A stretch of 64,000 nt of DNA from Prochlorococcus sp. MIT 0701 (lineage in GTDB: Bacteria > Cyanobacteriota > Cyanobacteriia > PCC-6307 > Cyanobiaceae): assembly GCF_000760295.1 (NCBI RefSeq), contig NZ_JNBA01000039.1, positions 186,001 through 250,000 of the forward strand. Direction: 5' to 3'. The position numbers were made by a program, and so were the translations under genes. Below are positions 1 to 64,000 of this stretch, one piece after another. Position 1 is the first letter of the stretch. Every line of letters starts with the position of its first letter. The notes beneath the pieces are model-generated. The model was not told the DNA's origin, did no database searches, and worked only from the letters and a program-made list of their open reading frames with translations.

Positions 1-1779
1 AAGTATCAACTTCCTGTTGAGACAGTCGAGGGGCCCCAGCAGGAACGATTACGTCAGCAGCTCTCTCGTCGAGACAAGCTTCATCGTGCGCTTGCATTGG
101 CGGCCGGTTGGTTTCGTGGCCAGCTGCGTACGCCAGTTGGCGCAACTGCGCTGAATTACCTCACTGAGAAGCGGGGCCTTAGTGAAGTCACCCTGGAATC
201 CTTCGAGCTTGGCTATGCCCCTGAGCAATGGGATGGTTTGCTCAAGCACCTCCAGCAGGTGGAAGGTTTATCTGCTGAATTACTGGAAGCCGCTGGGCTT
301 GTTGTGGCGCGCAAGGGGGGAGGAGGTTTTTACGATCGCTTTCGTCATCGTGTGATGGTGCCGATCCGCGACCGCCAGGGACGGGTGATTGGTTTCGGCG
401 GACGCAGTCTTGATGGCTCAGAGCCGAAGTACCTCAACTCTCCTGAGACAGACGTGTTCGAGAAAGGCAAGCATTTGTTTGGACTGGATCGGGCGGCGAA
501 TGCCATCCGTAAGGATGACCGGGCTGTGGTAGTCGAAGGATATTTCGATGTCATTGCATTGCATGCCGCAGGTGTCACCAATTCAGTGGCCTCCTTAGGC
601 ACTGCTTTGAGTAGTCAGCAGATCACCCAGATCTGCCGTTGCAGCGAAGGGAAACGGATCGTGCTTAATTTCGATGCTGATGGAGCCGGTGTGCGTGCTG
701 CGAACCGGGCCATTGGCGAAGTTGAGCAACTGGCTCTGCAGGGCCAGTTGGAATTACGAGTGCTTCATTTGCCTTCTGGCAAAGACCCCGATGAGTTTCT
801 CAAAGATCATGGTGCTGGCGATTACAGGGCTCTATTAGATCAGTCCCCTCTTTGGCTTGATTGGCAGATTCAACAGGTGTTGGAGGGCCGTGATTTAAGT
901 CAAGCGGATCAGTTTCAGCAGGCAGTGACTGGCCTGGTTGCATTGCTCGGCAAGTTGCCCCAGTCGGCCGTACGGACCCACTACCTGCAACAGGTTGCCG
1001 AACGCTTGAGCGGTGGGCAGGGCCGTTTGGCCTTGCAGTTGGAGGAAGATCTGCGCCAGCAAGTGAAAGGGCAGCGCTGGCATGGCCGCTCTAGTCGCCA
1101 TGAGCAACCTGGCGAGGCCAGTCAACGGGAGCGCAGCGAGGCGGAAATCCTGAGGTTATATCTCCATTGCTCAAATCATCGGGCTGCGATTCGCAGGGAG
1201 TTGCGACAGCGAGAGCTGGAGGATTTTGCCTTGCAACATCACCGTTTGCTTTGGGCGGCGATCACTGATTTGGAGGAAACCAATCTTGGTGCAGGACGTT
1301 TGGAGGCAATCAGTCGAGGAACTGACTCTGGTCATGATTTGGAGGATATTGAGTTACCACGTCTGCTTACCGATCAGTTGCTCCTGGATAACAGTGCTCT
1401 AGTCGCACGTCTTACCCCTTTGTTAGAGCCTGGCGAGGTTCATTTGGCTGCTATGGCTAAGCCACTGCTTCAGCTCCGGGGCACAGCAGCGGCTCTAGAA
1501 CGCCAGAAATGCCTCAAGCGTTGTCGTCATCTTCTTGAGGCCTGGGGTGGTCAGCGCCTTGAAACCCTTGAGCGTTGTATTGCTGTATTGATTGAAGAAG
1601 AGCGACAGCAACCTACTGAATCGGTAGATATGGAAATGCGTATCGAAGCGATGTTCGAGGAGCTCAACAGCGATGCGTTGCGTTTCCAGGAGCTTTATTA
1701 CAGCGAACGCAAACACATTGGTCACTTAGATCAGCAGCGTTGTGGTGGCTTCTCAGGCCAGGATGTCATTCCGGCTTAG
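1..1779 (+). CDS. dnaG: DNA primase DnaG, 5' end cut off by the window
   Basis: Replicative primase that makes RNA primers for the replisome. The reading frame is already open at base 1, so the N-terminal CHC2 zinc domain and part of the catalytic core lie outside the window. The TOPRIM domain is visible: the EGYFDV motif near base 530 and the acidic LNFDADGAG stretch near 665-690 supply the metal-binding residues. The remaining third matches the helicase-interacting C-terminal part in position, with many Gln, Leu and Arg residues. The first Met-like codon in the window (TTG at 97) is internal, not a start. The stop codon overlaps the end of a decayed gene on the other strand. Confidence 0.95.
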   Translation, partial: KYQLPVETVEGPQQERLRQQLSRRDKLHRALALAAGWFRGQLRTPVGATALNYLTEKRGLSEVTLESFELGYAPEQWDGLLKHLQQVEGLSAELLEAAGLVVARKGGGGFYDRFRHRVMVPIRDRQGRVIGFGGRSLDGSEPKYLNSPETDVFEKGKHLFGLDRAANAIRKDDRAVVVEGYFDVIALHAAGVTNSVASLGTALSSQQITQICRCSEGKRIVLNFDADGAGVRAANRAIGEVEQLALQGQLELRVLHLPSGKDPDEFLKDHGAGDYRALLDQSPLWLDWQIQQVLEGRDLSQADQFQQAVTGLVALLGKLPQSAVRTHYLQQVAERLSGGQGRLALQLEEDLRQQVKGQRWHGRSSRHEQPGEASQRERSEAEILRLYLHCSNHRAAIRRELRQRELEDFALQHHRLLWAAITDLEETNLGAGRLEAISRGTDSGHDLEDIELPRLLTDQLLLDNSALVARLTPLLEPGEVHLAAMAKPLLQLRGTAAALERQKCLKRCRHLLEAWGGQRLETLERCIAVLIEEERQQPTESVDMEMRIEAMFEELNSDALRFQELYYSERKHIGHLDQQRCGGFSGQDVIPA

Positions 1780-2024
1780 GTCATCAGTCTGTTGATGCGC
1801 TTCACAAGCCAATCGGCGATATCCAAGAAACTTGTTGTCGTGATTGACCATCACGATTCCTGCTTGCATCTTCTCGCCCCATCTTGTCTAGCTTTTTAAT
1901 GCAGCGCTCATCGAGGCTTGATCGTCTACGTTTCAGCCCATTAGCAACAGCTCCGGAGCTCACCTAATCCTTTGTAGAGCTGTCAGATAAGGCATCAAGT
2001 TGTGGAGCTTATAGATGAAACTCA
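1776..2024 (-). pseudogene. Decayed DevA-type ABC transporter ATPase
   Basis: Three colinear pieces on the minus strand resemble an ABC ATPase of the DevA/LolD type, in the correct order but in shifted frames. Bases 2024-1960 read VSFIYKLHNLMPYLTALQ, the Q-loop region (compare GHNLLRCLTAEQ in the intact devA at 49046). Bases 1912-1868 read DERCIKKLDKMGRED, matching the DEPTAALDSVTGRE stretch after Walker B. Bases 1860-1776 read GIVMVNHDNKFL and, after a frameshift, DIADWLVKRINRL, matching MVTHDPRIVDIADRLVQ. The ABC signature between the first two pieces is deleted (about 35 bases where roughly 180 are expected). Walker A was not found. It is a fossil with no intact reading frame. Confidence 0.6.
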
Positions 2025-2126
2025 CTTGTCATTCGAAGCAGATGGTTGTCTCTAAGGAGGTGTACTAAGGCCCTTTAACTGCACCATGGCTCTTTAAACT
2101 GATGATCTCTTCTTAAATTTGATGGC

Positions 2127-2381
2127 ATGAGCTTCTACGAAGCGATTTGGCACGGTGAGGGCATTGGTGACGGAGGTGATTTAGAGGAATCTCTCCAGGC
2201 TTATGTCGTGGTAAAGCCTGAAGACGGCGACTGGACAGAAGCCTGTGCGAAGGACGGTGCCAATCCTCATGTGGATCACTACTCTTCCTTCGACGCTTAT
2301 CTTGATAACGCCGATGCAATCGAGACGATTCCGGTAACCCCGGCGATGATTGCAGGAGCTGTTCAACAACTTTCCTCATGA
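2127..2381 (+). CDS. Small conserved-looking protein of unknown function
   Basis: An 84-residue acidic soluble protein beginning MSFYEAIWHGEG, without signal peptide or membrane segment. No domain was recognised. It is rich in Asp and Glu, has a single Cys and contains a VDHYSSFDAYLDNAD stretch. It is preceded by a long untranslated gap and followed 39 bases later by another small gene on the same strand, so the two may be co-transcribed. ORFs on the opposite strand in the same place have less protein-like composition and are treated as shadows. Confidence 0.6.
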   Translation: MSFYEAIWHGEGIGDGGDLEESLQAYVVVKPEDGDWTEACAKDGANPHVDHYSSFDAYLDNADAIETIPVTPAMIAGAVQQLSS

Positions 2382-2420
2382 GCGCTGTTTTAATCCGAAG
2401 GTTGCTGCAATTAGCATCTG

Positions 2421-2717
2421 ATGAGTGACTTCCCTATTGCCTTTGCTGGTTGCACGCCGGTGAATCATCTCTGGCCTCAGCTTGTTGAGCGGCTAGGAAT
2501 GGATAAATCAAAACGCGCAGTGCGTCAGGCGCTTGATTTGCAGGGCATGCAAGGTCATGCTGCAACTCTGCCGGTGCTTTTGGTTGAGACTTGCGGGGTG
2601 GCATTGGCTAGTACTGAACTACTGCGTCATCAGACCGGCCTCGCTTGTCATGGTGAGCGCATGGTATTGCTGTTGAATCGTCGCGAAGAGGAGGTGCAGC
2701 TTCTGCAGCAATTTTAA
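2421..2717 (+). CDS. Small protein of unknown function
   Basis: A 98-residue protein starting MSDFPIAFAGCTPVNHLWP. Composition is that of a soluble mixed alpha/beta protein. It has two further Cys residues (in ETCGVA and LACHGE) and ends in a Glu/Leu/Gln-rich helix. No family was recognised. It follows the previous small gene in the same direction with a short gap, which suggests a two-gene unit. The start at ATG 2421 is the only in-frame ATG near the upstream stop. Confidence 0.6.
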   Translation: MSDFPIAFAGCTPVNHLWPQLVERLGMDKSKRAVRQALDLQGMQGHAATLPVLLVETCGVALASTELLRHQTGLACHGERMVLLLNRREEEVQLLQQF

Positions 2718-2806
2718 AATGCATGCACCCCTGATGATTAAATAACAAAACCTCTCTTCTCCATTGTATATCTGTAGACCAGTTATTCTGCATTGAGATT
2801 ATTTTA

Positions 2807-3115
2807 ATGGCGTTCAGTCACCTTTGCAGACTTTGCGGTAAATCTGTTGGGATTACTGAAGCATTTGCCAAGAGTATTCAGCGAACGGGAGGGTCATCAA
2901 TAATTTGCTCTACTTGCCTGGCTCATGAATCAACTCACTTGTTGCCTTCTAGGCCATCAGCCAGGCTCTCAGCTGTTCGCCTAATGACCAAGACTTTTTT
3001 CATAGTAACTTTTCTATTTATTCTCACTTCTTTCTTCTCTGCATGGCGCATTCTTTATGGATTGGAGATGTGGATGGAACCGAGCAAATCAAATCCAGCC
3101 CAATACCCTAACTAA
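2807..3115 (+). CDS. Zinc-ribbon-like protein with one membrane segment
   Basis: A 102-residue protein. The N-terminus carries two CxxC knuckles, CRLC at residues 7-10 and CSTC at about 35-38, spaced as in small zinc ribbons. A single strongly hydrophobic helix follows (roughly residues 63-84, FFIVTFLFILTSFFSAW), then a short polar tail. This predicts a membrane-anchored zinc-binding protein. Its function is unknown. A shorter ORF with the same general plan (CxxC then one membrane helix) lies at 4505-4657. The flanking sequence is AT-rich. Confidence 0.5.
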   Translation: MAFSHLCRLCGKSVGITEAFAKSIQRTGGSSIICSTCLAHESTHLLPSRPSARLSAVRLMTKTFFIVTFLFILTSFFSAWRILYGLEMWMEPSKSNPAQYPN

Positions 3116-3144
3116 TGAGATCTGTTGAAATTCAATTCTAAGTT

Positions 3145-4419
3145 TCAGGCCAGCACCAACGGCACGTCATTGAGACGAGTTGTGGCCGCGCGGCTGAGTT
3201 GATGACGACGCATGCTCCATCCTGGCTGCATGCCACAAACTGCCCAACTCACGGTTCCGCTGCCGTAACGGTGATTGAGTCGGTCGATGGTGTTCATTAG
3301 TCGATCGCGGCGATGCTGCTCATCGGCATGAACTGCTACCAGCAGATGTTGTTGCAGATGGTCTGCGCTCTGTAGGTTTTGCATCAGCACCCCGGCTTTG
3401 TTTAAGCGGCGATGGGGCCGATAGATTCGCTCTACTAGTGGCAAGGCTGCTGCTAGCAAGATTGCAGTGTCGTTGCTTGGCAGATCCAATTGGATGGTAG
3501 CGGCTTGGCTGTAAAACGATGGTGCAAATGGGCTGCTACGTGTGAATACGGTGAGGGCCCCGGCCCGTTGCTGTTGTCGTCGCAGTTTTTCACTGGCGCG
3601 CACCACATAGGTTGCGATTGCCTGGCGTAATTCCTCTAGGTTGGCGATTGGTCGGCTAAAACTGCGGCTAACGCAGGTTTCCTGTTTTGATGTTGGGGCT
3701 AGGGCTAGAGGAAGGCAGACATGACCTTGTAATTCTCGTTGTAGGCGTATGCCTACAACGCCGCAGCGGGCATGAAGTTTGCTACGTGGCATATCGCGCA
3801 ATTGCCGGGCATTGGTTACGCCTCTAAGTCGGCACCAGTGGGCTAACTTGCGACCGATGCCCCATACATTTTCGATAGCGACGCTCTCGAGCCATGTATC
3901 TGGATCACTAGCGGTGAGTAGATCGAATACTCCAGCGTGAGCCGGTATGGCCTTGGCTAGGTGGTTGGCGAGTTTGGCCTGACCTTTGCTGGCGCCAAGT
4001 CCGATCGCTATCGGTAGGCCCAGGTTGCGATGCACCTGGGCCCGTAGTTGACGGGCCCAGGGTTTTAGGTTGTCATCAGAGGGGCCATTGATGTAGGCAA
4101 AGGCTTCATCAATGGAGTAGATCTCCAGCTCCTCACAATGGGCTTCCAGCAGGCTCATCAGTCGTTGGCTCATATCGCCGTAGAGGGCGTAGTTGGAGCT
4201 GCGCACGACAACGCCAAGTCGCTCCAATTTGTGACGGACCTTGAAATAGGGCGTGCCCATGCTGATACCGAGAGCACGCGCTTCGGAGCTGCGCGCAACA
4301 ATGCAGCCATCGTTGTTAGAGAGCACGACCAGAGGACGACCGATTAACGAGGCGTCAAGGCTTTGCTCACAGGAGGCATAGAAATTGTTGCCGTCGATCA
4401 GGGCCGTGACCCGAGACAT
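3145..4419 (-). CDS. umuC: UmuC, DNA polymerase V catalytic subunit (Y-family)
   Basis: Error-prone translesion polymerase that works with processed UmuD after DNA damage. The 424-residue length is typical of UmuC. The N-terminal palm begins with ALIDGNNFYASCEQ and continues with SNNDGCIVARS; the catalytic acidic motif YSIDEAF lies near residues 101-107. A DUF4113-like C-terminal segment ends with MRRHQLSRAATTRLNDVP. The partner umuD is on the same strand but 1.1 kb upstream, separated by a gene on the opposite strand, so the usual umuDC operon is broken. A degenerate LexA-like palindrome lies 39 bases upstream of the start. Confidence 0.93.
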   Translation of the reverse strand: MSRVTALIDGNNFYASCEQSLDASLIGRPLVVLSNNDGCIVARSSEARALGISMGTPYFKVRHKLERLGVVVRSSNYALYGDMSQRLMSLLEAHCEELEIYSIDEAFAYINGPSDDNLKPWARQLRAQVHRNLGLPIAIGLGASKGQAKLANHLAKAIPAHAGVFDLLTASDPDTWLESVAIENVWGIGRKLAHWCRLRGVTNARQLRDMPRSKLHARCGVVGIRLQRELQGHVCLPLALAPTSKQETCVSRSFSRPIANLEELRQAIATYVVRASEKLRRQQQRAGALTVFTRSSPFAPSFYSQAATIQLDLPSNDTAILLAAALPLVERIYRPHRRLNKAGVLMQNLQSADHLQQHLLVAVHADEQHRRDRLMNTIDRLNHRYGSGTVSWAVCGMQPGWSMRRHQLSRAATTRLNDVPLVLA

Positions 4420-4457
4420 GTCGCTGGAGGAAAGCTAGCGAAACCATGCCTCACCCT

Positions 4458-4471
4458 AGTACAAGCGCACT
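4458..4471. promoter_or_regulatory. Degenerate LexA-like box upstream of umuC
   Basis: AGTACAAGCGCACT compared with the published cyanobacterial LexA consensus RGTACNNNDGTWCB has two mismatches. It lies within an imperfect palindrome (CTAGT at 4456-4460 and ACTAG at 4469-4473), 39 bases upstream of the umuC start. Since umuC is now separated from umuD, its own SOS site would make sense, but this match alone is weak. Confidence 0.3.
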
Positions 4472-4504
4472 AGCCTCTGCCTGATAGCGAGATCATGCTT
4501 TGCT

Positions 4505-4657
4505 GTGACAGCCAGTCGCAATGGTTGTCGTCAATGTGGCGAGGAGAATGCCAATGCAGACTTACGGCCAATCATCACTTTGATTGGTTGTTTGGCTGTG
4601 TTGGTAGTACTTAGCTGCATCAAGGTTTCCAACCTCAAGCCTGTCGTTGTGGCCTAG
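4505..4657 (+). CDS. Possible 50-residue CxxC membrane peptide
   Basis: A short ORF with a GTG start encodes a CRQCGEENANADLRP segment (one CxxC knuckle followed by polar residues) and then one hydrophobic helix, IITLIGCLAVLVVLSC, with a short tail ending KPVVVA. The arrangement resembles the larger CxxC plus helix protein at 2807. There is no clear ribosome binding site, so translation is uncertain. It may instead be a remnant of a longer gene. Confidence 0.3.
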   Translation: MTASRNGCRQCGEENANADLRPIITLIGCLAVLVVLSCIKVSNLKPVVVA

Positions 4658-4841
4658 AAACCTTTTGGAATAGAGGGTGCTGACTCAATGGCCGGCTAGG
4701 CGTAGCTTAATCCCCAACAATGTCTACAAATAAGTCGTCTATGACGTCTTAGCAGGACCTAGCCGCATAGGTTGATTCCATGTTATGAGCAACCGCGTCG
4801 GTCGGGTCTTTTGTAAAACCAACAAGACAAAAGGATTTGCA

Positions 4842-5423
4842 ATGGCACCAACTCTAAGCAAGCATCAGCAAAATATTATTCAGAGGATCAATAAGGAAAG
4901 TTTTTCTGAATGGCTATCTAGAGGAGACAAGCAAGAGATTAAAGAGCTGATGGAAGAAGTCTGGATCGAATGGCTTTGCAAGGAAGATTATCAGTTCCGC
5001 CAACGTTACTATGACCTTCAATCAAAGGGTGATTGCGAATGGCTCAATATCAGAGAAGAAATCTTAGCTGTGTATGGCCATATTGAGTCTCCAGAAGGAG
5101 CATCAGAGCTTCAGCAAAAAGCTATTAAAGCCAATGGTATTAAACACTTGCATGATTGGTTTGTATTTGTAGATGAATGTGTTCATGACTATCTAGCAGA
5201 TCTTGGCTGGTCAAGGGGACCGGAGGAGAAATCCCTGGATTCTTCCCACATCTCTGTTTCTGCTTGGGTTTCCGATCAAGAGGCAAATGAACAACAAGAA
5301 AGGCGCCAATGGCTTGGACAGTTGGCCGACACGTTATGGGATCTCAAAGGCTCCTCTCATTGTTATTGGTCTGATCGCATCCTTGCCTTGCGCGATCTGG
5401 GTGAACAACAGTCAGCCACTTAA
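4842..5423 (+). CDS. Unknown acidic protein inserted between umuD and umuC
   Basis: A 193-residue soluble protein from ATG 4842, chosen because an AAGGA ribosome binding site lies seven bases upstream; an in-frame ATG also exists at 4785. It is rich in Trp, Glu, Gln and Lys (for example WIEWLCKEDYQFRQRYYDLQ) and predicted largely helical. No domain was recognised. AT-rich codon use differs from the neighbouring umu genes. Its position on the opposite strand between umuD and umuC suggests insertion into a former umuDC operon. Confidence 0.55.
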   Translation: MAPTLSKHQQNIIQRINKESFSEWLSRGDKQEIKELMEEVWIEWLCKEDYQFRQRYYDLQSKGDCEWLNIREEILAVYGHIESPEGASELQQKAIKANGIKHLHDWFVFVDECVHDYLADLGWSRGPEEKSLDSSHISVSAWVSDQEANEQQERRQWLGQLADTLWDLKGSSHCYWSDRILALRDLGEQQSAT

Positions 5424-5537
5424 TCTATCAAACTTGTCTATCTCCATATAGCGATTTAAAGGCAATATCTTTAAATATTAGCAACAACACTGTTGCTATG
5501 CCGGGCAGTCTTATTGATCGTCTTGCCTATTTTGAGA

Positions 5538-6032
5538 CTATTCATGTAGGCATTGTGTTGAGTGGGATATTTGCTGCGCAGGGTTGAGGCTATGAATGGA
5601 ATGCACTGCCACACCCCAGATTTGCACGTCACCGAAGCGAGCCAGATCCAGCGGTGGGTAATTGGAATGAGCGGCCTCTAGGCGCAGTACACCACGGTGG
5701 CGGACAAGTTGCTTGAGCGTGAAGGCACCATCAAGAATCGCCACCACGATGTGACCGGGCCGTGGATCTAGGCCGCGGTCTACAACCAATAGGTCGCCAT
5801 TGTGGATGCCAACACCTGTCATTGAGTGGCCGCTAACACGCAGGAAGAAGGTGCTAGCCGGATGACGAATCAACTGTTCGTTGAGATCGATGCCGATCTC
5901 GATGTAGTCCTCAGCAGGGGAGGGGAAGCCTGCCGCCACGTGCTCACTCGCTAATGGCAGGATCTGCTGCTTCCGCTCGGAGCGCAAATAAAGAAGAGGC
6001 TCGCTGAACTCCATCGCGACATCGAATGCCAT
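5538..6032 (-). CDS. umuD: UmuD, S24-family self-cleaving SOS mutagenesis protein
   Basis: Subunit of DNA polymerase V, activated by RecA-stimulated self-cleavage. The 164-residue protein carries the cleavage region AAGFPSPAEDY, where Ala-Gly takes the place of the Cys-Gly of E. coli UmuD. The catalytic Ser lies in GHSMTGVGI and the general-base Lys in FTLKQLVRH, in the normal S24 order. The first Met (6032) is only 7 bases from a LexA-box match, so translation may instead begin at the Met in VAMEFSEPL. It is separated from umuC by about 1.1 kb. Confidence 0.9.
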   Translation of the reverse strand: MAFDVAMEFSEPLLYLRSERKQQILPLASEHVAAGFPSPAEDYIEIGIDLNEQLIRHPASTFFLRVSGHSMTGVGIHNGDLLVVDRGLDPRPGHIVVAILDGAFTLKQLVRHRGVLRLEAAHSNYPPLDLARFGDVQIWGVAVHSIHSLNPAQQISHSTQCLHE

Positions 6033-6038
6033 CCCAAT

Positions 6039-6052
6039 AGTACACCTGTTCC
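6039..6052. promoter_or_regulatory. LexA box of umuD
   Basis: AGTACACCTGTTCC matches every position of the published cyanobacterial LexA consensus RGTACNNNDGTWCB. It ends 7 bases from the first possible umuD start codon, a position where bound LexA would block transcription or the start region. Confidence 0.65.
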
Positions 6053-6194
6053 ATCAGGACAGTTTTCTGATTTGGCTTGATAGGGGCGTGCCCGCAGGCG
6101 GTAGCAACCTCTTTACAAGATTGCTTGTGCTTGATCGAGTGCTGTGTTGCACCTGCCACCTTTTACGTTTTAAGCGCTGCCTAAGGAGCCTTTA

Positions 6195-6662
6195 TCAAAG
6201 TGCTTTCGCATTCACCTGAACAGTCATAGGAAGATGCTTACTGCCGGCATAAAAAACAAGAACAACAGCGTCTTTTGGGCCAAGACTTTTGCCTGTATGA
6301 ACTGTATTCACTGTCTCAATCAGCGCAGCCCCCTGATTGAAAAGGCGTGTCGTTCCATCTTGAAGGCTTAACTGAAGCTTGCCTTGGAGGATCACTCCTG
6401 CACTGATGACTGGGTGGGTATGCAATGGCAGGGTGACTCCGGCGGGAATCGTGATCTTAAGAACTGTAATCTCAGCGTTGCTGGTTGGGTAATGCGGAAG
6501 CAAATCCCCATCCCATTGCTTGGTACTTTGCACAAGTGTTTCAATCTTAATTCCAAGATCCTTGCTATATTTAGCATTATCATGTGCATTTAAGGCCGTT
6601 GATGAAATGGTCGAAATCGCAATAATTGCTAGTGGTGCAAGCAATAGTCTTTGCATGGTCAT
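6195..6662 (-). CDS. Exported cupin-domain protein
   Basis: A 155-residue protein with an N-terminal signal peptide (MTMQRLLLAPLAIIAIST, likely cut near ALNA-HD) followed by one cupin barrel. The first cupin motif is visible as LPLHTHPVISAG with two metal-binding His residues, then GKLQLSL; the second motif region contains the TVHTGK His. A periplasmic metal-binding cupin is expected; substrate and reaction are unknown. The frame extends to 6686 with another ATG, but the Met at 6662 gives a cleaner signal peptide. It stands alone between umuD and a 2TM gene. Confidence 0.8.
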   Translation of the reverse strand: MTMQRLLLAPLAIIAISTISSTALNAHDNAKYSKDLGIKIETLVQSTKQWDGDLLPHYPTSNAEITVLKITIPAGVTLPLHTHPVISAGVILQGKLQLSLQDGTTRLFNQGAALIETVNTVHTGKSLGPKDAVVLVFYAGSKHLPMTVQVNAKAL

Positions 6663-6900
6663 TTGACAACGTATTGAAGAAAGCAAGCTAGAAGCTTAGT
6701 TCAACCGTCTTCCTTAACAGAATACCCTTGACAGCCATTAATGTGACTGAACAAGATTCAAGCTTTAGCAATATTTAAACCCTAAACTTATGCCTTAATA
6801 CTCCTAAAATAGCAATTGCTTACATCTCGCCTGACAAGCATGAATTCAATTAACTTAGACTTTCTTACAATGGAGGCGTATGCAATATTTCCAACTTAAG

Positions 6901-7167
6901 TCAACTGCGACGCATCTCAGCCTCGATCTCTTCTGTGCTGAAGTCTCTCTCTGGATGAGCAAGCTTCCAAGACTGAACAGCAAGAGAGATGCCCCATCCC
7001 AAAATAGGCCAGATGGGCCAGAAGTAGCCCATACCAGTGACCAACCAAATCACTATCAGAGCAAGGTTCACAGTGAGGTAGGTCTGAACCTGTCTCCTCA
7101 GCATCCTTTTCTTCCTGAGTTGTGATAGCGCTTTTTTGCGCAAAACTTCATCATCAGGCATATCCAA
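6901..7167 (-). CDS. 2TM-domain protein
   Basis: An 88-residue membrane protein. A basic N-terminal helix (LRKKALSQLRKKRMLRRQ) is followed by two membrane segments, VNLALIVIWLVTGMGYFW and IWPILGWGISLAVQSW, and an acidic tail. This is the layout of the 2TM family (PF13239), found alone or fused to histidine kinases. Molecular function is unknown. It is transcribed away from a 370-base gap. Confidence 0.75.
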   Translation of the reverse strand: MDMPDDEVLRKKALSQLRKKRMLRRQVQTYLTVNLALIVIWLVTGMGYFWPIWPILGWGISLAVQSWKLAHPERDFSTEEIEAEMRRS

Positions 7168-7536
7168 AAGGCCTCGATTGATCAGCTTGCGGACAATAAG
7201 CAGTTTAAAGGCAACTGTGATCTCAGTCAGCTGATAGTTATTATTAGTGATATGAGCTTAATCAGCATCCTATTTTAAGGTTCGAGCATTGATTGCTTAA
7301 CTAAGAAGTAACAGTTGCCCAGGTTAGTAACTCATAAAGACTAGGAGGATGGCTGAATTACATTCTGCAGAAAGTGTTCTGGCAAATGTTGTTGAAGAAG
7401 GCTGACTTTTGAGCATCATCATTGCCTTGACCTGATTTCCTTTTCAGTGTGCTCAAGCGTTATCGCATTGATCGAATGCAGATGTTTTATCAGTGATCGC
7501 AATTCAGATCTGTTGAATCGTTAGCTCCTGTGGTAT
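7168..7536. other. Gene-poor gap with a 16-bp tandem duplication at its end
   Basis: No convincing gene. An 18-codon ORF at 7349 follows an AGGAGG, but the AGGAGG abuts the ATG with no spacing. At the right end the 16-base unit TTAGCTCCTGTGGTAT occurs exactly twice in tandem (7521-7536 and 7537-7552); the second copy contains the rlmH stop codon. Confidence 0.5.
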
Positions 7537-7989
7537 TTAGCTCCTGTGGTATTTACCTCCTTGCAGGATGGTCTGTGCTCGGTAGAGCTGCTCCACAAGC
7601 AACAGGCGAGCAAGTTCATGGGGAAACGTAAGCGGAGACAAGCTGAGTTGCCAGTGGGCTGAGTTTTTCAGCTCTGCTGATAGGCCATCAGCGCCACCAA
7701 TCACAAAGGCAAGACGTTGAGAGCCATATTTTTCAAGGCGTTTAGCAAAGGACACTGAGGCCAGCGCTTCCCCTTCTTCGCTGAGAGCAACCAGCGTTTC
7801 ATTGCTATTAAGTGCGGCACGGATCGCTTCCGCTTCTCGCTGCAGAGATGCATCACGAACCTCTGTGATCATCAAGCCTGGTAGGCGTTTTTGATATATC
7901 GCTAGGCCGTCTTGGATCCAGCCTTTGCGTACCTTGCCAACGGCGATAATTCTAAAGGCACAGTTTCTCAAGAAGCACTGCAGCAACAT
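7537..7989 (-). CDS. rlmH: RlmH, 23S rRNA pseudouridine-1915 N3-methyltransferase
   Basis: SPOUT-fold methyltransferase acting on assembled 70S ribosomes. The family core is present: [18 protein letters not shown] near the start, [15 protein letters not shown] in the middle, the SAM-binding knot [10 protein letters not shown], and the C-terminal [20 protein letters not shown] ending in GGKYHRS. From ATG 7989 the protein is 150 residues, normal for the family; the frame stays open to 8025. A small ORF on the opposite strand starts at 8013, so the shorter start avoids overlap. Confidence 0.92.
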
Positions 7990-8012
7990 CCCTCTCCATG
8001 ATGCTCGCTTAG

Positions 8013-8186
8013 ATGCACTGTTCAACAGATCCCCAGAAGAGAATTTTGATTGAAGTCCTGCAGGCGGAATACCGCAGAGCGAAGCAGCGCATAGAAGGCA
8101 GGCAATGGCGGGATCGATTAAGACAGGTCATAACAGCATCCAATGGTTTGCTAACACGTCAATATCGTCAACGAGGAGAAGGGTGA
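8013..8186 (+). CDS. Small basic protein coupled to the next gene
   Basis: A 57-residue [20 protein letters not shown] onward, continuing with an Arg/Gln-rich helical segment ([20 protein letters not shown]). Its TGA stop overlaps the GTG start of the next ORF in the GTGA arrangement typical of translational coupling, which is the main reason to believe both. No family was recognised. It runs divergently from rlmH with a very short or overlapping 5' region. Confidence 0.5.
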
Positions 8187-8404
8187 GAAAGCTCTGGGTG
8201 CAGTGGCAGGAGCTCTATGCGAGGGAGTGGTCACAATGGTTGGCCTGGCCTTTATTTGCACTTGGGATCTGGGGGATGCTCGCCGGAGGCAGCACTGGCT
8301 GGTTTTTGCCTAGTTTTTTATTGTGGTGGGTCGCTTGTGATCACATCGTGCCTCCCTGGAGGAGATGGCGAAAGAAGCAACTGGCAAAGAAGGAAAGGAA
8401 GTAG
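8183..8404 (+). CDS. Small Trp-rich membrane protein
   Basis: From GTG 8183, preceded by a GAGGAGAAGG ribosome binding site, the product is 73 residues. It starts [16 protein letters not shown], has one or two membrane segments (WLAWPLFALGIWGMLAGG and FLPSFLLWWVACDHIV), and ends in a very basic tail (PPWRRWRKKQLAKKERK). The frame extends upstream to 8105, but the ribosome binding site and stop-start overlap with the preceding ORF favour 8183. Function unknown; topology suggests a cytoplasmic basic tail. Confidence 0.6.
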   Translation: MRKLWVQWQELYAREWSQWLAWPLFALGIWGMLAGGSTGWFLPSFLLWWVACDHIVPPWRRWRKKQLAKKERK

Positions 8405-8569
8405 ACAGCCACATCAATCACTCTCCGTTCGCCAGCGATCTATTCCCTGGAGTTAGAAATCTATGAGCAAGCTCACACTTGCGTTTGAGCCAGATCACCT
8501 CCTGAGCGAGTGATCAGCGAGAAGCTAACTGCATCGAAGGCAAACAACCTTCTCCACCAGAGTAAATCA

Positions 8570-8755
8570 ATGACCATTGAACGCCACGATCAAGAACTAA
8601 GCCTTGATCAACTTGGAGCCATCTCTGCTGGTATCCGTGTTGGCTTTATCGTTGGACCTGTTAGCACTCAAGGCAACGCTAGAAGGCCAATTTGGGTTAG
8701 GCCAACTAGATTGGATGTCGGGCCTATTAGCACTCCACGCCGCAATTTTATTTAA
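8570..8755 (+). CDS. Candidate secreted peptide with a double-glycine-type leader
   Basis: A 61-residue ORF from ATG 8570 (open frame from 8510). Residues 8-21 read QELSLDQLGAISAG. Counting back from the predicted cut after Gly21, Leu-12, Ser-11, Leu-7 and Ile-4 fit the bacteriocin leader consensus LSxxELxxIxGG, with Ala in place of the first Gly. The predicted 40-residue product has no Cys, about seven Arg, five Pro and one acidic residue. It contains two near-repeats, VGPVST and VGPIST, around an RRPIWVRPTR core. Such leaders are normally removed by a C39-protease ABC exporter; none lies in this window. A strong hairpin follows. The product's role is inference. Confidence 0.5.
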   Translation: MTIERHDQELSLDQLGAISAGIRVGFIVGPVSTQGNARRPIWVRPTRLDVGPISTPRRNFI

Positions 8756-8794
8756 ATGAGACAACACTACGCGGGGGATTGAAAAGACTAAGAG

Positions 8795-8825
8795 AACAAC
8801 TGCAGCGAGTTACGCTGCAGTTGTT
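8795..8825 (+). terminator. Perfect 13-bp hairpin after the leader peptide gene
   Basis: Bases 8795-8807 and 8813-8825 are perfect inverted repeats with a 5-base AGTTA loop; the 3' arm runs into TTGTTTGGGCTTT. The T-run is interrupted, but stem length and position 40 bases after the peptide stop suggest a transcription terminator or RNA-stabilising hairpin. Confidence 0.6.
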
Positions 8826-9217
8826 TGGGCTTTGTAGTAGCAGTTAAAGATGAATCGAATGATCAACTAATCTTGAACAGTTGAATGCCTGAGAACAATG
8901 CTTCGACCTTTTCCTGGCACTTAAAGCTTCTACTTAAGAAGAAAGCAAAGCTAAGAGCCGAGCGGCGATAGAGATCAAGCTCAAAGATATTGTTCTCGAC
9001 AACAGATTAATTGTAGAGGTTAGTAAGCTTGGGACAAACATTCGATAGGGTTGATATTCATGACAGCAATAGCAACCTTTTATCTTACATTTCTATAAAA
9101 GGTGATAGTAATAGGCCTAAGTGATAGCGTGAATTGCTAGGCTATAATCCCTAGGCTTCACCTTTTACAGGTCGAGGTACAGGCGCTCTAATCTATTGAC
9201 AAGTTAAAATCGACCTT
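8826..9217. other. AT-rich gap without a confident gene
   Basis: A protein-like but start-less stretch at about 8960-9048 (RAAIEIKLKDIVLDNRLIVE in one frame, just after a stop) could be a gene remnant. A TATAAT-like hexamer occurs at about 9142-9147, near a small CCTAG repeat, upstream of the next gene. Nothing else was seen. Confidence 0.3.
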
Positions 9218-9850
9218 ATGACAGCTAACGGCAACAAACAAGAGGACTACCTAGACGAACACTTCAGTCTTAGTCAACAACAATTGATCTCATATAAGGT
9301 TTTCTGGGTTGATAGTTGGCTAAATCACTGTTGGGAAGATGTGCAGGGAAGGATAAGTAGACTTGACCTTCCTTCTGTTGGCAGAGCCTATAAATCACCC
9401 CCTCCAGCACAACTATTGCTTTTGTCGAACGGCCAGAAAATAGAATTTTTCGACCGAAATAAAGACTACCTCTTGAGGTCTATTCTTGAGGATAGCAAAG
9501 GAGATATAGGCGCTAGTGGTTTCAATAAGCAGTGGCTTTCTGAAAACTCTAATAATAAGGAATTGGAAGAGATTGCAAAGCAATGGGATGCTTTTCTAGA
9601 AGAAGAGTGTGATCACGTGATTGAAGCTCAGAAAAGTGAGAGCATCAGACTAATCACATCCTCATTGCCTGTAACAGTAAGAAATTTAGAGTTTGCCAAG
9701 CAAGAAAAAGAACAACACTGGGATTGGGAAATAAGCAACGGATTCATCATGCTGACTTGTAGCGAAGATGACTTCAATAACACGCTTAAGCCTTATTTGG
9801 AGAGTGGTCAGGCAGACTACCTGGATTCTAATTCAGGTCCTTTATCTTAG
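9218..9850 (+). CDS. Unknown acidic 210-residue protein
   Basis: Soluble protein starting MTANGNKQEDYLDEHFSLSQ. It is rich in Glu, Asp, Asn, Ser and Trp, with no signal peptide and no membrane segment. The N-terminal third contains YKVFWVDSWLNHCWEDV; the middle is helical and charged. No domain was recognised. Codon use is AT-rich compared with the core genes, and it is flanked by gene-poor sequence on both sides, consistent with an accessory gene of recent arrival. It could be part of a strain-specific family. Confidence 0.5.
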   Translation: MTANGNKQEDYLDEHFSLSQQQLISYKVFWVDSWLNHCWEDVQGRISRLDLPSVGRAYKSPPPAQLLLLSNGQKIEFFDRNKDYLLRSILEDSKGDIGASGFNKQWLSENSNNKELEEIAKQWDAFLEEECDHVIEAQKSESIRLITSSLPVTVRNLEFAKQEKEQHWDWEISNGFIMLTCSEDDFNNTLKPYLESGQADYLDSNSGPLS

Positions 9851-10399
9851 GTTGATTTGACTGATCTGGAAAACCAAACCAATAGCATTAGTATTTATCA
9901 TGATATCAAGTCAATAACAAAGGAGCGATCAAAACCGCGAAGCATTTTCTAAATGCCTAAAAGAGTGGTTAAAATTGAAGATCTTCATGCCAAAATAAGG
10001 AGTGGATCAACAATGAATGGAGTGGCATATGGGTTAAGCATGTAGTCGTAGCATTAGAATAAGCCTTTTAAATGAAGAAAACAGATCCCAATAGCTAAAT
10101 TAGATAGAAACAAGATTCATCTAGAAAAAATTCATGTTAATAGTGCTTAAACTTGTTGGTGTCGAGTTGATCTTGAGGCAGACCAAACAGCATTAAAATC
10201 CAATTAGCTTGTCAAGTCTGGCAAGGCTGGAACTATTAATAAGGCAGGCTGATGTTGTCTTTAAAGCTATTGGATAATTGCCATTCAACAAAATTCTACT
10301 AGCATTGATGTTACCTTGCCAGACAAAGAAGAATTATGGCTATGAATAATAGATGAACAATAGAGAACACCTATTCTTTACTATTTATCGCCAACCTTC
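9851..10399. other. AT-rich gap with short protein-like fragments
   Basis: No intact gene. Short fragments interrupted by stops look faintly protein-like, for example a 30-codon ORF from ATG 9953 (MPKRVVKIEDLHAKIRS) and a stretch near 10160-10250 reading VDLEADQTALKSN then LVKSGKAGTINKAG. They may be remains of a decayed gene, but no family can be named. Confidence 0.25.
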
Positions 10400-10771
10400 T
10401 CATTCGATAAATTTTGGCCTGGTCAAGGCAAGAGTAAGGCCACCAATCAATCCAAGATTCATAAATAGTGCTTTAGGCTGGAAGGGGAATGCGTGGAAGA
10501 TGATTGTTGTAGGCACAAGAAAAATGAGTAATAGTGATGCTCCAAGTTTTTGATTCTTGCCAAATACAAGAAGTACTGATCCAACAACGAGGCAGGCAAT
10601 TGCTGCCAACAACAAGAAGGGTGCCAGTGGAGCTGGGATCCCTTGGCCTGATATTGCTTCAACTACTGATGAGAACTTGGTAATCTTTGAAGGTACTGCG
10701 ACAACAAAAACAGCGGTCAAACAAAGCCTGCCGATGAAATCAACTGACTTCCATACATGTGGTTGATGCAT
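10400..10771 (-). CDS. DoxX-family membrane protein
   Basis: A 123-residue protein with four membrane segments: IGRLCLTAVFVVAVPSKI, LAPFLLLAAIACLVVGSVLL, LGASLLLIFLVPTTIIFHAF and LFMNLGLIGGLTLAL. The GRL at the start, the Ser-Lys after the first helix and the closely packed four-helix layout match DoxX/DUF417-like proteins, often linked to quinone or redox homeostasis. ATG 10771 gives a short N-terminus; the frame is open to a TTG at 10801. The exact role in this organism cannot be told from sequence. Confidence 0.75.
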   Translation of the reverse strand: MHQPHVWKSVDFIGRLCLTAVFVVAVPSKITKFSSVVEAISGQGIPAPLAPFLLLAAIACLVVGSVLLVFGKNQKLGASLLLIFLVPTTIIFHAFPFQPKALFMNLGLIGGLTLALTRPKFIE

Positions 10772-10935
10772 TGTTCTGATTGGTTCTCTGCCAATTATCA
10801 ACGAATGATGTTGTGCAGGCCCAAATGGTCTTGATTCCTTACCAAAATGGCATTGATAAAAGCAATCCTGATGGATTGATAGCTATCTGCAATGAAGATA
10901 AGCGAGTCCAATCTTGAGGGCGCTACTGGTTTCGA

Positions 10936-11136
10936 TCAGCCAAAGCGTTTGGTCATCAGAGCCAGCCAAAGCTTTGATGAAGCACCCACTAGATCCATTG
11001 TCTGCTCTTGCCATGGTCTGATAGCAGCAATAGGGCTGGAAGGAGTATTCTCAGCAGAACTATGCATAACCTACAGGCTGTCAAGAGGCACAGTACTGTC
11101 ATGAATATCATCTTCATTGACTTGACCGTGAGACAT
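10936..11136 (-). pseudogene. Possible small gene interrupted by one amber codon
   Basis: The minus strand reads MSHGQVNEDDIHDSTVPLDS-L, then a single TAG (11073-11071), then in the same frame VMHSSAENTPSSPIAAI and MDLVGASSKLWLALMTKRFG to a TGA. Amino-acid composition is protein-like on both sides of the stop, and a fresh ATG lies two codons after it (11067). It may be a 66-codon gene with one nonsense change, or a 43-residue ORF starting at 11067. The overlapping plus-strand ORF at 10892 has no features to support it. Function unknown. Confidence 0.3.
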
Positions 11137-11303
11137 TCAGGTGATTACCTCTAAGTATTAGCCATGATCTCTGGGGCAAGCCTTGGTACGGCTGATTCAT
11201 AGTCATTGCGTTACATCAAAATGCAATGCAGGATCATCCGTACCAATGGCGATCAAGGTGGATCGTGACGAACAAAGCTCACATCGAAAGCCAATCATTA
11301 ACG

Positions 11304-11657
11304 ATGAATCAGCCCACTCCAACCCCTATTTCTGCAAAGGATCTGCATCGCTGGCTGAGCAACTCGTCCTCTCTGCCAATCTGTGTGGATGTGAGAGAAG
11401 ACCAGGAGCTTGAGTTAGCCCGATTCCCAGCAGATGTATTGCATTTGCCGCTGAGCCGATCTTCTGATTGGATGGAAACTCTGCCTCAACTATTACCAAA
11501 TGACCGGCCTGTCGTCGTGATTTGCCATGCTGGCATACGCAGTTGGAACTTCGGGAGCTGGCTTTTAGAGCAGGATAATGGTTATCAGGTCTGGAATCTA
11601 GAAGGCGGAATCGACGCTTGGAGCATCAATGTCGACTCAAGCGTGCCCCGCTATTAA
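11304..11657 (+). CDS. Single-domain rhodanese-like protein
   Basis: A 117-residue protein in the GlpE class. It has ICVDVREDQELELARFP (the DVRE motif of rhodaneses), HLPLSRS, and the active-site loop VVVICHAGIRSW with the catalytic Cys, followed by GYQVWNLEGGIDAW. This predicts sulfur transfer to or from the loop Cys as a persulfide; the in vivo acceptor is unknown. ATG 11304 is chosen because residues encoded upstream do not fit the domain, although the frame is open to 11226. It is a solitary gene in an AT-rich zone. Confidence 0.88.
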   Translation: MNQPTPTPISAKDLHRWLSNSSSLPICVDVREDQELELARFPADVLHLPLSRSSDWMETLPQLLPNDRPVVVICHAGIRSWNFGSWLLEQDNGYQVWNLEGGIDAWSINVDSSVPRY

Positions 11658-12216
11658 GCAAGGGTTCAAAACACATGCAAAGCTCCAGATTGATCTAAAA
11701 CTAAGCCGACATTTATTCTAATGTAGAAATCAACTAAAGAATTGTCAGCTTGCTCGATCTGTTCTGAGGTTGAACAGTTAAAACTAGGCCTGATCACGAG
11801 ACGTAGTTTTGATGGCAAGGCAATAAAGACGCAAAAAAAACAATGGCTCTTCTCGAGAGCAGGGCAGCCATCAAATGCAAAGTTGCTAGATAAGATCAGA
11901 TCAAATGCTCGATCATGGCAGACAAAATAATTTTGACCGAACAGAGAAATCTGCTTTGAGGAAGGAGTGCTTGATTGAGTGAGATTGAGGGCCTGAGAAA
12001 GAGCCGACCCGCTCACAAAGCCTGAAGATGAAGAGCTTACAAGTATTATATGTAAATAAAGAGTGTGAATAGATAAAAGCATCGTTATGCTTGCAATATC
12101 ACCAGAAATTGTTACCAGCTTGCGCAAATTTTGGCTATTTATATAAATAAAACCGTTCTAGTCTTCTAGCAACCTAAGAGGATAAGATCCTAGAGGGAGG
12201 TAGTTAAATCTCACCA
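11658..12216. other. Gap with competing doubtful ORFs
   Basis: A plus-strand frame at 11742-11930 (TTG start, LSACSICSEVEQLKLG) and a longer minus-strand frame at 11666-12127 (TTG start) overlap. The plus frame has balanced charged residues but no ribosome binding site. The minus frame is rich in Ser, Phe and Leu, as antisense frames often are. Neither could be accepted. Confidence 0.25.
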
Positions 12217-12408
12217 TTACGCAGCAACCTTGCTATTACAGAATAGAGTTTGAACTCTATCTATTGCATGATCTGATTGCCAAGCATTCCCACCAATAGC
12301 AAGAATTGCCCGCCTTTGCAGATTGGTATCTCCACAGGCAAGTGTTGCTGCTTTGAGGATGGGAGCAGCTAAAAGACTTAAAGAAACTAGAATTAGTCTT
12401 GATTCCAC
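12217..12408 (-). CDS. Small possibly exported protein
   Basis: A 63-residue ORF with a GTG start. A short basic N-terminus is followed by a hydrophobic stretch, LILVSLSLLAAPILKAATLA, that could act as a signal peptide. The remaining part has two Cys residues (ACGDTN and LFCNSK), which might form a disulfide after export. It overlaps the upstream minus-strand ORF by 16 bases, suggesting coupled translation. No family recognised and no clear ribosome binding site. Confidence 0.35.
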   Translation of the reverse strand: MESRLILVSLSLLAAPILKAATLACGDTNLQRRAILAIGGNAWQSDHAIDRVQTLFCNSKVAA

Positions 12409-12587
12409 TTCTTGATCAAACTGCCGAAAAACTCTCTTTGGCCTGTGGTGAGTTCAAATTGGTTTTTTACGGGGTTTGCTAGGGACATCCGCATTGATGG
12501 AATTGCTGTTACCGCTAAAACTGCAGCAAGAACTACACGAAGCAATCCAGTGGAAACCAAAACAATCAAACCACTGTTGTACTTCAT
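12393..12587 (-). CDS. Small membrane-anchored or exported protein
   Basis: A 64-residue ORF starting MKYNSGLIVLVSTGLLRVV, with one hydrophobic segment over about residues 6-29 and a polar C-terminal half ending in TTGQREFFGSLIKKWNQD. The gene directly precedes and overlaps another small ORF with a hydrophobic N-terminus. Function unknown. The pairing of two short signal-like proteins is the main support. Confidence 0.4.
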   Translation of the reverse strand: MKYNSGLIVLVSTGLLRVVLAAVLAVTAIPSMRMSLANPVKNQFELTTGQREFFGSLIKKWNQD

Positions 12588-12856
12588 CGGTAAGGGTTCA
12601 AATGATCAGAGTTAAAGGAAAGTCTCCAACCAAAGGTTCTGGAGTTAACAATTCAGATCTAAACCCTTTTCTGCTCTAGCACAACCCTTCAAATGAAGGA
12701 TTCTACCGTTGAATGTTGCCTTCTCTCGTTAATGAAACTTTTACCTAAACCCTCTTTGCAGATGCCCTTTACATCGATCGTTGTCTTAAGAAAAGCCATC
12801 CAGGCTAAGCACTTTCATCACGTGGCTTGATCAAGCGGGATTCAGATCTAAGACGA

Positions 12857-13282
12857 TCAAATCTCGTCTTCGTGTTCGAGAAGCAGCTGCCCGAAAGCAA
12901 CATAGAGACTTTCCTCTGTGCTGCCAGGCGTCAGCGGGGGTGTCTTGGCAACGGTCGTTTTACCTTTTCTGGCGGGGGAGGATCTGTCGAGAGGGTTCAT
13001 TTCGCCTTGTTGTTGGCGAACTCCTTCAGGCTGCTCCTGGCTCTGTCGCTTTGCTTCGGCATCCTTCAGGCGGGCCATCAAGTGGGGAGGAACTGTGCCA
13101 TCAGGGCTCACCTGCATCAATTCCTGGAAGAGGGCCTGGGGATTGTCTTCAGTTTCAATGCGGTGGCGACGTTTGCTTGCCCGGGGCTCTGCTGTACTTG
13201 GAGCATCTGGCGTTGGCAAGGGCCGGGGTAACTGACGACCCAGTTCACGTAGACGTTCAAGACTGCGGGGATCAAAACTCAT
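12857..13282 (-). CDS. Unknown soluble protein, likely conserved in marine cyanobacteria
   Basis: A 141-residue hydrophilic protein from ATG 13282 (MSFDPRSLERLRELGRQLP). Pro, Arg, Gln and Ser are abundant, and long parts look disordered (RPLPTPDAPSTAEPRASKRR). A more ordered segment lies around LFQELMQVSPDGTVPPHLM, and the C-terminus ends ESLYVAFGQLLLEHEDEI. The frame is open to 13423, but the upstream residues look like untranslated sequence. Codon use is like the core genes. No function known. Confidence 0.65.
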   Translation of the reverse strand: MSFDPRSLERLRELGRQLPRPLPTPDAPSTAEPRASKRRHRIETEDNPQALFQELMQVSPDGTVPPHLMARLKDAEAKRQSQEQPEGVRQQQGEMNPLDRSSPARKGKTTVAKTPPLTPGSTEESLYVAFGQLLLEHEDEI

Positions 13283-13304
13283 CGGAGTGGTTGGCGTGGA
13301 GTAT

Positions 13305-13781
13305 TTAGCTGCAGCCCAGGCTGTCTGCCGTGTTGCGACCTGTGATCGGGTTGGTTCCCTCCGCCACCTCACACAGCGTTGTGAGCGCATCGCCTCGCAG
13401 AGGCACATTGGTGAAGTCGGCACCTGTAATGGTCACGTTTTTGAAGCGGGTGTTGAAAGCGAAGGCGTCCTCAAGGACTGCATTGGTGAGGTCAGTTCCA
13501 TCAAATATGGCGGAATCAAGGGTGGAGTCGCGCAAGTTGGTGTTGCTGAGGTTGGCATCGTGAAGCTTGGCTCCAAAAAGGGTGGATCCTTCTAGATCAC
13601 TCCCAGATAGATTGGCCTCGCGCAGGTTGGCAAGATTAAATGTGTCGCCTCGCAGATCTTGGTTCGAGAAATCTGCATTGACCAACACCTGTTGGGAATG
13701 ATTCATGATTGCCCAGCTTGGTTGCAGTGGCAATAGAAGTAGAAGGACAGCAGCAGCAAAGCCAAGTAGACGGGCGAACAT
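13305..13781 (-). CDS. Exported pentapeptide-repeat protein
   Basis: A 158-residue protein with a signal peptide (MFARLLGFAAAVLLLLLPLQ, cut near PSWA-IM), then a run of A(D/N)LxX pentapeptide repeats from about residue 35 to 125: ADFSNQDLRGDTFNLANLRE, ANLSGSDLEG, ANLSNTNLRD. These fold into a right-handed quadrilateral beta-helix. A C-terminal part with two Cys residues (TLCEV and LGCS) may be disulfide-bonded. Location in the thylakoid lumen or periplasm is expected. The partner is unknown. Confidence 0.85.
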   Translation of the reverse strand: MFARLLGFAAAVLLLLLPLQPSWAIMNHSQQVLVNADFSNQDLRGDTFNLANLREANLSGSDLEGSTLFGAKLHDANLSNTNLRDSTLDSAIFDGTDLTNAVLEDAFAFNTRFKNVTITGADFTNVPLRGDALTTLCEVAEGTNPITGRNTADSLGCS

Positions 13782-14012
13782 TGGGATAGGGGTTAAATAG
13801 TTAAACCATAGGTCTATAGGTAGAGGAATGATGGCTCATGAGGAAGAAGTTTGCTGAGCTACGCATCCGCATCCCCATGAACGCTTCTACGAGATCTATC
13901 AACAGTTACTCATGAATCATCCAAGCAGATAATTTGTCATGTTAATTACATAACAATAAACTCTACTATCAATATAAAAACCAAAGGGCTGATTCAGGAT
14001 TTGTCAGGGAGA

Positions 14013-14945
14013 TTATTGCCTGCCTACTAACTTACGAGTTGGCTTCCACTCACTCGCAAAGACTGCAAGCGCTAGAATCACCAGAGAAATATAGGCACTT
14101 GCTGAAAGCTTATTCTGCAGGAAAACAACTCCTAGGAAAACTCCTACTAAAGGAACTAGATAGTTAACGAAGCCTGCAAATGAAGCTCCAGCAAGACCAA
14201 CAAGACGAACATATAATACATAAACCAGACCTCCAGCAAAAGCACCCTGAGCAACCATTGCAAGCATGGCATTACTCTCTAGAGGATGGTGCGTTAAAGG
14301 TTGGCCAAGCAAAAGCAGTAGAGCACCTAGCTCGACGGCACCACAAAGAAGTATATCTCTTGCAATTTTTATCGGAATACCCATCTCTGGCAGGGTTCTA
14401 ATCAATACAAGACTAATCGAAAAGCTAAGTGCAGCGGTTAGAATTGCAGCACTTCCAAGTAGGCTATTGCCTTGTTGAGACTGGCTAACCTGCGGCCATA
14501 GCAAGATAACAACACCTGCAAAACCCAGAGCAATGCCAATAAACTTTCCTCTCGTAACTGGCTCACTGCGAACAAAAACAACAACTAAGATTAGTGTAAA
14601 GATTGCCACGAGTGACATCAGGATCGCCGCAATAGCACTGTTGACATGTTGCTGACCCCAGGCAACAAGGAAGAAAGGAAGAGTTGCTTCAAAGAAGCCA
14701 ATCATAATGATACGACGCCAATAACTGATCTTTGAAACCGTATTATCGTGAGCTTCAGGCAAGATAAATAAGAATCCACTCAGTGTTAGGAAGCCAATCG
14801 TCGCTCTAAGCCATGAAACTGCTTGAGGAGTAAAGACCTCTAGGGCAAGATAATTAAGTAAGAACTGAGACCCCCAGATTAGAGCAATCAAGATGAGAAG
14901 TACATATCGAGATCTAGATCCCTGGATTTGATTTGTCTGTCCCAT
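14013..14945 (-). CDS. EamA/DMT-family membrane transporter
   Basis: A 310-residue protein with about ten hydrophobic helices in two EamA halves. The first half starts YVLLILIALIWGSQFLLN and the second begins near GSAAILTAALSFSISLVLIR. The family exports small metabolites or amino acids; no substrate can be inferred here. ATG 14945 gives a short hydrophilic leader; a GTG at 14972 is also in frame. Codon use is AT-rich relative to core genes, and gene-poor sequence lies on both sides. Confidence 0.85.
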   Translation of the reverse strand: MGQTNQIQGSRSRYVLLILIALIWGSQFLLNYLALEVFTPQAVSWLRATIGFLTLSGFLFILPEAHDNTVSKISYWRRIIMIGFFEATLPFFLVAWGQQHVNSAIAAILMSLVAIFTLILVVVFVRSEPVTRGKFIGIALGFAGVVILLWPQVSQSQQGNSLLGSAAILTAALSFSISLVLIRTLPEMGIPIKIARDILLCGAVELGALLLLLGQPLTHHPLESNAMLAMVAQGAFAGGLVYVLYVRLVGLAGASFAGFVNYLVPLVGVFLGVVFLQNKLSASAYISLVILALAVFASEWKPTRKLVGRQ

Positions 14946-15127
14946 CGATTTTCTAGCTATATGTTTTTTCACTCTAATGCCATAAGAAGCATCTTAGTTA
15001 TTGTGGTTAAGGAAGCTTAGCTCAATCATCTGAGCATGATCTATTGGGTCATCTGCAAACAATTTACTTATTCGTTAGGCATGTAACTCCAACAACCGTG
15101 AAAATCTACTTGTTCAACTTCTCTTGT

Positions 15128-15277
15128 TCACAGATTGGCTGTTGAGGTTCTTTCATGTAGCTCTGTATTTAAAGCCAACTCTGGGCTGCGACGAATAACA
15201 TATGGGGCCAGATGCTTAAGCCTGGCAATTTCGAAATACAAATAATCAGCTAAGGTTAAATACTTTAATACATTCAC
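15128..15277 (-). CDS. Small ORF with a PxVxxRxSP motif
   Basis: A 49-residue frame from GTG 15277: VNVLKYLTLADYLYFEIARL then KHLAPYVIRRSPELALNTEL and a short tail. Protein-like composition with an aromatic amphipathic N-terminal helix. The segment LAPYVIRRSPELALNTELHE aligns with IGPKVYMRLSPNVVNILLNE of the neighbouring ORF at 15318 (shared PxV..R.SP......L..E), suggesting the two are paralogous or parts of one decayed repeat protein. No family known. Confidence 0.4.
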   Translation of the reverse strand: MNVLKYLTLADYLYFEIARLKHLAPYVIRRSPELALNTELHERTSTANL

Positions 15278-15317
15278 TAATCATTGTTTGCCTGCAAATA
15301 GGGTCCAAGCACCTATT

Positions 15318-15419
15318 CTACCAAGCAAGGCCATCAACCTCTTCATTTAAAAGTATGTTGACAACATTTGGAGAAAGCCTCATATAAACTTTAGGCCCAA
15401 TAAAAATTACTAGATTCAA
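15318..15419 (-). CDS. Small ORF with a strong ribosome binding site
   Basis: A 33-residue ORF with TTG start at 15419. AAGGAG lies five bases before the start, an ideal Shine-Dalgarno arrangement. Product: MNLVIFIGPKVYMRLSPNVV followed by a polar end. It shares a PxVxxRxSP motif with the ORF at 15128. A possible 28-codon frame (15421-15507) ends one base upstream of this start. Translation is plausible; function is unknown, and the short length leaves room for chance. Confidence 0.4.
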   Translation of the reverse strand: MNLVIFIGPKVYMRLSPNVVNILLNEEVDGLAW

Positions 15420-15587
15420 GCTATCTCCTTGATGTTAGTTCTAAAATGGTGAATCTATTTGTGACTGAAGCAAGCAAAGATTGAAGTGACATTCTCTGAG
15501 ACCTCATGGTGTTAAGCACAACCTACTGTTTTGTGGGGTGATACAAAATCGATGAATGGGGGAATTCTTATCTGAGTGCAGCAGCAA

Positions 15588-16007
15588 ATGATGGAGTCAA
15601 CTCGGAAGGGGTGTTGGGGCGAAGAACGGGTGTTGCGCCTGCTACGAAGACGCGGATGGCAGTTGGTGAGTCAACGCTGGTCATGTCGCTATGGGGAGTT
15701 AGATCTTGTGCTTGAGAAGCAGCAACGGCTGTTGGTTGTGGAGGTGAAGTCTCGACGTTGTCGTGGATTAGATCAATGGGGATTAAGGGCCTTTAACAAG
15801 AGAAAGCAGCTGCGATTGATGCGTGCGATTGCATGTTGGCAGGAAACTCATCCTTACTTTGCGGAACACAGCTTGGAGTTGGTGTTGGCGTTGGTGCCCT
15901 TGCCACCGAGTCGCAACACACTCGATTGGATTCGAGTTGACGACCTTGACATTGATGCTGCTGATGAAAACAACTCAATTCTTCATCTCTTGAAGATAGA
16001 TTGCTGA
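15588..16007 (+). CDS. YraN/UPF0102 endonuclease-like protein
   Basis: A 139-residue member of UPF0102, which has a restriction-endonuclease-like fold. It contains GEERVLRLLRRRGWQLVSQR, the catalytic-type RYGELDLVLE, and VVEVKSRR, matching the D-ExK nuclease core. GTG 15576 and ATGs at 15588/15591 are possible starts. The last residues (ENNSILHLLKIDC) replace the apparent original ending: a near-identical copy of bases 15911-15965 lies 1870 bp downstream and ends DIDAAD-stop, suggesting that the gdhA segment was inserted here. The core domain is intact. Confidence 0.85.
   Translation: MMESTRKGCWGEERVLRLLRRRGWQLVSQRWSCRYGELDLVLEKQQRLLVVEVKSRRCRGLDQWGLRAFNKRKQLRLMRAIACWQETHPYFAEHSLELVLALVPLPPSRNTLDWIRVDDLDIDAADENNSILHLLKIDC
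15911..15965 (+). repeat. 55-bp direct repeat, copy 1 (inside yraN)
   Basis: Identical to 17781-17835 except for one base (CGACC here, CAACC there). It encodes the RNTLDWIRVDDLDIDAAD region of YraN. Together the copies bracket gdhA. Confidence 0.9.
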
Positions 16008-16215
16008 CAGTTTCTTAACTCAATTACTTACTATGCAGATAAAATGCATCATAAAACTGGATCAGGCTGTTGTCTGTTTATTGCCAAGTTTTTCAGGATT
16101 CCTGGGAATGCCTTGGTCATACTTATAAGCTGATCTGGATAACATTCTGTATTAAAGACACTTTACGCGCTTGCCATGACATCATACTAAATAACTTCTT
16201 GAGAAAGGTCAGCTG

Positions 16216-17571
16216 ATGTCTGATGATACTAGCCATGAGATAGATCATTTCATGAAAGGCCTGATGAAGAGAAATCCTGGAGAGCCTGAGTTTCATCAAG
16301 CCGTCCATGAATTTGTTGAAACTCTAATTCCATTTATTCTTTCCAACCGTGTTTACAAAGATGCACAGATTCTGGAGCGGATGACGGAACCTGACCGCGT
16401 TGTCATCTTCCGAGTCTGCTGGGAAGATGATGCAGGCAATATCCGCACAAATCGAGCGTGGCGTGTACAGTTTAATAATTCCATTGGCCCTTATAAAGGT
16501 GGAATACGTTTCCATCCCAATGTCACCTTGAGTGTCCTGAAATTTTTAGGTTTCGAACAGACCTTCAAAAACAGTCTTACTGGTCTGCCGATGGGTGGAG
16601 GGAAGGGTGGATCTAACTTTAATCCTAAAGGTAAAAGTGACCGGGAAATAATGCGATTCTGTCAATCTCTGATGATTGAACTCCACAGACATATTGGTGA
16701 AGACACAGATGTACCTGCCGGTGATATCGGAGTCGGTTCTCGTGAAATTAGTTATATGTTCGGTCAGTACAAGCGCCTTGAAAATCGGTTTAGTGGAATC
16801 TTGACTGGCAAGGGGCTGTCGTTCGGTGGAAGTCTTGTTCGTACTGAAGCGACGGGTTACGGATGTGCTTATTTCTGTGAAAATATGCTCAATCATATAG
16901 AGGACTCTCTCGTTGACAAAATATGTTCCATCTCCGGTTCTGGAAACGTAGCACTCCACGCAGTTGAAAAGGCCATTGAGCTAGGAGCCAAAGTGGTTAC
17001 TCTTTCTGACTCAGATGGTTTTGTACACGTCCCAAACGGCATTAATCTCGATATGCTTGCGTTTGTCAAGGAGCTAAAGGCTGTTCGCCGTGGGCGAATC
17101 CATGAATTTGCTAACCACTACGAAGGCGTTGATTTTTACGCAGGAAAGCGTCCATGGAATGTTCCCTGTGATATTGCCTTCCCTTGTGCTACTCAAAATG
17201 AGATTAACCGTGCAGATTCACAGGAACTGATTAACAATGGTGTTAAGGCTGTTGTTGAAGGTGCGAACATGCCAACCAATCTTGACGGTATTCATGAATT
17301 TCGTCATGCAAAAGTAATACTTGCTCCTGCCAAGGCTGCAAATGCTGGGGGTGTCGCAGTCTCTGGCCTTGAGCAGAGTCAGAATGCATTGCGTCTGTCT
17401 TGGAGTCGTGAAGAGGTCGATCAACGATTAAAGTCAATTATGATGGAAATTCACTCCAAATGTGTTCAGCATAGTCATAAATTCGAAGATTACACTGATT
17501 ACATTACAGGAGCCAATATTGCAGGATTTACTAAGGTTGCTGATGCAATGCTGGCTTATGGAGTTGTTTGA
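16216..17571 (+). CDS. gdhA: NADP-type glutamate dehydrogenase
   Basis: Catalyses reversible reductive amination of 2-oxoglutarate to glutamate. The 451-residue protein is the hexameric bacterial type. Substrate-site motifs include PYKGGIRFHP, LPMGGGKGGSNF with the catalytic-site Lys, DVPAGDIGVGSREI and TGKGLSFGGS; the nucleotide fold is in ICSISGSGNVA. A GAGAAAGG ribosome binding site precedes ATG 16216. The gene is flanked by the two 55-bp yraN repeats and its codon use is AT-richer than nearby core genes, both consistent with horizontal acquisition. It complements glnA-based ammonium assimilation. Confidence 0.96.
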   Translation: MSDDTSHEIDHFMKGLMKRNPGEPEFHQAVHEFVETLIPFILSNRVYKDAQILERMTEPDRVVIFRVCWEDDAGNIRTNRAWRVQFNNSIGPYKGGIRFHPNVTLSVLKFLGFEQTFKNSLTGLPMGGGKGGSNFNPKGKSDREIMRFCQSLMIELHRHIGEDTDVPAGDIGVGSREISYMFGQYKRLENRFSGILTGKGLSFGGSLVRTEATGYGCAYFCENMLNHIEDSLVDKICSISGSGNVALHAVEKAIELGAKVVTLSDSDGFVHVPNGINLDMLAFVKELKAVRRGRIHEFANHYEGVDFYAGKRPWNVPCDIAFPCATQNEINRADSQELINNGVKAVVEGANMPTNLDGIHEFRHAKVILAPAKAANAGGVAVSGLEQSQNALRLSWSREEVDQRLKSIMMEIHSKCVQHSHKFEDYTDYITGANIAGFTKVADAMLAYGVV

Positions 17572-17686
17572 TTTTATATCAGGGGATATATATGATTATG
17601 TTCGGCTGAAGTCGAATCAAGAGGGACAGGCCCAGTTTCATGATTTTGACACTCTGTGTATGGGGTTGATGATGATAGAACTATGA
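17558..17686 (+). CDS. Possible 42-residue ORF overlapping the gdhA end
   Basis: ATG 17558 lies inside the last codons of gdhA in another frame. The product reads MELFDFISGDIYDYVRLK then QAQFHDFDTLCMGLMMIEL. The QFHDFDTLxxxLMMI stretch loosely resembles the pore-helix region of voltage-gated-channel-like proteins (patterns such as NFxxFxxALLTLF), so it could be the relic of a channel gene. It is short, has no membrane helix and may be a chance frame. Confidence 0.25.
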   Translation: MELFDFISGDIYDYVRLKSNQEGQAQFHDFDTLCMGLMMIEL

Positions 17687-17780
17687 TAATCTCTCTTTTT
17701 CATTGTGCCTGCATAGATTGCAAAAAACCAATATAAAATACAAATTCTCTTGAAGTCGCTATTAGATGTGACCGTTAATG

Positions 17781-17835
17781 TCGCAACACACTCGATTGGA
17801 TTCGAGTTGACAACCTTGACATTGATGCTGCTGAT
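17781..17835 (+). repeat. 55-bp direct repeat, copy 2 (displaced yraN 3' end)
   Basis: 54 of 55 bases match 15911-15965. In the yraN frame it ends DIDAAD and a TAA stop, and it carries the hairpin missing from copy 1. It therefore looks like the ancestral 3' end of yraN, pushed downstream by the 1.87-kb segment carrying gdhA. Confidence 0.85.
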
Positions 17836-17850
17836 TAAAGCAGCATCAAT
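17821..17850. terminator. 12-bp perfect hairpin around the displaced yraN stop codon
   Basis: Bases 17821-17832 and 17839-17850 are perfect inverted repeats with the loop GATTAA, which contains the TAA stop. A T-rich run follows at about 17868-17876. It may terminate gdhA transcription and, facing it, the minus-strand fossil. Confidence 0.6.
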
Positions 17851-17885
17851 GGATCAAAAGGGTTGTGTTGATTTTTTGGCTTGAA

Positions 17886-18260
17886 TCAGAATTGGAAGGT
17901 AAAACCACCAGACGCCCTCCAATCGGTGTCTCGGTTGGATGAATCCCAGATTTCAACGCCACCACGTGCATAGACCTTGAATGATGTGGAGCCAATGTTG
18001 TGAGTGGTGTAATCGAGCCCAGCTTCCAAAAGCACACCATTTTGATCGTCTTGATGGGATGAGTAGGAAACGGTGTTATCGGTGTAGCTGAAGCCAATTG
18101 TTTGAGCTGGGTTGTTTTGATCCCAATCACGTAGCCATGCGGAGCGCAGACTTGGAACAATCAGGGATCTATCGCCTGTTTTGATTGGAACAGCGAGTTT
18201 GACTCCTAGTTCTGTCTGCAGCTTTTTTTGATCTTCAATCAATTGCGTCGGCGTCTGTGC
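17886..18260 (-). pseudogene. C-terminal fragment of an autotransporter beta-barrel
   Basis: The minus strand encodes the last ~120 residues of an outer-membrane autotransporter domain. It has alternating polar/hydrophobic strands, LGVKLAVPI, SLRSAWLRDW, AGLDYTTHN, FKVYARGGVEIWD, and ends DWRASGGFTFQF with a terminal aromatic, the usual barrel signature. The rest of the barrel and the passenger are missing. The frame runs on without stops into the rsmA region, but those residues are antisense to rsmA. The gene was evidently truncated at the rsmA boundary. Confidence 0.7.
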
Positions 18261-18281
18261 CGATTGGTGCAAAGTTGAGTG

Positions 18282-19124
18282 ATGGCCTTTTCCGGACATC
18301 ACACTCGCAAACGCTTTGCTCAACACTGGTTGATCGATGCCGCTGTGTTGACTCGGATTCTCGATGCAGCTGATGTTCAACCAGATGATCGTCTGCTGGA
18401 GGTAGGCCCTGGTCGTGGAGCACTCACTGAAAGGTTGTTGGCTTCTTCTGCCTCTGCTGTTCATGCTGTTGAACTTGATCGTGATCTTGTCTCTGGATTG
18501 AGGCAGCGTTTTGCGGATCAAGCCCGCTTCAGCTTGCAAGAAGGTGATGTGTTGTCTGTTCCATTGACTCTTGCTGATGGCAGTGCTGCGACCAAAGTGG
18601 TAGCCAATATTCCCTATAACATCACCGGCCCTCTGCTTGAGCGTCTTCTCGGTCGCTTGGATCGCCCTTTTGAACATCCCTATCAACGCCTAGTGCTTCT
18701 TTTGCAAAAGGAAGTCGCTCAACGGATTCGTGCCTTGCCCGGGCAGAGCTGTTTTAGTGCTCTAAGCGTGCGCCTGCAGTTGCTCGCTCATTGCACAACT
18801 GTTTGCCCAGTGCCACCCAGCTGTTTTAAACCGCCGCCGAAAGTTCATTCTGAGGTCATCTTGATTGAACCTTTTGCGCCTGAACAGCGCCTTGAACCAC
18901 TGCTCGCCAAACGTGTTGAGTCTTTACTGCGTCAGGCCTTTTTGGCCAGGCGCAAGATGCTGCGCAACACTCTTGCCAAGGTTCTTCCTGCTGCTGAACT
19001 GAATGCTCTTGCTGAGGATATTGGCATCAGCCTTCAGCAACGCCCCCAAGAACTGTCCCCTGCTACTTGGGTGGAATTGGCCAGGGGTTTAAATCGGGCG
19101 GATCTTGTTGACCCTGAGCCATGA
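18282..19124 (+). CDS. rsmA: RsmA, 16S rRNA dimethyladenosine transferase
   Basis: Dimethylates two adjacent adenosines near the 3' end of 16S rRNA with SAM. The 280-residue protein has [18 protein letters not shown] at the N-terminus, SAM motif [17 protein letters not shown], and the catalytic [11 protein letters not shown] (motif IV). The C-terminal helical domain contains [18 protein letters not shown] 18282 is preceded directly by an in-frame GTG. The stop overlaps the ispE start by 4 bases (ATGA), indicating an operon rsmA-ispE-DUF3082. Confidence 0.97.
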
Positions 19125-20080
19125 GCATATCTAACCCTTCTGCTGCTTCAGGGCATCTGGTTAGCGTCTCGGCGCCGGCCAAGATCAATCTCCATCTTGA
19201 GGTGCTTGGCCTCAGGTCTGATGGTTTTCATGAACTAGCGATGGTGATGCAAAGCATCGAACTCGCTGATCAACTCCATTTCCGCAATACGGCTGATGGC
19301 ACCATCAGCCTTCGCTGCGATGATTCCAGCCTCAGCACTGCTGGCGATAATTTGATCGTGCGAGCTGCGCATCTATTACGTGAGCGCTCAGGGTTCTCTG
19401 AACTTGGTGCCGCGATTGAATTGCAAAAACGCATCCCAATTGGAGCTGGTCTTGCAGGCGGCTCAAGTGATGGTGCAGCAACACTGGTGGGGTTAAACGA
19501 TCTCTGGAATCTCAATTTTTCTCAGGTTCAACTTGAAGGTTTTGCCGCTGAGCTTGGCTCCGACATGCCCTTTTGCCTGGCAGGTGGCAGCCAATTGTGT
19601 TTCGGCCGTGGGGAAAGGTTGGAATCGCTAGCAGCGATGAAAGCATCAATGGCCGTGGTGTTGGTGAAGGATCCATCAGTGAGCGTTTCAACCCCCTGGG
19701 CTTATGGACGCTGTAAGGAGCTTTTTAGTAGTCGGTATCTTTCACAGGAATCTGATTTTGAGCAACGTCGTCAGCAGCTCAGGGAATCGTCGTGGCTAAA
19801 TCCTTTGCGAGCTGATGATCCGCCACCTCTGCGCAACGACCTTCAGGAGGTGGTTGCACCCGAAGTGTCGGCTGTGCAAACCACATTGAAGTTGCTCAAT
19901 GATTTGCCTGGTTCTCTTGCAGTAGCGATGAGTGGATCTGGTCCAAGCTGTTTTGCCCTTTTTGCTGACTTTGCTTCAGCTCAGGCTGCCCTTCAGCGGC
20001 AACAGCCTGCCTTCGCCGCAGCTGGGCTAAGCAGTTGGTGCTGCTCATTCCGCTCTGAAGGCATCAAACTGGAAGCATGA
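19121..20080 (+). CDS. ispE: IspE, 4-diphosphocytidyl-2-C-methyl-D-erythritol kinase
   Basis: ATP-dependent kinase of the MEP isoprenoid pathway, which supplies carotenoid, phytol and quinone precursors. A GHMP-kinase of 319 residues: [16 protein letters not shown] at the N-terminus, the glycine-rich ATP loop [17 protein letters not shown], and the third GHMP motif [14 protein letters not shown] near the C-terminus. It overlaps both neighbours by 4 bases, so expression is probably coupled with rsmA and the following membrane protein. Confidence 0.97.
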
Positions 20081-20433
20081 GCGATTCCAAAAACAGCTCT
20101 TTCGAGACGGCAGATGCAGAATCAGCCACAACATCATTGGCAGATACGCCTGCAACACCACGCAAGGGCCCGCTGAGTTTTCTTTCTGGGGCGATCACCA
20201 GTGGACTTTTTGCCTGGCTTTGCCTGATTTTGAGCCAGAAGACAGTGACTTATTTCGCTCTTCATTCGCCTAATTACAGCTCTCCGATTGCCCAAAGCAT
20301 TGCGTCGGGGTTTAAAACCCTGGTGATCGGCATGTGTTTTCTGGCCACATTCAGCTTTGCCTTCATTGGTTTTGGACTAACCCTTGTGTTTATTCGCAGT
20401 TTGTTTGCTGGTAAGGAGCCAGATGCTGCCTAG
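20077..20433 (+). CDS. DUF3082-type membrane protein
   Basis: A 118-residue cyanobacterial protein with a disordered acidic N-terminal third and two membrane helices, [19 protein letters not shown] and [20 protein letters not shown]. Length, location after ispE and topology match the DUF3082 family, which also occurs downstream of ispE elsewhere in cyanobacteria. Function is unknown. The ATGA overlap with ispE places it in the rsmA-ispE operon. Confidence 0.8.
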
Positions 20434-20478
20434 CTTTTGTTGATTGACAGCCTGATTGCCGATTCAGGACTTCTACAG

Positions 20479-20574
20479 ATGACGCCTCACGATCTTGGTC
20501 AGTTAGTGCTGTTGCTCTCTCCTGGTCTGTTGCTGTCCGTTTTGCTGCTTTCAGCATTTGCCGCAGGAGGCTAA
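20479..20574 (+). CDS. Tiny single-helix membrane peptide
   Basis: A 31-residue ORF, MTPHDLGQLVLLLSPGLLLS followed by VLLLSAFAAGG. One membrane helix with an N-terminal polar cap and a Gly-rich end, the size and style of the very small photosynthetic or NDH-1 complex subunits. No specific subunit can be assigned. It sits in the 200-base space between the ispE operon and pdhB on the same strand. Confidence 0.45.
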   Translation: MTPHDLGQLVLLLSPGLLLSVLLLSAFAAGG

Positions 20575-20636
20575 TGCTGCTCAGGCTGAGATAGCTTGGC
20601 CTCTTCCACCGGCATGGCCGGGATTGCAACGAAAAC

Positions 20637-21620
20637 GTGGCAGGGACGCTTCTCTTTAATGCTCTTCGAGATGCCATCGATGAAGAGATGGCCAGAGATT
20701 CACTTGTTTGTGTGATGGGAGAGGACGTCGGCCAATACGGCGGCTCCTACAAGGTCACCAAGGATCTCTACGAGAAATATGGCGAGTTGCGGGTGTTGGA
20801 TACACCGATTGCCGAGAACAGTTTTACGGGTATGGCCGTTGGCGCCGCCATGACGGGCCTGCGCCCGATTGTGGAGGGCATGAACATGGGTTTTCTGCTG
20901 CTTGCTTTCAACCAGATCTCCAACAACATGGGGATGCTTCGTTACACCAGTGGCGGAAATTTCACAATCCCCACCGTGGTGCGTGGGCCTGGTGGCGTGG
21001 GACGTCAGCTCGGAGCTGAACATAGTCAGCGACTTGAGGCCTATTTTCACGCTGTGCCTGGGATCAAGATCGTTGCTTGCAGCACGCCAACCAATGCCAA
21101 GGGCTTGATGAAAGCCGCTATCCGAGACAACAATCCAGTTCTCTTTTTCGAGCATGTGTTGCTCTACAACCTGATTGAGGAGCTCCCAGAAGGTGATTAT
21201 GTCTGTGCCCTAGATCAAGCAGATCTTGTTCGTGAGGGTAAGGACGTCACGATTCTCACCTATTCCCGTATGCGTCAACACTGTCTCAAGGCTGTTGAAC
21301 AGTTGGAAACGGACGGCATCGATGTGGAATTGATCGATTTGATTAGTCTCAAGCCCTTCGATATGGAGACCATTGTTCGCTCCATCCGTAAAACCCATCG
21401 GGTAATTGTGGTGGAGGAGTGTATGAAAACTGGTGGGATTGGTGCTGAGTTGATTGCGCTGATTACTGAGCAGTGTTTTGACGAACTCGATGCTCGCCCA
21501 ATTCGCCTCTCCAGTCAGGACATTCCCACTCCCTATAACGGCAAATTGGAGAATTTCACGATCATTCAGCCTCATCAGATTGTTGAAGCGGCTCAGCAGA
21601 TTGTTCTTAAGGGGCTTTGA
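20637..21620 (+). CDS. pdhB: Pyruvate dehydrogenase E1 component, beta subunit
   Basis: Part of the pyruvate dehydrogenase complex making acetyl-CoA. The 327-residue protein begins [20 protein letters not shown] from a GTG start and contains the E1-beta landmarks [55 protein letters not shown] and, near the C-terminus, [15 protein letters not shown]. The alpha subunit lies elsewhere. The gene ends one base before the frame of secD begins, so pdhB-secD-secF are probably one transcript. Confidence 0.97.
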
Positions 21621-21623
21621 TTG

Positions 21624-23111
21624 ATGGCACGTCAACAGGGCTGGTTTGCGCTCATTCTTGCTCTTGCCATTGCGGCAGGTTCTGTCACTGCAAGCTTTCC
21701 GCTTGAGTTGGGCCTTGATCTTCGTGGTGGCAGTCAGCTCACTCTTGAAGTGCAGCCCGCTGGTGAGATCACTCGCGTGAAATCGGAGCAGCTAGAGGCG
21801 GTCAAAGCTGTTTTGGATCGTCGCGTCAATGGCTTGGGTGTTGCCGAATCCACCCTGCAGACCATTGGTGACGATCAGCTGGTGTTGCAGCTTCCAGGAG
21901 AACAGGATCCCTCCAGGGCTGCCAAGGTGCTTGGCGAGACGGCCTTACTTGAGTTTCGAGCTCAGAAACCTGGCACAGAACAGGAGATTCGCAGCCTTCA
22001 GCGCCTAAAGCGACAGGTGGAGAGGATTCTCAAATCCAAGCAAGAGCGCGCGCTATCAGGAGAATCTCCCTCTAATGATGAACTCGACAAACAGCAACTT
22101 GTTGAAGCGCAGCAGGCCTTTGGTTTGCAAGGCAGTGTTGGCAGTGAGGTCGAGCAGCTGGAACAGTTGAATGAGAAAGTCAGCATCAAGATCGCTGAAC
22201 TCTTCGAGCCCACGTCCTTAACAGGTAAGGATCTGGTCACAGCTGGGCGTCAGCAGCAGCAGAACGTTCCTGACAGCTGGGAGGTGACGCTTAGCTTCAA
22301 CCGAGAAGGCGGAGATCAATTCGCTGAGCTAACACAATCGATTGCTGGCACAGGTCGTCTACTTGGCATCGTTCTTGATGGAAGGTCGATCAGTGAAGCC
22401 AGCGTCGGGGACCAGTTCAGAGCCGCTGGTATTACTGGTGGTGCGGCCACGATCAGCGGTAATTTCAATGCTGAGGATGCCCGCGACCTGGAAGTTCAGT
22501 TGCGAGGTGGCTCGTTGCCATTACCAGTGGAAATTCTCGAGGTTCGAACCATTGGTCCCACCCTTGGTGCTGAGAACATTCGCCGCAGCTTGATCGCCGC
22601 TCTCTCTGGTCTCGCCTTGGTGGCTGTTTTCATGGTGGTGGCCTATCGCCTTGCGGGCTTGGTGGCGGTGTTGGCGTTGAGTCTTTATGCCCTGTTCAAT
22701 CTCGCTATGTATGCTCTGATTCCAGTCATCCTTACCCTGCCGGGGATTGCGGGATTCATCCTCAGTATTGGCATGGCAGTGGATGCCAATGTGCTGATCT
22801 TTGAGCGTGTCAAAGATGAATTGCGGCGTGGCAACACCTTGATTCGCTCTATCGAGACTGGGTTTTCCCAGGCTTTGTCATCGATCGTTGACGGCCATCT
22901 CACAACACTGATTAGCTGCGCAGCGCTCTTTTTTCTGGGTACGGGTTTGGTCAAAGGTTTTGCCGCCACCCTCGGGATTGGCGTCGTACTCAGTTTGTTT
23001 ACGGCATTGAGCTGCACTCGCACTCTGCTGCGTTTTTTGATGGGCTATCAGGCTTTGAGGCGACCTACCAACTTTTTGCCTGCCAAACAGTTGCCTTCTT
23101 CTCTCGCCTGA
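21624..23111 (+). CDS. secD: SecD, protein translocase subunit
   Basis: With SecF, forms the proton-driven RND-type motor that completes export through SecYEG, in plasma and thylakoid membranes. 495 residues. An N-terminal membrane helix is followed by the D1 motif ELGLDLRGGSQLTLEV, a large periplasmic region, and a membrane block with PGIAGFILSIGMAVDANVLI and FERVKDELRRG, the conserved D4/D5-type motifs. ATG 21624 lies 4 bases after the pdhB stop. secF follows after 3 bases. Confidence 0.97.
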   Translation: MARQQGWFALILALAIAAGSVTASFPLELGLDLRGGSQLTLEVQPAGEITRVKSEQLEAVKAVLDRRVNGLGVAESTLQTIGDDQLVLQLPGEQDPSRAAKVLGETALLEFRAQKPGTEQEIRSLQRLKRQVERILKSKQERALSGESPSNDELDKQQLVEAQQAFGLQGSVGSEVEQLEQLNEKVSIKIAELFEPTSLTGKDLVTAGRQQQQNVPDSWEVTLSFNREGGDQFAELTQSIAGTGRLLGIVLDGRSISEASVGDQFRAAGITGGAATISGNFNAEDARDLEVQLRGGSLPLPVEILEVRTIGPTLGAENIRRSLIAALSGLALVAVFMVVAYRLAGLVAVLALSLYALFNLAMYALIPVILTLPGIAGFILSIGMAVDANVLIFERVKDELRRGNTLIRSIETGFSQALSSIVDGHLTTLISCAALFFLGTGLVKGFAATLGIGVVLSLFTALSCTRTLLRFLMGYQALRRPTNFLPAKQLPSSLA

Positions 23112-23114
23112 TCC

Positions 23115-24194
23115 ATGGCTGTTTCATCATCTTCAGGAACTCCTCAACGCCCACTGAGATTTCAACTTTGTCGTCAACGACGACGCGTTTGGGGAATCTC
23201 AGGCCTGGTTGTGGTTTTCAGTTTGGTGGGCTTGATCCTCTGTTGGCTCAACCCTTCGATTGGGGCTCCCCTTCGTCCAGGGCTTGATTTCACTGGTGGA
23301 ACTCAAATCCAGCTGGAGCGGAGCTGTAATAAGAGCTGTCAGTCGCTGAAAACCACAAGTGTTGAAGAGGTTTTAGGGGCTCTTGACTTACCTGCAGACA
23401 AAGACAAGGCTGCGCCAAACCTCTCCCGAGCCAGGGTGCAACTGCTTGATGGTGGTCAGTCTCTGGTCTTGAGGTTGCCCTTTCTCTCTGCTGCTCAAGG
23501 ACAGGCTGTCATCAAGTCAATGGATTCTGTAGCGGGTCCGTTTCAGAGTGGTGGTCAGTCTGTCGACACCATTGGCCCAAGTCTGGGAGGCCAATTGCTG
23601 CGCAGCAGCTTGATTTCTCTTTTGGTGGCATTCACGGGAATCGCTATCTACATCAGCCTCCGTTACGACCGTCGCTATGCCCTTCTGGCCCTTGTGGCCC
23701 TTGCCCATGACGTGATCATTGTTTGTGGGGTATTCGCTTGGCTGGGCCTGCTGATAACGCTTGAGGTGGATAGCCTCTTCGCTGTAGCGCTGCTCACCAT
23801 TGCCGGCTACTCGGTCAATGACACTGTGGTGGTCTTTGACCGGATCCGTGAGCGCAGTCGCGAAGATGACTCACTGCCACTGACGGAACAGGTTGATCGT
23901 GCCGTATCCGCGACCCTCACAAGGACCCTCTACACCAGCGGTACGACCCTGCTTCCTCTGCTCGCTCTGATCATCTTTGGCGGTGCAACGCTCTACTGGT
24001 TCGCGGTTGCACTTGCTCTTGGAGTTGTGGTTGGTAGCTGGTCGAGTATTGCCCTAGCCCCTTCATTGTTGAGCCTGTGGCAAGGCAGTGGTCCTCCGTC
24101 AAAGCCTTTATCTGCCCCTGCTGCTGCTCCACAACCGCCGTTGTCTTCCTCCCAGCCTCCGCTTGAGGGAGGAGATGTGATTTCAGATGGCTGA
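23115..24194 (+). CDS. secF: SecF, protein translocase subunit
   Basis: Partner of SecD. A 359-residue RND-type membrane protein with the first periplasmic motif RPGLDFTGGTQIQLE, six membrane helices, and the intramembrane motif YSVNDTVVVFDRIRERSRED. The C-terminal tail is Pro- and Ser-rich (LSAPAAAPQPPLSSSQPP), longer than in many homologues. Its end overlaps the next ORF by 8 bases, which suggests further co-transcription. Confidence 0.97.
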   Translation: MAVSSSSGTPQRPLRFQLCRQRRRVWGISGLVVVFSLVGLILCWLNPSIGAPLRPGLDFTGGTQIQLERSCNKSCQSLKTTSVEEVLGALDLPADKDKAAPNLSRARVQLLDGGQSLVLRLPFLSAAQGQAVIKSMDSVAGPFQSGGQSVDTIGPSLGGQLLRSSLISLLVAFTGIAIYISLRYDRRYALLALVALAHDVIIVCGVFAWLGLLITLEVDSLFAVALLTIAGYSVNDTVVVFDRIRERSREDDSLPLTEQVDRAVSATLTRTLYTSGTTLLPLLALIIFGGATLYWFAVALALGVVVGSWSSIALAPSLLSLWQGSGPPSKPLSAPAAAPQPPLSSSQPPLEGGDVISDG

Positions 24195-24447
24195 AACGGC
24201 ACGCTCCCGTGGCCTATCTGGCGATCGTTGGTTGCCCATCCTTCTTTTGGGTCTGTCTCTCTGGGATTTGCGAACAGAGTTTCTCTTGCTCTGGGAGCAT
24301 TTCACCTTTACGCAGTTGATTTTTGCTGTTCGCCATCACTGCCTTGCTGTGATGGTGCTGTTTTGCAGTCCTTCGCTTTGGCGGCGATATGGGGTCTCGC
24401 GGCGGCGTTCAGATGCTGGCGGAAACATTAACCGGCCAATTGAATGA
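24187..24447 (+). CDS. Small membrane protein downstream of secF
   Basis: An 86-residue protein, MAETARSRGLSGDRWLPILL onward, with two hydrophobic segments (LPILLLGLSLWDL and TFTQLIFAVRHHCLAVMVLFC) and a basic C-terminal tail (WRRYGVSRRRS). It overlaps the secF stop by 8 bases and appears to be the last gene of the pdhB-secDF unit. The family is unknown; small cyanobacterial membrane proteins after secF are known, but no specific match can be claimed. Confidence 0.6.
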   Translation: MAETARSRGLSGDRWLPILLLGLSLWDLRTEFLLLWEHFTFTQLIFAVRHHCLAVMVLFCSPSLWRRYGVSRRRSDAGGNINRPIE

Positions 24448-24531
24448 TGCAGAGATGGAGTCTTGGATGGTCTCTTCGCGAGGTTGTTGATACTGCTTAG
24501 AATTCCTGTTGACGAGCTGAGAAGGGGAATA

Positions 24532-24809
24532 ATGTCCTCAATGAAAAGACTGATGTTGCAACCTTTGGATCTCACTCTGAAAGCTCCACTGCTGGCAACA
24601 GTTTTTTTAATCGGTGCGCTTGTTGTCCCATTGAGTAGGGCCGACAGTATTACCGCTGAATCAGGTTGGAATCAGAACAACGCCATCCAGCTCGCCAGGC
24701 AACAGATACCTCCAAATGCCACGATACCGGGGAGAAATGCACCACAATTGAAGTCGAGCTTGGCAACACTCGTTATCGCTGAGGGGTGAACTTTACCGAT
24801 CCTAAATGA
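24532..24809 (+). pseudogene. Frameshifted small secreted protein gene
   Basis: From ATG 24532 (after AGAAGGGGA) the frame encodes a signal-like helix (LLATVFLIGALVVPLSRA) and SGWNQNNAIQLARQQIPPNA, then runs out of phase to a stop at 24789. The other plus frame continues with protein-like sequence from about 24717, CHDTGEKCTTIEVELGNTRY-R, a TGA, then GVNFTDPK to a stop at 24809. The two pieces fit one small secreted protein (signal, ARQQIP, Cys-containing beta segment) disrupted by one frameshift and one nonsense codon. A truncated 85-residue product is still possible. Confidence 0.5.
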
Positions 24810-24826
24810 AGAGAAACTAATGTTAT

Positions 24827-24850
24827 CTGAAATGTCGATGATCATTTCAG
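24827..24850. terminator. 8-bp hairpin after the frameshifted gene
   Basis: CTGAAATG (24827-24834) and CATTTCAG (24843-24850) form an 8-bp stem with an 8-base loop. There is no T-run directly after it, so it is a weak candidate terminator. Confidence 0.3.
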
Positions 24851-25062
24851 GTTGAGATCATTAAGTTGAGGAAAAAGAAGGCATGGATAGTAATGGCATT
24901 TTGAGCATATGCAGCTGCATTAATCGTTTAGCCATGGAGCTAGAAGGGGCTCTTGTGTTTTTTCTATTTCGGGTTAGCAACTCAAAGAGGTTTTGATCCC
25001 CACAGGTATTGGCCAGTGAACTGCCGGTCTGACTTACCAGCTTGATCGATGGGGCCCGTGAG

Positions 25063-25200
25063 ATGCCCCTCTACGTGATCTCGCCTCTCTCGCCAAACCA
25101 GAAACGGCGCGTTCTGCACCGATGGGCTTGCGTAGCAATTCAGATCTGGCTTGAGAGCGCAGTGATGGCTGGAGTTGACAACGACACGCTGGGTCGCTAG
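25063..25200 (+). CDS. Possible 45-residue ORF in a gene-poor gap
   Basis: Starts MPLYVISPLSPNQKRRVLHR and continues with WACVAIQIWLESAVMAGVDN to TLGR. GC-richer and more protein-like than the surrounding sequence. In-frame residues upstream (LTSLIDGARE) also look natural after a TGA, so it may be the tail of a decayed gene. No family recognised. The rest of 24851-25644 holds only doubtful frames, such as 25206-25439 on the plus strand. Confidence 0.25.
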   Translation: MPLYVISPLSPNQKRRVLHRWACVAIQIWLESAVMAGVDNDTLGR

Positions 25201-25644
25201 TACATGTGTACCGCTTTCGATTCATGGCGCCTGTTTCGTCTCCATATGCCACCTTCAAAGCTGAAGATTGGTCGTATGCATCACCTCAGCCAATTTCTCA
25301 GTGCGCAAGAATCGTTGGCAACAAAATCCATAAACGCCTAACTGCAAACGTTTCTCCTGCAACCACAAGAATAGGAAATGAGCCCCAATGGTGTTCTTTC
25401 ATTCAAGGCGACCTATTTCAGGACAGCATTCAGCATTGAAAAGGGATGAAATCCACAGAAGCTGAACTACAGAGCTTTGCAGGAAGCTAAGCAAAGCAGG
25501 TTTGCACTATTTCTAAGCATATTGGCCAGCTAAGCGCGATATCTATAGCATAATTCTCTGTAATCATGAATGACTTATATGATTCTCTTCGAGATTATTT
25601 CCAACTTATAGTAAAATAATTGTCGACTTCATTCTTTGATCAGC

Positions 25645-25884
25645 ATGCCAGAGGAGGATCTGAAAGCGTTGCTTTCCAAGGTTGCATCAGATCCGGCGCT
25701 TCAGCAGAAGCTTGAGGCACAACGTGTTGACACTCATTGGTTTGTGGTGCTTGCCAAAGAAGCTGGATTCTCTATCACAGTGGACAACCTCAAGAAACAA
25801 GCTCAGGCTTTAGAAAGTAAGGACCTTCAGCAGGCAAATGGAGAGCGCAATAAGCAAACTGCAGATGAGCGTCCCTGGCTATAA
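25645..25884 (+). CDS. Nif11-domain peptide without a cysteine-containing core
   Basis: A 79-residue protein from ATG 25645. Residues 1-52 match the Nif11-like leader domain: MPEEDLKALLSKVASDPALQ, then VLAKEAGFSITVDNLKK, the GFxIxxxxL signature. In lanthipeptide precursors (prochlorosins) this leader is followed by a GG cut site and a Cys/Ser/Thr core. Here the C-terminus (KDLQQANGERNKQTADERPW) has no GG and no Cys. It is thus either a stand-alone Nif11 protein or a precursor that lost its core. No LanM gene is in the window. Confidence 0.8.
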   Translation: MPEEDLKALLSKVASDPALQQKLEAQRVDTHWFVVLAKEAGFSITVDNLKKQAQALESKDLQQANGERNKQTADERPWL

Positions 25885-26003
25885 AAATTATAGACGAGTA
25901 GCAATTTAAACTGATCTGGCCAAAGAACCTTTCGTGAGATGGTTCATACCTTCATTCCTTCTCATGTCAACTGAATGTTCTCTATATAAGCTTGCAAATT
26001 TAT

Positions 26004-26135
26004 TCATTGCGAAGCATCACAGGGATGCTGATATGGCCTTTCATTTGAATGGCTCTTTAATATCAAGATGTCGTGGCTTTGACATACATCTGGATCGCCT
26101 ATAATCCTTCCACTAGCATCAATCTCAAAGGCCAA
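26004..26135 (-). CDS. Possible 43-residue ORF
   Basis: A TTG-started frame reading LAFEIDASGRIIGDPDVCQS then HDILILKSHSNERPYQHPCD and a short end. Composition is protein-like, with two Cys and several His. It is the second of two consecutive short minus-strand frames upstream of the methyltransferase; both could be pieces of one decayed gene. No family or ribosome binding site was recognised. Confidence 0.3.
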   Translation of the reverse strand: MAFEIDASGRIIGDPDVCQSHDILILKSHSNERPYQHPCDASQ

Positions 26136-26192
26136 TTAATTACTAGTAGATCAAAAGATCTTCCCAATGATTATCATGGAGTATCCTTATTA

Positions 26193-26339
26193 TTAGACCT
26201 TTAGCCAGTAATCTTTCTTCGCAATTAGGCTCTGTCCTGTTGGATTTATCAACAAAAAATTAGGCTTAAAACAATAACAAGCGAAGGCTTCGCGAAGCAT
26301 TTCATATGCATTGTCATAGATCCGTAATTGAATAGGCAA
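26193..26339 (-). CDS. Possible 48-residue ORF
   Basis: A TTG-started frame: LPIQLRIYDNAYEMLREAFA, then CYCFKPNFLLINPTGQSLIA and KKDYWLKV. The mixture of charged helix and beta-like hydrophobic strand is unlike random AT-rich translation. It contains the 12-bp palindrome GCTTCGCGAAGC (26287-26298), which lies in the AMLREAF-type codons. Function unknown. Confidence 0.35.
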   Translation of the reverse strand: MPIQLRIYDNAYEMLREAFACYCFKPNFLLINPTGQSLIAKKDYWLKV

Positions 26340-26409
26340 GGCTTATAATCTGAAATGGCAGCAATAGCAAGGCTGATCCGCTGACATAGAACACACCCAA
26401 ATCAGGTTC

Positions 26410-27483
26410 ATGGCGCAGCCAAGCCTCACCAAGTTCGCTTATCAAACCCTTCAGCAGAGCAAGACTCTGGCGGGCCTGGCCCACAAGGAATTGAGCACAA
26501 AGCTGATGGAATTGCTGGCACCTGATGCGATGCCAAGCATTGAACCGATTCCGCGAGAATTGCTGATGGAGCTGCGCAGCTCAATGTCGGCTCTCGAGCA
26601 ACTTGACTGGCATGAAGCTGAACAAGGCATTTATCCAAAAACGCAGCTCTTTGAAGCTCCTTGGTTGGAATGGGCTAGCCGTTACCCCTTGGTCTGGTTA
26701 GATCTTCCCTCGACATGGCAGCGGCGCAAGGCACGCAATATTCATGATCTGCCGAATGATGTCGATTCAGAGATCTATCCCGATTACTACCTGCAAAACT
26801 TTCATCATCAAACCGATGGCTATCTAAGCGATCACTCTGCAGAGCTTTATGACCTGCAGGTAGAGATTCTCTTTAACGGCACGGCAGACTCCATGCGGCG
26901 CAGGGTTTTAGCGCCTCTCAAGCGCGGGCTGAAACGCTTCCAAAACCGCAGCTCCGCCAGTCTTCGGGTGTTGGATGTCGCAACCGGAACCGGTCGAACC
27001 CTGCAACAGATTCGCAGCGCCCTACCCAAAGTTGAACTGCTGGGGTTGGATCTATCAGCAGCTTATTTACGTCAGGCCAGCCGCTCGCTCAACAGCCGCA
27101 ATGGAGAACTCGCCCAACTGGTGCGCGGTAATGCTGAACAGCTGCCGTTTGCTAATCAAAGTGTGCAAGGCGTCACGTGCGTTTTCCTGTTTCACGAATT
27201 GCCGAGCTCGGCGCGGCAGAATGTTCTTGACGAATGCTGGCGCGTGCTCGAACCAGGCGGGGTTTTGGTCCTGGCAGATTCTGTACAAATGGAAGACTCG
27301 CCCAAGTTCATCCCTGCCATGGAGAACTTCCGGCGAATATTTCATGAGCCGTACTACCGCGATTACATCTCCGACAACATTGAGGCACGTTTCCAAGCAA
27401 GCGGTTTTGAGGGCATTGCTGCCGAGTCTCACTTCATGACACGAGTTTGGACTGCTTTCAAACCGCTCAATGAGAAATCGTAA
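26410..27483 (+). CDS. Class I SAM-dependent methyltransferase
   Basis: A 357-residue protein. The N-terminal ~150 residues (for example YPLVWLDLPSTWQRRKARNI) are specific to a cyanobacterial/algal subgroup. The C-terminal half is a UbiE-like methyltransferase fold with motif I RVLDVATGTGRTLQQI, acidic LLGLDLSAAYL, and GNAEQLPFANQSVQGVTCVF followed by LEPGGVLVLADS. Substrate unknown; the fold suits a lipid or quinone-like acceptor. It is monocistronic, with a gene-poor region upstream. Confidence 0.88.
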   Translation: MAQPSLTKFAYQTLQQSKTLAGLAHKELSTKLMELLAPDAMPSIEPIPRELLMELRSSMSALEQLDWHEAEQGIYPKTQLFEAPWLEWASRYPLVWLDLPSTWQRRKARNIHDLPNDVDSEIYPDYYLQNFHHQTDGYLSDHSAELYDLQVEILFNGTADSMRRRVLAPLKRGLKRFQNRSSASLRVLDVATGTGRTLQQIRSALPKVELLGLDLSAAYLRQASRSLNSRNGELAQLVRGNAEQLPFANQSVQGVTCVFLFHELPSSARQNVLDECWRVLEPGGVLVLADSVQMEDSPKFIPAMENFRRIFHEPYYRDYISDNIEARFQASGFEGIAAESHFMTRVWTAFKPLNEKS

Positions 27484-27580
27484 ACGGGTTTCCTGACACT
27501 CGGTAGTGCAATGGAGACTTACACATAGGGTGCTCTTAATTAGATGCACAATCCGGTGTATTTTTTCCAGAAGGGACAAC

Positions 27581-27901
27581 ATGAGTAATCCCTTCCACGT
27601 GCGCTGGTTACAGGGCTGGACCTTCCAAACTGTCTTAATGGAAGGCAAGGTGCAAGTCGAGGCTCAAGGGTTTGGTATTTGCCTGCGAACGCCATTACTT
27701 CACGGTGAAAGCCCCTCTGCCGCTGCAGACCGACTTGTCCTTGCAGAAGATCAACGACGGCGAGCCCTACGCAAGGCCTGGATTCGCGGCGAAGGATCTC
27801 GACAACCTGCCAACATGCCAATTCCTGCACTTGAGAGAGCCACTCCTGAGGTCTCTAGATCCCTGGTGGTGGTCCATCAGGCTGTGCCAGTGGCAGTTTG
27901 A
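27581..27901 (+). CDS. Unknown 106-residue protein
   Basis: From ATG 27581, MSNPFHVRWLQGWTFQTVLM onward. A soluble protein with a Trp-containing N-terminus, an Arg-rich helix (LAEDQRRRALRKAWIRGEGS) and a C-terminal VSRSLVVVHQAVPVAV. The frame extends upstream to 27506, but that stretch overlaps ordinary intergenic sequence. No family recognised. The short distance to the methyltransferase stop allows co-transcription. Confidence 0.55.
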   Translation: MSNPFHVRWLQGWTFQTVLMEGKVQVEAQGFGICLRTPLLHGESPSAAADRLVLAEDQRRRALRKAWIRGEGSRQPANMPIPALERATPEVSRSLVVVHQAVPVAV

Positions 27902-27920
27902 TTCAACTAAAACGACATGA

Positions 27921-28190
27921 TTAGCGTTGGCTGAGCCACCAACCAAGGGCAACTCCAGGTCCACCCCAACGCAGGGCCCGCCAAGTCCACTCGCCAGACG
28001 ACTTAGACCGCAACAATTGCTCTGAAGGTATTTCCAGTATCTGACGCGCGAGATGCCTCCTCTGTTTGCTCCGTCTTGCTGCCACCATCTTGGGAGATCG
28101 TTTAAGTCTGTCCTGACGCTGCCCCAAAAGCATCAGCCTTGACAGCCCATGCAGCCAACGGAGTTGAACCTGACGTGGCCGTATCACCAT
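27921..28190 (-). CDS. Small basic membrane-associated protein
   Basis: An 89-residue protein, very rich in Arg (MVIRPRQVQLRWLHGLSRLM, AARRSKQRRHLARQILEI), with a C-terminal hydrophobic stretch RALRWGGPGVALGWWLSQ. It faces the preceding gene tail to tail. The WTWRALRWGGPGxALGWWL ending looks like a conserved short membrane element rather than random sequence. Function unknown. Confidence 0.45.
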   Translation of the reverse strand: MVIRPRQVQLRWLHGLSRLMLLGQRQDRLKRSPKMVAARRSKQRRHLARQILEIPSEQLLRSKSSGEWTWRALRWGGPGVALGWWLSQR

Positions 28191-28245
28191 TCAGACGGCT
28201 GCTTACTATCACAAGCAAAATAGACCAAGTGATCCGCTGATAAAG

Positions 28246-28500
28246 ATGGGAATCAAACAAGCTGAGTGGCCAATTGAGGTCCAACGTCAGGCCATGGAGC
28301 TTCATGCTCAGTTAAGCCTCAATGATCACAACTGGCATCAACAAAAAGGAGATGCCGACCGCAGAGCTGCAGAGCTTCTTGCTGGAGCCTTAGTCCAGCT
28401 GCTTCAAGGTGGAGAACGCTCTGATGTTGAGGCCCTTACCGATCAAAGCCTGCGCTGGCTAAGGCGCGAACTGAAAGCTCCTGGTTGCGGCAGGGATTAA
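28246..28500 (+). CDS. Small helical protein of unknown function
   Basis: An 84-residue protein, MGIKQAEWPIEVQRQAMELH then NWHQQKGDADRRAAELLAGA, predicted mostly alpha-helical with a short basic C-terminus. It resembles the small conserved hypothetical proteins common in marine cyanobacteria. It is divergent from the minus-strand gene ending at 28190 and followed closely by the DUF3104 gene. Confidence 0.6.
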   Translation: MGIKQAEWPIEVQRQAMELHAQLSLNDHNWHQQKGDADRRAAELLAGALVQLLQGGERSDVEALTDQSLRWLRRELKAPGCGRD

Positions 28501-28508
28501 GACGGTAG

Positions 28509-29000
28509 TTGCAACAGGCATGGCCTTTGCAGCAATGGCCCTACTTCACCCTCAAACCTTCACCCTCAAACTTTCCATCAGCAATTCCCATTCAGACCGT
28601 TTGCTGGGCCTGCAGCGATCGCAGCAACCCACAATCACTCAACCAGGCAAAGCGCGATAACCATGCTAGGACAGATGTACCAACATGGGGCAGGTTGGCT
28701 TCGCTATCGAGGACGGCAGAAGTAGGCCCAGGCTTTTTGACAGAGGAGGCAATCTTCCTTGCTGTTACCCGTGGAGATGTAGTGATCGTTCAGGAGAGTG
28801 AAGGTCCTGCAGCAGAGAACTGGTGGATGGGAGAAATTATCCATATCGTCTCTGGAGCCAGGAGCCTGGAACCGTCCCTCTTCCAGGTGGCATGTATCGA
28901 TACAGGTGTAATTAAAACCGTCAATGCTGATCAAGTCACAAAGGTGGTCCGATCAGTTAGCTCTCAGCATCAACAAAACGCATGCATCAGCGAGAAGTGA
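28509..29000 (+). CDS. DUF3104-domain protein
   Basis: The conserved part begins near residue 77: LTEEAIFLAVTRGDVVIVQE, then NWWMGEIIHIVSGARSLEPS and VACIDTGVIKTVNADQVTKV. This matches DUF3104, a small SH3-like domain found almost only in Prochlorococcus and marine Synechococcus. The first ~75 residues (from TTG 28509) look less conserved, so translation may start later, for example at the TTG of LTEEAIF. Function unknown. Confidence 0.7.
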   Translation: MQQAWPLQQWPYFTLKPSPSNFPSAIPIQTVCWACSDRSNPQSLNQAKRDNHARTDVPTWGRLASLSRTAEVGPGFLTEEAIFLAVTRGDVVIVQESEGPAAENWWMGEIIHIVSGARSLEPSLFQVACIDTGVIKTVNADQVTKVVRSVSSQHQQNACISEK

Positions 29001-29154
29001 GCCACTTGATGAAACAGCAGGCGTTATGACTTTATCTCTTTTAGAAAGGAAAAAATAAGATGAAATAACGTTGGATCATTTTGCTTATGTTATTGAGGAG
29101 ATCATTTTGATAAACCTTGGCGAATTGAATCATGAAGGCGCTATTTCATGCTGA

Positions 29155-29247
29155 ATGATCGAAGTTTTGCTTAGGCACTTTTTGAATTCATACGGCTCTA
29201 TGGAAACGGTCATAGAAGAGATGATTACTTTGCTTTTTGCCGATTAG
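29155..29247 (+). CDS. Possible 30-residue ORF
   Basis: ATG 29155 directly follows the TGA of another protein-like frame (29078-29154, LDHFAYVIEEIILINLGEL). Product: MIEVLLRHFLNSYGSMETVI then EEMITLLFAD, a plausible amphipathic helix. It lies in a 620-base gap with several such fragments and may be a piece of a decayed gene. Confidence 0.2.
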   Translation: MIEVLLRHFLNSYGSMETVIEEMITLLFAD

Positions 29248-29265
29248 GAGTAACAAAAGCAAGGA

Positions 29266-29424
29266 TTGGACAGAGAAAATAGTTCTCTATTTGAAAATAG
29301 AGGCAGATCACTTGTCAACGTCAAGATCACTTTCAAGAAGTCCACTAAGTCCATGCTTGGTCTCCTAGAAGAAAAGCTTTCAGTCGGCTATAGCCTTGTA
29401 AAAATACCGATTGGCTACAGGTAA
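29266..29424 (+). CDS. Possible 52-residue ORF
   Basis: TTG-started frame with product LDRENSSLFENRGRSLVNVK, ITFKKSTKSMLGLLEEKLSV and GYSLVKIPIGYR. The beta-like VNVKITFK and YSLVKIPIGY strands around a helix look like a small folded domain. A 7-bp hairpin (CTCTATT/AATAGAG) lies in its first codons. No family recognised; 29425-29619 shows nothing further. Confidence 0.3.
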   Translation: MDRENSSLFENRGRSLVNVKITFKKSTKSMLGLLEEKLSVGYSLVKIPIGYR

Positions 29425-29619
29425 GACCTGCTTCAAGTAGAAGTGATCTATCGATGAATGAAGCTGTTGAAGCGCTGAAATGCTGATTAAAAGTGAGAAT
29501 CTTTTAACAGTACTTACGATCTCAATTTAAACAATGAATTGATCCACTTTCTTGTTTGATCAAAAGGCAAATACATCTCAGCTTCGCCTCTAATTATTAG
29601 TTCATATAATTGATAGCAT

Positions 29620-30114
29620 TCAAGTTTGTACGCTGTCAGCAGTCTTAGGTGCTTTGGGACGTCGACAGGCAAGTTGTAAGCGATTGCCGCGCTGGCTCCA
29701 GCGCACATCATCAAAACACTGATGAATCAAAAACATTCCACGTCCACTATTTGCCTCAATTTGAGCTGGAAGGCAACCAACTCGAGCATTGAGCGGTACA
29801 CCGATCCCTTCATCCTGGATCTGCCAGATCATCCAGTTAGGCGTAAAGATTCGACGAACTCGCAGGGATTTGCCTGGATCTCCGCAATTGCCATGCTGCA
29901 CTGCATTCACCAAGGCCTCCTGCAATCCCAGCTGAAGGCGATAGCTGGTGTCCTGACAGGCAACCGGTTCAAGCAGGATCTCCAGCAAAGGAGTGAGCTG
30001 CAGGGTTGAAGGAAGAATGAAATCAGCCCAACGAAACAGCGGGGCCACCCCTTGGGGGCTAACGCTGAATAGAAGCCTAGAAGCTGCCCGTGACCAGGAA
30101 GGCATCAGGACCAT
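29620..30114 (-). CDS. Anti-sigma factor-type ATP-binding protein (RsbW/SpoIIAB-like)
   Basis: A 164-residue HATPase_c_2 protein. The N-box is visible as GLQEALVNAVQHGNCGDPG, the G1 box as IQDEGIGVPLNAR and the G2 box as NSGRGMFLIHQCFDDV. Such proteins are Ser/Thr kinases or anti-sigma factors controlling partner-switching pathways, binding an STAS-domain antagonist. No sigma or STAS gene is adjacent. It is transcribed in the same direction as gun4, 64 bases downstream. Confidence 0.85.
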   Translation of the reverse strand: MVLMPSWSRAASRLLFSVSPQGVAPLFRWADFILPSTLQLTPLLEILLEPVACQDTSYRLQLGLQEALVNAVQHGNCGDPGKSLRVRRIFTPNWMIWQIQDEGIGVPLNARVGCLPAQIEANSGRGMFLIHQCFDDVRWSQRGNRLQLACRRPKAPKTADSVQT

Positions 30115-30178
30115 TCAGACCTGTTTTGACCATAACCGTTCGCGTGCTCTAGGCCGGTGACTCAAGCTGAAATCTGCT

Positions 30179-30895
30179 CTAACGGCGGGCTGCAAGTGAT
30201 GGATGATGCAGCACCGCATCCATTAAGCGGACACCCCGTAGCTGATTAATTAAAGGCATATGCCCCTCAGGGGCAGAGAGAGACCAAGTAAAGGAGCCTG
30301 GATAACGTGTCCATGTTCCCTCCTGTTTCCAACCAATACGAGCCCAGAGACTGTGATATCTGCCATCGAGAGCGTTCAGCAAGCGCGCTTGAGTCGTAAA
30401 GCCAAACCTTCCTTGTGAATATGCAGTCCAGAGGCGATCCATTGTGACCAGGTCGAGGCCATTGATCGCAGGCACCTCACTGAAGTACACGTAACCGCGC
30501 TGCTCGGCTCCAGGTCCTGCGAGCTTGCGCAGCATTGCACTGGTGAAGCGATCAGCCTCCTCAAAGTTTTCGGCTAGTAGGTCACGTTGCAAAGGCTCAT
30601 AGTCGATCCCCACAGCTGATGGGGTCGAGAACCAGCCACTCGACTCGCTGCTCAACAGGCTGGGCAAAACCTGCGGCTGATGACGCTGAAAAACCTGCAG
30701 AATCCATCCTGCCGCCCAGTCGTCTCCGTCTGGGTCAAAAGAGGCAAGAGCTGCTTGAGCTAATGCAGCCAGCTCTTCTGCCCGTTCTTCAATCGTTTTC
30801 ACCAAGCTGAGCCGTTGACGCTTTGAACCACTGGTGAATCGTTCCAGTAGTTCTTCAACGCTCTGGTTGGTGGAGGGGGGTGGACCGGAGATCAT
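30179..30895 (-). CDS. gun4: GUN4, porphyrin-binding activator of Mg-chelatase
   Basis: Binds protoporphyrin IX and Mg-protoporphyrin and stimulates Mg-chelatase, the first committed step to chlorophyll. The 238-residue protein has an N-terminal helical bundle and the diagnostic GUN4 core: GIDYEPLQRDLLAENFEEAD, LDLVTMDRLWTAYSQGRFGF, GTWTRYPGSFTWSLSAPEGH and MPLINQLRGVRLMDAVL. It is divergent from mnmH, whose start is 39 bases away, so the two promoters overlap. Confidence 0.97.
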   Translation of the reverse strand: MISGPPPSTNQSVEELLERFTSGSKRQRLSLVKTIEERAEELAALAQAALASFDPDGDDWAAGWILQVFQRHQPQVLPSLLSSESSGWFSTPSAVGIDYEPLQRDLLAENFEEADRFTSAMLRKLAGPGAEQRGYVYFSEVPAINGLDLVTMDRLWTAYSQGRFGFTTQARLLNALDGRYHSLWARIGWKQEGTWTRYPGSFTWSLSAPEGHMPLINQLRGVRLMDAVLHHPSLAARR

Positions 30896-30934
30896 GGATC
30901 GAAACCGGCTCTTCTGGCTCGGCGCTGGCCCACT

Positions 30935-32035
30935 ATGTCAGGAATGGGTACCCATACTCCTTACTCGATCGAAAGATTCCGTCAGGCCAATGGTCCTGTT
31001 GTGGACGTGCGCAGTCCAGCTGAATTCAATAAGGGACATTGGCCAGGTGCGATCAATCTTGCTCTCTTCAGCGATGAGCAACGGGCAGCGGTCGGCATCA
31101 CTTACAAAAAAAAAGGTCGTCAGCAAGCGATCAAGCTAGGTCTTGAGTTCACAGGTCCAAAGCTGTCAGATCTTGCTGAAGCCCTGGCGAAACTCAGCAG
31201 AGATCCAACCACTGAATCAGAAGACGCCTCTGCATCTGATCTACGCATTTACTGCTGGCGAGGAGGCATGCGCTCCGCGAGTGTTGCTTGGCTAGCTGGT
31301 CTTCTGGATCTCAAGCCTGTGCTTCTGGAGGGTGGATACAAGACCTATCGGCGATGGGTGCTGGAACAATTTGAGAAAACCTGGCCTTTGCGATTACTCG
31401 GTGGACGCACTGGCACGGGCAAGACTGATCTGCTCATTGCCATGGCACAACGAGGGGTCGCTGTAGTCAATCTTGAAGGTTTGGCGAACCATCGGGGCAG
31501 CAGCTTTGGGGGCTTGGGCTTACCAGCACAACCAAGCAGTGAACATTACGAGAATCTCCTTGCCGAAGGTTTACAGCGTTGTCAAAACAGTTCTGCTGAT
31601 GAAATCTGGCTGGAAGCGGAAAGTTCACAGGTGGGTCGCTGCAGGATCCCCCGAGCACTTTTCCATCAGATGCAAATAGCACCAGTGCTGGAGATCAACC
31701 GTTCACTTGATGAACGGGTTGCTCAACTGGTTGATGTCTATGGCCAGCATGGACGTGAGGCTTTGCAGGAAGCGACCCAACGCATCAGCCGTCGTTTAGG
31801 CCCACAGCGCACACAGCAAGCCTTGGATGCAATCGCACTTGAGAACTGGGACCAGGCCTGTCGCGCCATGCTGGATTACTACGACCGTTGCTATGACTAC
31901 GAATTGAGCAGGACCCCTCAAAGACAAAGCGTGGATCTTTGCGGACTGAACACAATCAAAGCCGCTGAGATGTTGATTGAACGAGAGCTTGTCAGATCAA
32001 GCCCCAAGCCACAGCTGGTTATGAGCTCAACGTAA
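30935..32035 (+). CDS. mnmH: MnmH (SelU/YbbB), tRNA 2-selenouridine/geranyl-2-thiouridine synthase
   Basis: Modifies the wobble 2-thiouridine of certain tRNAs using selenophosphate, via a geranylated intermediate. 366 residues: an N-terminal rhodanese domain with VVDVRSPAEFNKGHWPGA and the catalytic loop RIYCWRGGMRSAS, followed by a P-loop domain with LLGGRTGTGKTDLL. The Cys in the rhodanese loop is present, so the protein should be active. psb28 follows 25 bases after its stop. Confidence 0.95.
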   Translation: MSGMGTHTPYSIERFRQANGPVVDVRSPAEFNKGHWPGAINLALFSDEQRAAVGITYKKKGRQQAIKLGLEFTGPKLSDLAEALAKLSRDPTTESEDASASDLRIYCWRGGMRSASVAWLAGLLDLKPVLLEGGYKTYRRWVLEQFEKTWPLRLLGGRTGTGKTDLLIAMAQRGVAVVNLEGLANHRGSSFGGLGLPAQPSSEHYENLLAEGLQRCQNSSADEIWLEAESSQVGRCRIPRALFHQMQIAPVLEINRSLDERVAQLVDVYGQHGREALQEATQRISRRLGPQRTQQALDAIALENWDQACRAMLDYYDRCYDYELSRTPQRQSVDLCGLNTIKAAEMLIERELVRSSPKPQLVMSST

Positions 32036-32060
32036 GATCCATATCTTGTCGTAGAGATCA

Positions 32061-32414
32061 ATGGCTAAAGCGAACAAAACTGCGGCAATTCAGTTCACAC
32101 GTGGTGTTGATGAACCTGTCGTTCCCGACATCAAACTCACACGCAGTAGTGACGGCCGCACCGGCAGAGCTCTTTTTCTCTTTGATCAGCCAGAGATCAT
32201 GGCCCCGGAAACGTGGGCAGGTATCACCGGCATGTTCATGATCGACGAAGAAGGCGAACTCGTGACGCGTGAGGTGAATGCACGTTTTGTGAATGGCAAA
32301 CCAAGCGCACTTGAAGTCACCTACATCTGGAAATCAGAAGAGGATTTTGAACGCTTCATGCGTTTTGCCAAACGTTATGCAGCTTGCAACGGTCTGGGCT
32401 ACTCCCAAAACTAA
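32061..32414 (+). CDS. psb28: Psb28, photosystem II assembly protein
   Basis: A 117-residue soluble factor that binds PSII assembly intermediates near CP47. Family features include [53 protein letters not shown] and [18 protein letters not shown]. The position 25 bases after mnmH suggests co-transcription, but a separate promoter cannot be excluded. Confidence 0.97.
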
Positions 32415-32447
32415 GGCGAGAATGCAAAGGCTGCCGCCTGAAGACGG

Positions 32448-33530
32448 GTGAAATTCTCCCAATGGCTTGCTCTGGCTGCACTGATGGCCGTGGGTGTGCT
32501 GTTTTGGAGCCTTAGGGAGGTGCTGATCCACCTCTTTGCAGGCGTTGTTCTTGCCATGGCTCTCTGCACTCTGGTGGGTGAGCTGCGCTCAAGGAAACCG
32601 ATGCCTCGCAGCATGGCCCTCCTGATCTGCTTGGTCGGTCTTGTGCTTGTCGTGAGTATGGCGACCGCCATTGTGGTGCCCCCCTTTACAGAGCAGTTCC
32701 ACCAATTGCTTTTACAACTTCCTTCAGCAGCTAAGGAACTCTGGAAGCTGGCCATCGGCGCCATCAACCAAACCTCTGAAATGGTCTACGGAGTTGACAA
32801 CAGCAAGGGTGGCTGGGAAGAACAGCTATTTGCAAATGGATTAAACGCATTACCAGATGGTTCAAGCTTGGCCTCAGGAGTAAGGGAAGGCCTTCAAGGC
32901 CTTCTGGGCCTTGCAGGCAACCTCGGCAGCGGCTTGGTGCAACTCCTGTTTGTGTTGGCGATGAGCTTGATGGTGGCGGTGCAACCGACGGCATACAGAG
33001 ATGTAGCCATCTCGTTATTACCTTCGTTTTATAGGCGGCGAGCCCGCTCGATCCTGAGCCAATGCGGAGATGCGCTGAGCAGCTGGATGGTGGGTGTGCT
33101 GATCAGTTCCTTTTGCGTGGCCCTGCTTGCCGCAATCGGCCTTTCTCTGCTTGGGATAAAGCTGGTGATGGCGAATGCCTTGCTTGCTGGGATGCTCAAC
33201 GTGATCCCAAATGTGGGGCCTACCTTGAGCACAATCTTTCCGATGTCGGTAGCGCTACTTGATGCACCCTGGAAAGCAGTCGCTGTACTTGGGCTCTATG
33301 TGGTGATTCAGAACCTGGAAAGTTATGTGATCACTCCATCAGTGATGCATCACCAAGTGAAATTGTTGCCTGGGCTGACTCTCACAGCCCAGTTTGTATT
33401 CACAGTGGTGTTTGGTCCTCTCGGCCTGCTGTTGGCGCTGCCACTCGCCGTCGTGCTGCAAGTGTTAATTCGCGAGGTGGTCATCCATGATTTGCTTGAT
33501 CCCTGGAAGAAAAAGCGATTGGCGCCATGA
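32448..33530 (+). CDS. PerM/AI-2E-family membrane permease, first of a pair
   Basis: A 360-residue membrane protein with the AI-2E transporter family layout. N-terminal helices (LALAALMAVGVLFWSLREV) are followed by a long amphipathic region and a C-terminal helix block with the signature LNVIPNVGPTLSTIFP and FGPLGLLLALPLAVVLQVLI. The family includes TqsA, a predicted AI-2 exporter, and Na+/H+ antiporters; the substrate here is unknown. GTG start. Its ATGA overlap with the next gene shows translational coupling to a paralogue. Confidence 0.9.
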   Translation: MKFSQWLALAALMAVGVLFWSLREVLIHLFAGVVLAMALCTLVGELRSRKPMPRSMALLICLVGLVLVVSMATAIVVPPFTEQFHQLLLQLPSAAKELWKLAIGAINQTSEMVYGVDNSKGGWEEQLFANGLNALPDGSSLASGVREGLQGLLGLAGNLGSGLVQLLFVLAMSLMVAVQPTAYRDVAISLLPSFYRRRARSILSQCGDALSSWMVGVLISSFCVALLAAIGLSLLGIKLVMANALLAGMLNVIPNVGPTLSTIFPMSVALLDAPWKAVAVLGLYVVIQNLESYVITPSVMHHQVKLLPGLTLTAQFVFTVVFGPLGLLLALPLAVVLQVLIREVVIHDLLDPWKKKRLAP

Positions 33531-34528
33531 ATGCCCGCACCCTTCTTGTCGCACTCACTCTGGTGGTGCTGGCTTTGCTCACCTGGCAGCTGCGTTGGGT
33601 GTTGTTGGTGTTGTTTGGAGCAGTGGTACTAGCAGTAGCACTTGATGTCCTCATTGAAAAACTTCAGGACCACCTCTCCTGGCCTCGTCCCCTTTCTCTA
33701 GCAGTGGTGCTGGTGGTGCTGCTGCTTGGCGGTGCCTTGGTTTTCCAGCTGCTGGTGCCTGAGTTGATCACCCAGGTTCAAGAGCTAGGCAACCTCGTGC
33801 CCACGCTGGTGACCAAGCTGAAATCGATGCTGGTCAGCAACCCGCGGCTGATGAATCTGGAAGAGTCTTTTACCGAACAGTTCAGCTGGGATCGGATCCA
33901 ACCCTTGGGCTCTCAATTGCTTGGTGTTGCAGGCGGAGCCGCCAACAGCCTTATTCAGTTGTTATTGATGAGCCTGCTGGCTGTCTTGCTAGCGCTAGAC
34001 CCTGCATCCCATCGCCAAATGGTGATTGCTGCAACACCTCGTCCTGCGCGACAGGAGATGGCTGAATTGCTTGATCAATGCCGTTTGGCTCTTGGTGGCT
34101 GGCTGGCTGGGATGACGATCTCAGCCAGCAGCGTGTTTGTGCTCACTTGGGCAGGGCTTGCACTGCTCAAGGTTCCTCTGGCTCTCTTGAGTGCATTGGT
34201 CTGTGGCTTGCTGACCTTCGTCCCCACCATTGGGCCAACGGCCGCAACCCTGCTGCCATTGGCCATGGCCCTGCTTGTTTCACCCCTACTGATGCTGCAA
34301 GTGCTGGTGTTGCGGCTGATTTTGCAGAATCTTGAGGCGTTTTTGCTTACCCCGCTGTTATTGCGGCGTACGGTCAACCTGCTTCCCACCGTGGCATTAA
34401 TGGCTCAACTGAGCTTGGGCGCCTTATTGGGTCTTCCAGGGGTGTTATTGGCCCTGCCACTTGTCGTGGTTTTGCAGGTGGGAATGGAGCAGGTGGTTGT
34501 TAAGCAGATCATGGATCGTTGGGCATAA
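33527..34528 (+). CDS. PerM/AI-2E-family membrane permease, second of a pair
   Basis: A 333-residue paralogue of the preceding protein, with the same plan: N-terminal LVALTLVVLALLTWQLRWVL, the family signature LLTFVPTIGPTAATLLPLAM, and a terminal GLPGVLLALPLVVVLQVGME. It starts inside the stop of the first gene (ATGA). Two adjacent paralogues may form a hetero-oligomer. The rest of the gap downstream is AT-rich. Confidence 0.9.
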   Translation: MNARTLLVALTLVVLALLTWQLRWVLLVLFGAVVLAVALDVLIEKLQDHLSWPRPLSLAVVLVVLLLGGALVFQLLVPELITQVQELGNLVPTLVTKLKSMLVSNPRLMNLEESFTEQFSWDRIQPLGSQLLGVAGGAANSLIQLLLMSLLAVLLALDPASHRQMVIAATPRPARQEMAELLDQCRLALGGWLAGMTISASSVFVLTWAGLALLKVPLALLSALVCGLLTFVPTIGPTAATLLPLAMALLVSPLLMLQVLVLRLILQNLEAFLLTPLLLRRTVNLLPTVALMAQLSLGALLGLPGVLLALPLVVVLQVGMEQVVVKQIMDRWA

Positions 34529-34814
34529 CAATTCGTCAACCTTTATTAGATTTTATAATAAGTTTTATAGACAGTCATCAGAGTTAAACGCAATTTAAAT
34601 AATGACAATCCAACAGACTAAACCTATCTTTTCAAATAAGAAATAGCGCTATTCCGTAGTATCTTGATAATTTGCTTGCGGTTTTTACCAGCGATCAAGA
34701 TATCGGTTCTTCTTGAAATTGGCAATTACTTAACGGCTGCAAACCATGAGAGTTCATGAGACTCTTCTTTGTTACTTAGTGCAAACTCTTGAAATTCACA
34801 TTCCATCTAAAAGT

Positions 34815-34991
34815 CTATTTTACTGAGCACTTTTCATTGCACCCGGAAGGCTTCCTGTTTAAAGGATAATGCTGACAATCACGCCTGACATTATTATATT
34901 CATGCATGTTTACCCTGATACATTTTTTGCCATTAGTTTCTAAGCTGTTTTCATAGTCAAGGTGACTCTGGGAACACTTCTCATGCAACAA
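34815..34991 (-). CDS. Possible 58-residue cysteine-rich protein
   Basis: A TTG-started minus-strand frame: MLHEKCSQSHLDYENSLETN, GKKCIRVNMHEYNNVRRDCQ and HYPLNRKPSGCNEKCSVK. Five Cys, many charged and Asn residues, no stop for 58 codons in an AT-rich gap, and a composition very unlike noise. It lies just beyond the glnA terminator on the same strand. It could bind metal or form disulfides. Nothing else was seen between 34529 and 34814. Confidence 0.45.
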   Translation of the reverse strand: MLHEKCSQSHLDYENSLETNGKKCIRVNMHEYNNVRRDCQHYPLNRKPSGCNEKCSVK

Positions 34992-35018
34992 GTTACTCTT
35001 CCCTGAATCTCAAGCCAT

Positions 35019-35046
35019 TAAAAAGTCCCCGCTTAGTTGCGGGGAC
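35019..35046 (-). terminator. Rho-independent terminator of glnA
   Basis: On the minus strand, GTCCCCGC and GCGGGGAC form an 8-bp GC-rich stem with a 6-base loop (35025-35046), followed by TTTTTA. It lies 70 bases beyond the glnA stop codon. Confidence 0.9.
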
Positions 35047-35115
35047 ATAAAAGTTATTTTAAACGTATAACTTTGGCTATTTTTTTCAAACAGCTGGTGG
35101 TCTTTTCGCCTAACC

Positions 35116-36537
35116 TCAAGCGTCGTAGTACATAGTGAACTCATGGGGATGAGGCCGTTGGCGCAATTGCTGCACCTCTTCGTATTTGATATCAATCCAG
35201 TTGTCAATGAAGTCTTCAGTGAAGACTCCCCCTTCCATCAGATAATTCTTATCTGCATTTAACGCTTCGAGCGCACCATTGAGTGAAGCTGGCACTGTGG
35301 GGATGCTGGCAAGGCGTTCTGCTGGCAGTTCAAATAGGTCCTCATCAAAACCATCGCCAGGGTCAATTTGGTTTTTAATGCCGTCAACACCAGCCATCAT
35401 CATTGCGCTGAAAGCTAGATAAGGATTGGCCAAGGCATCGCCTGGGCGAAATTCAAGGCGCTTGGCTTTCGGGTTTGGGCCAGTGAGTGGAATGCGAACA
35501 GCTGCAGATCGGTTGCCCTGGGAATAAACAAGGTTTACAGGAGCTTCAAAACCTGGCACCAAACGCTTGTAGCTGTTGGTGGTGGGGTTTGTGAAAGCTA
35601 GGAAAGATGGAGCATGCTTAAGGATGCCGCCGATATACCAGCGAGCAGTCTGTGACAAGTTGGCGTAGGTGCCTTCTCCAAAGAACAAGGGCTGGCCTCC
35701 TTTAAAGAGGCTCTGGTGAACATGCATGCCGGTGCCGTTGTCGTTGAAAACCGGCTTGGGCATAAACGTTGCCGTTTTGCCGTACTTACGTGCAACATTC
35801 CTAACGATGTACTTGTAAATCATCACGTTGTCCGCAGCTTCAATCAGCTCAGCGAACTTCATCCCCAATTCATGTTGGCCAGCACCAGCAACTTCATGGT
35901 GGTGCTTCTCCATCGGGATTCCTAGTTGCCCCATCATCAGCAGCATTTCGGAACGGATGTCCTGGGCGGTGTCATTGGGTGGAACCGGGAAGTAGCCCTC
36001 CTTCAGTTGGATCTTGTAGGCAAGGTTGCCGCCTTCTTCGATGCGACCGCTATTCCAAGGGGCCTCAATCGTGTCAACGCTGTAGAAGCAACCGCCTTCC
36101 CCGGAGTTGTAGCGGACGTCGTCAAAGATGAAAAACTCTGGCTCAGGACCAAAAAAGGCTGTATCGGCTAGGCCGGTGCCGGCTAAGTAGCCGAGGGCTT
36201 TTTGGGCAAGCGCCCTGGGGCATCTGGCATAGGGCTCGCCGCTACGAGGTTCCCGAATGGAACAGATCAAGCTAAGAGTCTTGTGGCGGTAAAAGGGGTC
36301 GATCCAGGCCGTACTTGCGTCGGGCACCATATCCATGTCTGATTCGTTAATGGCCTTCCATCCACGGATGGAAGATCCGTCGAAAGCCAAGCCATTAGTG
36401 AAGGCTTCCTCATCAATCAAGTCCGAACAAACGGTGAGGTGCTGCCACTTGCCGTGTAGATCAGTGAACTTGAGGTCAATCAGTTCAATGCCCTCGTCCT
36501 TGATCTGGCGGAGGACGTCTTGGGGTGATTTGCCCAT
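35116..36537 (-). CDS. glnA: Glutamine synthetase, type I
   Basis: ATP-dependent synthesis of glutamine from glutamate and ammonium, the main ammonium entry point in cyanobacteria. The 473-residue dodecameric GSI form contains [26 protein letters not shown], the metal and ammonium-site [14 protein letters not shown], the [12 protein letters not shown] loop, NRSAAVRIP and [22 protein letters not shown]8-TAC site upstream suggests NtcA control, and a strong terminator follows. No inactivating-factor gene was recognised nearby. Confidence 0.98.
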
Positions 36538-36601
36538 GGCGAAGATAAGGCCGAGCCGGCGATAAGAGAGCGACCGTAATCAGCCGCATGGCCTTCTTTT
36601 T

Positions 36602-36615
36602 GTAGCAACAGGTAC
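36602..36615. promoter_or_regulatory. NtcA-type binding site upstream of glnA
   Basis: GTAGCAACAGGTAC fits the NtcA consensus GTA-N8-TAC exactly. It is centred about 71 bases upstream of the glnA start codon, in the usual activating position if transcription starts near 36567. glnA is a classical NtcA target in cyanobacteria. A -10 element could not be fixed with certainty. Confidence 0.6.
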
Positions 36616-37108
36616 CTTCTGCTGAAACCTTGTCTTCTTTCAGGGTGGATTCCGTAACCGTTTCTGTCAGCTTCAGCTGATCTAAGGCTGGGAGAGCTTT
36701 ATGGCTGGATCACTGATTTTTGATTGTTTAGCTTCTATATCGCTCAACTCGTCCAAGTCGTCCATACGTCCTCAATGGCTGATCTCATCACAGGGTTGAC
36801 TGGTTGCTACAACCATCTTCTTTCAACCTTCGCTCGATCTGCATGAACGATTTTCAAGCCTGCTTTCAGTCAATCGGGATCAGTGTTGAGCCAATGACTG
36901 AAAGCGGCTTAAAGGGACTTTGCAAGACGAGCCAGCGTTTTTTGACTTACTTCCCTTCTGCTGCCAAGAGATTCAAAAAAAAATCAGATTTTTTTAATTG
37001 CTGACGCCATTGATTGGCCTGCTTGGTTGCCGTTGCAATCCCTCAAAAAAAGCCCCGGTTATGAAGGTTGACTGCTTAGGCTCTAAACAATTGAACTAAC
37101 CAAGGGCC
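36616..37108. other. Region between glnA and the aminotransferase; possible hairpin RNA
   Basis: Holds doubtful short frames only, the best being 53 codons from ATG 36843 (MNDFQACFQSIGISVEPMTE). Inside it, GCTTTCAGTCA (36862-36872) and its exact reverse complement (36895-36905) form an 11-bp stem with a 22-base loop. Poly-A and poly-T tracts follow at 36976-36998. The stretch could be untranslated RNA rather than a gene. Confidence 0.3.
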
Positions 37109-38293
37109 TTGGCGACGACGCAAACCCTTCCCCAGGTTGACCAATCTCATAAGACGGTTCTCGAACCGATTTCCACGCCTACCCGCTTGCTGTTTGGGCC
37201 TGGACCCTCAAATGCCGATCCCAAGGTGCTTCAGGCACTTGCGCGTTCTCCGATTGGCCACCTTGATCCCCTTTATCTGGAATTGATGGGGGAGGTTCAG
37301 GAGTTGCTCCGCTACACCTGGCAGACCGATAACCGTTTCACACTGCCGATGAGCGGTACTGGTAGTGCCGCCATGGAGGCGACCTTGACCAATACCGTTG
37401 AACCTGGTGACACGGTCTTGGTTGCGGTAAACGGTTATTTCGGCAATCGCCTTGCCGATATGGCTGCTCGATATCGAGCCAATGTTCAGTTGATTGAAAA
37501 ACCCTGGGGAGAAGCCTTTTCCCTTGCAGAGCTAGAAGCAGCTTTAATCGAGCATCGCCCAGCAATTCTGGCTCTAGTGCATGCAGAAACATCCACTGGC
37601 GTTTGTCAGCCAATGGATGGTGTCGGCGATCTTTGCCGCAAACACGATTGTCTCTTATTGCTAGATACGGTCACATCCTTAGGGGCTGTGCCGGTTTTTC
37701 TGGATGAATGGAAGGTTGATCTCTCTTACAGCTGCAGCCAGAAGGGACTCAGCTGCCCTCCTGGTCTTGGTCCTTTCACCATGGGGCCCCGTGCCGAGAA
37801 GAAGCTTGCGGCCCGTAGTGGCAAGGTGCCCAATTGGTATCTAGACGTCTCGTTGCTTAATCAGTATTGGGGAAGCGACAGGGTTTATCACCACACTGCG
37901 CCGGTAAATATGAACTTTGGGATGCGTGAAGCCCTGCGATTACTTGCAGATGAGGGCCTTGAAAACGCTTGGGATCGTCATCGCTGCAATGCCGAAGCGC
38001 TCTGGACAGGGCTCGAGAGTCTTGGTTTGGAATTGCATGTACCAAAGGCCTTGCGTTTGCCCACACTCACAACTGTTTGCATTCCTAATGGAGTGGATGG
38101 CAATGCCTTCCGCTTGCATTTGCTGAATGAGCACGGCATTGAAATCGGCGGCGGATTAGGCAGCCTGGCTGGCAAAATCTGGAGGATTGGTTTGATGGGA
38201 TACAACTCCACCCCAAAAAACGTTGAGCGTTTGCTCAATCTGTTCGAGTCAGAGTTACCTCGTTTTCGTGAAAACTTTGCCGTTGCTGCTTGA
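37109..38293 (+). CDS. Alanine-glyoxylate/serine-pyruvate-type aminotransferase
   Basis: PLP-dependent class V aminotransferase, probably acting on glyoxylate in photorespiration. 394 residues: TRLLFGPGPSNADPKVLQAL, the cofactor-binding PMSGTGSAAMEATLTN, the DTVTSLGAVP Asp region and the Schiff-base Lys in SYSCSQKGLSCPPGLGPF. The only in-frame start after the upstream stop is TTG 37109. The 3' end overlaps the converging tadA gene by about 59 bases. Confidence 0.93.
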   Translation: MATTQTLPQVDQSHKTVLEPISTPTRLLFGPGPSNADPKVLQALARSPIGHLDPLYLELMGEVQELLRYTWQTDNRFTLPMSGTGSAAMEATLTNTVEPGDTVLVAVNGYFGNRLADMAARYRANVQLIEKPWGEAFSLAELEAALIEHRPAILALVHAETSTGVCQPMDGVGDLCRKHDCLLLLDTVTSLGAVPVFLDEWKVDLSYSCSQKGLSCPPGLGPFTMGPRAEKKLAARSGKVPNWYLDVSLLNQYWGSDRVYHHTAPVNMNFGMREALRLLADEGLENAWDRHRCNAEALWTGLESLGLELHVPKALRLPTLTTVCIPNGVDGNAFRLHLLNEHGIEIGGGLGSLAGKIWRIGLMGYNSTPKNVERLLNLFESELPRFRENFAVAA

Positions 38294-38783
38294 ACCAGGC
38301 TTCTAGCTGCTGCCTGGCTTCAACTTCCATCACACCGCCTATTACACGCATTTTGTGATGCGCACTGAGGTGTTCCCCCAGATTGATTGTGCTACCAAGC
38401 CCGCCTCGCTTGGGATCGTATGCAGCAAAGATTACCTGGCCCATGCGCGCCTGTGTTAATGCTCCAGCACACATCGGGCAGGGTTCCAGAGTGACAATCA
38501 AGGTGCAGTCATTGAATCGCCAATCACCTCTTAACCAAGCAGCCTGTCGGAGTGCGATCAGTTCTGCATGGCCTAATGGATCTCGTCCTCGATGCCTTTG
38601 ATTGCTGCCATGACCGATACAGCGGCCATCGGCATCCAGTACTACGGCGCTCACAGGAACTTCTCCAAGACCGCCAAGTTGTTTTGCTCGAGTCAGTAGC
38701 CGCAACATCCAACAGCGGCATTGCCTGTTGGTTAGTTCAAGAGGTTTCGCTAAAGGCACCGCTAGGTGGCAGCTCCTGATCAA
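38235..38783 (-). CDS. tadA: TadA, tRNA-specific adenosine deaminase
   Basis: Converts wobble A34 of tRNA-Arg(ACG) to inosine, required for decoding. The zinc deaminase core is clear: GHAELIALRQAA gives the His and catalytic Glu, and LEPCPMCAGALTQARM gives the two Cys ligands. EVPVSAVVLDADGR precedes it. The open frame gives 182 residues; the family is usually about 150-165, so the start may be at a later codon such as Met 38708. It converges on and overlaps the aminotransferase. Confidence 0.95.
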   Translation of the reverse strand: MIRSCHLAVPLAKPLELTNRQCRCWMLRLLTRAKQLGGLGEVPVSAVVLDADGRCIGHGSNQRHRGRDPLGHAELIALRQAAWLRGDWRFNDCTLIVTLEPCPMCAGALTQARMGQVIFAAYDPKRGGLGSTINLGEHLSAHHKMRVIGGVMEVEARQQLEAWFKQQRQSFHENEVTLTRTD

Positions 38784-38828
38784 ACAATGCCATCAGGAGG
38801 GAGAATGGAACTTGTATGACGAGCGTTT

Positions 38829-40241
38829 TTGGCTGGCACTCCCCAGATAAGGCCAACTGCGACCTTGGCGCCCTTTGCCAAGCCTGACCATTTCGATCCA
38901 GAACTGCAGGCTTTTCTAGAGCAAGCCAGTACTCGACTTTGTCAGTGGTTCGCAACAGCAAGCAATCGAGGCCCCTTACCAGCGCTGAGTGCTTTGCCTG
39001 ATGTGGCACCGCCGCCTCAAGGCCTTTCAGTTGATGCCTTGCTGGACGATTTGCAGTTGGTGATGGAAGGGGCTTATCAGCCTTCCCATCCAGGTGCTTT
39101 GGCTCATCTCGATCCGCCGCCTCTAACGGCATCCATCGCTGCTGATTTGATCTGCGCAGGACTAAACAACAATCTTTTGGCCGAGGAGTTGTCACCCAGT
39201 CTTTCGCGTTTAGAGCGAGAGATGTGCCGCTGGTTTGCTGAGCGCTTGGGACTGCCCTTGACGGCTGGTGGTGTGGCAGCCAGTGGTGGCAGCCTCAGCA
39301 ACCTTATGGCGATGGTGATCGCTCGCCAACAGGCAGATCTTCAAGATGATCCCAGGGCAGTGGTGCTTGCAAGTGTCGACGCTCATGTGTCGCTCGCTAA
39401 GGCCATGCGGGTAATGGGACTGGCTAGCGATGCCTTGCAGACGGTGCCTGTCGATCACGAAGGGTGCATGAATCTCGATGCCCTAGAGAATCAACTCAAG
39501 GCTCTCCGCGCAGAAGGAAGACCATGCTTAGCCGTTGTCGCTACAGCAGGCACGACTGTCCATGGAGCTGTAGATCCCTTGGTAGCGATGGCAGAGCTAT
39601 GCAGCCGCGAGCGGGTCTGGCTGCATGTCGATGGAGCCATTGGAGGGGTCTTTGCTCTAGCAACAGCCACTGCTTCTGTGGTTAAAGGAATTTCTCAAGC
39701 CGATTCGATCACAGTGAATCCTCAAAAGTTGCTTGGGATCACGAAGACATCATCCCTATTGCTAGTCGCGAACCAATCCCATCTTGCTTCAGCCTTCTCG
39801 ACTGGCTTGCCCTATATGGAACCAGCCTGGGGAGACGGTCATGGCAGTGAAATTGGCCTTCAAGGAACTCGGCCGGCAGAGGTGCTCAAGCTGTGGTTGG
39901 GTCTGCGTCAACTCGGGGAACAGGGAATTCAGAGCTTGCTGGAGGGGGCGATTCAGCGTCGTCAGTCTCTTGCGCGTCAACTCGATGCATCCAGGTTCAT
40001 TCTTCTCAGCGGACCATTGCATCTCATTGCCTGTAGCCCTAAGAACGCCGATGCAGATCAAGCATCAGTCTGGTCATTAGCTACTCGGCAAAGCCTGCTC
40101 GAACAGCAATTGATGGTGTCAAGACCCTTGCATCATGGTCGTCATTTCCTCAAGGTGGTCTTGGGCAACCCCCATACGCAATCGATGCATCTCAATCGGT
40201 TGGCAACTCTGATGAATCAATCTTTGCTGGGTTTGCGCTAA
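38829..40241 (+). CDS. PLP-dependent group II decarboxylase
   Basis: A 470-residue protein of the glutamate/diaminobutyrate/aromatic-amino-acid decarboxylase family. It carries ASGGSLSNLMAMVIARQQ, SVDAHVSLAKAMRVMG, VATAGTTVHGAVDPLVAMAE, HVDGAIGGVFAL and the PLP Lys in TVNPQKLLGITKTSS. The substrate is not fixed by these motifs; the resemblance is to 2,4-diaminobutyrate decarboxylases. TTG start at 38829. The stop shares a base with the next ATG (TAATG), indicating coupling. Confidence 0.9.
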   Translation: MAGTPQIRPTATLAPFAKPDHFDPELQAFLEQASTRLCQWFATASNRGPLPALSALPDVAPPPQGLSVDALLDDLQLVMEGAYQPSHPGALAHLDPPPLTASIAADLICAGLNNNLLAEELSPSLSRLEREMCRWFAERLGLPLTAGGVAASGGSLSNLMAMVIARQQADLQDDPRAVVLASVDAHVSLAKAMRVMGLASDALQTVPVDHEGCMNLDALENQLKALRAEGRPCLAVVATAGTTVHGAVDPLVAMAELCSRERVWLHVDGAIGGVFALATATASVVKGISQADSITVNPQKLLGITKTSSLLLVANQSHLASAFSTGLPYMEPAWGDGHGSEIGLQGTRPAEVLKLWLGLRQLGEQGIQSLLEGAIQRRQSLARQLDASRFILLSGPLHLIACSPKNADADQASVWSLATRQSLLEQQLMVSRPLHHGRHFLKVVLGNPHTQSMHLNRLATLMNQSLLGLR

Positions 40242-40450
40242 TGGCTTCATCACCCCCGCGAGGTCGCTGGGTGGCGATTGTCACGACTGTTTTGTCAGTA
40301 GCGATTGGTTTGTTCTACCTGGCTTTGATCACAGTTCTGGATGCCCGTGGTCCGATGCGTCCTCCACCCCCCGAGGCCCTGGGCGTGGAGGGAGCTGTCG
40401 CCGTTTCTCCCGCTGTAGAGGCTCCACCACCCGCCGCAGGGCTGTCGTGA
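40241..40450 (+). CDS. Small single-helix membrane protein
   Basis: A 69-residue protein: basic start (MASSPPRGRW), one helix (VAIVTTVLSVAIGLFYLALI), and a Pro/Ala/Val-rich tail (MRPPPPEALGVEGAVAVSPA). It begins in the TAATG overlap after the decarboxylase, and its 3' half overlaps the converging GTPase gene by 122 bases. Function unknown. Confidence 0.55.
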   Translation: MASSPPRGRWVAIVTTVLSVAIGLFYLALITVLDARGPMRPPPPEALGVEGAVAVSPAVEAPPPAAGLS

Positions 40451-41927
40451 GAAAACGTTCCAGCGAAGATTCTCGTCGGTTGAGATCGTAGTGACGTTGC
40501 ACCACTTCCTGCATACCCCCATCCCCCCAGTCTTGATCCTGCTGGAAGTAGGTAATGAAGCTAGCTCCCGCAACGCGTGTGAGCCAGGCAGCAGCGACCC
40601 CCTGTACCGCTCGGCCCAGCAACAGGGTGGGCAAGTTGACACTGAGAGCTGTGCCGATGATCGCCACCCCACCTTTAACAATGCCGAGTCCTGCCAAAGT
40701 GCGACCTACTGATACCGCCAGTTCTTGTGCTCGGGTGCGAGTGAGTTGAACTCCATAAACCCGAGCTACCTCCATCACCATTTGGGCATTCACCGCTGCC
40801 GTCCCCAATAGATCCACGCCTGGAAGGGGTGTTGCAGCGACGACACCACCACTGATCCAGCTGTAACGATCAACACACTGACGCGCTTCCTGTTGTCGTT
40901 GTCGATCCAGCAGCTGGCGACCGGTATCTCCCAAATGGCGACATTGCAGCAGAATGTTGTCTGCCAGTAGTTCTTCACCATCGGCGTGAAGCACTAACGC
41001 AAGACGACGCAGCAGGTTGTCGACCTCAGCAGGAGGCTGCAAAGGTCGTTTGCCCGGACGCGGCACTGACTGGGGTGCAGCGCTACACGACATCACATCC
41101 TCAGATCCAAGTAAGCCCTTGCATCGCCCACGCAACTGCGCCAACAGCCGTCGCTCCTCTTCTTCACCGCGTAGATCGCATTTATTCAGAACTAGAAGCA
41201 ATCGTTTGCCCAGATTGGCAAGGCTACTGATGACCTCCAGCTCTGAAGCGCGTAGATCACAGTCCACGACCACCACCATCAGGTCAGCTCTACTGGCTCG
41301 TTGCCTTGCTTCCTTCTCTCGGCTTAAACCGGCTCTGCCTGCTTCAAGAATTCCTGGGGTGTCAGCCAGTTGAAGGCCTCGATCAAGTCCCTTTAAACGC
41401 AGCCGATAAATCTGGCTACTGGTTGTGGATCCCATGGGTGCACCAACCTCGCCCACCATTTCGTTCAGTAGTGCTCGGATCAGAGATGTCTTGCCACTGG
41501 AACCAGTACCGAACACCACCACCATCAGATCACCACGGGCCAGTTCATCCGCCACCCTTTCTCTCTCTTGCCTAAGCCCTTCTCGAGTGACCTCGTCTTG
41601 GAGGCGTTCGAGCAGGCGATCAATGCTTTCAAGACTTTGCTTGGCTGCTTGATGACGGCTACTTGGAGGGGAAATGGGCCGTTGATTGTTTTGAGCAGTT
41701 TCTAAGTTCTGACGCTTAAAAGCCTTCCACCAGGGCCATCCAACTTGATAGATCATCAAGATGATGAGGCCTGCTGTTAGCAACAACACCGGACCTAGCA
41801 ACCAGGAAGGTAGTAGGTAACTCAAATCCCAGAGCAGGTTCCTCGCCACTTGCACTAGAGCTCCGATCACGAGCAAGACCACCAGCGCGCAGGCGGTCCA
41901 TAGGAGCAGCCGCTGACGGGAGATCAT
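40329..41927 (-). CDS. Membrane GTPase with DUF697 domain
   Basis: A 532-residue protein of the Era/YcjF-like group. Two N-terminal membrane helices (LLWTACALVVLLVIGALVQV and LLGPVLLLTAGLIILMIYQV) are followed by a coiled region and a GTPase domain with Walker A VFGTGSSGKTSLI, switch DTPGILEAGR, and specificity motif LVLNKCDL. DUF697 at the C-terminus contains ATPLPGVDLLGTAAVNAQMV and VAIIGTALSVNLPTLLLG. Role unknown; chloroplast-lineage relatives exist. Start ATG 41927. Confidence 0.88.
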   Translation of the reverse strand: MISRQRLLLWTACALVVLLVIGALVQVARNLLWDLSYLLPSWLLGPVLLLTAGLIILMIYQVGWPWWKAFKRQNLETAQNNQRPISPPSSRHQAAKQSLESIDRLLERLQDEVTREGLRQERERVADELARGDLMVVVFGTGSSGKTSLIRALLNEMVGEVGAPMGSTTSSQIYRLRLKGLDRGLQLADTPGILEAGRAGLSREKEARQRASRADLMVVVVDCDLRASELEVISSLANLGKRLLLVLNKCDLRGEEEERRLLAQLRGRCKGLLGSEDVMSCSAAPQSVPRPGKRPLQPPAEVDNLLRRLALVLHADGEELLADNILLQCRHLGDTGRQLLDRQRQQEARQCVDRYSWISGGVVAATPLPGVDLLGTAAVNAQMVMEVARVYGVQLTRTRAQELAVSVGRTLAGLGIVKGGVAIIGTALSVNLPTLLLGRAVQGVAAAWLTRVAGASFITYFQQDQDWGDGGMQEVVQRHYDLNRRESSLERFLTTALRRVVEPLQREKRRQLPPRPGPRGVEDASDHGHPEL

Positions 41928-42264
41928 TTGTTTGTCATGCTTCCGCTGCCTGCAGGTTGGATGATCTTTGACCAGAGAGACACCGTCAGGGCTCTGAAAC
42001 TGTTTGAGCGACTGTTGGCATCATTGCTGAGCCAGAGACTAAGAATTTGTATCTGCAAGGCTCATGGCCGATCAATAGCAGATCGCTACGAAAGTGCATT
42101 GGTGGGTTTGAGATCATCTAGAGACCAATACTTGTCTTGATGATCAAGTAAGGCAAGCTCCATCTTTTCGTTTCCACTAAAGCGTCAGTGATCGATTTAA
42201 AGAACAACTTTTCGATCGGGTTGACAGCGCTTGATTGATGATCACTCGAGTCATGGCAAACCTC
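41928..42264. other. Intergenic region between the GTPase and lspA
   Basis: A plus-strand frame at 41928-42140 encodes 70 residues (WMIFDQRDTVRALKLFERLL) but begins at the base next to the GTPase start codon and has no ribosome binding site, so it is not accepted. No RNA gene or clear hairpin was found beyond CTTGA..TCAAG at about 42136. Confidence 0.3.
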
Positions 42265-42744
42265 TTAGGTGTGTTGTTGTCCATGGCGTCTTGTCAGGGC
42301 ATCGATTCCGAAGCAGATCACGGCCAAATTGATCGCCACATCGGCTCCATTGAAAATCGGAAAGTCCACCGGTACAAGTTGCAGAAAGTCGGTGACGTGT
42401 CCTAGACGCCATCGGTCCAAGCCATTGCCGATGGTTCCGCCGAGCAGAAAGGACACTGCAAGGCCTTGCCATATGGGCATTTGCCCTGCTCTCCATATCC
42501 AGACCATCAAACCAATGGTCACAGCCAGGCTGAGCAGCCCTAAGAGGAATGTTGCTCCATTGAAAAGATTAAAGGCTGCGCCTGTGTTGCTGATCAGACG
42601 CAACTGCAATAGCCCAGGAACAAAAGGGATTACGAAGCCTGCGCTGAGTTGTTGACGGGCCCAGCTTTTGCTGATCTGATCAATCAGCATCAGCAGGATG
42701 CTGATTAGCAGCATTGCCCGGCGTGATATTTGACGTTGATTCAT
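42265..42744 (-). CDS. lspA: LspA, lipoprotein signal peptidase II
   Basis: Aspartyl protease that removes signal peptides from prolipoproteins. 159 residues with four membrane helices. The two catalytic Asp regions are LLGGTIGNGLDRWRLGHVTD and VDFPIFNGADVAINLAVICF. RLISNTGAAFNLFNG is also a family motif. It overlaps bioY by 4 bases and is downstream of it, forming a two-gene operon. Confidence 0.96.
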   Translation of the reverse strand: MNQRQISRRAMLLISILLMLIDQISKSWARQQLSAGFVIPFVPGLLQLRLISNTGAAFNLFNGATFLLGLLSLAVTIGLMVWIWRAGQMPIWQGLAVSFLLGGTIGNGLDRWRLGHVTDFLQLVPVDFPIFNGADVAINLAVICFGIDALTRRHGQQHT

Positions 42745-43313
42745 TCGACAAACAGCAGATTTCGTAATGGCAAGGCGAGTACGCCAACACCTGCACAGAG
42801 GACTAGTTGAGCGGGTAGGGGGCCAAAGGTATAGCTAAATAGAAGTTCTGGAATGCGATCAGGCCATTGGTATAGGGCAGATCCGAGCAGCAGATTGAGT
42901 ACGCCGCAGAGTTGAAGCATGATCAACCCCGCGATCGCTGCAATGGTCAGGCTGAGGACATCATTCATGCCTGTTTGCTGGGCCAGACGACCACTGAGCC
43001 AGGCGGCCGGAACAAATCCAGCCAGGTAGCCAAACCCTGGCGTCAGCACATAATTAAGACCTCCACCACCATGAAATACGGGTAGGTCAACGAGGCCAAT
43101 GGTGAGATAAGCAACTGCAGCGATGACTCCAGCACGCGGACCGCATACGAGTGCACAGAGCAATAGAGCTGGTACCTGCCAAGTGCTTGGAAGGGTTAAC
43201 ACGTGCGGTTGTAAGTCAAGGCCAGGCAAGAGCAGCGCAGCAGGGATCAACCCTCCTACAAGGATCATCATCAGGCCGGCGAGGGCGCCGCTCCAGGTGG
43301 CCAGGGCTCGCAC
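42741..43313 (-). CDS. bioY: BioY, biotin transporter substrate-binding component
   Basis: S-component of an ECF-type biotin uptake system. 190 residues, six membrane helices, with the family stretches GPRAGVIAAVAYLTIGLVDL, PVFHGGGGLNYVLTPGFGYL and AGFVPAAWLSGRLA. BioY may act alone or with an ECF module (none present here). The ATGA-type overlap shows cotranscription with lspA. Confidence 0.93.
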   Translation of the reverse strand: MRALATWSGALAGLMMILVGGLIPAALLLPGLDLQPHVLTLPSTWQVPALLLCALVCGPRAGVIAAVAYLTIGLVDLPVFHGGGGLNYVLTPGFGYLAGFVPAAWLSGRLAQQTGMNDVLSLTIAAIAGLIMLQLCGVLNLLLGSALYQWPDRIPELLFSYTFGPLPAQLVLCAGVGVLALPLRNLLFVE

Positions 43314-43369
43314 AAAGGGTTTTCAGCTTGCTCCATCCTGCAGTAGGAGAGTGGCATTGCTCCGTTCTC

Positions 43370-43609
43370 ATGGAACCGGTTATTGGTCAACAGGTCCGTT
43401 TAAAGGTGCCCTTGCCTTATCTAAAGACCGCGGATCCCATGCCAATGCTACGGCCACCGGATTTGATCTCCCCAGAAGAGCTTGGCGAGATCGTTGGCCT
43501 GCGTGCCAAGGACATTGCTGTTGTGCGATTTCGTCATGGCAGCTTTCTGATCCCACTGGATCGCCTGGTCTTGGACCTTTCAGATGTTGATGGGGCAAAG
43601 GGGGATTAA
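43370..43609 (+). CDS. sipA: SipA, small regulator of the NblS histidine kinase
   Basis: A 79-residue SH3-like protein of the DUF3148/SipA family, which binds the NblS kinase in cyanobacterial stress and light signalling. Diagnostic sequence: VRLKVPLPYLKTADPMPMLR PPDL, then KDIAVVRFRHGSFLIPLDRL. It is divergent from bioY, and its end overlaps the converging M16 gene by 4 bases. ATG 43370 gives the typical length. Confidence 0.9.
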   Translation: MEPVIGQQVRLKVPLPYLKTADPMPMLRPPDLISPEELGEIVGLRAKDIAVVRFRHGSFLIPLDRLVLDLSDVDGAKGD

Positions 43610-44880
43610 GAACTTTGAACCACTTGCTGTTGCCAGTCCTTGGCAAGGATTTGAAGGCTGGTTTCTGGGCCACAGAGACTTAGCAAGGGCATTCTTAGAT
43701 GTCGTTGAGCTGCCTTTTGCAGAGCGCTTCCATCAAGATTTTTGATTGTCTCCAAGCTGTGCTGGTCATAGTTACCTGGCAGTCCTAGTCCCCGCAATTG
43801 GGCTCGGCGTTCTGCCCGTTGTCCGGTGGTTTGGGCTCCATGGGCGAGTTGACCATGGAATTTTGCGCGTGCCAGTTCAATGTCTTCTTCTGATATCGCT
43901 TGCTGGCTGAGTTCCCACCAGCTGTCTAGAAGCAACTGAAGGGTGAGTTTTGCCTTGTCTTCGCTTGTCGAGGCATGTAATACAAATGGAGCGGCACACT
44001 CACGTACCGGGTGATGAGTGCCTACGTCGTAGGCCACCCCGTGTTCCTCTCGTAGACGTCTGAACAGCAGGCTCGACATGCCTAATCCCAGGTGGCAGTT
44101 CAGTAGACGCAGCGCCAGATCGTCTTCATGGCCATGCGCAAGGGTTGGCTGTCCAAGCATCATGACCACCTGACTTGTGGGTTCAGGCTGAAGAAAAATG
44201 TTGGATTCGCTCAGAATGTTCTCTGTTGAGATCTTGCTCGATGCAGACTTTCTCGCTTGCTGAGGTGGCTGATTGGGCCAGCGCTGGAAGGATTCCATTG
44301 CCTCCAGGCGCTGTTCAAGATCCTCTGGAAGGGTCCCAGCGAGGGCAAGCACAGGTGATTTTGCTGTTAGCCCTTCGATTAGAGAAATTAATTGCTGACG
44401 ACCAAGTTGCTTCAAGTCCTCGCTAAGGCCAAGGGGATCGTGGCCGTAGGGGCCACTGCCGTAAGCCATATGCCGCCAGCCGTCAAAAGCCAAGTGAAAT
44501 GGGTCTTCTCTTTGTCTATACAAGGCCTGAAGACTGAGATCCCTTTCCAGCGTTACTTGACTTGAATCCAGATGCGGATCGATCAGCATCCAGCCAAGTA
44601 AATCAAGCAGTCGTTCGGCATCGCGATCAGCACATTTGAGGCTAATTAGCAATCCGTCTTCGTGGGTATCGCAGCGCAACCCTGCCCCGCAGCCTTCAAC
44701 GAGATCGGCTAGAGCAAGGTGGTCATAGGGTCCACAGCCCCTTGTCAAGAGGGCTCCGAGCAGTTGGTGAACTCCCCGTTGCCCTTTTGGGTCAGCACCA
44801 CTGCCGCCTTTAATCCAAAGCTTGGCAGCGATGACTCCCGGTGCGGCGATTGGATCTAAAACCACATCAAGAGGATTCAT
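43606..44880 (-). CDS. M16-family peptidase, probably the non-catalytic partner
   Basis: A 424-residue M16 protein from ATG 44880. In place of the zinc motif HxxEH it has GVHQLLGALLTRG, lacking the Glu and second His, so it is expected to be the inactive partner. The rest resembles the M16 fold (DPHLDSSQVTLERDLSLQAL, LRLLNCHLGLGMSSLLFRRL). It overlaps the upstream catalytic subunit by 4 bases, as expected for a heterodimeric processing peptidase. The frame is open to 44973. Confidence 0.88.
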   Translation of the reverse strand: MNPLDVVLDPIAAPGVIAAKLWIKGGSGADPKGQRGVHQLLGALLTRGCGPYDHLALADLVEGCGAGLRCDTHEDGLLISLKCADRDAERLLDLLGWMLIDPHLDSSQVTLERDLSLQALYRQREDPFHLAFDGWRHMAYGSGPYGHDPLGLSEDLKQLGRQQLISLIEGLTAKSPVLALAGTLPEDLEQRLEAMESFQRWPNQPPQQARKSASSKISTENILSESNIFLQPEPTSQVVMMLGQPTLAHGHEDDLALRLLNCHLGLGMSSLLFRRLREEHGVAYDVGTHHPVRECAAPFVLHASTSEDKAKLTLQLLLDSWWELSQQAISEEDIELARAKFHGQLAHGAQTTGQRAERRAQLRGLGLPGNYDQHSLETIKNLDGSALQKAAQRHLRMPLLSLCGPETSLQILAKDWQQQVVQSS

Positions 44881-46085
44881 TCGTCTGCTTCCATCGGTCT
44901 GGCAACAAGGGTGAAGCTGCGCTCTGGTTGCAGTAATGGAAGCATTTGCTCGAGCAGTCGAGTCGGCGTCCATGCAGGCAGATGATCAAGTGGTGCCAAC
45001 AAGGATTGAGGACGATTCCAAAGAGCTTGATTCCCTGCCAGGCCAGCTACTTGACTGGGAGCTTCAAGGCTGAAACACAGTCCATTTGACACCAGTTGGC
45101 TAGCTCGTTCGATCTCCTGATTCTTGGGGGTTGATTCGAGGCTGGTCTGCAATAAATGGTGGATTTCCTTTTCCACCCTGTCCAGCTGCTTCTCGTTGCA
45201 GCAGGCTTCTAGCAATACAAGGCTGCCTTGTTCCAACACGGTTACATCCATATCGATCGATTCCACGATTTGCAATTCCTCTCTGAGGTGATGAACCAGT
45301 CGACTGCGACGTCCTTCCGCAAGCAGGGTGGTCGCTAGGTCAGCTCCCATCACCATCTCTTGGTTTGAGGCAGGGGGCATCGGCCAGGTCATCAATAGCC
45401 GGGTGGATTCCAGCCTGGGGACTTGAATTTCTCGTCGCCCTTTTTGGAAGCTGAAAGTTGGAGAAATGGCAGGATCAATGTCCTCCATCGCTTGGTGATT
45501 CAGCTCAGCCAAACGGCTGTTGTTCAAGATGTCTTCCAGGCCTATAGGAATGGCGCCCGCAATTGCTAGGCAACAGTTCGGGCCTCGATAGCGGCGGCTG
45601 TGGAACTCCCTCATTTGCTCGGGAGTACTTGTTTTTAGGCTTGCTTCAAAGCCAAGGATGGCTCGACCGTACGGATGGTCTTCGCAGCAGGCTTCGAGAA
45701 GGTGTTGGAGGACTTGATCATCAGGTTGATCTCGATATTGGGCAATTTCCTCCAATACGACGTCTCGCTCCATGGCATAGGCCTCTGAGCGCAGAGCTGG
45801 AGTTAGAACGAGATTGAGCAGCAGATCAAGTGCTTCCCTGGCAGCCGTTGGTGGTACCAAAACGTGAAAGTGGACGTCATCGAAACCTGTGGCGGCATTA
45901 CTGCTGCCTCCAAGCGCTTCAATTTTTCGATCGAATTCTCCAGCCTCCATCTGTGAGCTTCCCTTGAACACCATGTGTTCAAGAAAGTGGGCTAATCCTT
46001 CCTCTCCTTTTTGTTCGCTTGAACTGCCTGCTTTGCACCAGAGGTCTAAACAAGTCAGTGGTGCATCTGGCATGGATGCCATCAC
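44877..46085 (-). CDS. M16-family zinc peptidase, catalytic subunit
   Basis: Contains the inverted zinc motif GLAHFLEHMVFKGS (HxxEH) and the downstream Glu in ERDVVLEEIAQYRD. Length 402 residues from ATG 46085. Family-like sequence ([20 protein letters not shown]) continues in frame upstream to a TGA at about 46166 with no ATG; a GTG lies directly before the ATG and a CTG further up, so the true N-terminus may be longer. It is coupled to the second M16 gene by a 4-base overlap. Substrates unknown. Confidence 0.9.
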   Translation of the reverse strand: MMASMPDAPLTCLDLWCKAGSSSEQKGEEGLAHFLEHMVFKGSSQMEAGEFDRKIEALGGSSNAATGFDDVHFHVLVPPTAAREALDLLLNLVLTPALRSEAYAMERDVVLEEIAQYRDQPDDQVLQHLLEACCEDHPYGRAILGFEASLKTSTPEQMREFHSRRYRGPNCCLAIAGAIPIGLEDILNNSRLAELNHQAMEDIDPAISPTFSFQKGRREIQVPRLESTRLLMTWPMPPASNQEMVMGADLATTLLAEGRRSRLVHHLREELQIVESIDMDVTVLEQGSLVLLEACCNEKQLDRVEKEIHHLLQTSLESTPKNQEIERASQLVSNGLCFSLEAPSQVAGLAGNQALWNRPQSLLAPLDHLPAWTPTRLLEQMLPLLQPERSFTLVARPMEADE

Positions 46086-46188
46086 GCAGCGGGTCTTGTT
46101 CTTTAGAGCCCAGTGTTGAAGATTGGGTTTAGGGGTGGAGCGTGTCAGAGGTGCGTGTCAAAGTCCCATTCTGAGCCTTCTTGCCATC

Positions 46189-46929
46189 GTGCTGCCTTTT
46201 CCCTCAACAAGCGGCCCGGCAATTCACCCGTTGATCGAGTCGTTGGCAGCGCGAATCAGGCAGCGCAGGGCGCAGTTGCCGGAGCTCAGTCCATTTGCGC
46301 TGGATTCAGTGATGGAGTCAATCAGCGGGCAGCTTGACGGAGAGGAGCTGCTGATAAGCAATGAATTGCATCGTTGTCGGGGGCTGCGCAAGTTGCATTT
46401 GGAGATAGCCAGGCTGGGAGGGGGGCTGCAAATACTCCATTGCGTCTTCTTTCCCGATCCTCGCTTTGATCTACCAATTTTTGGAGCCGATATTGTTGCT
46501 AGTCCTGCCGGTATTTCGGCGGCCATCGTAGATCTTTCGCCTGTAGGCCTATCAATGCCAGTGGCCCTAGTTGATGGCCTTGAGTCACTGCCCATTCCTG
46601 CGTTTCAACAGGTGAGGGAATTGCCTGCATGGGGATCCATCTTCTCTCCGTTTGTCCAGTTCATCCGTCCAGCTAGTAGCCAGGAGGAAAGCTGGTTCGT
46701 GGATTTGGCAGATGGCTATCTCCAAGCTCTTATCTCTACCGTCATTGACGCGACTCCCGATGCTTCTGATGCGGCATCTACGATCCAAAGGCATAAGAGC
46801 CAACTCTCCTATTGCATCCAACAGAAACGCAACGACAAGACACGCGGAGTGCTGGAGAAGGCCTTCAATCCTCAATGGGCGGATCGATACATCGAGGAGA
46901 TGTTGTTCGAGGATCCACCTCCCCTTTAA
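46189..46929 (+). CDS. pcyA: PcyA, phycocyanobilin:ferredoxin oxidoreductase
   Basis: Reduces biliverdin IXalpha to phycocyanobilin by four electrons from ferredoxin. 246 residues from GTG 46189. The catalytic region [20 protein letters not shown] contains the His and Asp equivalents of the known active site, followed by [21 protein letters not shown] 46123 would add an atypical extension. The 3' end overlaps devB by about 55 bases. Its presence implies bilin synthesis for phycobiliproteins or sensors. Confidence 0.94.
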
Positions 46930-47834
46930 GCAGCAAAACCTGGCGATGGTTGATAACCGGAGGAATCTGCCTTGTTGTAGCTATTGGTGTCTGGAGCCTT
47001 ACGCGTCGGCCTGAGACACCTCCAGAAAGTCCTGTGCTGCTTCCAGCAGCCAGACCAGTTGAAGCTGTTGCGGCCTTGGGACAACTTGAGCCCGCTGGTG
47101 ATGTCCGTCGCTTGGCCGCCCCTGCTGGCGGGTTTGGTGGCACTCCACGGGTTGCCAAGCTCAGTGTTCGTGAAGGTGATGAAGTTAAGCGTGGTCAGGT
47201 TCTAGCAGAGTTCGACAACCGACCTAAAGCTTTTGCTGATCTGGCAGCCGTCCAAGCTCGACTGAAGACTCTCGAGGTTCAGTTGCGAATGCAGCAGCGG
47301 GAGGTAACTCGTTATCAAAAAGCTGCCATGGTTGGAGCTTCATCTCTGGTGGATTTGGAGGAAAAACAGGAAGAACTCGTCAAAATCGATGGCAAACGTC
47401 GGGAGGCTTTGGCTGAACTCAGCGGACTTGAGGCTGATCTCGCTGATAGTCAATTGAAGTCTCCCCTCGATGGTGTGGTGTTAAGGGTGCACACTCGCGT
47501 CGGGGAGCGTCCAGGTAGTGATGGCGTGATCGAAGTTGGCGCCAATCAGACCATGGAAGCCTTGATCGAAGTTTATGAGTCGGATGTGAATCGAGTGAAT
47601 GTTGGTCAGGTTGTTCGCTTAACCAGTGAAAACGGTGGATTTGATGGGACTTTGATGGGTCGTGTGGAGCGCATTAGCCCCCAGGTTCGTCAGCGCAATG
47701 TGCTCTCAACTGATCCCACTGGTGATGCAGATGCCCGCGTGGTTGAAGTTCGGGTCAGTCTTGACCCGAACTCAGCTGCTCGGGTGAGAAGTCTCGCGGG
47801 TATGAAGGTGATAGCTCGCTTTCAGCCCTCGTGA
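46875..47834 (+). CDS. devB: DevB-type HlyD membrane fusion protein
   Basis: Periplasmic adaptor of a DevBCA-type exporter. 319 residues from ATG 46875: one N-terminal membrane helix ([20 protein letters not shown]), lipoyl-like segment [20 protein letters not shown], a coiled-coil hairpin ([20 protein letters not shown]), and the DevB signature [20 protein letters not shown]. devC follows with a short overlap. In filamentous cyanobacteria the system exports glycolipids; the cargo in unicellular species is unknown. Confidence 0.9.
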
Positions 47835-49003
47835 TGTCTGGCTTTTGGCAACGGCGGAGGATCCCTCTGGCTTGGTTGCTACTGAGTCGTCAACCTTTAC
47901 GGCTTTTGGTTGCTCTGGCAGGAATCTGCTTCGCCGGAATCCTGATGTTCATGCAATTGGGTTTCCGAGATGGTTTGTTCGATGCCAGTGTCACCGTGCA
48001 TCGTCTCTTTGATGCTGACCTGGTGTTGATGAGCCCTCGCTCGATGAGCTCGATCAGCATGAGTGGGTTTCCACGGCGTCGGTTGGTGCAGTCCATGGCA
48101 CATCCAGACGTCCAGGGCATCACACCTGTGAACTGGAATTTTTTGCTTTGGAGAAATCCGCAAACACTCTCGACTCGCCAGATTCTTGCCTTGGGTTTTG
48201 AACCGGGGGATTCGCTGTTCACAGATCCTGAGCTTGCAGCCAAGGCAAAAGCGCTCACAAGTCGTGGCCGTGTTTTGTTTGATCAGCGTTCTCGAAATGA
48301 ATTCGGACCTATTTCAAAGTGGTTTGATGAGGGCCGCATTGTTGAGACTGAGCTCGCCGGCAAAAGGGTTCGAGTAGCGGGGTTAGTCAGCCTGGGGCCA
48401 TCGTTTGGAGCTGACGGCAATCTGCTCACCAGCAGGGAGACATTCCTTGAGCTGTTACCCAGCAATCCGCCTGGGAGCATTGAAATCGGTTTGCTAAGGC
48501 TGCGGCCAGGGGCAGATCCAGATGCTGTGGTTCGATCTCTCACGGCGAGTTTGCCCAACGATGTGAAGGTCTTTACCAAGCAGGCTTTCATTGAGTTTGA
48601 GAAGAATTACTGGCGAAGCAGTACTTCCATTGGCTTCATTTTCAGCCTCGGTGCAGCAATGGGTTTTGTTGTGGGGTGCGTGATTGTCTATCAAATCCTC
48701 TACACCGATGTCAGCGATCATCTGCCTGAGTACGCCACTCTGATGGCGATGGGTTATCGCTTGAAGACTCTTCTAGGCGTGGTGGCTCGCGAAGGGATCT
48801 TCCTTGCAGTGATGGGGTATGTGCCGGCCTATGCCGCCGGCCAGGCCCTATACGCCTTGGTACGCAGTTCGACAAAACTTCCTGTGGCGATGGATCTTCC
48901 GCGGGCCGTGCTTGTTTTCAGCCTGATCCTGGCGATGTGCATGGGCTCAGCGGTGCTGGCGATGCGCCGATTGGTCGATGCCGATCCTGCAGAGATTTTC
49001 TGA
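47831..49003 (+). CDS. devC: DevC-type ABC transporter permease
   Basis: A 390-residue FtsX-like permease. First helix in LLVALAGICFAGILMFMQLG, then a large periplasmic domain, then three C-terminal helices (GFIFSLGAAMGFVVGCVIVY, EGIFLAVMGYVPAYAAGQAL, VLVFSLILAMCMGSAVLA). The C-terminus ends VDADPAEIF. GTG 47831 and ATG 47834 are adjacent starts overlapping the devB stop. It forms an exporter with devB and devA. Confidence 0.92.
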   Translation: MMSGFWQRRRIPLAWLLLSRQPLRLLVALAGICFAGILMFMQLGFRDGLFDASVTVHRLFDADLVLMSPRSMSSISMSGFPRRRLVQSMAHPDVQGITPVNWNFLLWRNPQTLSTRQILALGFEPGDSLFTDPELAAKAKALTSRGRVLFDQRSRNEFGPISKWFDEGRIVETELAGKRVRVAGLVSLGPSFGADGNLLTSRETFLELLPSNPPGSIEIGLLRLRPGADPDAVVRSLTASLPNDVKVFTKQAFIEFEKNYWRSSTSIGFIFSLGAAMGFVVGCVIVYQILYTDVSDHLPEYATLMAMGYRLKTLLGVVAREGIFLAVMGYVPAYAAGQALYALVRSSTKLPVAMDLPRAVLVFSLILAMCMGSAVLAMRRLVDADPAEIF

Positions 49004-49045
49004 TGGGTCTGTTCTCTTTCAATCATTCGATCAGAAGACATCGCC

Positions 49046-49735
49046 ATGAATGAAAAGCTCATGGTTGAAGTTCAGGATCTCAGCCACTGGTTTGGCATTG
49101 GTGCAATGCGACGTCAGGTGTTGCAGTCCATTTCTCTGCAAATAGCCCCTGGCGAGGTGGTGTTGCTCAGCGGGCCTTCAGGCTGTGGCAAAACCACCCT
49201 GCTCACTTTGATCGGAGCGCTCCGCACAGTTCAAGAGGGAGATGTATGGGTGTTCGGCCATCAGTTACGTGGATCAGATCGTCGCCTTCGCCAACAGCTT
49301 CGATGTCATATCGGCATGATTATTCAGGGCCACAATCTTTTGCGGTGTCTCACGGCTGAGCAAAACGTGCAGATGGGAGCTGATTTGTTGCCAGGTCTCT
49401 CTTATCGGGCTCGCCGTGATCAGGCTCGCTATTGGTTGCGGGCTGTGGGGCTAGACGATCACCTAAGCAAACTGCCCCATGATCTTTCTGGTGGCCAAAA
49501 ACAACGGGTCGCAATTGCACGTGCGCTGGCGGCTCGACCTCAGTTATTGCTAGCCGATGAACCCACGGCAGCCCTGGATAGCGTCACAGGTAGGGAAGTG
49601 GTAGAGCTGCTTCAACGATTGGCCCGAGAACAGTCTTGTGCGGTGTTAATGGTGACCCATGATCCCCGCATTGTTGATATCGCGGATCGATTGGTGCAGA
49701 TGGAAGATGGTCGCCTGATCTCCTCTCTTGGTTAG
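49046..49735 (+). CDS. devA: DevA-type ABC transporter ATPase
   Basis: The 229-residue ATP-binding subunit of the DevBCA exporter. Walker A LSGPSGCGKTTLL, Q-loop IIQGHNLLRCLTAEQN, signature HDLSGGQKQRVAIARAL, Walker B LLLADEPTAALDS, and H-loop MVTHDPRIVDIADR are all intact. A decayed homologue of this gene lies at 1776-2024. A gap of 42 bases separates it from devC. Confidence 0.95.
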   Translation: MNEKLMVEVQDLSHWFGIGAMRRQVLQSISLQIAPGEVVLLSGPSGCGKTTLLTLIGALRTVQEGDVWVFGHQLRGSDRRLRQQLRCHIGMIIQGHNLLRCLTAEQNVQMGADLLPGLSYRARRDQARYWLRAVGLDDHLSKLPHDLSGGQKQRVAIARALAARPQLLLADEPTAALDSVTGREVVELLQRLAREQSCAVLMVTHDPRIVDIADRLVQMEDGRLISSLG

Positions 49736-49772
49736 GTTGGTTACAGATCTCTAGTTTGGAAGTTTTAACAGC

Positions 49773-49928
49773 ATGGCCAAGCGCAGAAACCTCAAGAAAG
49801 AAAAGCAAGAGCGGAATCGCTCCTATGCCCGCAAATTCAAGAAGCGCAAGCTACGCAATGACGGCCGAGGTGAGGGCGCTGGTAATGGTGTAACCGGAAC
49901 TGCCAACAACGGTGGTGCTGCCGACTAA
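49773..49928 (+). CDS. Small very basic protein
   Basis: A 51-residue ORF, MAKRRNLKKEKQERNRSYAR KFKKRKLR then a Gly/Asn-rich acidic end (GAGNGVTGTANNGGAAD). It is the type of small basic conserved protein seen in cyanobacteria; nucleic-acid or ribosome binding would fit, but this is inference. A strong terminator follows 32 bases later. Confidence 0.65.
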   Translation: MAKRRNLKKEKQERNRSYARKFKKRKLRNDGRGEGAGNGVTGTANNGGAAD

Positions 49929-49959
49929 TCCCATCGACAGACTCTTTAAATCAACAGAT

Positions 49960-49986
49960 GGGGGGCTTTGATGGCCCCCCTTTTTT
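49960..49986 (+). terminator. Rho-independent terminator after devA and the small basic gene
   Basis: GGGGGGC (49960-49966) and GCCCCCC (49974-49980) form a 7-bp GC stem with a 7-base loop, followed directly by TTTTTT (49981-49986). Confidence 0.92.
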
Positions 49987-50030
49987 CATGTCTCTAGGCT
50001 GTTGATTGTCAGCAGCAGATGTGGTTGCGA

Positions 50031-50963
50031 ATGTTCGCAAGCGTCGTGATACCCACCTACAACCGTCGATCGATCCTTGAGAAGTGTCTGTTGGCTCTCG
50101 AGCAACAGGTCCTTATCTCTGAGCTAGATGGTTATGAGGTGGTCGTGGTGGATGACGGCTCCACGGATGGCACACCGAGCTGGCTGAGGGATGAGGCGTC
50201 TCGCTTTCCACATGTGCGCATGGTCGAGCAAGAGCATGGGGGCCCGGCAGAGGGGCGTAATCGCGGGGTAGGCAATGCCCGAGGTGATCTAATTGTTTTT
50301 ATCGACAGTGATCTAGTTGTAACCGAGTCGTTTCTCGCCTGTCATACGAGAGCTTTGCGAAAAAGTTGGCAGCAACGCGGTAATCGACTTTCTTTCACCT
50401 ATGGCGCGGTGATCAACACGGCAAATTTCGAGCAACCCACTACAGAACCTCACAAATTCCAGGACAACTCATGGGCCTACTTCGCGACAGGCAATGTGGC
50501 CATTGATCGTGAGGTGCTTGAACGTTCTGGACTATTCGATACCAATTTCCGTCTGTATGGCTGGGAGGATCTAGAGCTGGGGGAACGACTTCGACAGATG
50601 GATGTTGAGTTGGTGAAATGTCCCGAAGCAGTTGGTTATCACTGGCATCCTGCCCTGCGTCTTGACCAAGTTCCTGACCTGATCAGAGTTGAGCGGGAGC
50701 GGGCCAAAATGGGCCTGGTCTTTTATCGCAAGCACCCGACGCGACGAGTGCGTTTCATCATCCAATTCACCTGGCTTCATCGGTTGTTATGGGAGTTGCT
50801 TACGCTCGGTGGCTTACTGAATGAGCGCAGTCTCAGGCCTTTACTTGGCTGGTTGATTCGCAACGGCCATCAAGGCTTGGCAATGGAGCTGTTGCGTTTA
50901 CCCCTGAACCGAATCGGGGTACGAGCGCTCTTCATGGAAGCAGCCCTGGCAGGGCTGCGCTGA
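50031..50963 (+). CDS. Family 2 glycosyltransferase
   Basis: A 310-residue GT-A enzyme. It has ASVVIPTYNRRSILEKCLLA, YEVVVVDDGSTDGTPSWL, EGRNRGVGNARGDLIVFIDS (DSD metal site) and, in the second half, LYGWEDLELGERLRQMD, the galactosyltransferase-like acceptor/catalytic region. It likely transfers a sugar to a polysaccharide or lipid; the substrate is not deducible. ATG 50031 is preferred over 50019 because the strand begins at MFASVV. Solitary. Confidence 0.9.
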   Translation: MFASVVIPTYNRRSILEKCLLALEQQVLISELDGYEVVVVDDGSTDGTPSWLRDEASRFPHVRMVEQEHGGPAEGRNRGVGNARGDLIVFIDSDLVVTESFLACHTRALRKSWQQRGNRLSFTYGAVINTANFEQPTTEPHKFQDNSWAYFATGNVAIDREVLERSGLFDTNFRLYGWEDLELGERLRQMDVELVKCPEAVGYHWHPALRLDQVPDLIRVERERAKMGLVFYRKHPTRRVRFIIQFTWLHRLLWELLTLGGLLNERSLRPLLGWLIRNGHQGLAMELLRLPLNRIGVRALFMEAALAGLR

Positions 50964-51103
50964 GCTGTCGCTTTGATAAATTTCATAGGTTCTTTCATTC
51001 CGCACACCTGTCCGTTTCGGGTGATGAATGAGTCGACCCATGCCTTTTGGCTGAATCGTCTCGCATACCTGGCAGGTGGAGGCGAACCCGAAACCTAAAA
51101 ACT

Positions 51104-51823
51104 ATGGCTGTTGTCACTCTTTCAGAAATGATGGAGGCGGGCGCCCACTTTGGGCATCAAACCCGTCGCTGGAATCCCAAAATGTCGCGCTACATCTACT
51201 GCGCGCGTAATGGAGTCCATATCATTGACCTGGTGCAGACCGCGATCTGCATGAACAATGCCTACAAATGGACTCGTTCTTCCGCCCGAAGTGGCAAGCG
51301 ATTTCTTTTTGTTGGTACCAAAAAGCAGGCCTCTGAGGTGGTGGCGTTGGAAGCCACTCGCTGCGGAGCTTCCTATGTGAATCAACGTTGGCTTGGTGGC
51401 ATGCTCACCAACTGGACCACGATGAAGGCTCGAATTGATCGATTGAAGGATCTGGAGCGTATGGAATCCAGTGGTGCTATTGCCATGCGACCCAAGAAAG
51501 AAGCTTCCGTTTTGCGTCGCGAGCTTGAGCGACTGCAGAAGTACCTCGGTGGTCTCAAAGGGATGAGACGGTTGCCGGATGTCGTGGTGCTAGTTGATCA
51601 ACGCCGTGAAACCAACGCTGTGCTTGAAGCCCGCAAGTTGGATATTCCATTGGTGTCCATGCTTGACACCAATTGCGATCCTGACCTTTGCGAGGTTCCG
51701 ATCCCTTGTAATGACGATGCCGTTCGCTCTGTGCAGCTTGTGCTGGGTCGACTGGCTGATGCCATCAACGAAGGCCGTCATGGCACTAATGACCAAAGAG
51801 GTGCTGACGACAGCGACGATTGA
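51104..51823 (+). CDS. rpsB: Ribosomal protein S2
   Basis: Small-subunit ribosomal protein needed for S1 binding to the 30S particle. 239 residues from ATG 51104: [55 protein letters not shown] and [20 protein letters not shown]. The frame runs to 51047 without the expected residues. It is followed by tsf, the usual rpsB-tsf pair. Confidence 0.98.
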
Positions 51824-51905
51824 GTCCATTTACAGCGCTAAGTTCTCGCCGCCGTCCTACTTATCTGGTCGGCAGCATCCCTAATACTCCTCACCCCGAT
51901 TACCC

Positions 51906-52562
51906 ATGGCGGACATATCAGCCAAGCTTGTCAAGGACCTACGCGACAAGACCGGCGCGGGAATGATGGACTGCAAGAAAGCCCTTGCAGAGAGTGACGG
52001 CGATATGATCAAGGCGAGCGAATGGCTGCGACAGAAGGGTATTGCCAGTGCAGAGAAGAAATCTTCTCGCATTGCTGCTGAAGGTGCCATTGGTACTTAC
52101 ATCCACACCGGAGCCAGGGTCGGGGTACTTCTGGAGTTGAACTGTGAAACTGATTTTGTTGCTCGTGGTGATTTGTTCCAAGAGCTTTTAAAGGATGTCG
52201 CTATGCAGGTGGCGGCCTGCCCGAATGTCGAATACGTGAGCACAGAAGAGATTCCTGTTGATATCGTTGAAAAGGAGAGATCTATTGAGATGGGTCGCGA
52301 TGATCTTTCTGGCAAGCCTGAGCAGATGAAGGCAAAGATCGTTGAAGGACGAATTGGCAAGCGCCTTAAGGAACTTGTCTTGCTTGAGCAACCCTTTATC
52401 CGTGACAGCTCCATGACAGTCGCGGAACTCGTCAAGCAGGTCGCTGGCAAGATTGGAGAGAATGTCAAGGTTCGCCGCTTCACCCGCTACACGCTTGGGG
52501 AGGGGATTGAAGTGGACCAGACTGATTTCGCTACGGAAGTGGCGTCCATGACGACTGCTTAA
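51906..52562 (+). CDS. tsf: Elongation factor Ts
   Basis: Nucleotide exchange factor for EF-Tu. 218 residues, the short form typical of cyanobacteria: [28 protein letters not shown] contains the N-terminal domain and [11 protein letters not shown] the core contact with EF-Tu. The C-terminus has [16 protein letters not shown]. It follows rpsB with an 82-base gap. Confidence 0.98.
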
Positions 52563-52585
52563 TTTTGGCTGCGGAGAAGTAGAGA

Positions 52586-53797
52586 TTGCAACGCTTCGAG
52601 CCCGATCAACAAATTGCCTCACTAAAAAAGCAGAGTCAGCGCTTGTCGCTGACTCTCTACCGCGATTTAGCTCTCTACCTGCAATTGTTACGTAGGGAAC
52701 TGCTCAATGTTGTCCGTCAGGCCCTTTTCCTGTTGATAACTGATCGGGATCAGAATCTTCTAAGTGGGCTTTCGGACGAGACAAGGGCAGCTTTTCAAGA
52801 TCAGGTTGAGCAATTGGTCTGTCACTGCTGTTCCTTATTGACTGTCGAACAGTTGATGGATCTGGTTCGCCAGATGGAACGTGAACGACAGAGAAAGAGC
52901 GATCAAAACAGGCGTGAGCTGTTGATGGCTTTTCGTTCTGAACAGGACTCCATGCAAGAAGCTGAGGGGTCCATTCACCTAAGCCTTGATCCTCCACTCG
53001 AGCATCCTGATCGTCTCGGCAGCATGTTGACTTTTGATAATGATCCCCAAAACGATGGTTTCAGCGCAGGGTGGGCTGTTAATGAGGATGTCGATGAGCC
53101 TGATTTAGGCAAGGATGATCAACCTCAGCTTGCCTCTCAGGAGTTGGAGTTGGCGTCAGAGGACTCAGAACCGATTGGCGGGCAGAAGGGTGATCTTGAT
53201 GTGCTTCGCTCTCTCTTTGTCATGGCTGGCGAGACCATGGCTACAGAGAATGTCTTGGCCAGTGAATTCAGCGATTTGCAGCATGGTGACAGCACCCGGC
53301 TTAACAGTGGTCTTGATGAGGAGCAGGTTTTTTTGCCCGTGAGCCCTCTTGAACTAGCACGTTGGATGGAATCTCTTGATCGTGCTCTCGCCCGTAGATT
53401 GCGCAATCTTTCCCATGCTCTCAACGTGGAACTGTTGCGAGCCGGAATTGTTAACAGCCTCTTACCAATCAGCTTTCTTGATGCTGTGTTGAATGGTCAG
53501 TTGGAATCTGAACCTGTGGCATCCAATTTGCTGAGATTGCGCGTACCGGTATCAACCAATCCAATGGTCTTAGAGGGCATGGAGATCATTTGCGTTCTTC
53601 TGCGCCCATCCGAATTGGAGTTTGACGACCCGCGTTTGCGACGTTGTCGGGCTCAACTCAAGCAACATCGCCGTACCTTGCTCAAAATGGTTCGACAACA
53701 GCGGCACTGGCAACGTCGCGCCATGGCTCAGGAGGTAAAGCAACAGTGGTGGCAGAGCCCTTCCGCCAATCCTCCAACCAGTCCACCCAAGGCCTGA
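52586..53797 (+). CDS. Cyanobacterial protein of unknown function upstream of recG
   Basis: A 403-residue soluble protein, TTG start. N-terminal helical part (LKKQSQRLSLTLYRDLALYL, LLRRELLNVVRQALFLLITD), a long acidic low-complexity middle (GQKGDLDVLRSLFVMAGETM is one ordered part) and a C-terminal helical domain (PLELARWMESLDRALARRLR, NVELLRAGIVNSLLPISF). Its 3' end overlaps recG by about 50 bases. Function unknown. Confidence 0.8.
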   Translation: MQRFEPDQQIASLKKQSQRLSLTLYRDLALYLQLLRRELLNVVRQALFLLITDRDQNLLSGLSDETRAAFQDQVEQLVCHCCSLLTVEQLMDLVRQMERERQRKSDQNRRELLMAFRSEQDSMQEAEGSIHLSLDPPLEHPDRLGSMLTFDNDPQNDGFSAGWAVNEDVDEPDLGKDDQPQLASQELELASEDSEPIGGQKGDLDVLRSLFVMAGETMATENVLASEFSDLQHGDSTRLNSGLDEEQVFLPVSPLELARWMESLDRALARRLRNLSHALNVELLRAGIVNSLLPISFLDAVLNGQLESEPVASNLLRLRVPVSTNPMVLEGMEIICVLLRPSELEFDDPRLRRCRAQLKQHRRTLLKMVRQQRHWQRRAMAQEVKQQWWQSPSANPPTSPPKA

Positions 53798-56286
53798 GTA
53801 CGGATCAGTTGCAGCATCTACTGAGCTGGATGCGCACTCTGCAGCAAGCGTTAACCCTGGAGGCTGAGAACGGTTTCAACAATCTTGAGGGGCGTCAGGA
53901 GAATTTTCATGCATTCTTGGTGCGCCAGTTAGCAGAACCACCCTCTGGATTGCTGCCTACTAAAAGTCAGGCTCGTCTCTGCCAGTTAGCTGAAGCCTTT
54001 GCGAGTTATCCAGACAGCTCTGAATCGGCGCGACGTCGATTGGTGACGGACTCAAGACAGCTTCTACATGGCATTCGCCAGCGATTAGAACCTCCAACGC
54101 CAATAGGCCCTCCCAGACTCAAGCAGGGGGGGGCTGAAACGCAGCGGCAGATGGCTTTGCCTAGTGGGAACCGCTCTCTGAAGTTGGAAAGCCCACTGTC
54201 AGAGGTGAAGGGAATCGGCCCAAAACTTGCTGAACGCTTGGCCGGGCTTGGATTACTGCTCGTAAAAGATTTGCTGCAGTACTACCCCAGGGACTATGTG
54301 GATTATTCCTCGCTGCGGCGTATCCAGGCCCTAGAGGCAGGGGAGGCGGCCACGATTGTGGCCACAGTGAGGCGTTGTCATGGCTTCACCAGTCCACGCA
54401 ACCCAAATTTGTCCATTCTTGAGCTGCAGCTTCAGGACCCAACTGGTCGGCTCAAAGTGAGGAGATTTTTCGCTGGTCGGCGTTTCAGCAGTCCTGCTTA
54501 CCTCAAAAGCCAGTCACGCCTTTACCCGCCTGGAGTCACTGTGGCCGTCAGTGGATTGGTCAAAGAGGGTCCTTACGGCATGAGTTTTCAAGACCCTTTG
54601 ATTGAGGTCATGGAGAGTCCGCATTCGCCGTTGCGATCGCAAAGCATTGGCCGGTTATTGCCTGTGTATGCCCTCACTGAAGGCCTTACGGCTGACCGTT
54701 TTCGTGATCTGGTACGGCTGATTTTACCTTTAGCAGCAAGTTGGCCTGAATCACTGCCTGAACCGCGTCGTCAGGCATTGCGTTTACCCAGTAGAAGCGA
54801 TGCCTTGGTCGCAATTCATCATCCAGACGATCAGCACACATTGCAGTCTGCTCGCCGTCGGCTGGTCTTTGACGAGTTTCTTCTATTGCAGTTGGGGTTG
54901 CTGAAACGGCGAGCAGAGTTGCGCAGTTGTTCTGCTCCTGTGTTGCAGACGGCAGGGCAGCGAGATGGCCTTGTAGCTCGCTTCCTAGAGCTTTTGCCAT
55001 TCCCCCTCACAGGAGCTCAGGAGCGTGTGTTGACGGAGATCGAGGCTGACTTGGTGCTATCGGAACCAATGGCGCGTCTCATTCAGGGAGATGTTGGTAG
55101 TGGCAAGACAGTTGTCGCAATAGCAGCCCTGCTTACAGCGGTAGAGGCCGGCTGGCAAGGCGCTTTTATGGCACCCACGGAGGTCCTTGCCGAGCAGCAC
55201 TACCGCACACTGTGTTGTTGGTTGCCTCAGTTGCATGTCAGCGTCGAGCTGCTTACGGGGGCAACCACTCGTATACGTCGCCGTCAGATCCTTGATGACC
55301 TCATCAATGGATCCTTGAAAATCCTGGTAGGCACCCATGCCTTAATCGAAGATCCAGTTGCCTTTTCAAGACTGGGGCTGGTGGTGGTTGATGAACAGCA
55401 TCGATTTGGCGTGAAGCAGCGCAACAGATTGTTGAACAAGGGGCTCCAGCCACATCTGCTGACCATGACGGCAACGCCCATTCCTCGCACACTGGCACTT
55501 TCGTTGCATGGGGATTTGGATGTGAGTCAGATCGATGAATTGCCTCCCGGTCGTACCCCCATTCAGACTCAGATGATTAGGGGCTGCGATCGGGATCAGG
55601 CCTATCAACTCATCCGTGATGAAGTGTCTCGTGGCCAGCGCGCTTATGTGGTGTTACCGCTGATCGAGGACTCCGAGAAACTTGATCTGCGATCAGCAGT
55701 TAAGGTTCACAGCCAATTATCAGAGCAGGTATTTTCGGAGTTCACGGTTGGATTACTACATGGACGTTTGAGTAGCCCAGAGAAGCAGGGAGTAATTCAG
55801 TCCTTCGCAGCGGGTGATTGCCAGGTGCTGGTATCTACCACTGTGGTGGAGGTTGGCGTGGATGTACCTCAAGCAAGTGTGATGGTGATCGACCACGCGG
55901 ATCGTTTTGGTCTAGCCCAATTGCATCAACTGCGAGGTCGTGTGGGACGTGGCGCAGCGGCGTCCCATTGTGTGCTGATCAATGACAGCACAAACCCTTT
56001 AGCAAGGCAGCGACTTGAAGTACTTGTGCGCTCCAATGATGGCTTTGAGATTGCTGAGATTGACTTACGCTTGCGAGGGCCCGGGCAGGTACTTGGCACA
56101 AAACAGTCTGGATTGCCTGATTTGGCCCTGGCCAGCCTGGCGGATGATGGGTCTGTGCTTGAAGAGGCTCGCAATGAGGCTCAAAGACTGCTCAGCGTTG
56201 ATCCGGACCTGATTGACCACTCTCGGCTAAAGGAATTGTTGGAGGCTCAGTGGCAGCGCCTGAGTGGAACAGCCCATCTCAATTGA
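53746..56286 (+). CDS. recG: RecG, ATP-dependent DNA helicase
   Basis: Branch-migrating helicase that reverses stalled forks. 846 residues from GTG 53746 (53749 is equally possible). The wedge domain includes VKGIGPKLAERLAGLGLLLV and LQYYPRDYVDYSSLRRIQAL. Helicase motifs: Walker A IQGDVGSGKTVVAIAALLTA, DEQH box LVVVDEQHRFGVKQR, TATPIPRTLALS, STTVVEVGVDVPQASVMVI and LRGRVGRGAAASHCVL. The N-terminal ~100 residues are a cyanobacterial extension. It overlaps the preceding gene. Confidence 0.97.
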   Translation: MVAEPFRQSSNQSTQGLSTDQLQHLLSWMRTLQQALTLEAENGFNNLEGRQENFHAFLVRQLAEPPSGLLPTKSQARLCQLAEAFASYPDSSESARRRLVTDSRQLLHGIRQRLEPPTPIGPPRLKQGGAETQRQMALPSGNRSLKLESPLSEVKGIGPKLAERLAGLGLLLVKDLLQYYPRDYVDYSSLRRIQALEAGEAATIVATVRRCHGFTSPRNPNLSILELQLQDPTGRLKVRRFFAGRRFSSPAYLKSQSRLYPPGVTVAVSGLVKEGPYGMSFQDPLIEVMESPHSPLRSQSIGRLLPVYALTEGLTADRFRDLVRLILPLAASWPESLPEPRRQALRLPSRSDALVAIHHPDDQHTLQSARRRLVFDEFLLLQLGLLKRRAELRSCSAPVLQTAGQRDGLVARFLELLPFPLTGAQERVLTEIEADLVLSEPMARLIQGDVGSGKTVVAIAALLTAVEAGWQGAFMAPTEVLAEQHYRTLCCWLPQLHVSVELLTGATTRIRRRQILDDLINGSLKILVGTHALIEDPVAFSRLGLVVVDEQHRFGVKQRNRLLNKGLQPHLLTMTATPIPRTLALSLHGDLDVSQIDELPPGRTPIQTQMIRGCDRDQAYQLIRDEVSRGQRAYVVLPLIEDSEKLDLRSAVKVHSQLSEQVFSEFTVGLLHGRLSSPEKQGVIQSFAAGDCQVLVSTTVVEVGVDVPQASVMVIDHADRFGLAQLHQLRGRVGRGAAASHCVLINDSTNPLARQRLEVLVRSNDGFEIAEIDLRLRGPGQVLGTKQSGLPDLALASLADDGSVLEEARNEAQRLLSVDPDLIDHSRLKELLEAQWQRLSGTAHLN

Positions 56287-56605
56287 GCCCATTGATTTTT
56301 TCCACACACTTGAGACTCGTTTGAGTCTTAATACTCAGAAATGACGAGTCGATGTGCCTTCTGCTACCTCGGTTGCCGAGCTGGCTGCTGGTGCCGTCGT
56401 TATCGTTAGTACCTATTTTTTTTTGCCAGTGCTGCAAAGGCACTGTGCTGCAAGCGATCTCACTGGGTTGTTTCCAATAAATTTTTCCATTTCTCATTTT
56501 TCAAATGTTTGTCAAGGTTTTACTAGCTTGATGTTGGTTGGTTGTACCAATTTCAAATCTCGCAGCATCAACGAGATTTGCTTTGTGGAAAACTAGGTTG
56601 TCGCT
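56287..56605. other. Intergenic region after recG
   Basis: Contains a small hairpin AGACTC-GTTT-GAGTCT at about 56312-56327 just after recG (possible terminator, no T-run). A plus-strand 80-codon frame at 56354 has no ribosome binding site or family features. Confidence 0.3.
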
Positions 56606-57370
56606 GTGGAAATGTTGTCGGCGCGAACTTTTTTCCTGTTGCGCCCTTGGAGTGATAGGCCCATTCGTGATTGCGAGGAGTCCCTCAATCAAATCCCTCT
56701 TTCGTTGCACCGATTGGAGCCACATCCCTATGCATCCTTAGGTGCTCCCTATGGTGTAAATGCTGATCCCTTTCGGCTGCGTCAGGGTGTGGTTGATCGT
56801 CTGCTGAGGGCTCAAGATGAGCTGCAGCAAGAGCATCCAGAACTTTTCTTGGCCATTTTTGATGCCTGGCGACCGATCCCTGTTCAAGCTTTTATGGTCG
56901 AGCATGCCATCGCTGAAGAGTGCCGCAAACGCAAACTAAAGCGCGATGAACGCTGTCATGCCGAGGAGCTACAAAGGGTTATTGATGATGTTGGCAGGTT
57001 TTGGGCACCGCCCAGCCTCGATCCTTGCACTCCACCTCCTCATAGCACTGGAGCTGCAGTGGATCTCACCCTTGCTGATAGCCAGGGAACACCTCTGAAT
57101 ATGGGTGGCGAGATCGATGCTATTGGCACCATTTCAGAACCGGATCACTACCGCGAAGCTGCGAACGATCAAACTCAATCAGAGGCTTACCTCTGGCACA
57201 ACAGGCGCCAAGCTTTAGCTAAAGCCATGGGTAAAGCTGGGTTTTCTCAGCACCCGAATGAGTGGTGGCATTTCAGCTATGGAGATCAACTCTGGGCGTG
57301 GAGAACGGGTGTCGCTGAAGCAATCTATGGAGCCTGGCCAGTACCAGACAGCAAACCAAGGACGGCTTGA
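56606..57370 (+). CDS. D-Ala-D-Ala dipeptidase, VanX-like (M15D)
   Basis: Zinc dipeptidase of 254 residues. Family motifs: FDAWRPIPVQAFMVEHAIAE, zinc-binding HSTGAAVDLTLADSQG (SxHxxGxAxD) and NEWWHFSYGDQLWAW with the catalytic Glu and second His. In bacteria without vancomycin resistance such enzymes recycle or tailor cell-wall dipeptides. Its end overlaps the converging sir gene by 46 bases. Confidence 0.92.
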   Translation: MEMLSARTFFLLRPWSDRPIRDCEESLNQIPLSLHRLEPHPYASLGAPYGVNADPFRLRQGVVDRLLRAQDELQQEHPELFLAIFDAWRPIPVQAFMVEHAIAEECRKRKLKRDERCHAEELQRVIDDVGRFWAPPSLDPCTPPPHSTGAAVDLTLADSQGTPLNMGGEIDAIGTISEPDHYREAANDQTQSEAYLWHNRRQALAKAMGKAGFSQHPNEWWHFSYGDQLWAWRTGVAEAIYGAWPVPDSKPRTA

Positions 57371-59121
57371 TCGCCAAGTTTGTTGACATGATCTCCAAGG
57401 CTGCGTCGCCCACCCGCTTGCTTCCAGCTCAGCAATAGGGGCTCAATTGTGCTCTCAAGTTGATCGAGGGGCATCCGCTGTAGATAGGGTTTGGCAAGAC
57501 GTTGCAGGTTTGGGGTGCCTCCCAGCCAGAGTTGATATTGATCGACACCACTTCCCACTAGAGCAAGCTCGGCCATGTAGGGCCGAGCGCATCCATTGGG
57601 ACAACCTGTCATGCGGATCAGGATCGATTTAGTAATTTCAAGACGTCGCAGCTGAGCATCAATTCGCTCAAGCAAGACAGGCAGCGTTCTCTCTGCTTCG
57701 GTTACCGCCAAACCACATAAGGGCAAAGCAGGGCAAGCGATTGCATGCCGTGCCAGCATCGCCGGAGCCTCGGGGGCACGAATGCCTAGAGCCGCTAGAC
57801 CTTTGCGCACACTGGATCGTTGTGACGTCCCGATATTGCAGAGCAGTAGATCCTGATTCGGTGTTAGGCGAATTTCAAGTTGAAAGGTCTCCACCAGTTG
57901 GCGGAGTCCTTTCTTTAGATCTCCTTCCAGGCGACCAGAGAGCAGTGGCAAACCAACAAACCATTGGCCAACGCTTTGCTGATGCCAGCCCAGATAGTCC
58001 TCAAGTTTGCTCTTTGGTTCAGGCCTTAACGCTTTGATTGGGTGAAGGAAGTATTTGCTCTTGAGTTCCTGTTTAAACCAGCTAATCCCCTGATCATTGA
58101 GAAGATATTTCATGCGGGCATGACGCCTTGTCTTGCGGTCTCCGTAGTCGCGTTGCAAGGCCAAAATCGACTGCACCAAATCCAATACATGCTCTGCAGC
58201 CACATAGCCAAGAGGATCAGCTGTGCGGGCGAATGTCTGTTCATTGTTGTGGGTTCGACCCATGCCACCACCCACGTAGACATTGCAACCTTTCATGTCA
58301 CCGTTTGGAGCAGTAAAGACAACTAGACCGATGTCATTGGTAAGTAGATCAACTGAGTTATCGCCTGGCACGGTGACGGCGCACTTAAACTTGCGGGGCA
58401 AGTAGGTCGTGCCATAAAGAGGTTCCTTGGCATCTCCACTGAAGACGTTCCCCTGCTGCTGGCGGGTACGAACTTTTTTCACTCGCCTGGAGGGGCGGAT
58501 GCGGTAAGTCGCACTTCCATTCACCCATAGGTCCAGATAGGAACCCTCCGCTGCCGTTGGGCTAAGAACATCGGCGATTTCATTGGCAAGTTGTCGAGCA
58601 GCTGGATAACCACCTTTCTCATAGGGAGCTGCTGGTGACATAACGTTGCGAGTGATATCACCACAAGCCGCCAGGGTTGATCCCATTGATCGGATAATTG
58701 TGCTGATAACTTCGTGCAGGGCCTCTTTACGGACCCCATGAATCTGGAACGCCTGGCGGGTAGTGGCCCTCAAGCTCCCATTGCCAAGGCGATTGGACAG
58801 ATCATCTAAGGCCAGAAACAGTGATGGTGGGATGTATCCGCCAGGACTGCGCAGACGCAGCATCATTTGCCAATCCTTACCCTCTCCTTTCTGGCGGTTA
58901 TCTCGGTTGTCCTGTTGATAGCTTCCGTGGAATTTGAGCAGCTGGACGGCGTCGTTGCTGAAGTGATCACTGCTGTTCTCAAGTTCAGCGGCAAGGGGGT
59001 CTAATAAGTAGCTGCTGTCAGCCTTGAATTGTTCAAATTTGCTCAGTTCAGCCCCGCTGGCGAGACAAGCTGCGAGCTTGGGATCTGCCGCTTGGCCAGA
59101 TGCTGTCTGCCCTTCGGTCAC
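57325..59121 (-). CDS. sir: Ferredoxin-dependent sulfite reductase
   Basis: Reduces sulfite to sulfide with six electrons from ferredoxin. 598 residues of the plant/cyanobacterial Sir type. Two homologous halves (LRATTRQAFQIHGVRKEALH, CGDITRNVMSPAAPYEKGGY) and the 4Fe-4S/siroheme ligands: CPALPLC (C-x5-C) and TGCPNGCARPYMAEL (C-x3-C) in the C-terminal half. The MTEGQTASGQAADPK start is as expected. It converges with the VanX gene. Confidence 0.96.
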   Translation of the reverse strand: MTEGQTASGQAADPKLAACLASGAELSKFEQFKADSSYLLDPLAAELENSSDHFSNDAVQLLKFHGSYQQDNRDNRQKGEGKDWQMMLRLRSPGGYIPPSLFLALDDLSNRLGNGSLRATTRQAFQIHGVRKEALHEVISTIIRSMGSTLAACGDITRNVMSPAAPYEKGGYPAARQLANEIADVLSPTAAEGSYLDLWVNGSATYRIRPSRRVKKVRTRQQQGNVFSGDAKEPLYGTTYLPRKFKCAVTVPGDNSVDLLTNDIGLVVFTAPNGDMKGCNVYVGGGMGRTHNNEQTFARTADPLGYVAAEHVLDLVQSILALQRDYGDRKTRRHARMKYLLNDQGISWFKQELKSKYFLHPIKALRPEPKSKLEDYLGWHQQSVGQWFVGLPLLSGRLEGDLKKGLRQLVETFQLEIRLTPNQDLLLCNIGTSQRSSVRKGLAALGIRAPEAPAMLARHAIACPALPLCGLAVTEAERTLPVLLERIDAQLRRLEITKSILIRMTGCPNGCARPYMAELALVGSGVDQYQLWLGGTPNLQRLAKPYLQRMPLDQLESTIEPLLLSWKQAGGRRSLGDHVNKLGDQAVLGLLSGTGQAP

Positions 59122-59216
59122 GGCGTCAAAATTTTCCTAATACACCGTAGCGAAATGCACACGACATGTTGAGCTGCTCCCTTCAATACAGTGGGCGGTC
59201 TTGATAGCTGGCCTCC

Positions 59217-61382
59217 GTGTCGACCCTTCTAGTGGAGATTGGGACTGAGGAGCTGCCTGCAGATTTTGCCAGGCTTGCCTTGCCCCAGCTGGAGCAGATA
59301 GTCAATCGTGATTTGCATGGTCTACGTCTTAGCTACGGCATGATCCAGTGCACGAGTACACCAAGGCGACTTGTCGTGCTGGTGGAAGACTTGGCCAGCG
59401 CTACTGCTGATCTAGAGGAAGTACGCAAGGGACCACCGGCTGGCCAAGCCTTCAAAAATGGTGTGCCAACCCAGGCAGCCTTTGGCTTTGCCAAGCGCTG
59501 TGGGCTGAGACCAGAGGATCTCGAGATTCGGGAGACCCCGAAGGGACCTTTTGTGTTTGCAACCGTGCTTGAGCAAGGACGTTCTGCAATGGAACTGCTA
59601 ACAGACCAGATCCCTGAGTGGATAGGTAGTCTTCAAGGCCGACGTTTCATGCGCTGGGGCGAAGGTGAAAGGCGTTTTTCTCGTCCTATTCGTTGGCTTG
59701 TGGCCCTGCTCGATGAGCAGATCATCCCTGTTTGCCTTGACGGCAGCGACCCAGAGATTTGTGCAGCGAACCTGAGTCGAGGCCATCGACTTCACGATCA
59801 AGCTGTCAGCATTCCTTCTGCAGGCAGTTACGTACAAACCCTCGCCGATGTTGGTGTAGAGGTCGATCGGCAAAAACGTGGCACCTTGATCCGTCAGGCA
59901 ATTAATAAGGCTGCTGCTGGTCTTGAAGCATGCCCTGATTGTCCTGATGATCTTTTCGAAGAGCTCACCGACCTAGTGGAAGCACCTCTGCTTTTAGAGG
60001 GAGCCATGGCTGAGTCATATCTAGATCTACCCGCTGAAGTGCTCAGCACCGTAATGAGAGTGCATCAGCGCTATGTGCCCCTTTACCGTCTTGATGCTGT
60101 CAAAGACCCTCTTGCTCTCGATGCCAAGAGCAGCCTTCTGCCCAGATTCCTTTGCATCAGCAATGGGCTCGCTGACGCAAGCGATCCTGTAAGACGCGGC
60201 AATGAGCGGGTGCTCAAAGCAAGGCTGGCTGATGCAGAATTCTTTGTCGAGGCCGATCGCTCTTTGGCCAGCATCGAGCGACGCAAAAAGCTAGCGCATG
60301 TGACCTTTGCCGAGGGCCTTGGTTCTCTGCTCGATCGAGTTGAGCGCATGGAATGGCTCACTGATGTACTTGTTGAGCTGCTCGATCTTTCTGCTGAAAT
60401 TTCTGTACAAGTGCGTCGAGCCGTCCATCTCTGTAAACACGATCTGGTCAGTCAGATGGTGGGCGAATTCCCTGAGCTACAGGGCGTGATGGGAGCGAAA
60501 TATTTGTTAGCGGAAGGAGAGCCTCGAGAAGTAGCCCTTGCTGTTTTGGAGCATTACCTGCCACGTGGGGCAGGGGATGCTTTGCCCGAGTCAGAATCGG
60601 GAGCAGTGCTTGCCCTGGCCGAACGCCTGGAATTGCTGCTCAGCATCTATGCCAAGGGTGACCGTCCTAGTGGCTCCTCAGACCCCTATGCCTTACGCAG
60701 GGCCGGTAACGGTCTTTTGCAAATCCTTTGGTCGAAGGGTTGGCAGCTGAATCTGCTCGCCTTATTGCAACGAGCGACGAACCATTGGAGCAAGCTCCTA
60801 CCGCATCTCAAGGTCACACCTTCCAACTTGGCGGCTGAGATGGGTGAGTTTCTTCGCCAGCGGATGCTCAGCCTGTTGGAGGAGGCAGGAACCGATATTG
60901 ATCTGGCCCAAGCGGTAGCTGGTGAAACAGTTTTGATCGATCGTCTTCTTTCTGACCCTACTGATGCACGTCTGCGAGTGGATCTACTCGTGGGGATGCG
61001 CCAGACGGGTAAGTTGCTGGCGGTTCAGGCCGTTGTTACCAGAGCGGCACGCTTAGCAGAGAAAGGGGACTTACCAGCAACCGTGCTGAGTGCTGCTGAG
61101 GTCGTTGATCCTGGTTTGTTTGAAAAGCCTAGTGAGTTGGAGATGTTGAATGTGCTTAATGCTCTTGAACCAATCACCAAGGAGTCCTCAAGTGAGCGCT
61201 ACCGCCATTTGGCGGATGGCCTGATTGCTGGCTCCGAAGCTCTCGCCGCTTTTTTTGATGGTGATCAGAGTGTGATGGTCATGAGTGAAGATCTCGCTAT
61301 ACGTGCCAACCGTCTCAATCTGCTTAGCCTTTTGCGAAACCAAGCTGGTGAACTGGCCGATTTCAGCCAAATCAGCGGTTAA
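59217..61382 (+). CDS. glyS: Glycyl-tRNA synthetase beta subunit
   Basis: Beta subunit of the alpha2beta2 bacterial GlyRS; the alpha subunit gene glyQ is not in the window. 721 residues, GTG start: LLVEIGTEELPADFARLALP, FMRWGEGERRFSRPIRWLVA, TVMRVHQRYVPLY, RVLKARLADAEFFVEADRSL and the C-terminal DALR-like anticodon-binding part. Divergent from sir with 95 bases between. Confidence 0.97.
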   Translation: MSTLLVEIGTEELPADFARLALPQLEQIVNRDLHGLRLSYGMIQCTSTPRRLVVLVEDLASATADLEEVRKGPPAGQAFKNGVPTQAAFGFAKRCGLRPEDLEIRETPKGPFVFATVLEQGRSAMELLTDQIPEWIGSLQGRRFMRWGEGERRFSRPIRWLVALLDEQIIPVCLDGSDPEICAANLSRGHRLHDQAVSIPSAGSYVQTLADVGVEVDRQKRGTLIRQAINKAAAGLEACPDCPDDLFEELTDLVEAPLLLEGAMAESYLDLPAEVLSTVMRVHQRYVPLYRLDAVKDPLALDAKSSLLPRFLCISNGLADASDPVRRGNERVLKARLADAEFFVEADRSLASIERRKKLAHVTFAEGLGSLLDRVERMEWLTDVLVELLDLSAEISVQVRRAVHLCKHDLVSQMVGEFPELQGVMGAKYLLAEGEPREVALAVLEHYLPRGAGDALPESESGAVLALAERLELLLSIYAKGDRPSGSSDPYALRRAGNGLLQILWSKGWQLNLLALLQRATNHWSKLLPHLKVTPSNLAAEMGEFLRQRMLSLLEEAGTDIDLAQAVAGETVLIDRLLSDPTDARLRVDLLVGMRQTGKLLAVQAVVTRAARLAEKGDLPATVLSAAEVVDPGLFEKPSELEMLNVLNALEPITKESSSERYRHLADGLIAGSEALAAFFDGDQSVMVMSEDLAIRANRLNLLSLLRNQAGELADFSQISG

Positions 61383-61397
61383 GTGGTTATTTCAGGC

Positions 61398-62804
61398 TTA
61401 GGATTTGTTTGAAACAGCAGGGTCACGTTCTCCTTGCTCTGATGCCAAATTTTGCTTTAAGGCATCTTTGTTGTTGTCAACCTTGATACCGCCGGTGATG
61501 GTTTTGATCGCCAGCATGGCATTCACTTCTTCGTCGCTACGCACAGCACTGGGAACAGGTTTATAGCTTGTTGGATTACGGAAAATTCCCCGTGCGAGAG
61601 CATCCACAGTTAGCAGTGTGAGTTTGATCTGTTGCCATGGATTCATCGCAACAACTTTTTTGTAGAGGTAACTATCGAAGGTGAGGCGTTGCACGTCCAT
61701 GTCATCGCACATGGCGACAAAGGCTTCTCTAGCAGTGTCATTCGAGTAGAAAATGGCTTGGAGTATTGACAGAACTGTGTAAGTGGCACCGTATTTACGA
61801 TCCCACTTTTTCAGATATTTCTTGAGATCGGCTTCGGAGGGGATTAATTCACCTGACCGACTCGATTCCACGATCTGTTCAGCACACATACGGCCACTTT
61901 TGGCAGCAAAGTAGATCCCTTCTCCAGAACTTTTGGTGACGTAGCCCGCTGCATCTCCAACAAGGGCCATACGGCCAACAACCCTGCGTGGACGAGGATG
62001 CTCAGGAATCGGGTGGGCTTCAACTTTGATCACCTCTCCATGAACAAGTCGTTTCTTAGCTCGTTCACGTACTCCTTTTTGTAAGCTTTTTATTAGGGTT
62101 TGATTTTTTTGCATGGTTCCTGTTCCCACTGCAACATGGTCATACTTGGGGAACACCCAGCCGTAGAAATCTGGCGATACATCAGTGCCTACATACATTT
62201 CAGCAAGGTCTTCGTAGTAAGCCATTTCTTCATTTGGCAACTTGATGCGCTCTTGGAATGCGATGGCGACGTTGTAGTCACCGGCATCCATAGCTGTTGC
62301 TACACGGCTATTGGCTCCATCAGCTCCAATAATGAGGTCAACCTCGAGGCTTTTGGCTTCACCAGTGGATTTGCCAGTTGAATAGTCGGAGTAGGTGATT
62401 GTGTATGGACCTTGACGATTAGAGCCAGTGTCGATTTTGGTGACTAGTCCATTAATCAAGTTAGTTCCGAGGCTGGCGGCGCGATCTCGCATAAAGGCAT
62501 CCATGACCTCTCTGCGGCACATACCTATGTATTCACTCTTGTCTTCTGCGCTGTAAACCTTGTCCAGAGTGATGTCTACCTCACGGTTTGATGGAGAGAT
62601 CATTCTCATGTTGCGAACCTTGCGGTCGATGATCGACTCGGGCAGGTCGAATTCATCCACCATGCAAAGAGGAATCGCTCCACCACAAGGCTTGGCATTA
62701 TCGAGTTTGCGTTCGAATAGCCAGGTCTGGATACCTGCTTTGGCAAGAACTTCTGCGGCGCAGGATCCACTTGGACCACCACCGACAACGGCAACACGCA
62801 GCAT
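61398..62804 (-). CDS. chlP: ChlP, geranylgeranyl diphosphate/chlorophyll reductase
   Basis: NADPH- and FAD-dependent reductase that saturates the geranylgeranyl tail to phytyl for chlorophyll and tocopherol. 468 residues: FAD fold VAVVGGGPSGSCAAEVLAKA, LFERKLDNAKPCGGAIPLCM, second FAD motif VVGRMALVGDAAGYVTKSSG EGIYFAA, and LIIGADGANSRVA. It is next to glyS, whose stop is only 15 bases away (converging). Confidence 0.97.
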   Translation of the reverse strand: MLRVAVVGGGPSGSCAAEVLAKAGIQTWLFERKLDNAKPCGGAIPLCMVDEFDLPESIIDRKVRNMRMISPSNREVDITLDKVYSAEDKSEYIGMCRREVMDAFMRDRAASLGTNLINGLVTKIDTGSNRQGPYTITYSDYSTGKSTGEAKSLEVDLIIGADGANSRVATAMDAGDYNVAIAFQERIKLPNEEMAYYEDLAEMYVGTDVSPDFYGWVFPKYDHVAVGTGTMQKNQTLIKSLQKGVRERAKKRLVHGEVIKVEAHPIPEHPRPRRVVGRMALVGDAAGYVTKSSGEGIYFAAKSGRMCAEQIVESSRSGELIPSEADLKKYLKKWDRKYGATYTVLSILQAIFYSNDTAREAFVAMCDDMDVQRLTFDSYLYKKVVAMNPWQQIKLTLLTVDALARGIFRNPTSYKPVPSAVRSDEEVNAMLAIKTITGGIKVDNNKDALKQNLASEQGERDPAVSNKS

Positions 62805-62913
62805 GTTCAGATCCGCCCCGCGGAATCACTTAAGTAAAACTTACTTCCCTGAAAGAGATTTTGGGGCCCCCTGGCGCCCCCCCTTACGATCTAGATAACA
62901 CTGCATCAACTTC

Positions 62914-63645
62914 GTGGCTCGAGCAATCAACGCTCGACGCATCAGCCGAGATGACATTCCCGTTGCTCGTCGGTCGCGTCCTCAGAGACGGGCAAGGGGT
63001 GGCTCATTGGGATTATTGGTGGCTTGTTTGATGGTGTTTGGAGGTTTCATCACAGCTGTGTTGTTCGGCCCATGGCTATTTGCTGGGCTTATGGGTCCAG
63101 CTCCTGTTGAGGGAATTCAGGATCGTCCTACTGCTGACGGACGTCTGCTCGGACATTTCCCTTATCCAGAAGCCTCAGTGCAGAATCGAATTCTCATGCA
63201 GCCTGGGATTGAGCTGCATCAGGAAGCGGCTGATGCATTGAGTTCCATGCGTGCTGCGGCTTCAGCAGATGGTGTTGATTTGAGGCTGTTGAGTGGCTAC
63301 CGCTCTCAGGACCTACAAGAACAAATCTTTTTTGAAATCAAATCAGACCGAAACCAGACGGCAGCCGAACGGGCCAAGGTCTCTGCACCTCCAGGTTATT
63401 CCGAACACAGCACTGGCTATGCCATTGATCTTGGTGACGGGACGATTCCTGAAGCGAATCTGTCTGAGAGCTTCGAAGCCACTAGGGCGTTCCGCTGGCT
63501 GCAGGATCATGCAGCTAGTTATCACTTTGTCCTTTCCTTTCCCCTTGATAACCCACAGGGGGTGACATATGAGCCTTGGCATTGGCGATTTGAGGGTTCA
63601 GCTTCTGCTCTGAGACTCTTTGAAGCGGCGCATCAACTGAAATGA
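62914..63645 (+). CDS. D-alanyl-D-alanine carboxypeptidase, VanY-like (M15B)
   Basis: Membrane-anchored peptidoglycan carboxypeptidase. GTG start at 62914. Residues ~27-55 form a basic start and one membrane helix (LGLLVACLMVFGGFITAVLF). The M15B domain follows: LSGYRSQDLQEQIFFEI, zinc motif YSEHSTGYAIDLGDG, and PWHWRFEGSASALRLF with the catalytic Glu/His region. The active site should face the periplasm. Confidence 0.92.
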   Translation: MARAINARRISRDDIPVARRSRPQRRARGGSLGLLVACLMVFGGFITAVLFGPWLFAGLMGPAPVEGIQDRPTADGRLLGHFPYPEASVQNRILMQPGIELHQEAADALSSMRAAASADGVDLRLLSGYRSQDLQEQIFFEIKSDRNQTAAERAKVSAPPGYSEHSTGYAIDLGDGTIPEANLSESFEATRAFRWLQDHAASYHFVLSFPLDNPQGVTYEPWHWRFEGSASALRLFEAAHQLK

Positions 63646-63791
63646 ATGAACTGAAGAAGGATTTTTTCGGTCTTAGAAGTTTTGATTAGCTAGCGGAAGG
63701 GGCCTAGAAGTTAAGTCGAATCTCATATTGAGATAGCCTTCCGCCACTACGCCTGTGTGCGTTCCCTTTTCCTTTTGAAAGTCTCTGACCC

Positions 63792-64000
63792 ATGAGTGCC
63801 CAGGCCAAGGCGATCCGCAACATTGCAATTATCGCTCACGTGGATCACGGCAAAACAACCTTGGTGGATGCCCTGTTGACTCAGTCCGGGATCTTCCGAG
63901 ATAACGAGGCTATCCCCACATGTGTCATGGACTCCAATGATTTGGAAAGGGAACGGGGCATTACGATCCTTTCAAAGAACACGGCAGTTACCTACGACGA
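63792..64000 (+). CDS. typA: TypA/BipA ribosome-binding GTPase, 5' part
   Basis: The first 69 codons of a translational GTPase, cut off by the window end. [20 protein letters not shown] contains the P-loop (G1), and [16 protein letters not shown] the G2/effector region just as in TypA/BipA (also called LepA-related). BipA acts in ribosome assembly and stress adaptation. ATG 63792 lies after CTGACCC; no strong ribosome binding site was seen. Confidence 0.95.

Follow-up and report, generated by a model that had tools for sequence, protein, structure and literature searches.

A CCRG-2-like precursor gene in Prochlorococcus sp. MIT 0701, with a leader/core mosaic and a putatively exported Cys-free peptide

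The open reading frame (ORF) at positions 8570-8755 of the window (the whole 64-kb stretch of DNA analysed here) probably encodes the precursor of a secreted, cationic, Cys-free peptide of the CCRG-2 type, which would be exported by a C39-domain transporter, take part in the swapping of cores among related genes, and serve as an extracellular interaction factor. The existence of a genuine small gene here, coding for an exported peptide, is very probable, and the reading that its leader is cleaved for export has good support; for the released product, an extracellular interaction factor within a variable cocktail is favoured, killing being one possibility. The gene falls within the large and previously known group of double-glycine-leader peptides; its striking feature is that sister species retain the leader at the same genomic location with a different payload behind it.

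The precursor gene, its locus and its 5'-UTR hairpin

The features of the locus are summarized in Table 1. The ORF runs from an ATG to a TAA codon and translates into MTIERHDQELSLDQLGAISAG followed by IRVGFIVGPVSTQGNARRPIWVRPTRLDVGPISTPRRNFI. Numbered from the predicted cleavage site, the leader contains L-12, S-11, L-7, I-4 and G-1, and every position on which the preliminary description had based its leader assignment is thus present in the translation; the -2 residue is Ala, which makes an 'AG' site and no literal Gly-Gly. The core contains seven Arg, one Asp and five Pro, and no Lys, Glu or Cys, with a net charge of about +6, in agreement with the 40-residue Cys-free product described earlier. 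The duplicated VGP(V/I)ST units reported there were also recovered, and a pair of 20-mers within the core that match as well as these do (16/20 bases) turned up in 0.2% of codon shuffles.

Table 1. Features at the precursor locus (window coordinates)
Feature	Position	Strand	Remark
Precursor ORF, 61 aa + stop	8570..8755	+	single leader-pattern match within the window
Double-glycine-type leader MTIERHDQELSLDQLGAISAG	8570..8632	+	predicted cut after AG; leader DNA 93-97% identical, over the stretch aligned, to its syntenic counterparts in G002 and G003
Core of 40 residues IRVGFIVGPVSTQGNARRPIWVRPTRLDVGPISTPRRNFI	8633..8752	+	similar to P0002 core (z 8.4) and G003 CCRG-2 core (z 5.8)
Two imperfect VGP(V/I)ST copies	~8649-8669 and ~8715-8735 (span 8649..8735)	+	16/20 bases identical
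In-frame extension from GTG 8510, +20 residues	8510..8569	+	judged 5' UTR
5'-UTR hairpin GAAGG-caaacaa-CCTTC	8536..8552	+	17 nt upstream of ATG 8570; related hairpins before other double-glycine genes
Strong hairpin, 14-bp stem, candidate 3' end	8793..8826	+	-24.5 kcal/mol, z -4.8
Block with no DNA identity detected to the syntenic region in G002 or G003	8634..9185		begins at the leader/core junction

A strict leader pattern matched once in the six frames of the window, at this ORF, and never in 3.84 Mb of Markov-generated random sequence (60 sequences, each 64 kb long), so that a chance ORF is unlikely. The longer start at GTG 8510 was rejected because the stretch that it would add contains a hairpin that the paralogues carry in the 5' UTR; ATG 8570 is therefore the better start. 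The strong downstream hairpin begins about 40 nt past the stop codon and has no classical T run.

The genome to which the window belongs comprises 2.59 Mb in 53 contigs, and the genus was sampled with five genomes, this one included. The gene is found at the same place beside rlmH, a SPOUT methyltransferase gene, in two of the four other genomes (G002 and G003), while no double-glycine gene was visible beside rlmH in G001 and G004. The DNA upstream of the gene is 89-90% identical between the window and G002 or G003. The reading frame is open in all three genomes, and the leader residues L, L, I and G are kept. In G002 the first ATG has become ATA, with a second ATG two codons downstream, and Thr precedes the cleavage Gly. 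A small conserved ORF, apparently for a membrane protein, lies between rlmH and the peptide gene (8105-8404); it is kept in G003 and frameshifted in the G002 assembly. Neither this neighbour nor the ORF at 9218-9850 matched a Pfam family above the cut-off.

Other double-glycine genes carry comparable hairpins 15-33 nt upstream, with stems GGAGG/CCTCC, GAGGG/CCCTC, GGGGG/CCCCC and others. Under one fixed definition, chosen after seeing examples, a hairpin was present in 8 of 21 CCRG-2 and other-group genes versus 3 of 165 control genes, and in 2/10 genes with a TDYNN-type leader, 0/18 with an ELSTDEL-type leader and 0/12 with a Nif11 leader; these counts are non-independent owing to paralogy, and single hairpins are not significant alone. 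No known RNA family was matched above threshold. The pattern suggests a shared cis-acting RNA element and makes the hairpin a candidate cis-regulatory RNA, and it supports ATG 8570 as the start. Compensating changes in the stem were seen across window 8536-8552, L099 (6157), L100 (2961), L106 (2138), L109, L111, L081, L058 and L138; at the last of these loci, in G004, the gene behind the hairpin encodes a small protein whose signal sequence is of the Sec type. On the minus strand of L099, a locus adjoining the G003 CCRG-2 cluster, a GAGGG-GAGA-CCCTC hairpin stands 16 nt before a gene that starts at about 11191 and encodes a 410-aa protein with long AAAEQ repeats; possibly this is the element again, here in front of a gene of a different kind.

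Leader/core mosaic and relation to the CCRG-2 family

In both comparisons, with G002 and with G003, the left-hand alignment stops at 8634 and restarts at 9185-9189. The cores of the two syntenic orthologues are alike (IIL..Y.G.D.D..VDRC..GRPSWHK...HPR.NIQGKVH) and differ from the core in the window, which has no significant similarity to them at the DNA level. The window core is most similar to that of an own-genome paralogue, P0002, on contig C8 (core RVGIDVGPVARRPKWVRPLR), and is also similar to the core of a G003 gene at 1008 kb (NARR..FDIGPVTTRG); two paralogues (own genome and G003) likewise carry a charge of +6 and 4-8 Pro. The upstream DNA of the window gene matches that of the 1008-kb gene as well (67%, E 2e-6), and the leaders of the two genes resemble each other. 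Within G003, the core of the syntenic orthologue contains an 83-bp stretch that is 80-82% identical to the cores of three CCRG-2-type genes at other loci, and its leader DNA is 72% identical over 61 bp to that of the 1008-kb gene. These alignments are most simply explained by leaders that remain at their loci and cores that are exchanged among dispersed members; the precursors resemble mosaics in which a stable leader is combined with an exchanged core. The two core types are weakly related, A/G-R-P-x-W being common to both, and for this reason fast divergence of one core is kept as an alternative for part of the mosaic picture.

Two further observations concern the arrangement of such genes. 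The double-glycine peptide cluster that contains P0002 is located about 3.4 kb from a tyrosine-recombinase-like gene (L106 1243-2311 and 5735-7006, G000:C8), which could help to spread clusters of this kind. Two CCRG-2 copies in G003 (G003:C1:1005729 and 1010558; L088 and L091) lie about 4.8 kb apart and are identical over the 400 bp compared, as in a recent tandem duplication.

CCRG-2 genes reportedly respond to co-culture with Alteromonas, and their products are said to be released into the medium. The name stands for co-culture responsive genes of Prochlorococcus (Aharonovich and Sher 2016, as quoted in PMC8120280), and the family comprises secreted small peptides of Prochlorococcus and Synechococcus with a 13-residue motif that ends in Gly-Gly (PMC8120280). 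With the NCBIfam model of the CCRG-2 family RiPPs (NF033456, cut-off 24 bits) the window protein scored 13.5 bits, the G003 orthologue 19.1 and the full-length paralogue at ~1008 kb of G003:C1 38.9. Homology outside the motif is indicated by the similarity of the core to two G003 genes that score above the cut-off (p 0.001-0.002), together with the upstream DNA match to one of these two. As the leader falls below the cut-off that defines the family, the gene is filed as CCRG-2-like and not as a member, and is regarded on this evidence as a divergent relative of the picocyanobacterial CCRG-2 genes.

The own genome yielded 28 matches to the CCRG-2 model at E up to 10, from weak to strong, four of them above the cut-off. 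From profile matches and the contig stretches read, about 25 plausible double-glycine precursors were counted, belonging to several leader groups, and a few of them are Nif11-led prochlorosins. A single-sequence scan of the genome contig collection gave no match, and a profile scan of the same collection matched only Prochlorococcus sp. AG-412-I05 (the G002 record). Viral contigs and phage records gave no match, and thus no indication of a phage origin. A four-sequence profile run against 300 genomes of the family gave strong matches confined to the own genus; those outside it were few and weak (E 8e-5 or worse), and many of them lay mainly in the leader. The preliminary description had proposed a search for homologues with a conserved leader and a varying core, and such homologues were found in G002, in G003 and among the paralogues.

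Export, modification and alternative roles

Cyanobacterial double-glycine precursors and C39 exporters have been catalogued, including those of MIT9303 and MIT9313 (Wang et al., PMC3140520). A C39 exporter elsewhere in the genome, also proposed for checking in the preliminary description, was located: three C39-domain ABC transporter genes are present, none adjacent to the precursor. With both homologues and exporters present, neither of the two corresponding grounds for refutation named there applies. The Glu-Cys-Gly signature, as read in the sequence, is kept in two of the three proteins (on contigs C36 and C2). The C36 exporter scored 1036.9 bits with NHLM_micro_ABC1, a model of the NHLP bacteriocin-export family (cut-off 853.3), and its neighbours encode HlyD, a second ABC protein and a protein with a cyclic-nucleotide-binding domain. 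The C39 protein on C20 lacks the signature Cys and adjoins a very large repetitive protein. The cyclic-nucleotide-binding-domain protein (L112 4775-5803, G000:C36) ends in NEQLGLDQLSAISSAGLRFDWLCRQFQDKEG, which is strikingly like ELSLDQLGAISAGIR of the window leader.

In the proposed mechanism, a C39-domain ABC exporter encoded elsewhere would recognise the leader, cut it after Ala-Gly and release the 40-residue core outside the cell; the NHLP/NHLM-type exporter on C36 is the most likely candidate. The approximately 25 dispersed precursors appear to share the leader logic and, in part, the 5'-UTR hairpin; with their cores exchanged by recombination, each strain would release a different peptide cocktail. 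The released core would most likely be a signal or an allelopathic peptide directed towards neighbouring bacteria. Counted against this explanation are the leader score of 13.5 bits, the Ala (Thr in G002) before the cleavage Gly, the moderate dN/dS and the non-adjacent exporter.

It is rather unlikely that the product is an unmodified bacteriocin of the class II type that kills relatives, its Arg/Pro core acting on membranes or, in the manner of proline-rich antimicrobial peptides (PrAMPs), on ribosomes. The cationic Cys-free core, the double-glycine leader, the C39 exporters of the genome and the equally charged, Pro-containing cores of the two paralogues (own genome and G003) would fit such a role. 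At the same locus, however, the orthologues contain Cys and carry net charges of +3 and -1; the Arg/Pro character of the window core is lost in the sister species, and the bacteriocin signal model TIGR01847 gave no match at E up to 10. A classical bacteriocin core usually comes with its own immunity gene. At this locus none appears to follow the core, since the flanking genes are common to the window and to G002 and G003, which carry another core. Local alignment of the core with ten insect and mammalian PrAMPs gave p values of 0.16-0.94 against shuffles of the core, and a PDB search was empty. The likeness to PrAMPs put forward in the preliminary description was therefore not borne out, and homology to them was rejected, the scores being no better than composition gives and the sister orthologues losing the Arg/Pro character.

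That the product is a structural or matrix-type secreted protein for aggregation or biofilm, neither killing nor signalling, is unlikely. The idea draws on EbfG1-4 of Synechococcus elongatus, double-glycine proteins which mutants have shown to be required for biofilm and which depend on a C39 exporter and a motif of the same type, Gly-Ala or Gly-Gly (PMC4997328). According to that paper, the mature EbfG proteins have no homologues in other cyanobacteria (PMC4997328); no sequence link to them is known beyond the motif, and a single conserved structural role fits poorly with cores that vary and are exchanged.

It is very unlikely that the ORF arose by chance or is decaying, with a relic leader and a core no longer under selection. 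The dN/dS of leader and core, 0.41-0.75, is moderately below 1 (a weak test on 20-45 codons) and agrees with decay, as do the loss of the first ATG in G002 and the AG in place of GG. The frame is nevertheless open in 3/3 genomes with its leader residues L, L, I and G, the core is significantly similar to the cores of intact paralogues, and a strong hairpin follows the gene.

Still less probable is a precursor that serves as substrate of a modifying enzyme, by lanthipeptide-type dehydration of Ser/Thr or by formation of a Trp-Val-Arg cyclophane. The genome contains one LanM gene, P0002 weakly matches TIGR04495, the model of triceptide precursors (16.8 bits against a cut-off of 33), and WVR occurs in both the P0002 core and the window core. 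Lanthionine rings, however, require Cys, which the window core lacks; most of the TIGR04495 match falls within the leader; and no SPASM-domain radical SAM protein (PF13186) was found in the genome, the control genomes being positive. Triceptide or other modification by SPASM radical SAM enzymes was rejected on the last ground, and an unmodified product is taken as the default because the core has no Cys and the SPASM proteins are missing.

It is extremely improbable that the core, with the ARRPxWVRPxR centre conserved in paralogues, is a peptide of bacterial make, protected by its leader, that enters competitors and inhibits an intracellular target, e.g., the ribosome, with the mosaic swapping such payloads between strains.

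Significance and comparison with known systems

The locus shows a possible diversification of a peptide repertoire in which the leader stays, the payload is replaced and the break point falls at the processing site. Its natural leader/core combinations offer a direct test of exporter specificity and of whether leader or payload decides function. Streamlined marine cyanobacteria contain surprisingly many genes for secreted peptides.

The window gene shares with the CCRG-2 genes a short precursor, a leader of the E-L-T/S-x-D/E-Q-L-x-x-I/V-x-G/A-G type, a variable core and the occurrence in Prochlorococcus, but departs from them in its leader score below the cut-off, its Ala-Gly end and its Arg/Pro-rich core. 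With EbfG1-4 and PteB of S. elongatus it has in common a double-glycine-type motif, in which the Gly-Ala variant is tolerated, and a C39 exporter; the mutant-based link to biofilm formation sets the EbfG proteins apart. The PrAMPs apidaecin, oncocin and drosocin are cationic, rich in Pro and Arg and free of Cys, like the window core, which differs in its smaller number of Pro, the absence of PRP repeats, alignment scores that do not exceed those of shuffles, and its bacterial origin. The prochlorosins, encoded in the same genome, resemble the window gene in their conserved leader, double-glycine site, hypervariable core and dispersed genes. The preliminary description had kept the peptide apart from these Nif11-led precursors, and rightly so: the window protein has no Nif11 match in Pfam or NCBIfam, and the genome also encodes prochlorosins and one LanM. 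Unlike the prochlorosins, the window gene combines a short non-Nif11 leader with a Cys-free core in which lanthionine rings are not possible.
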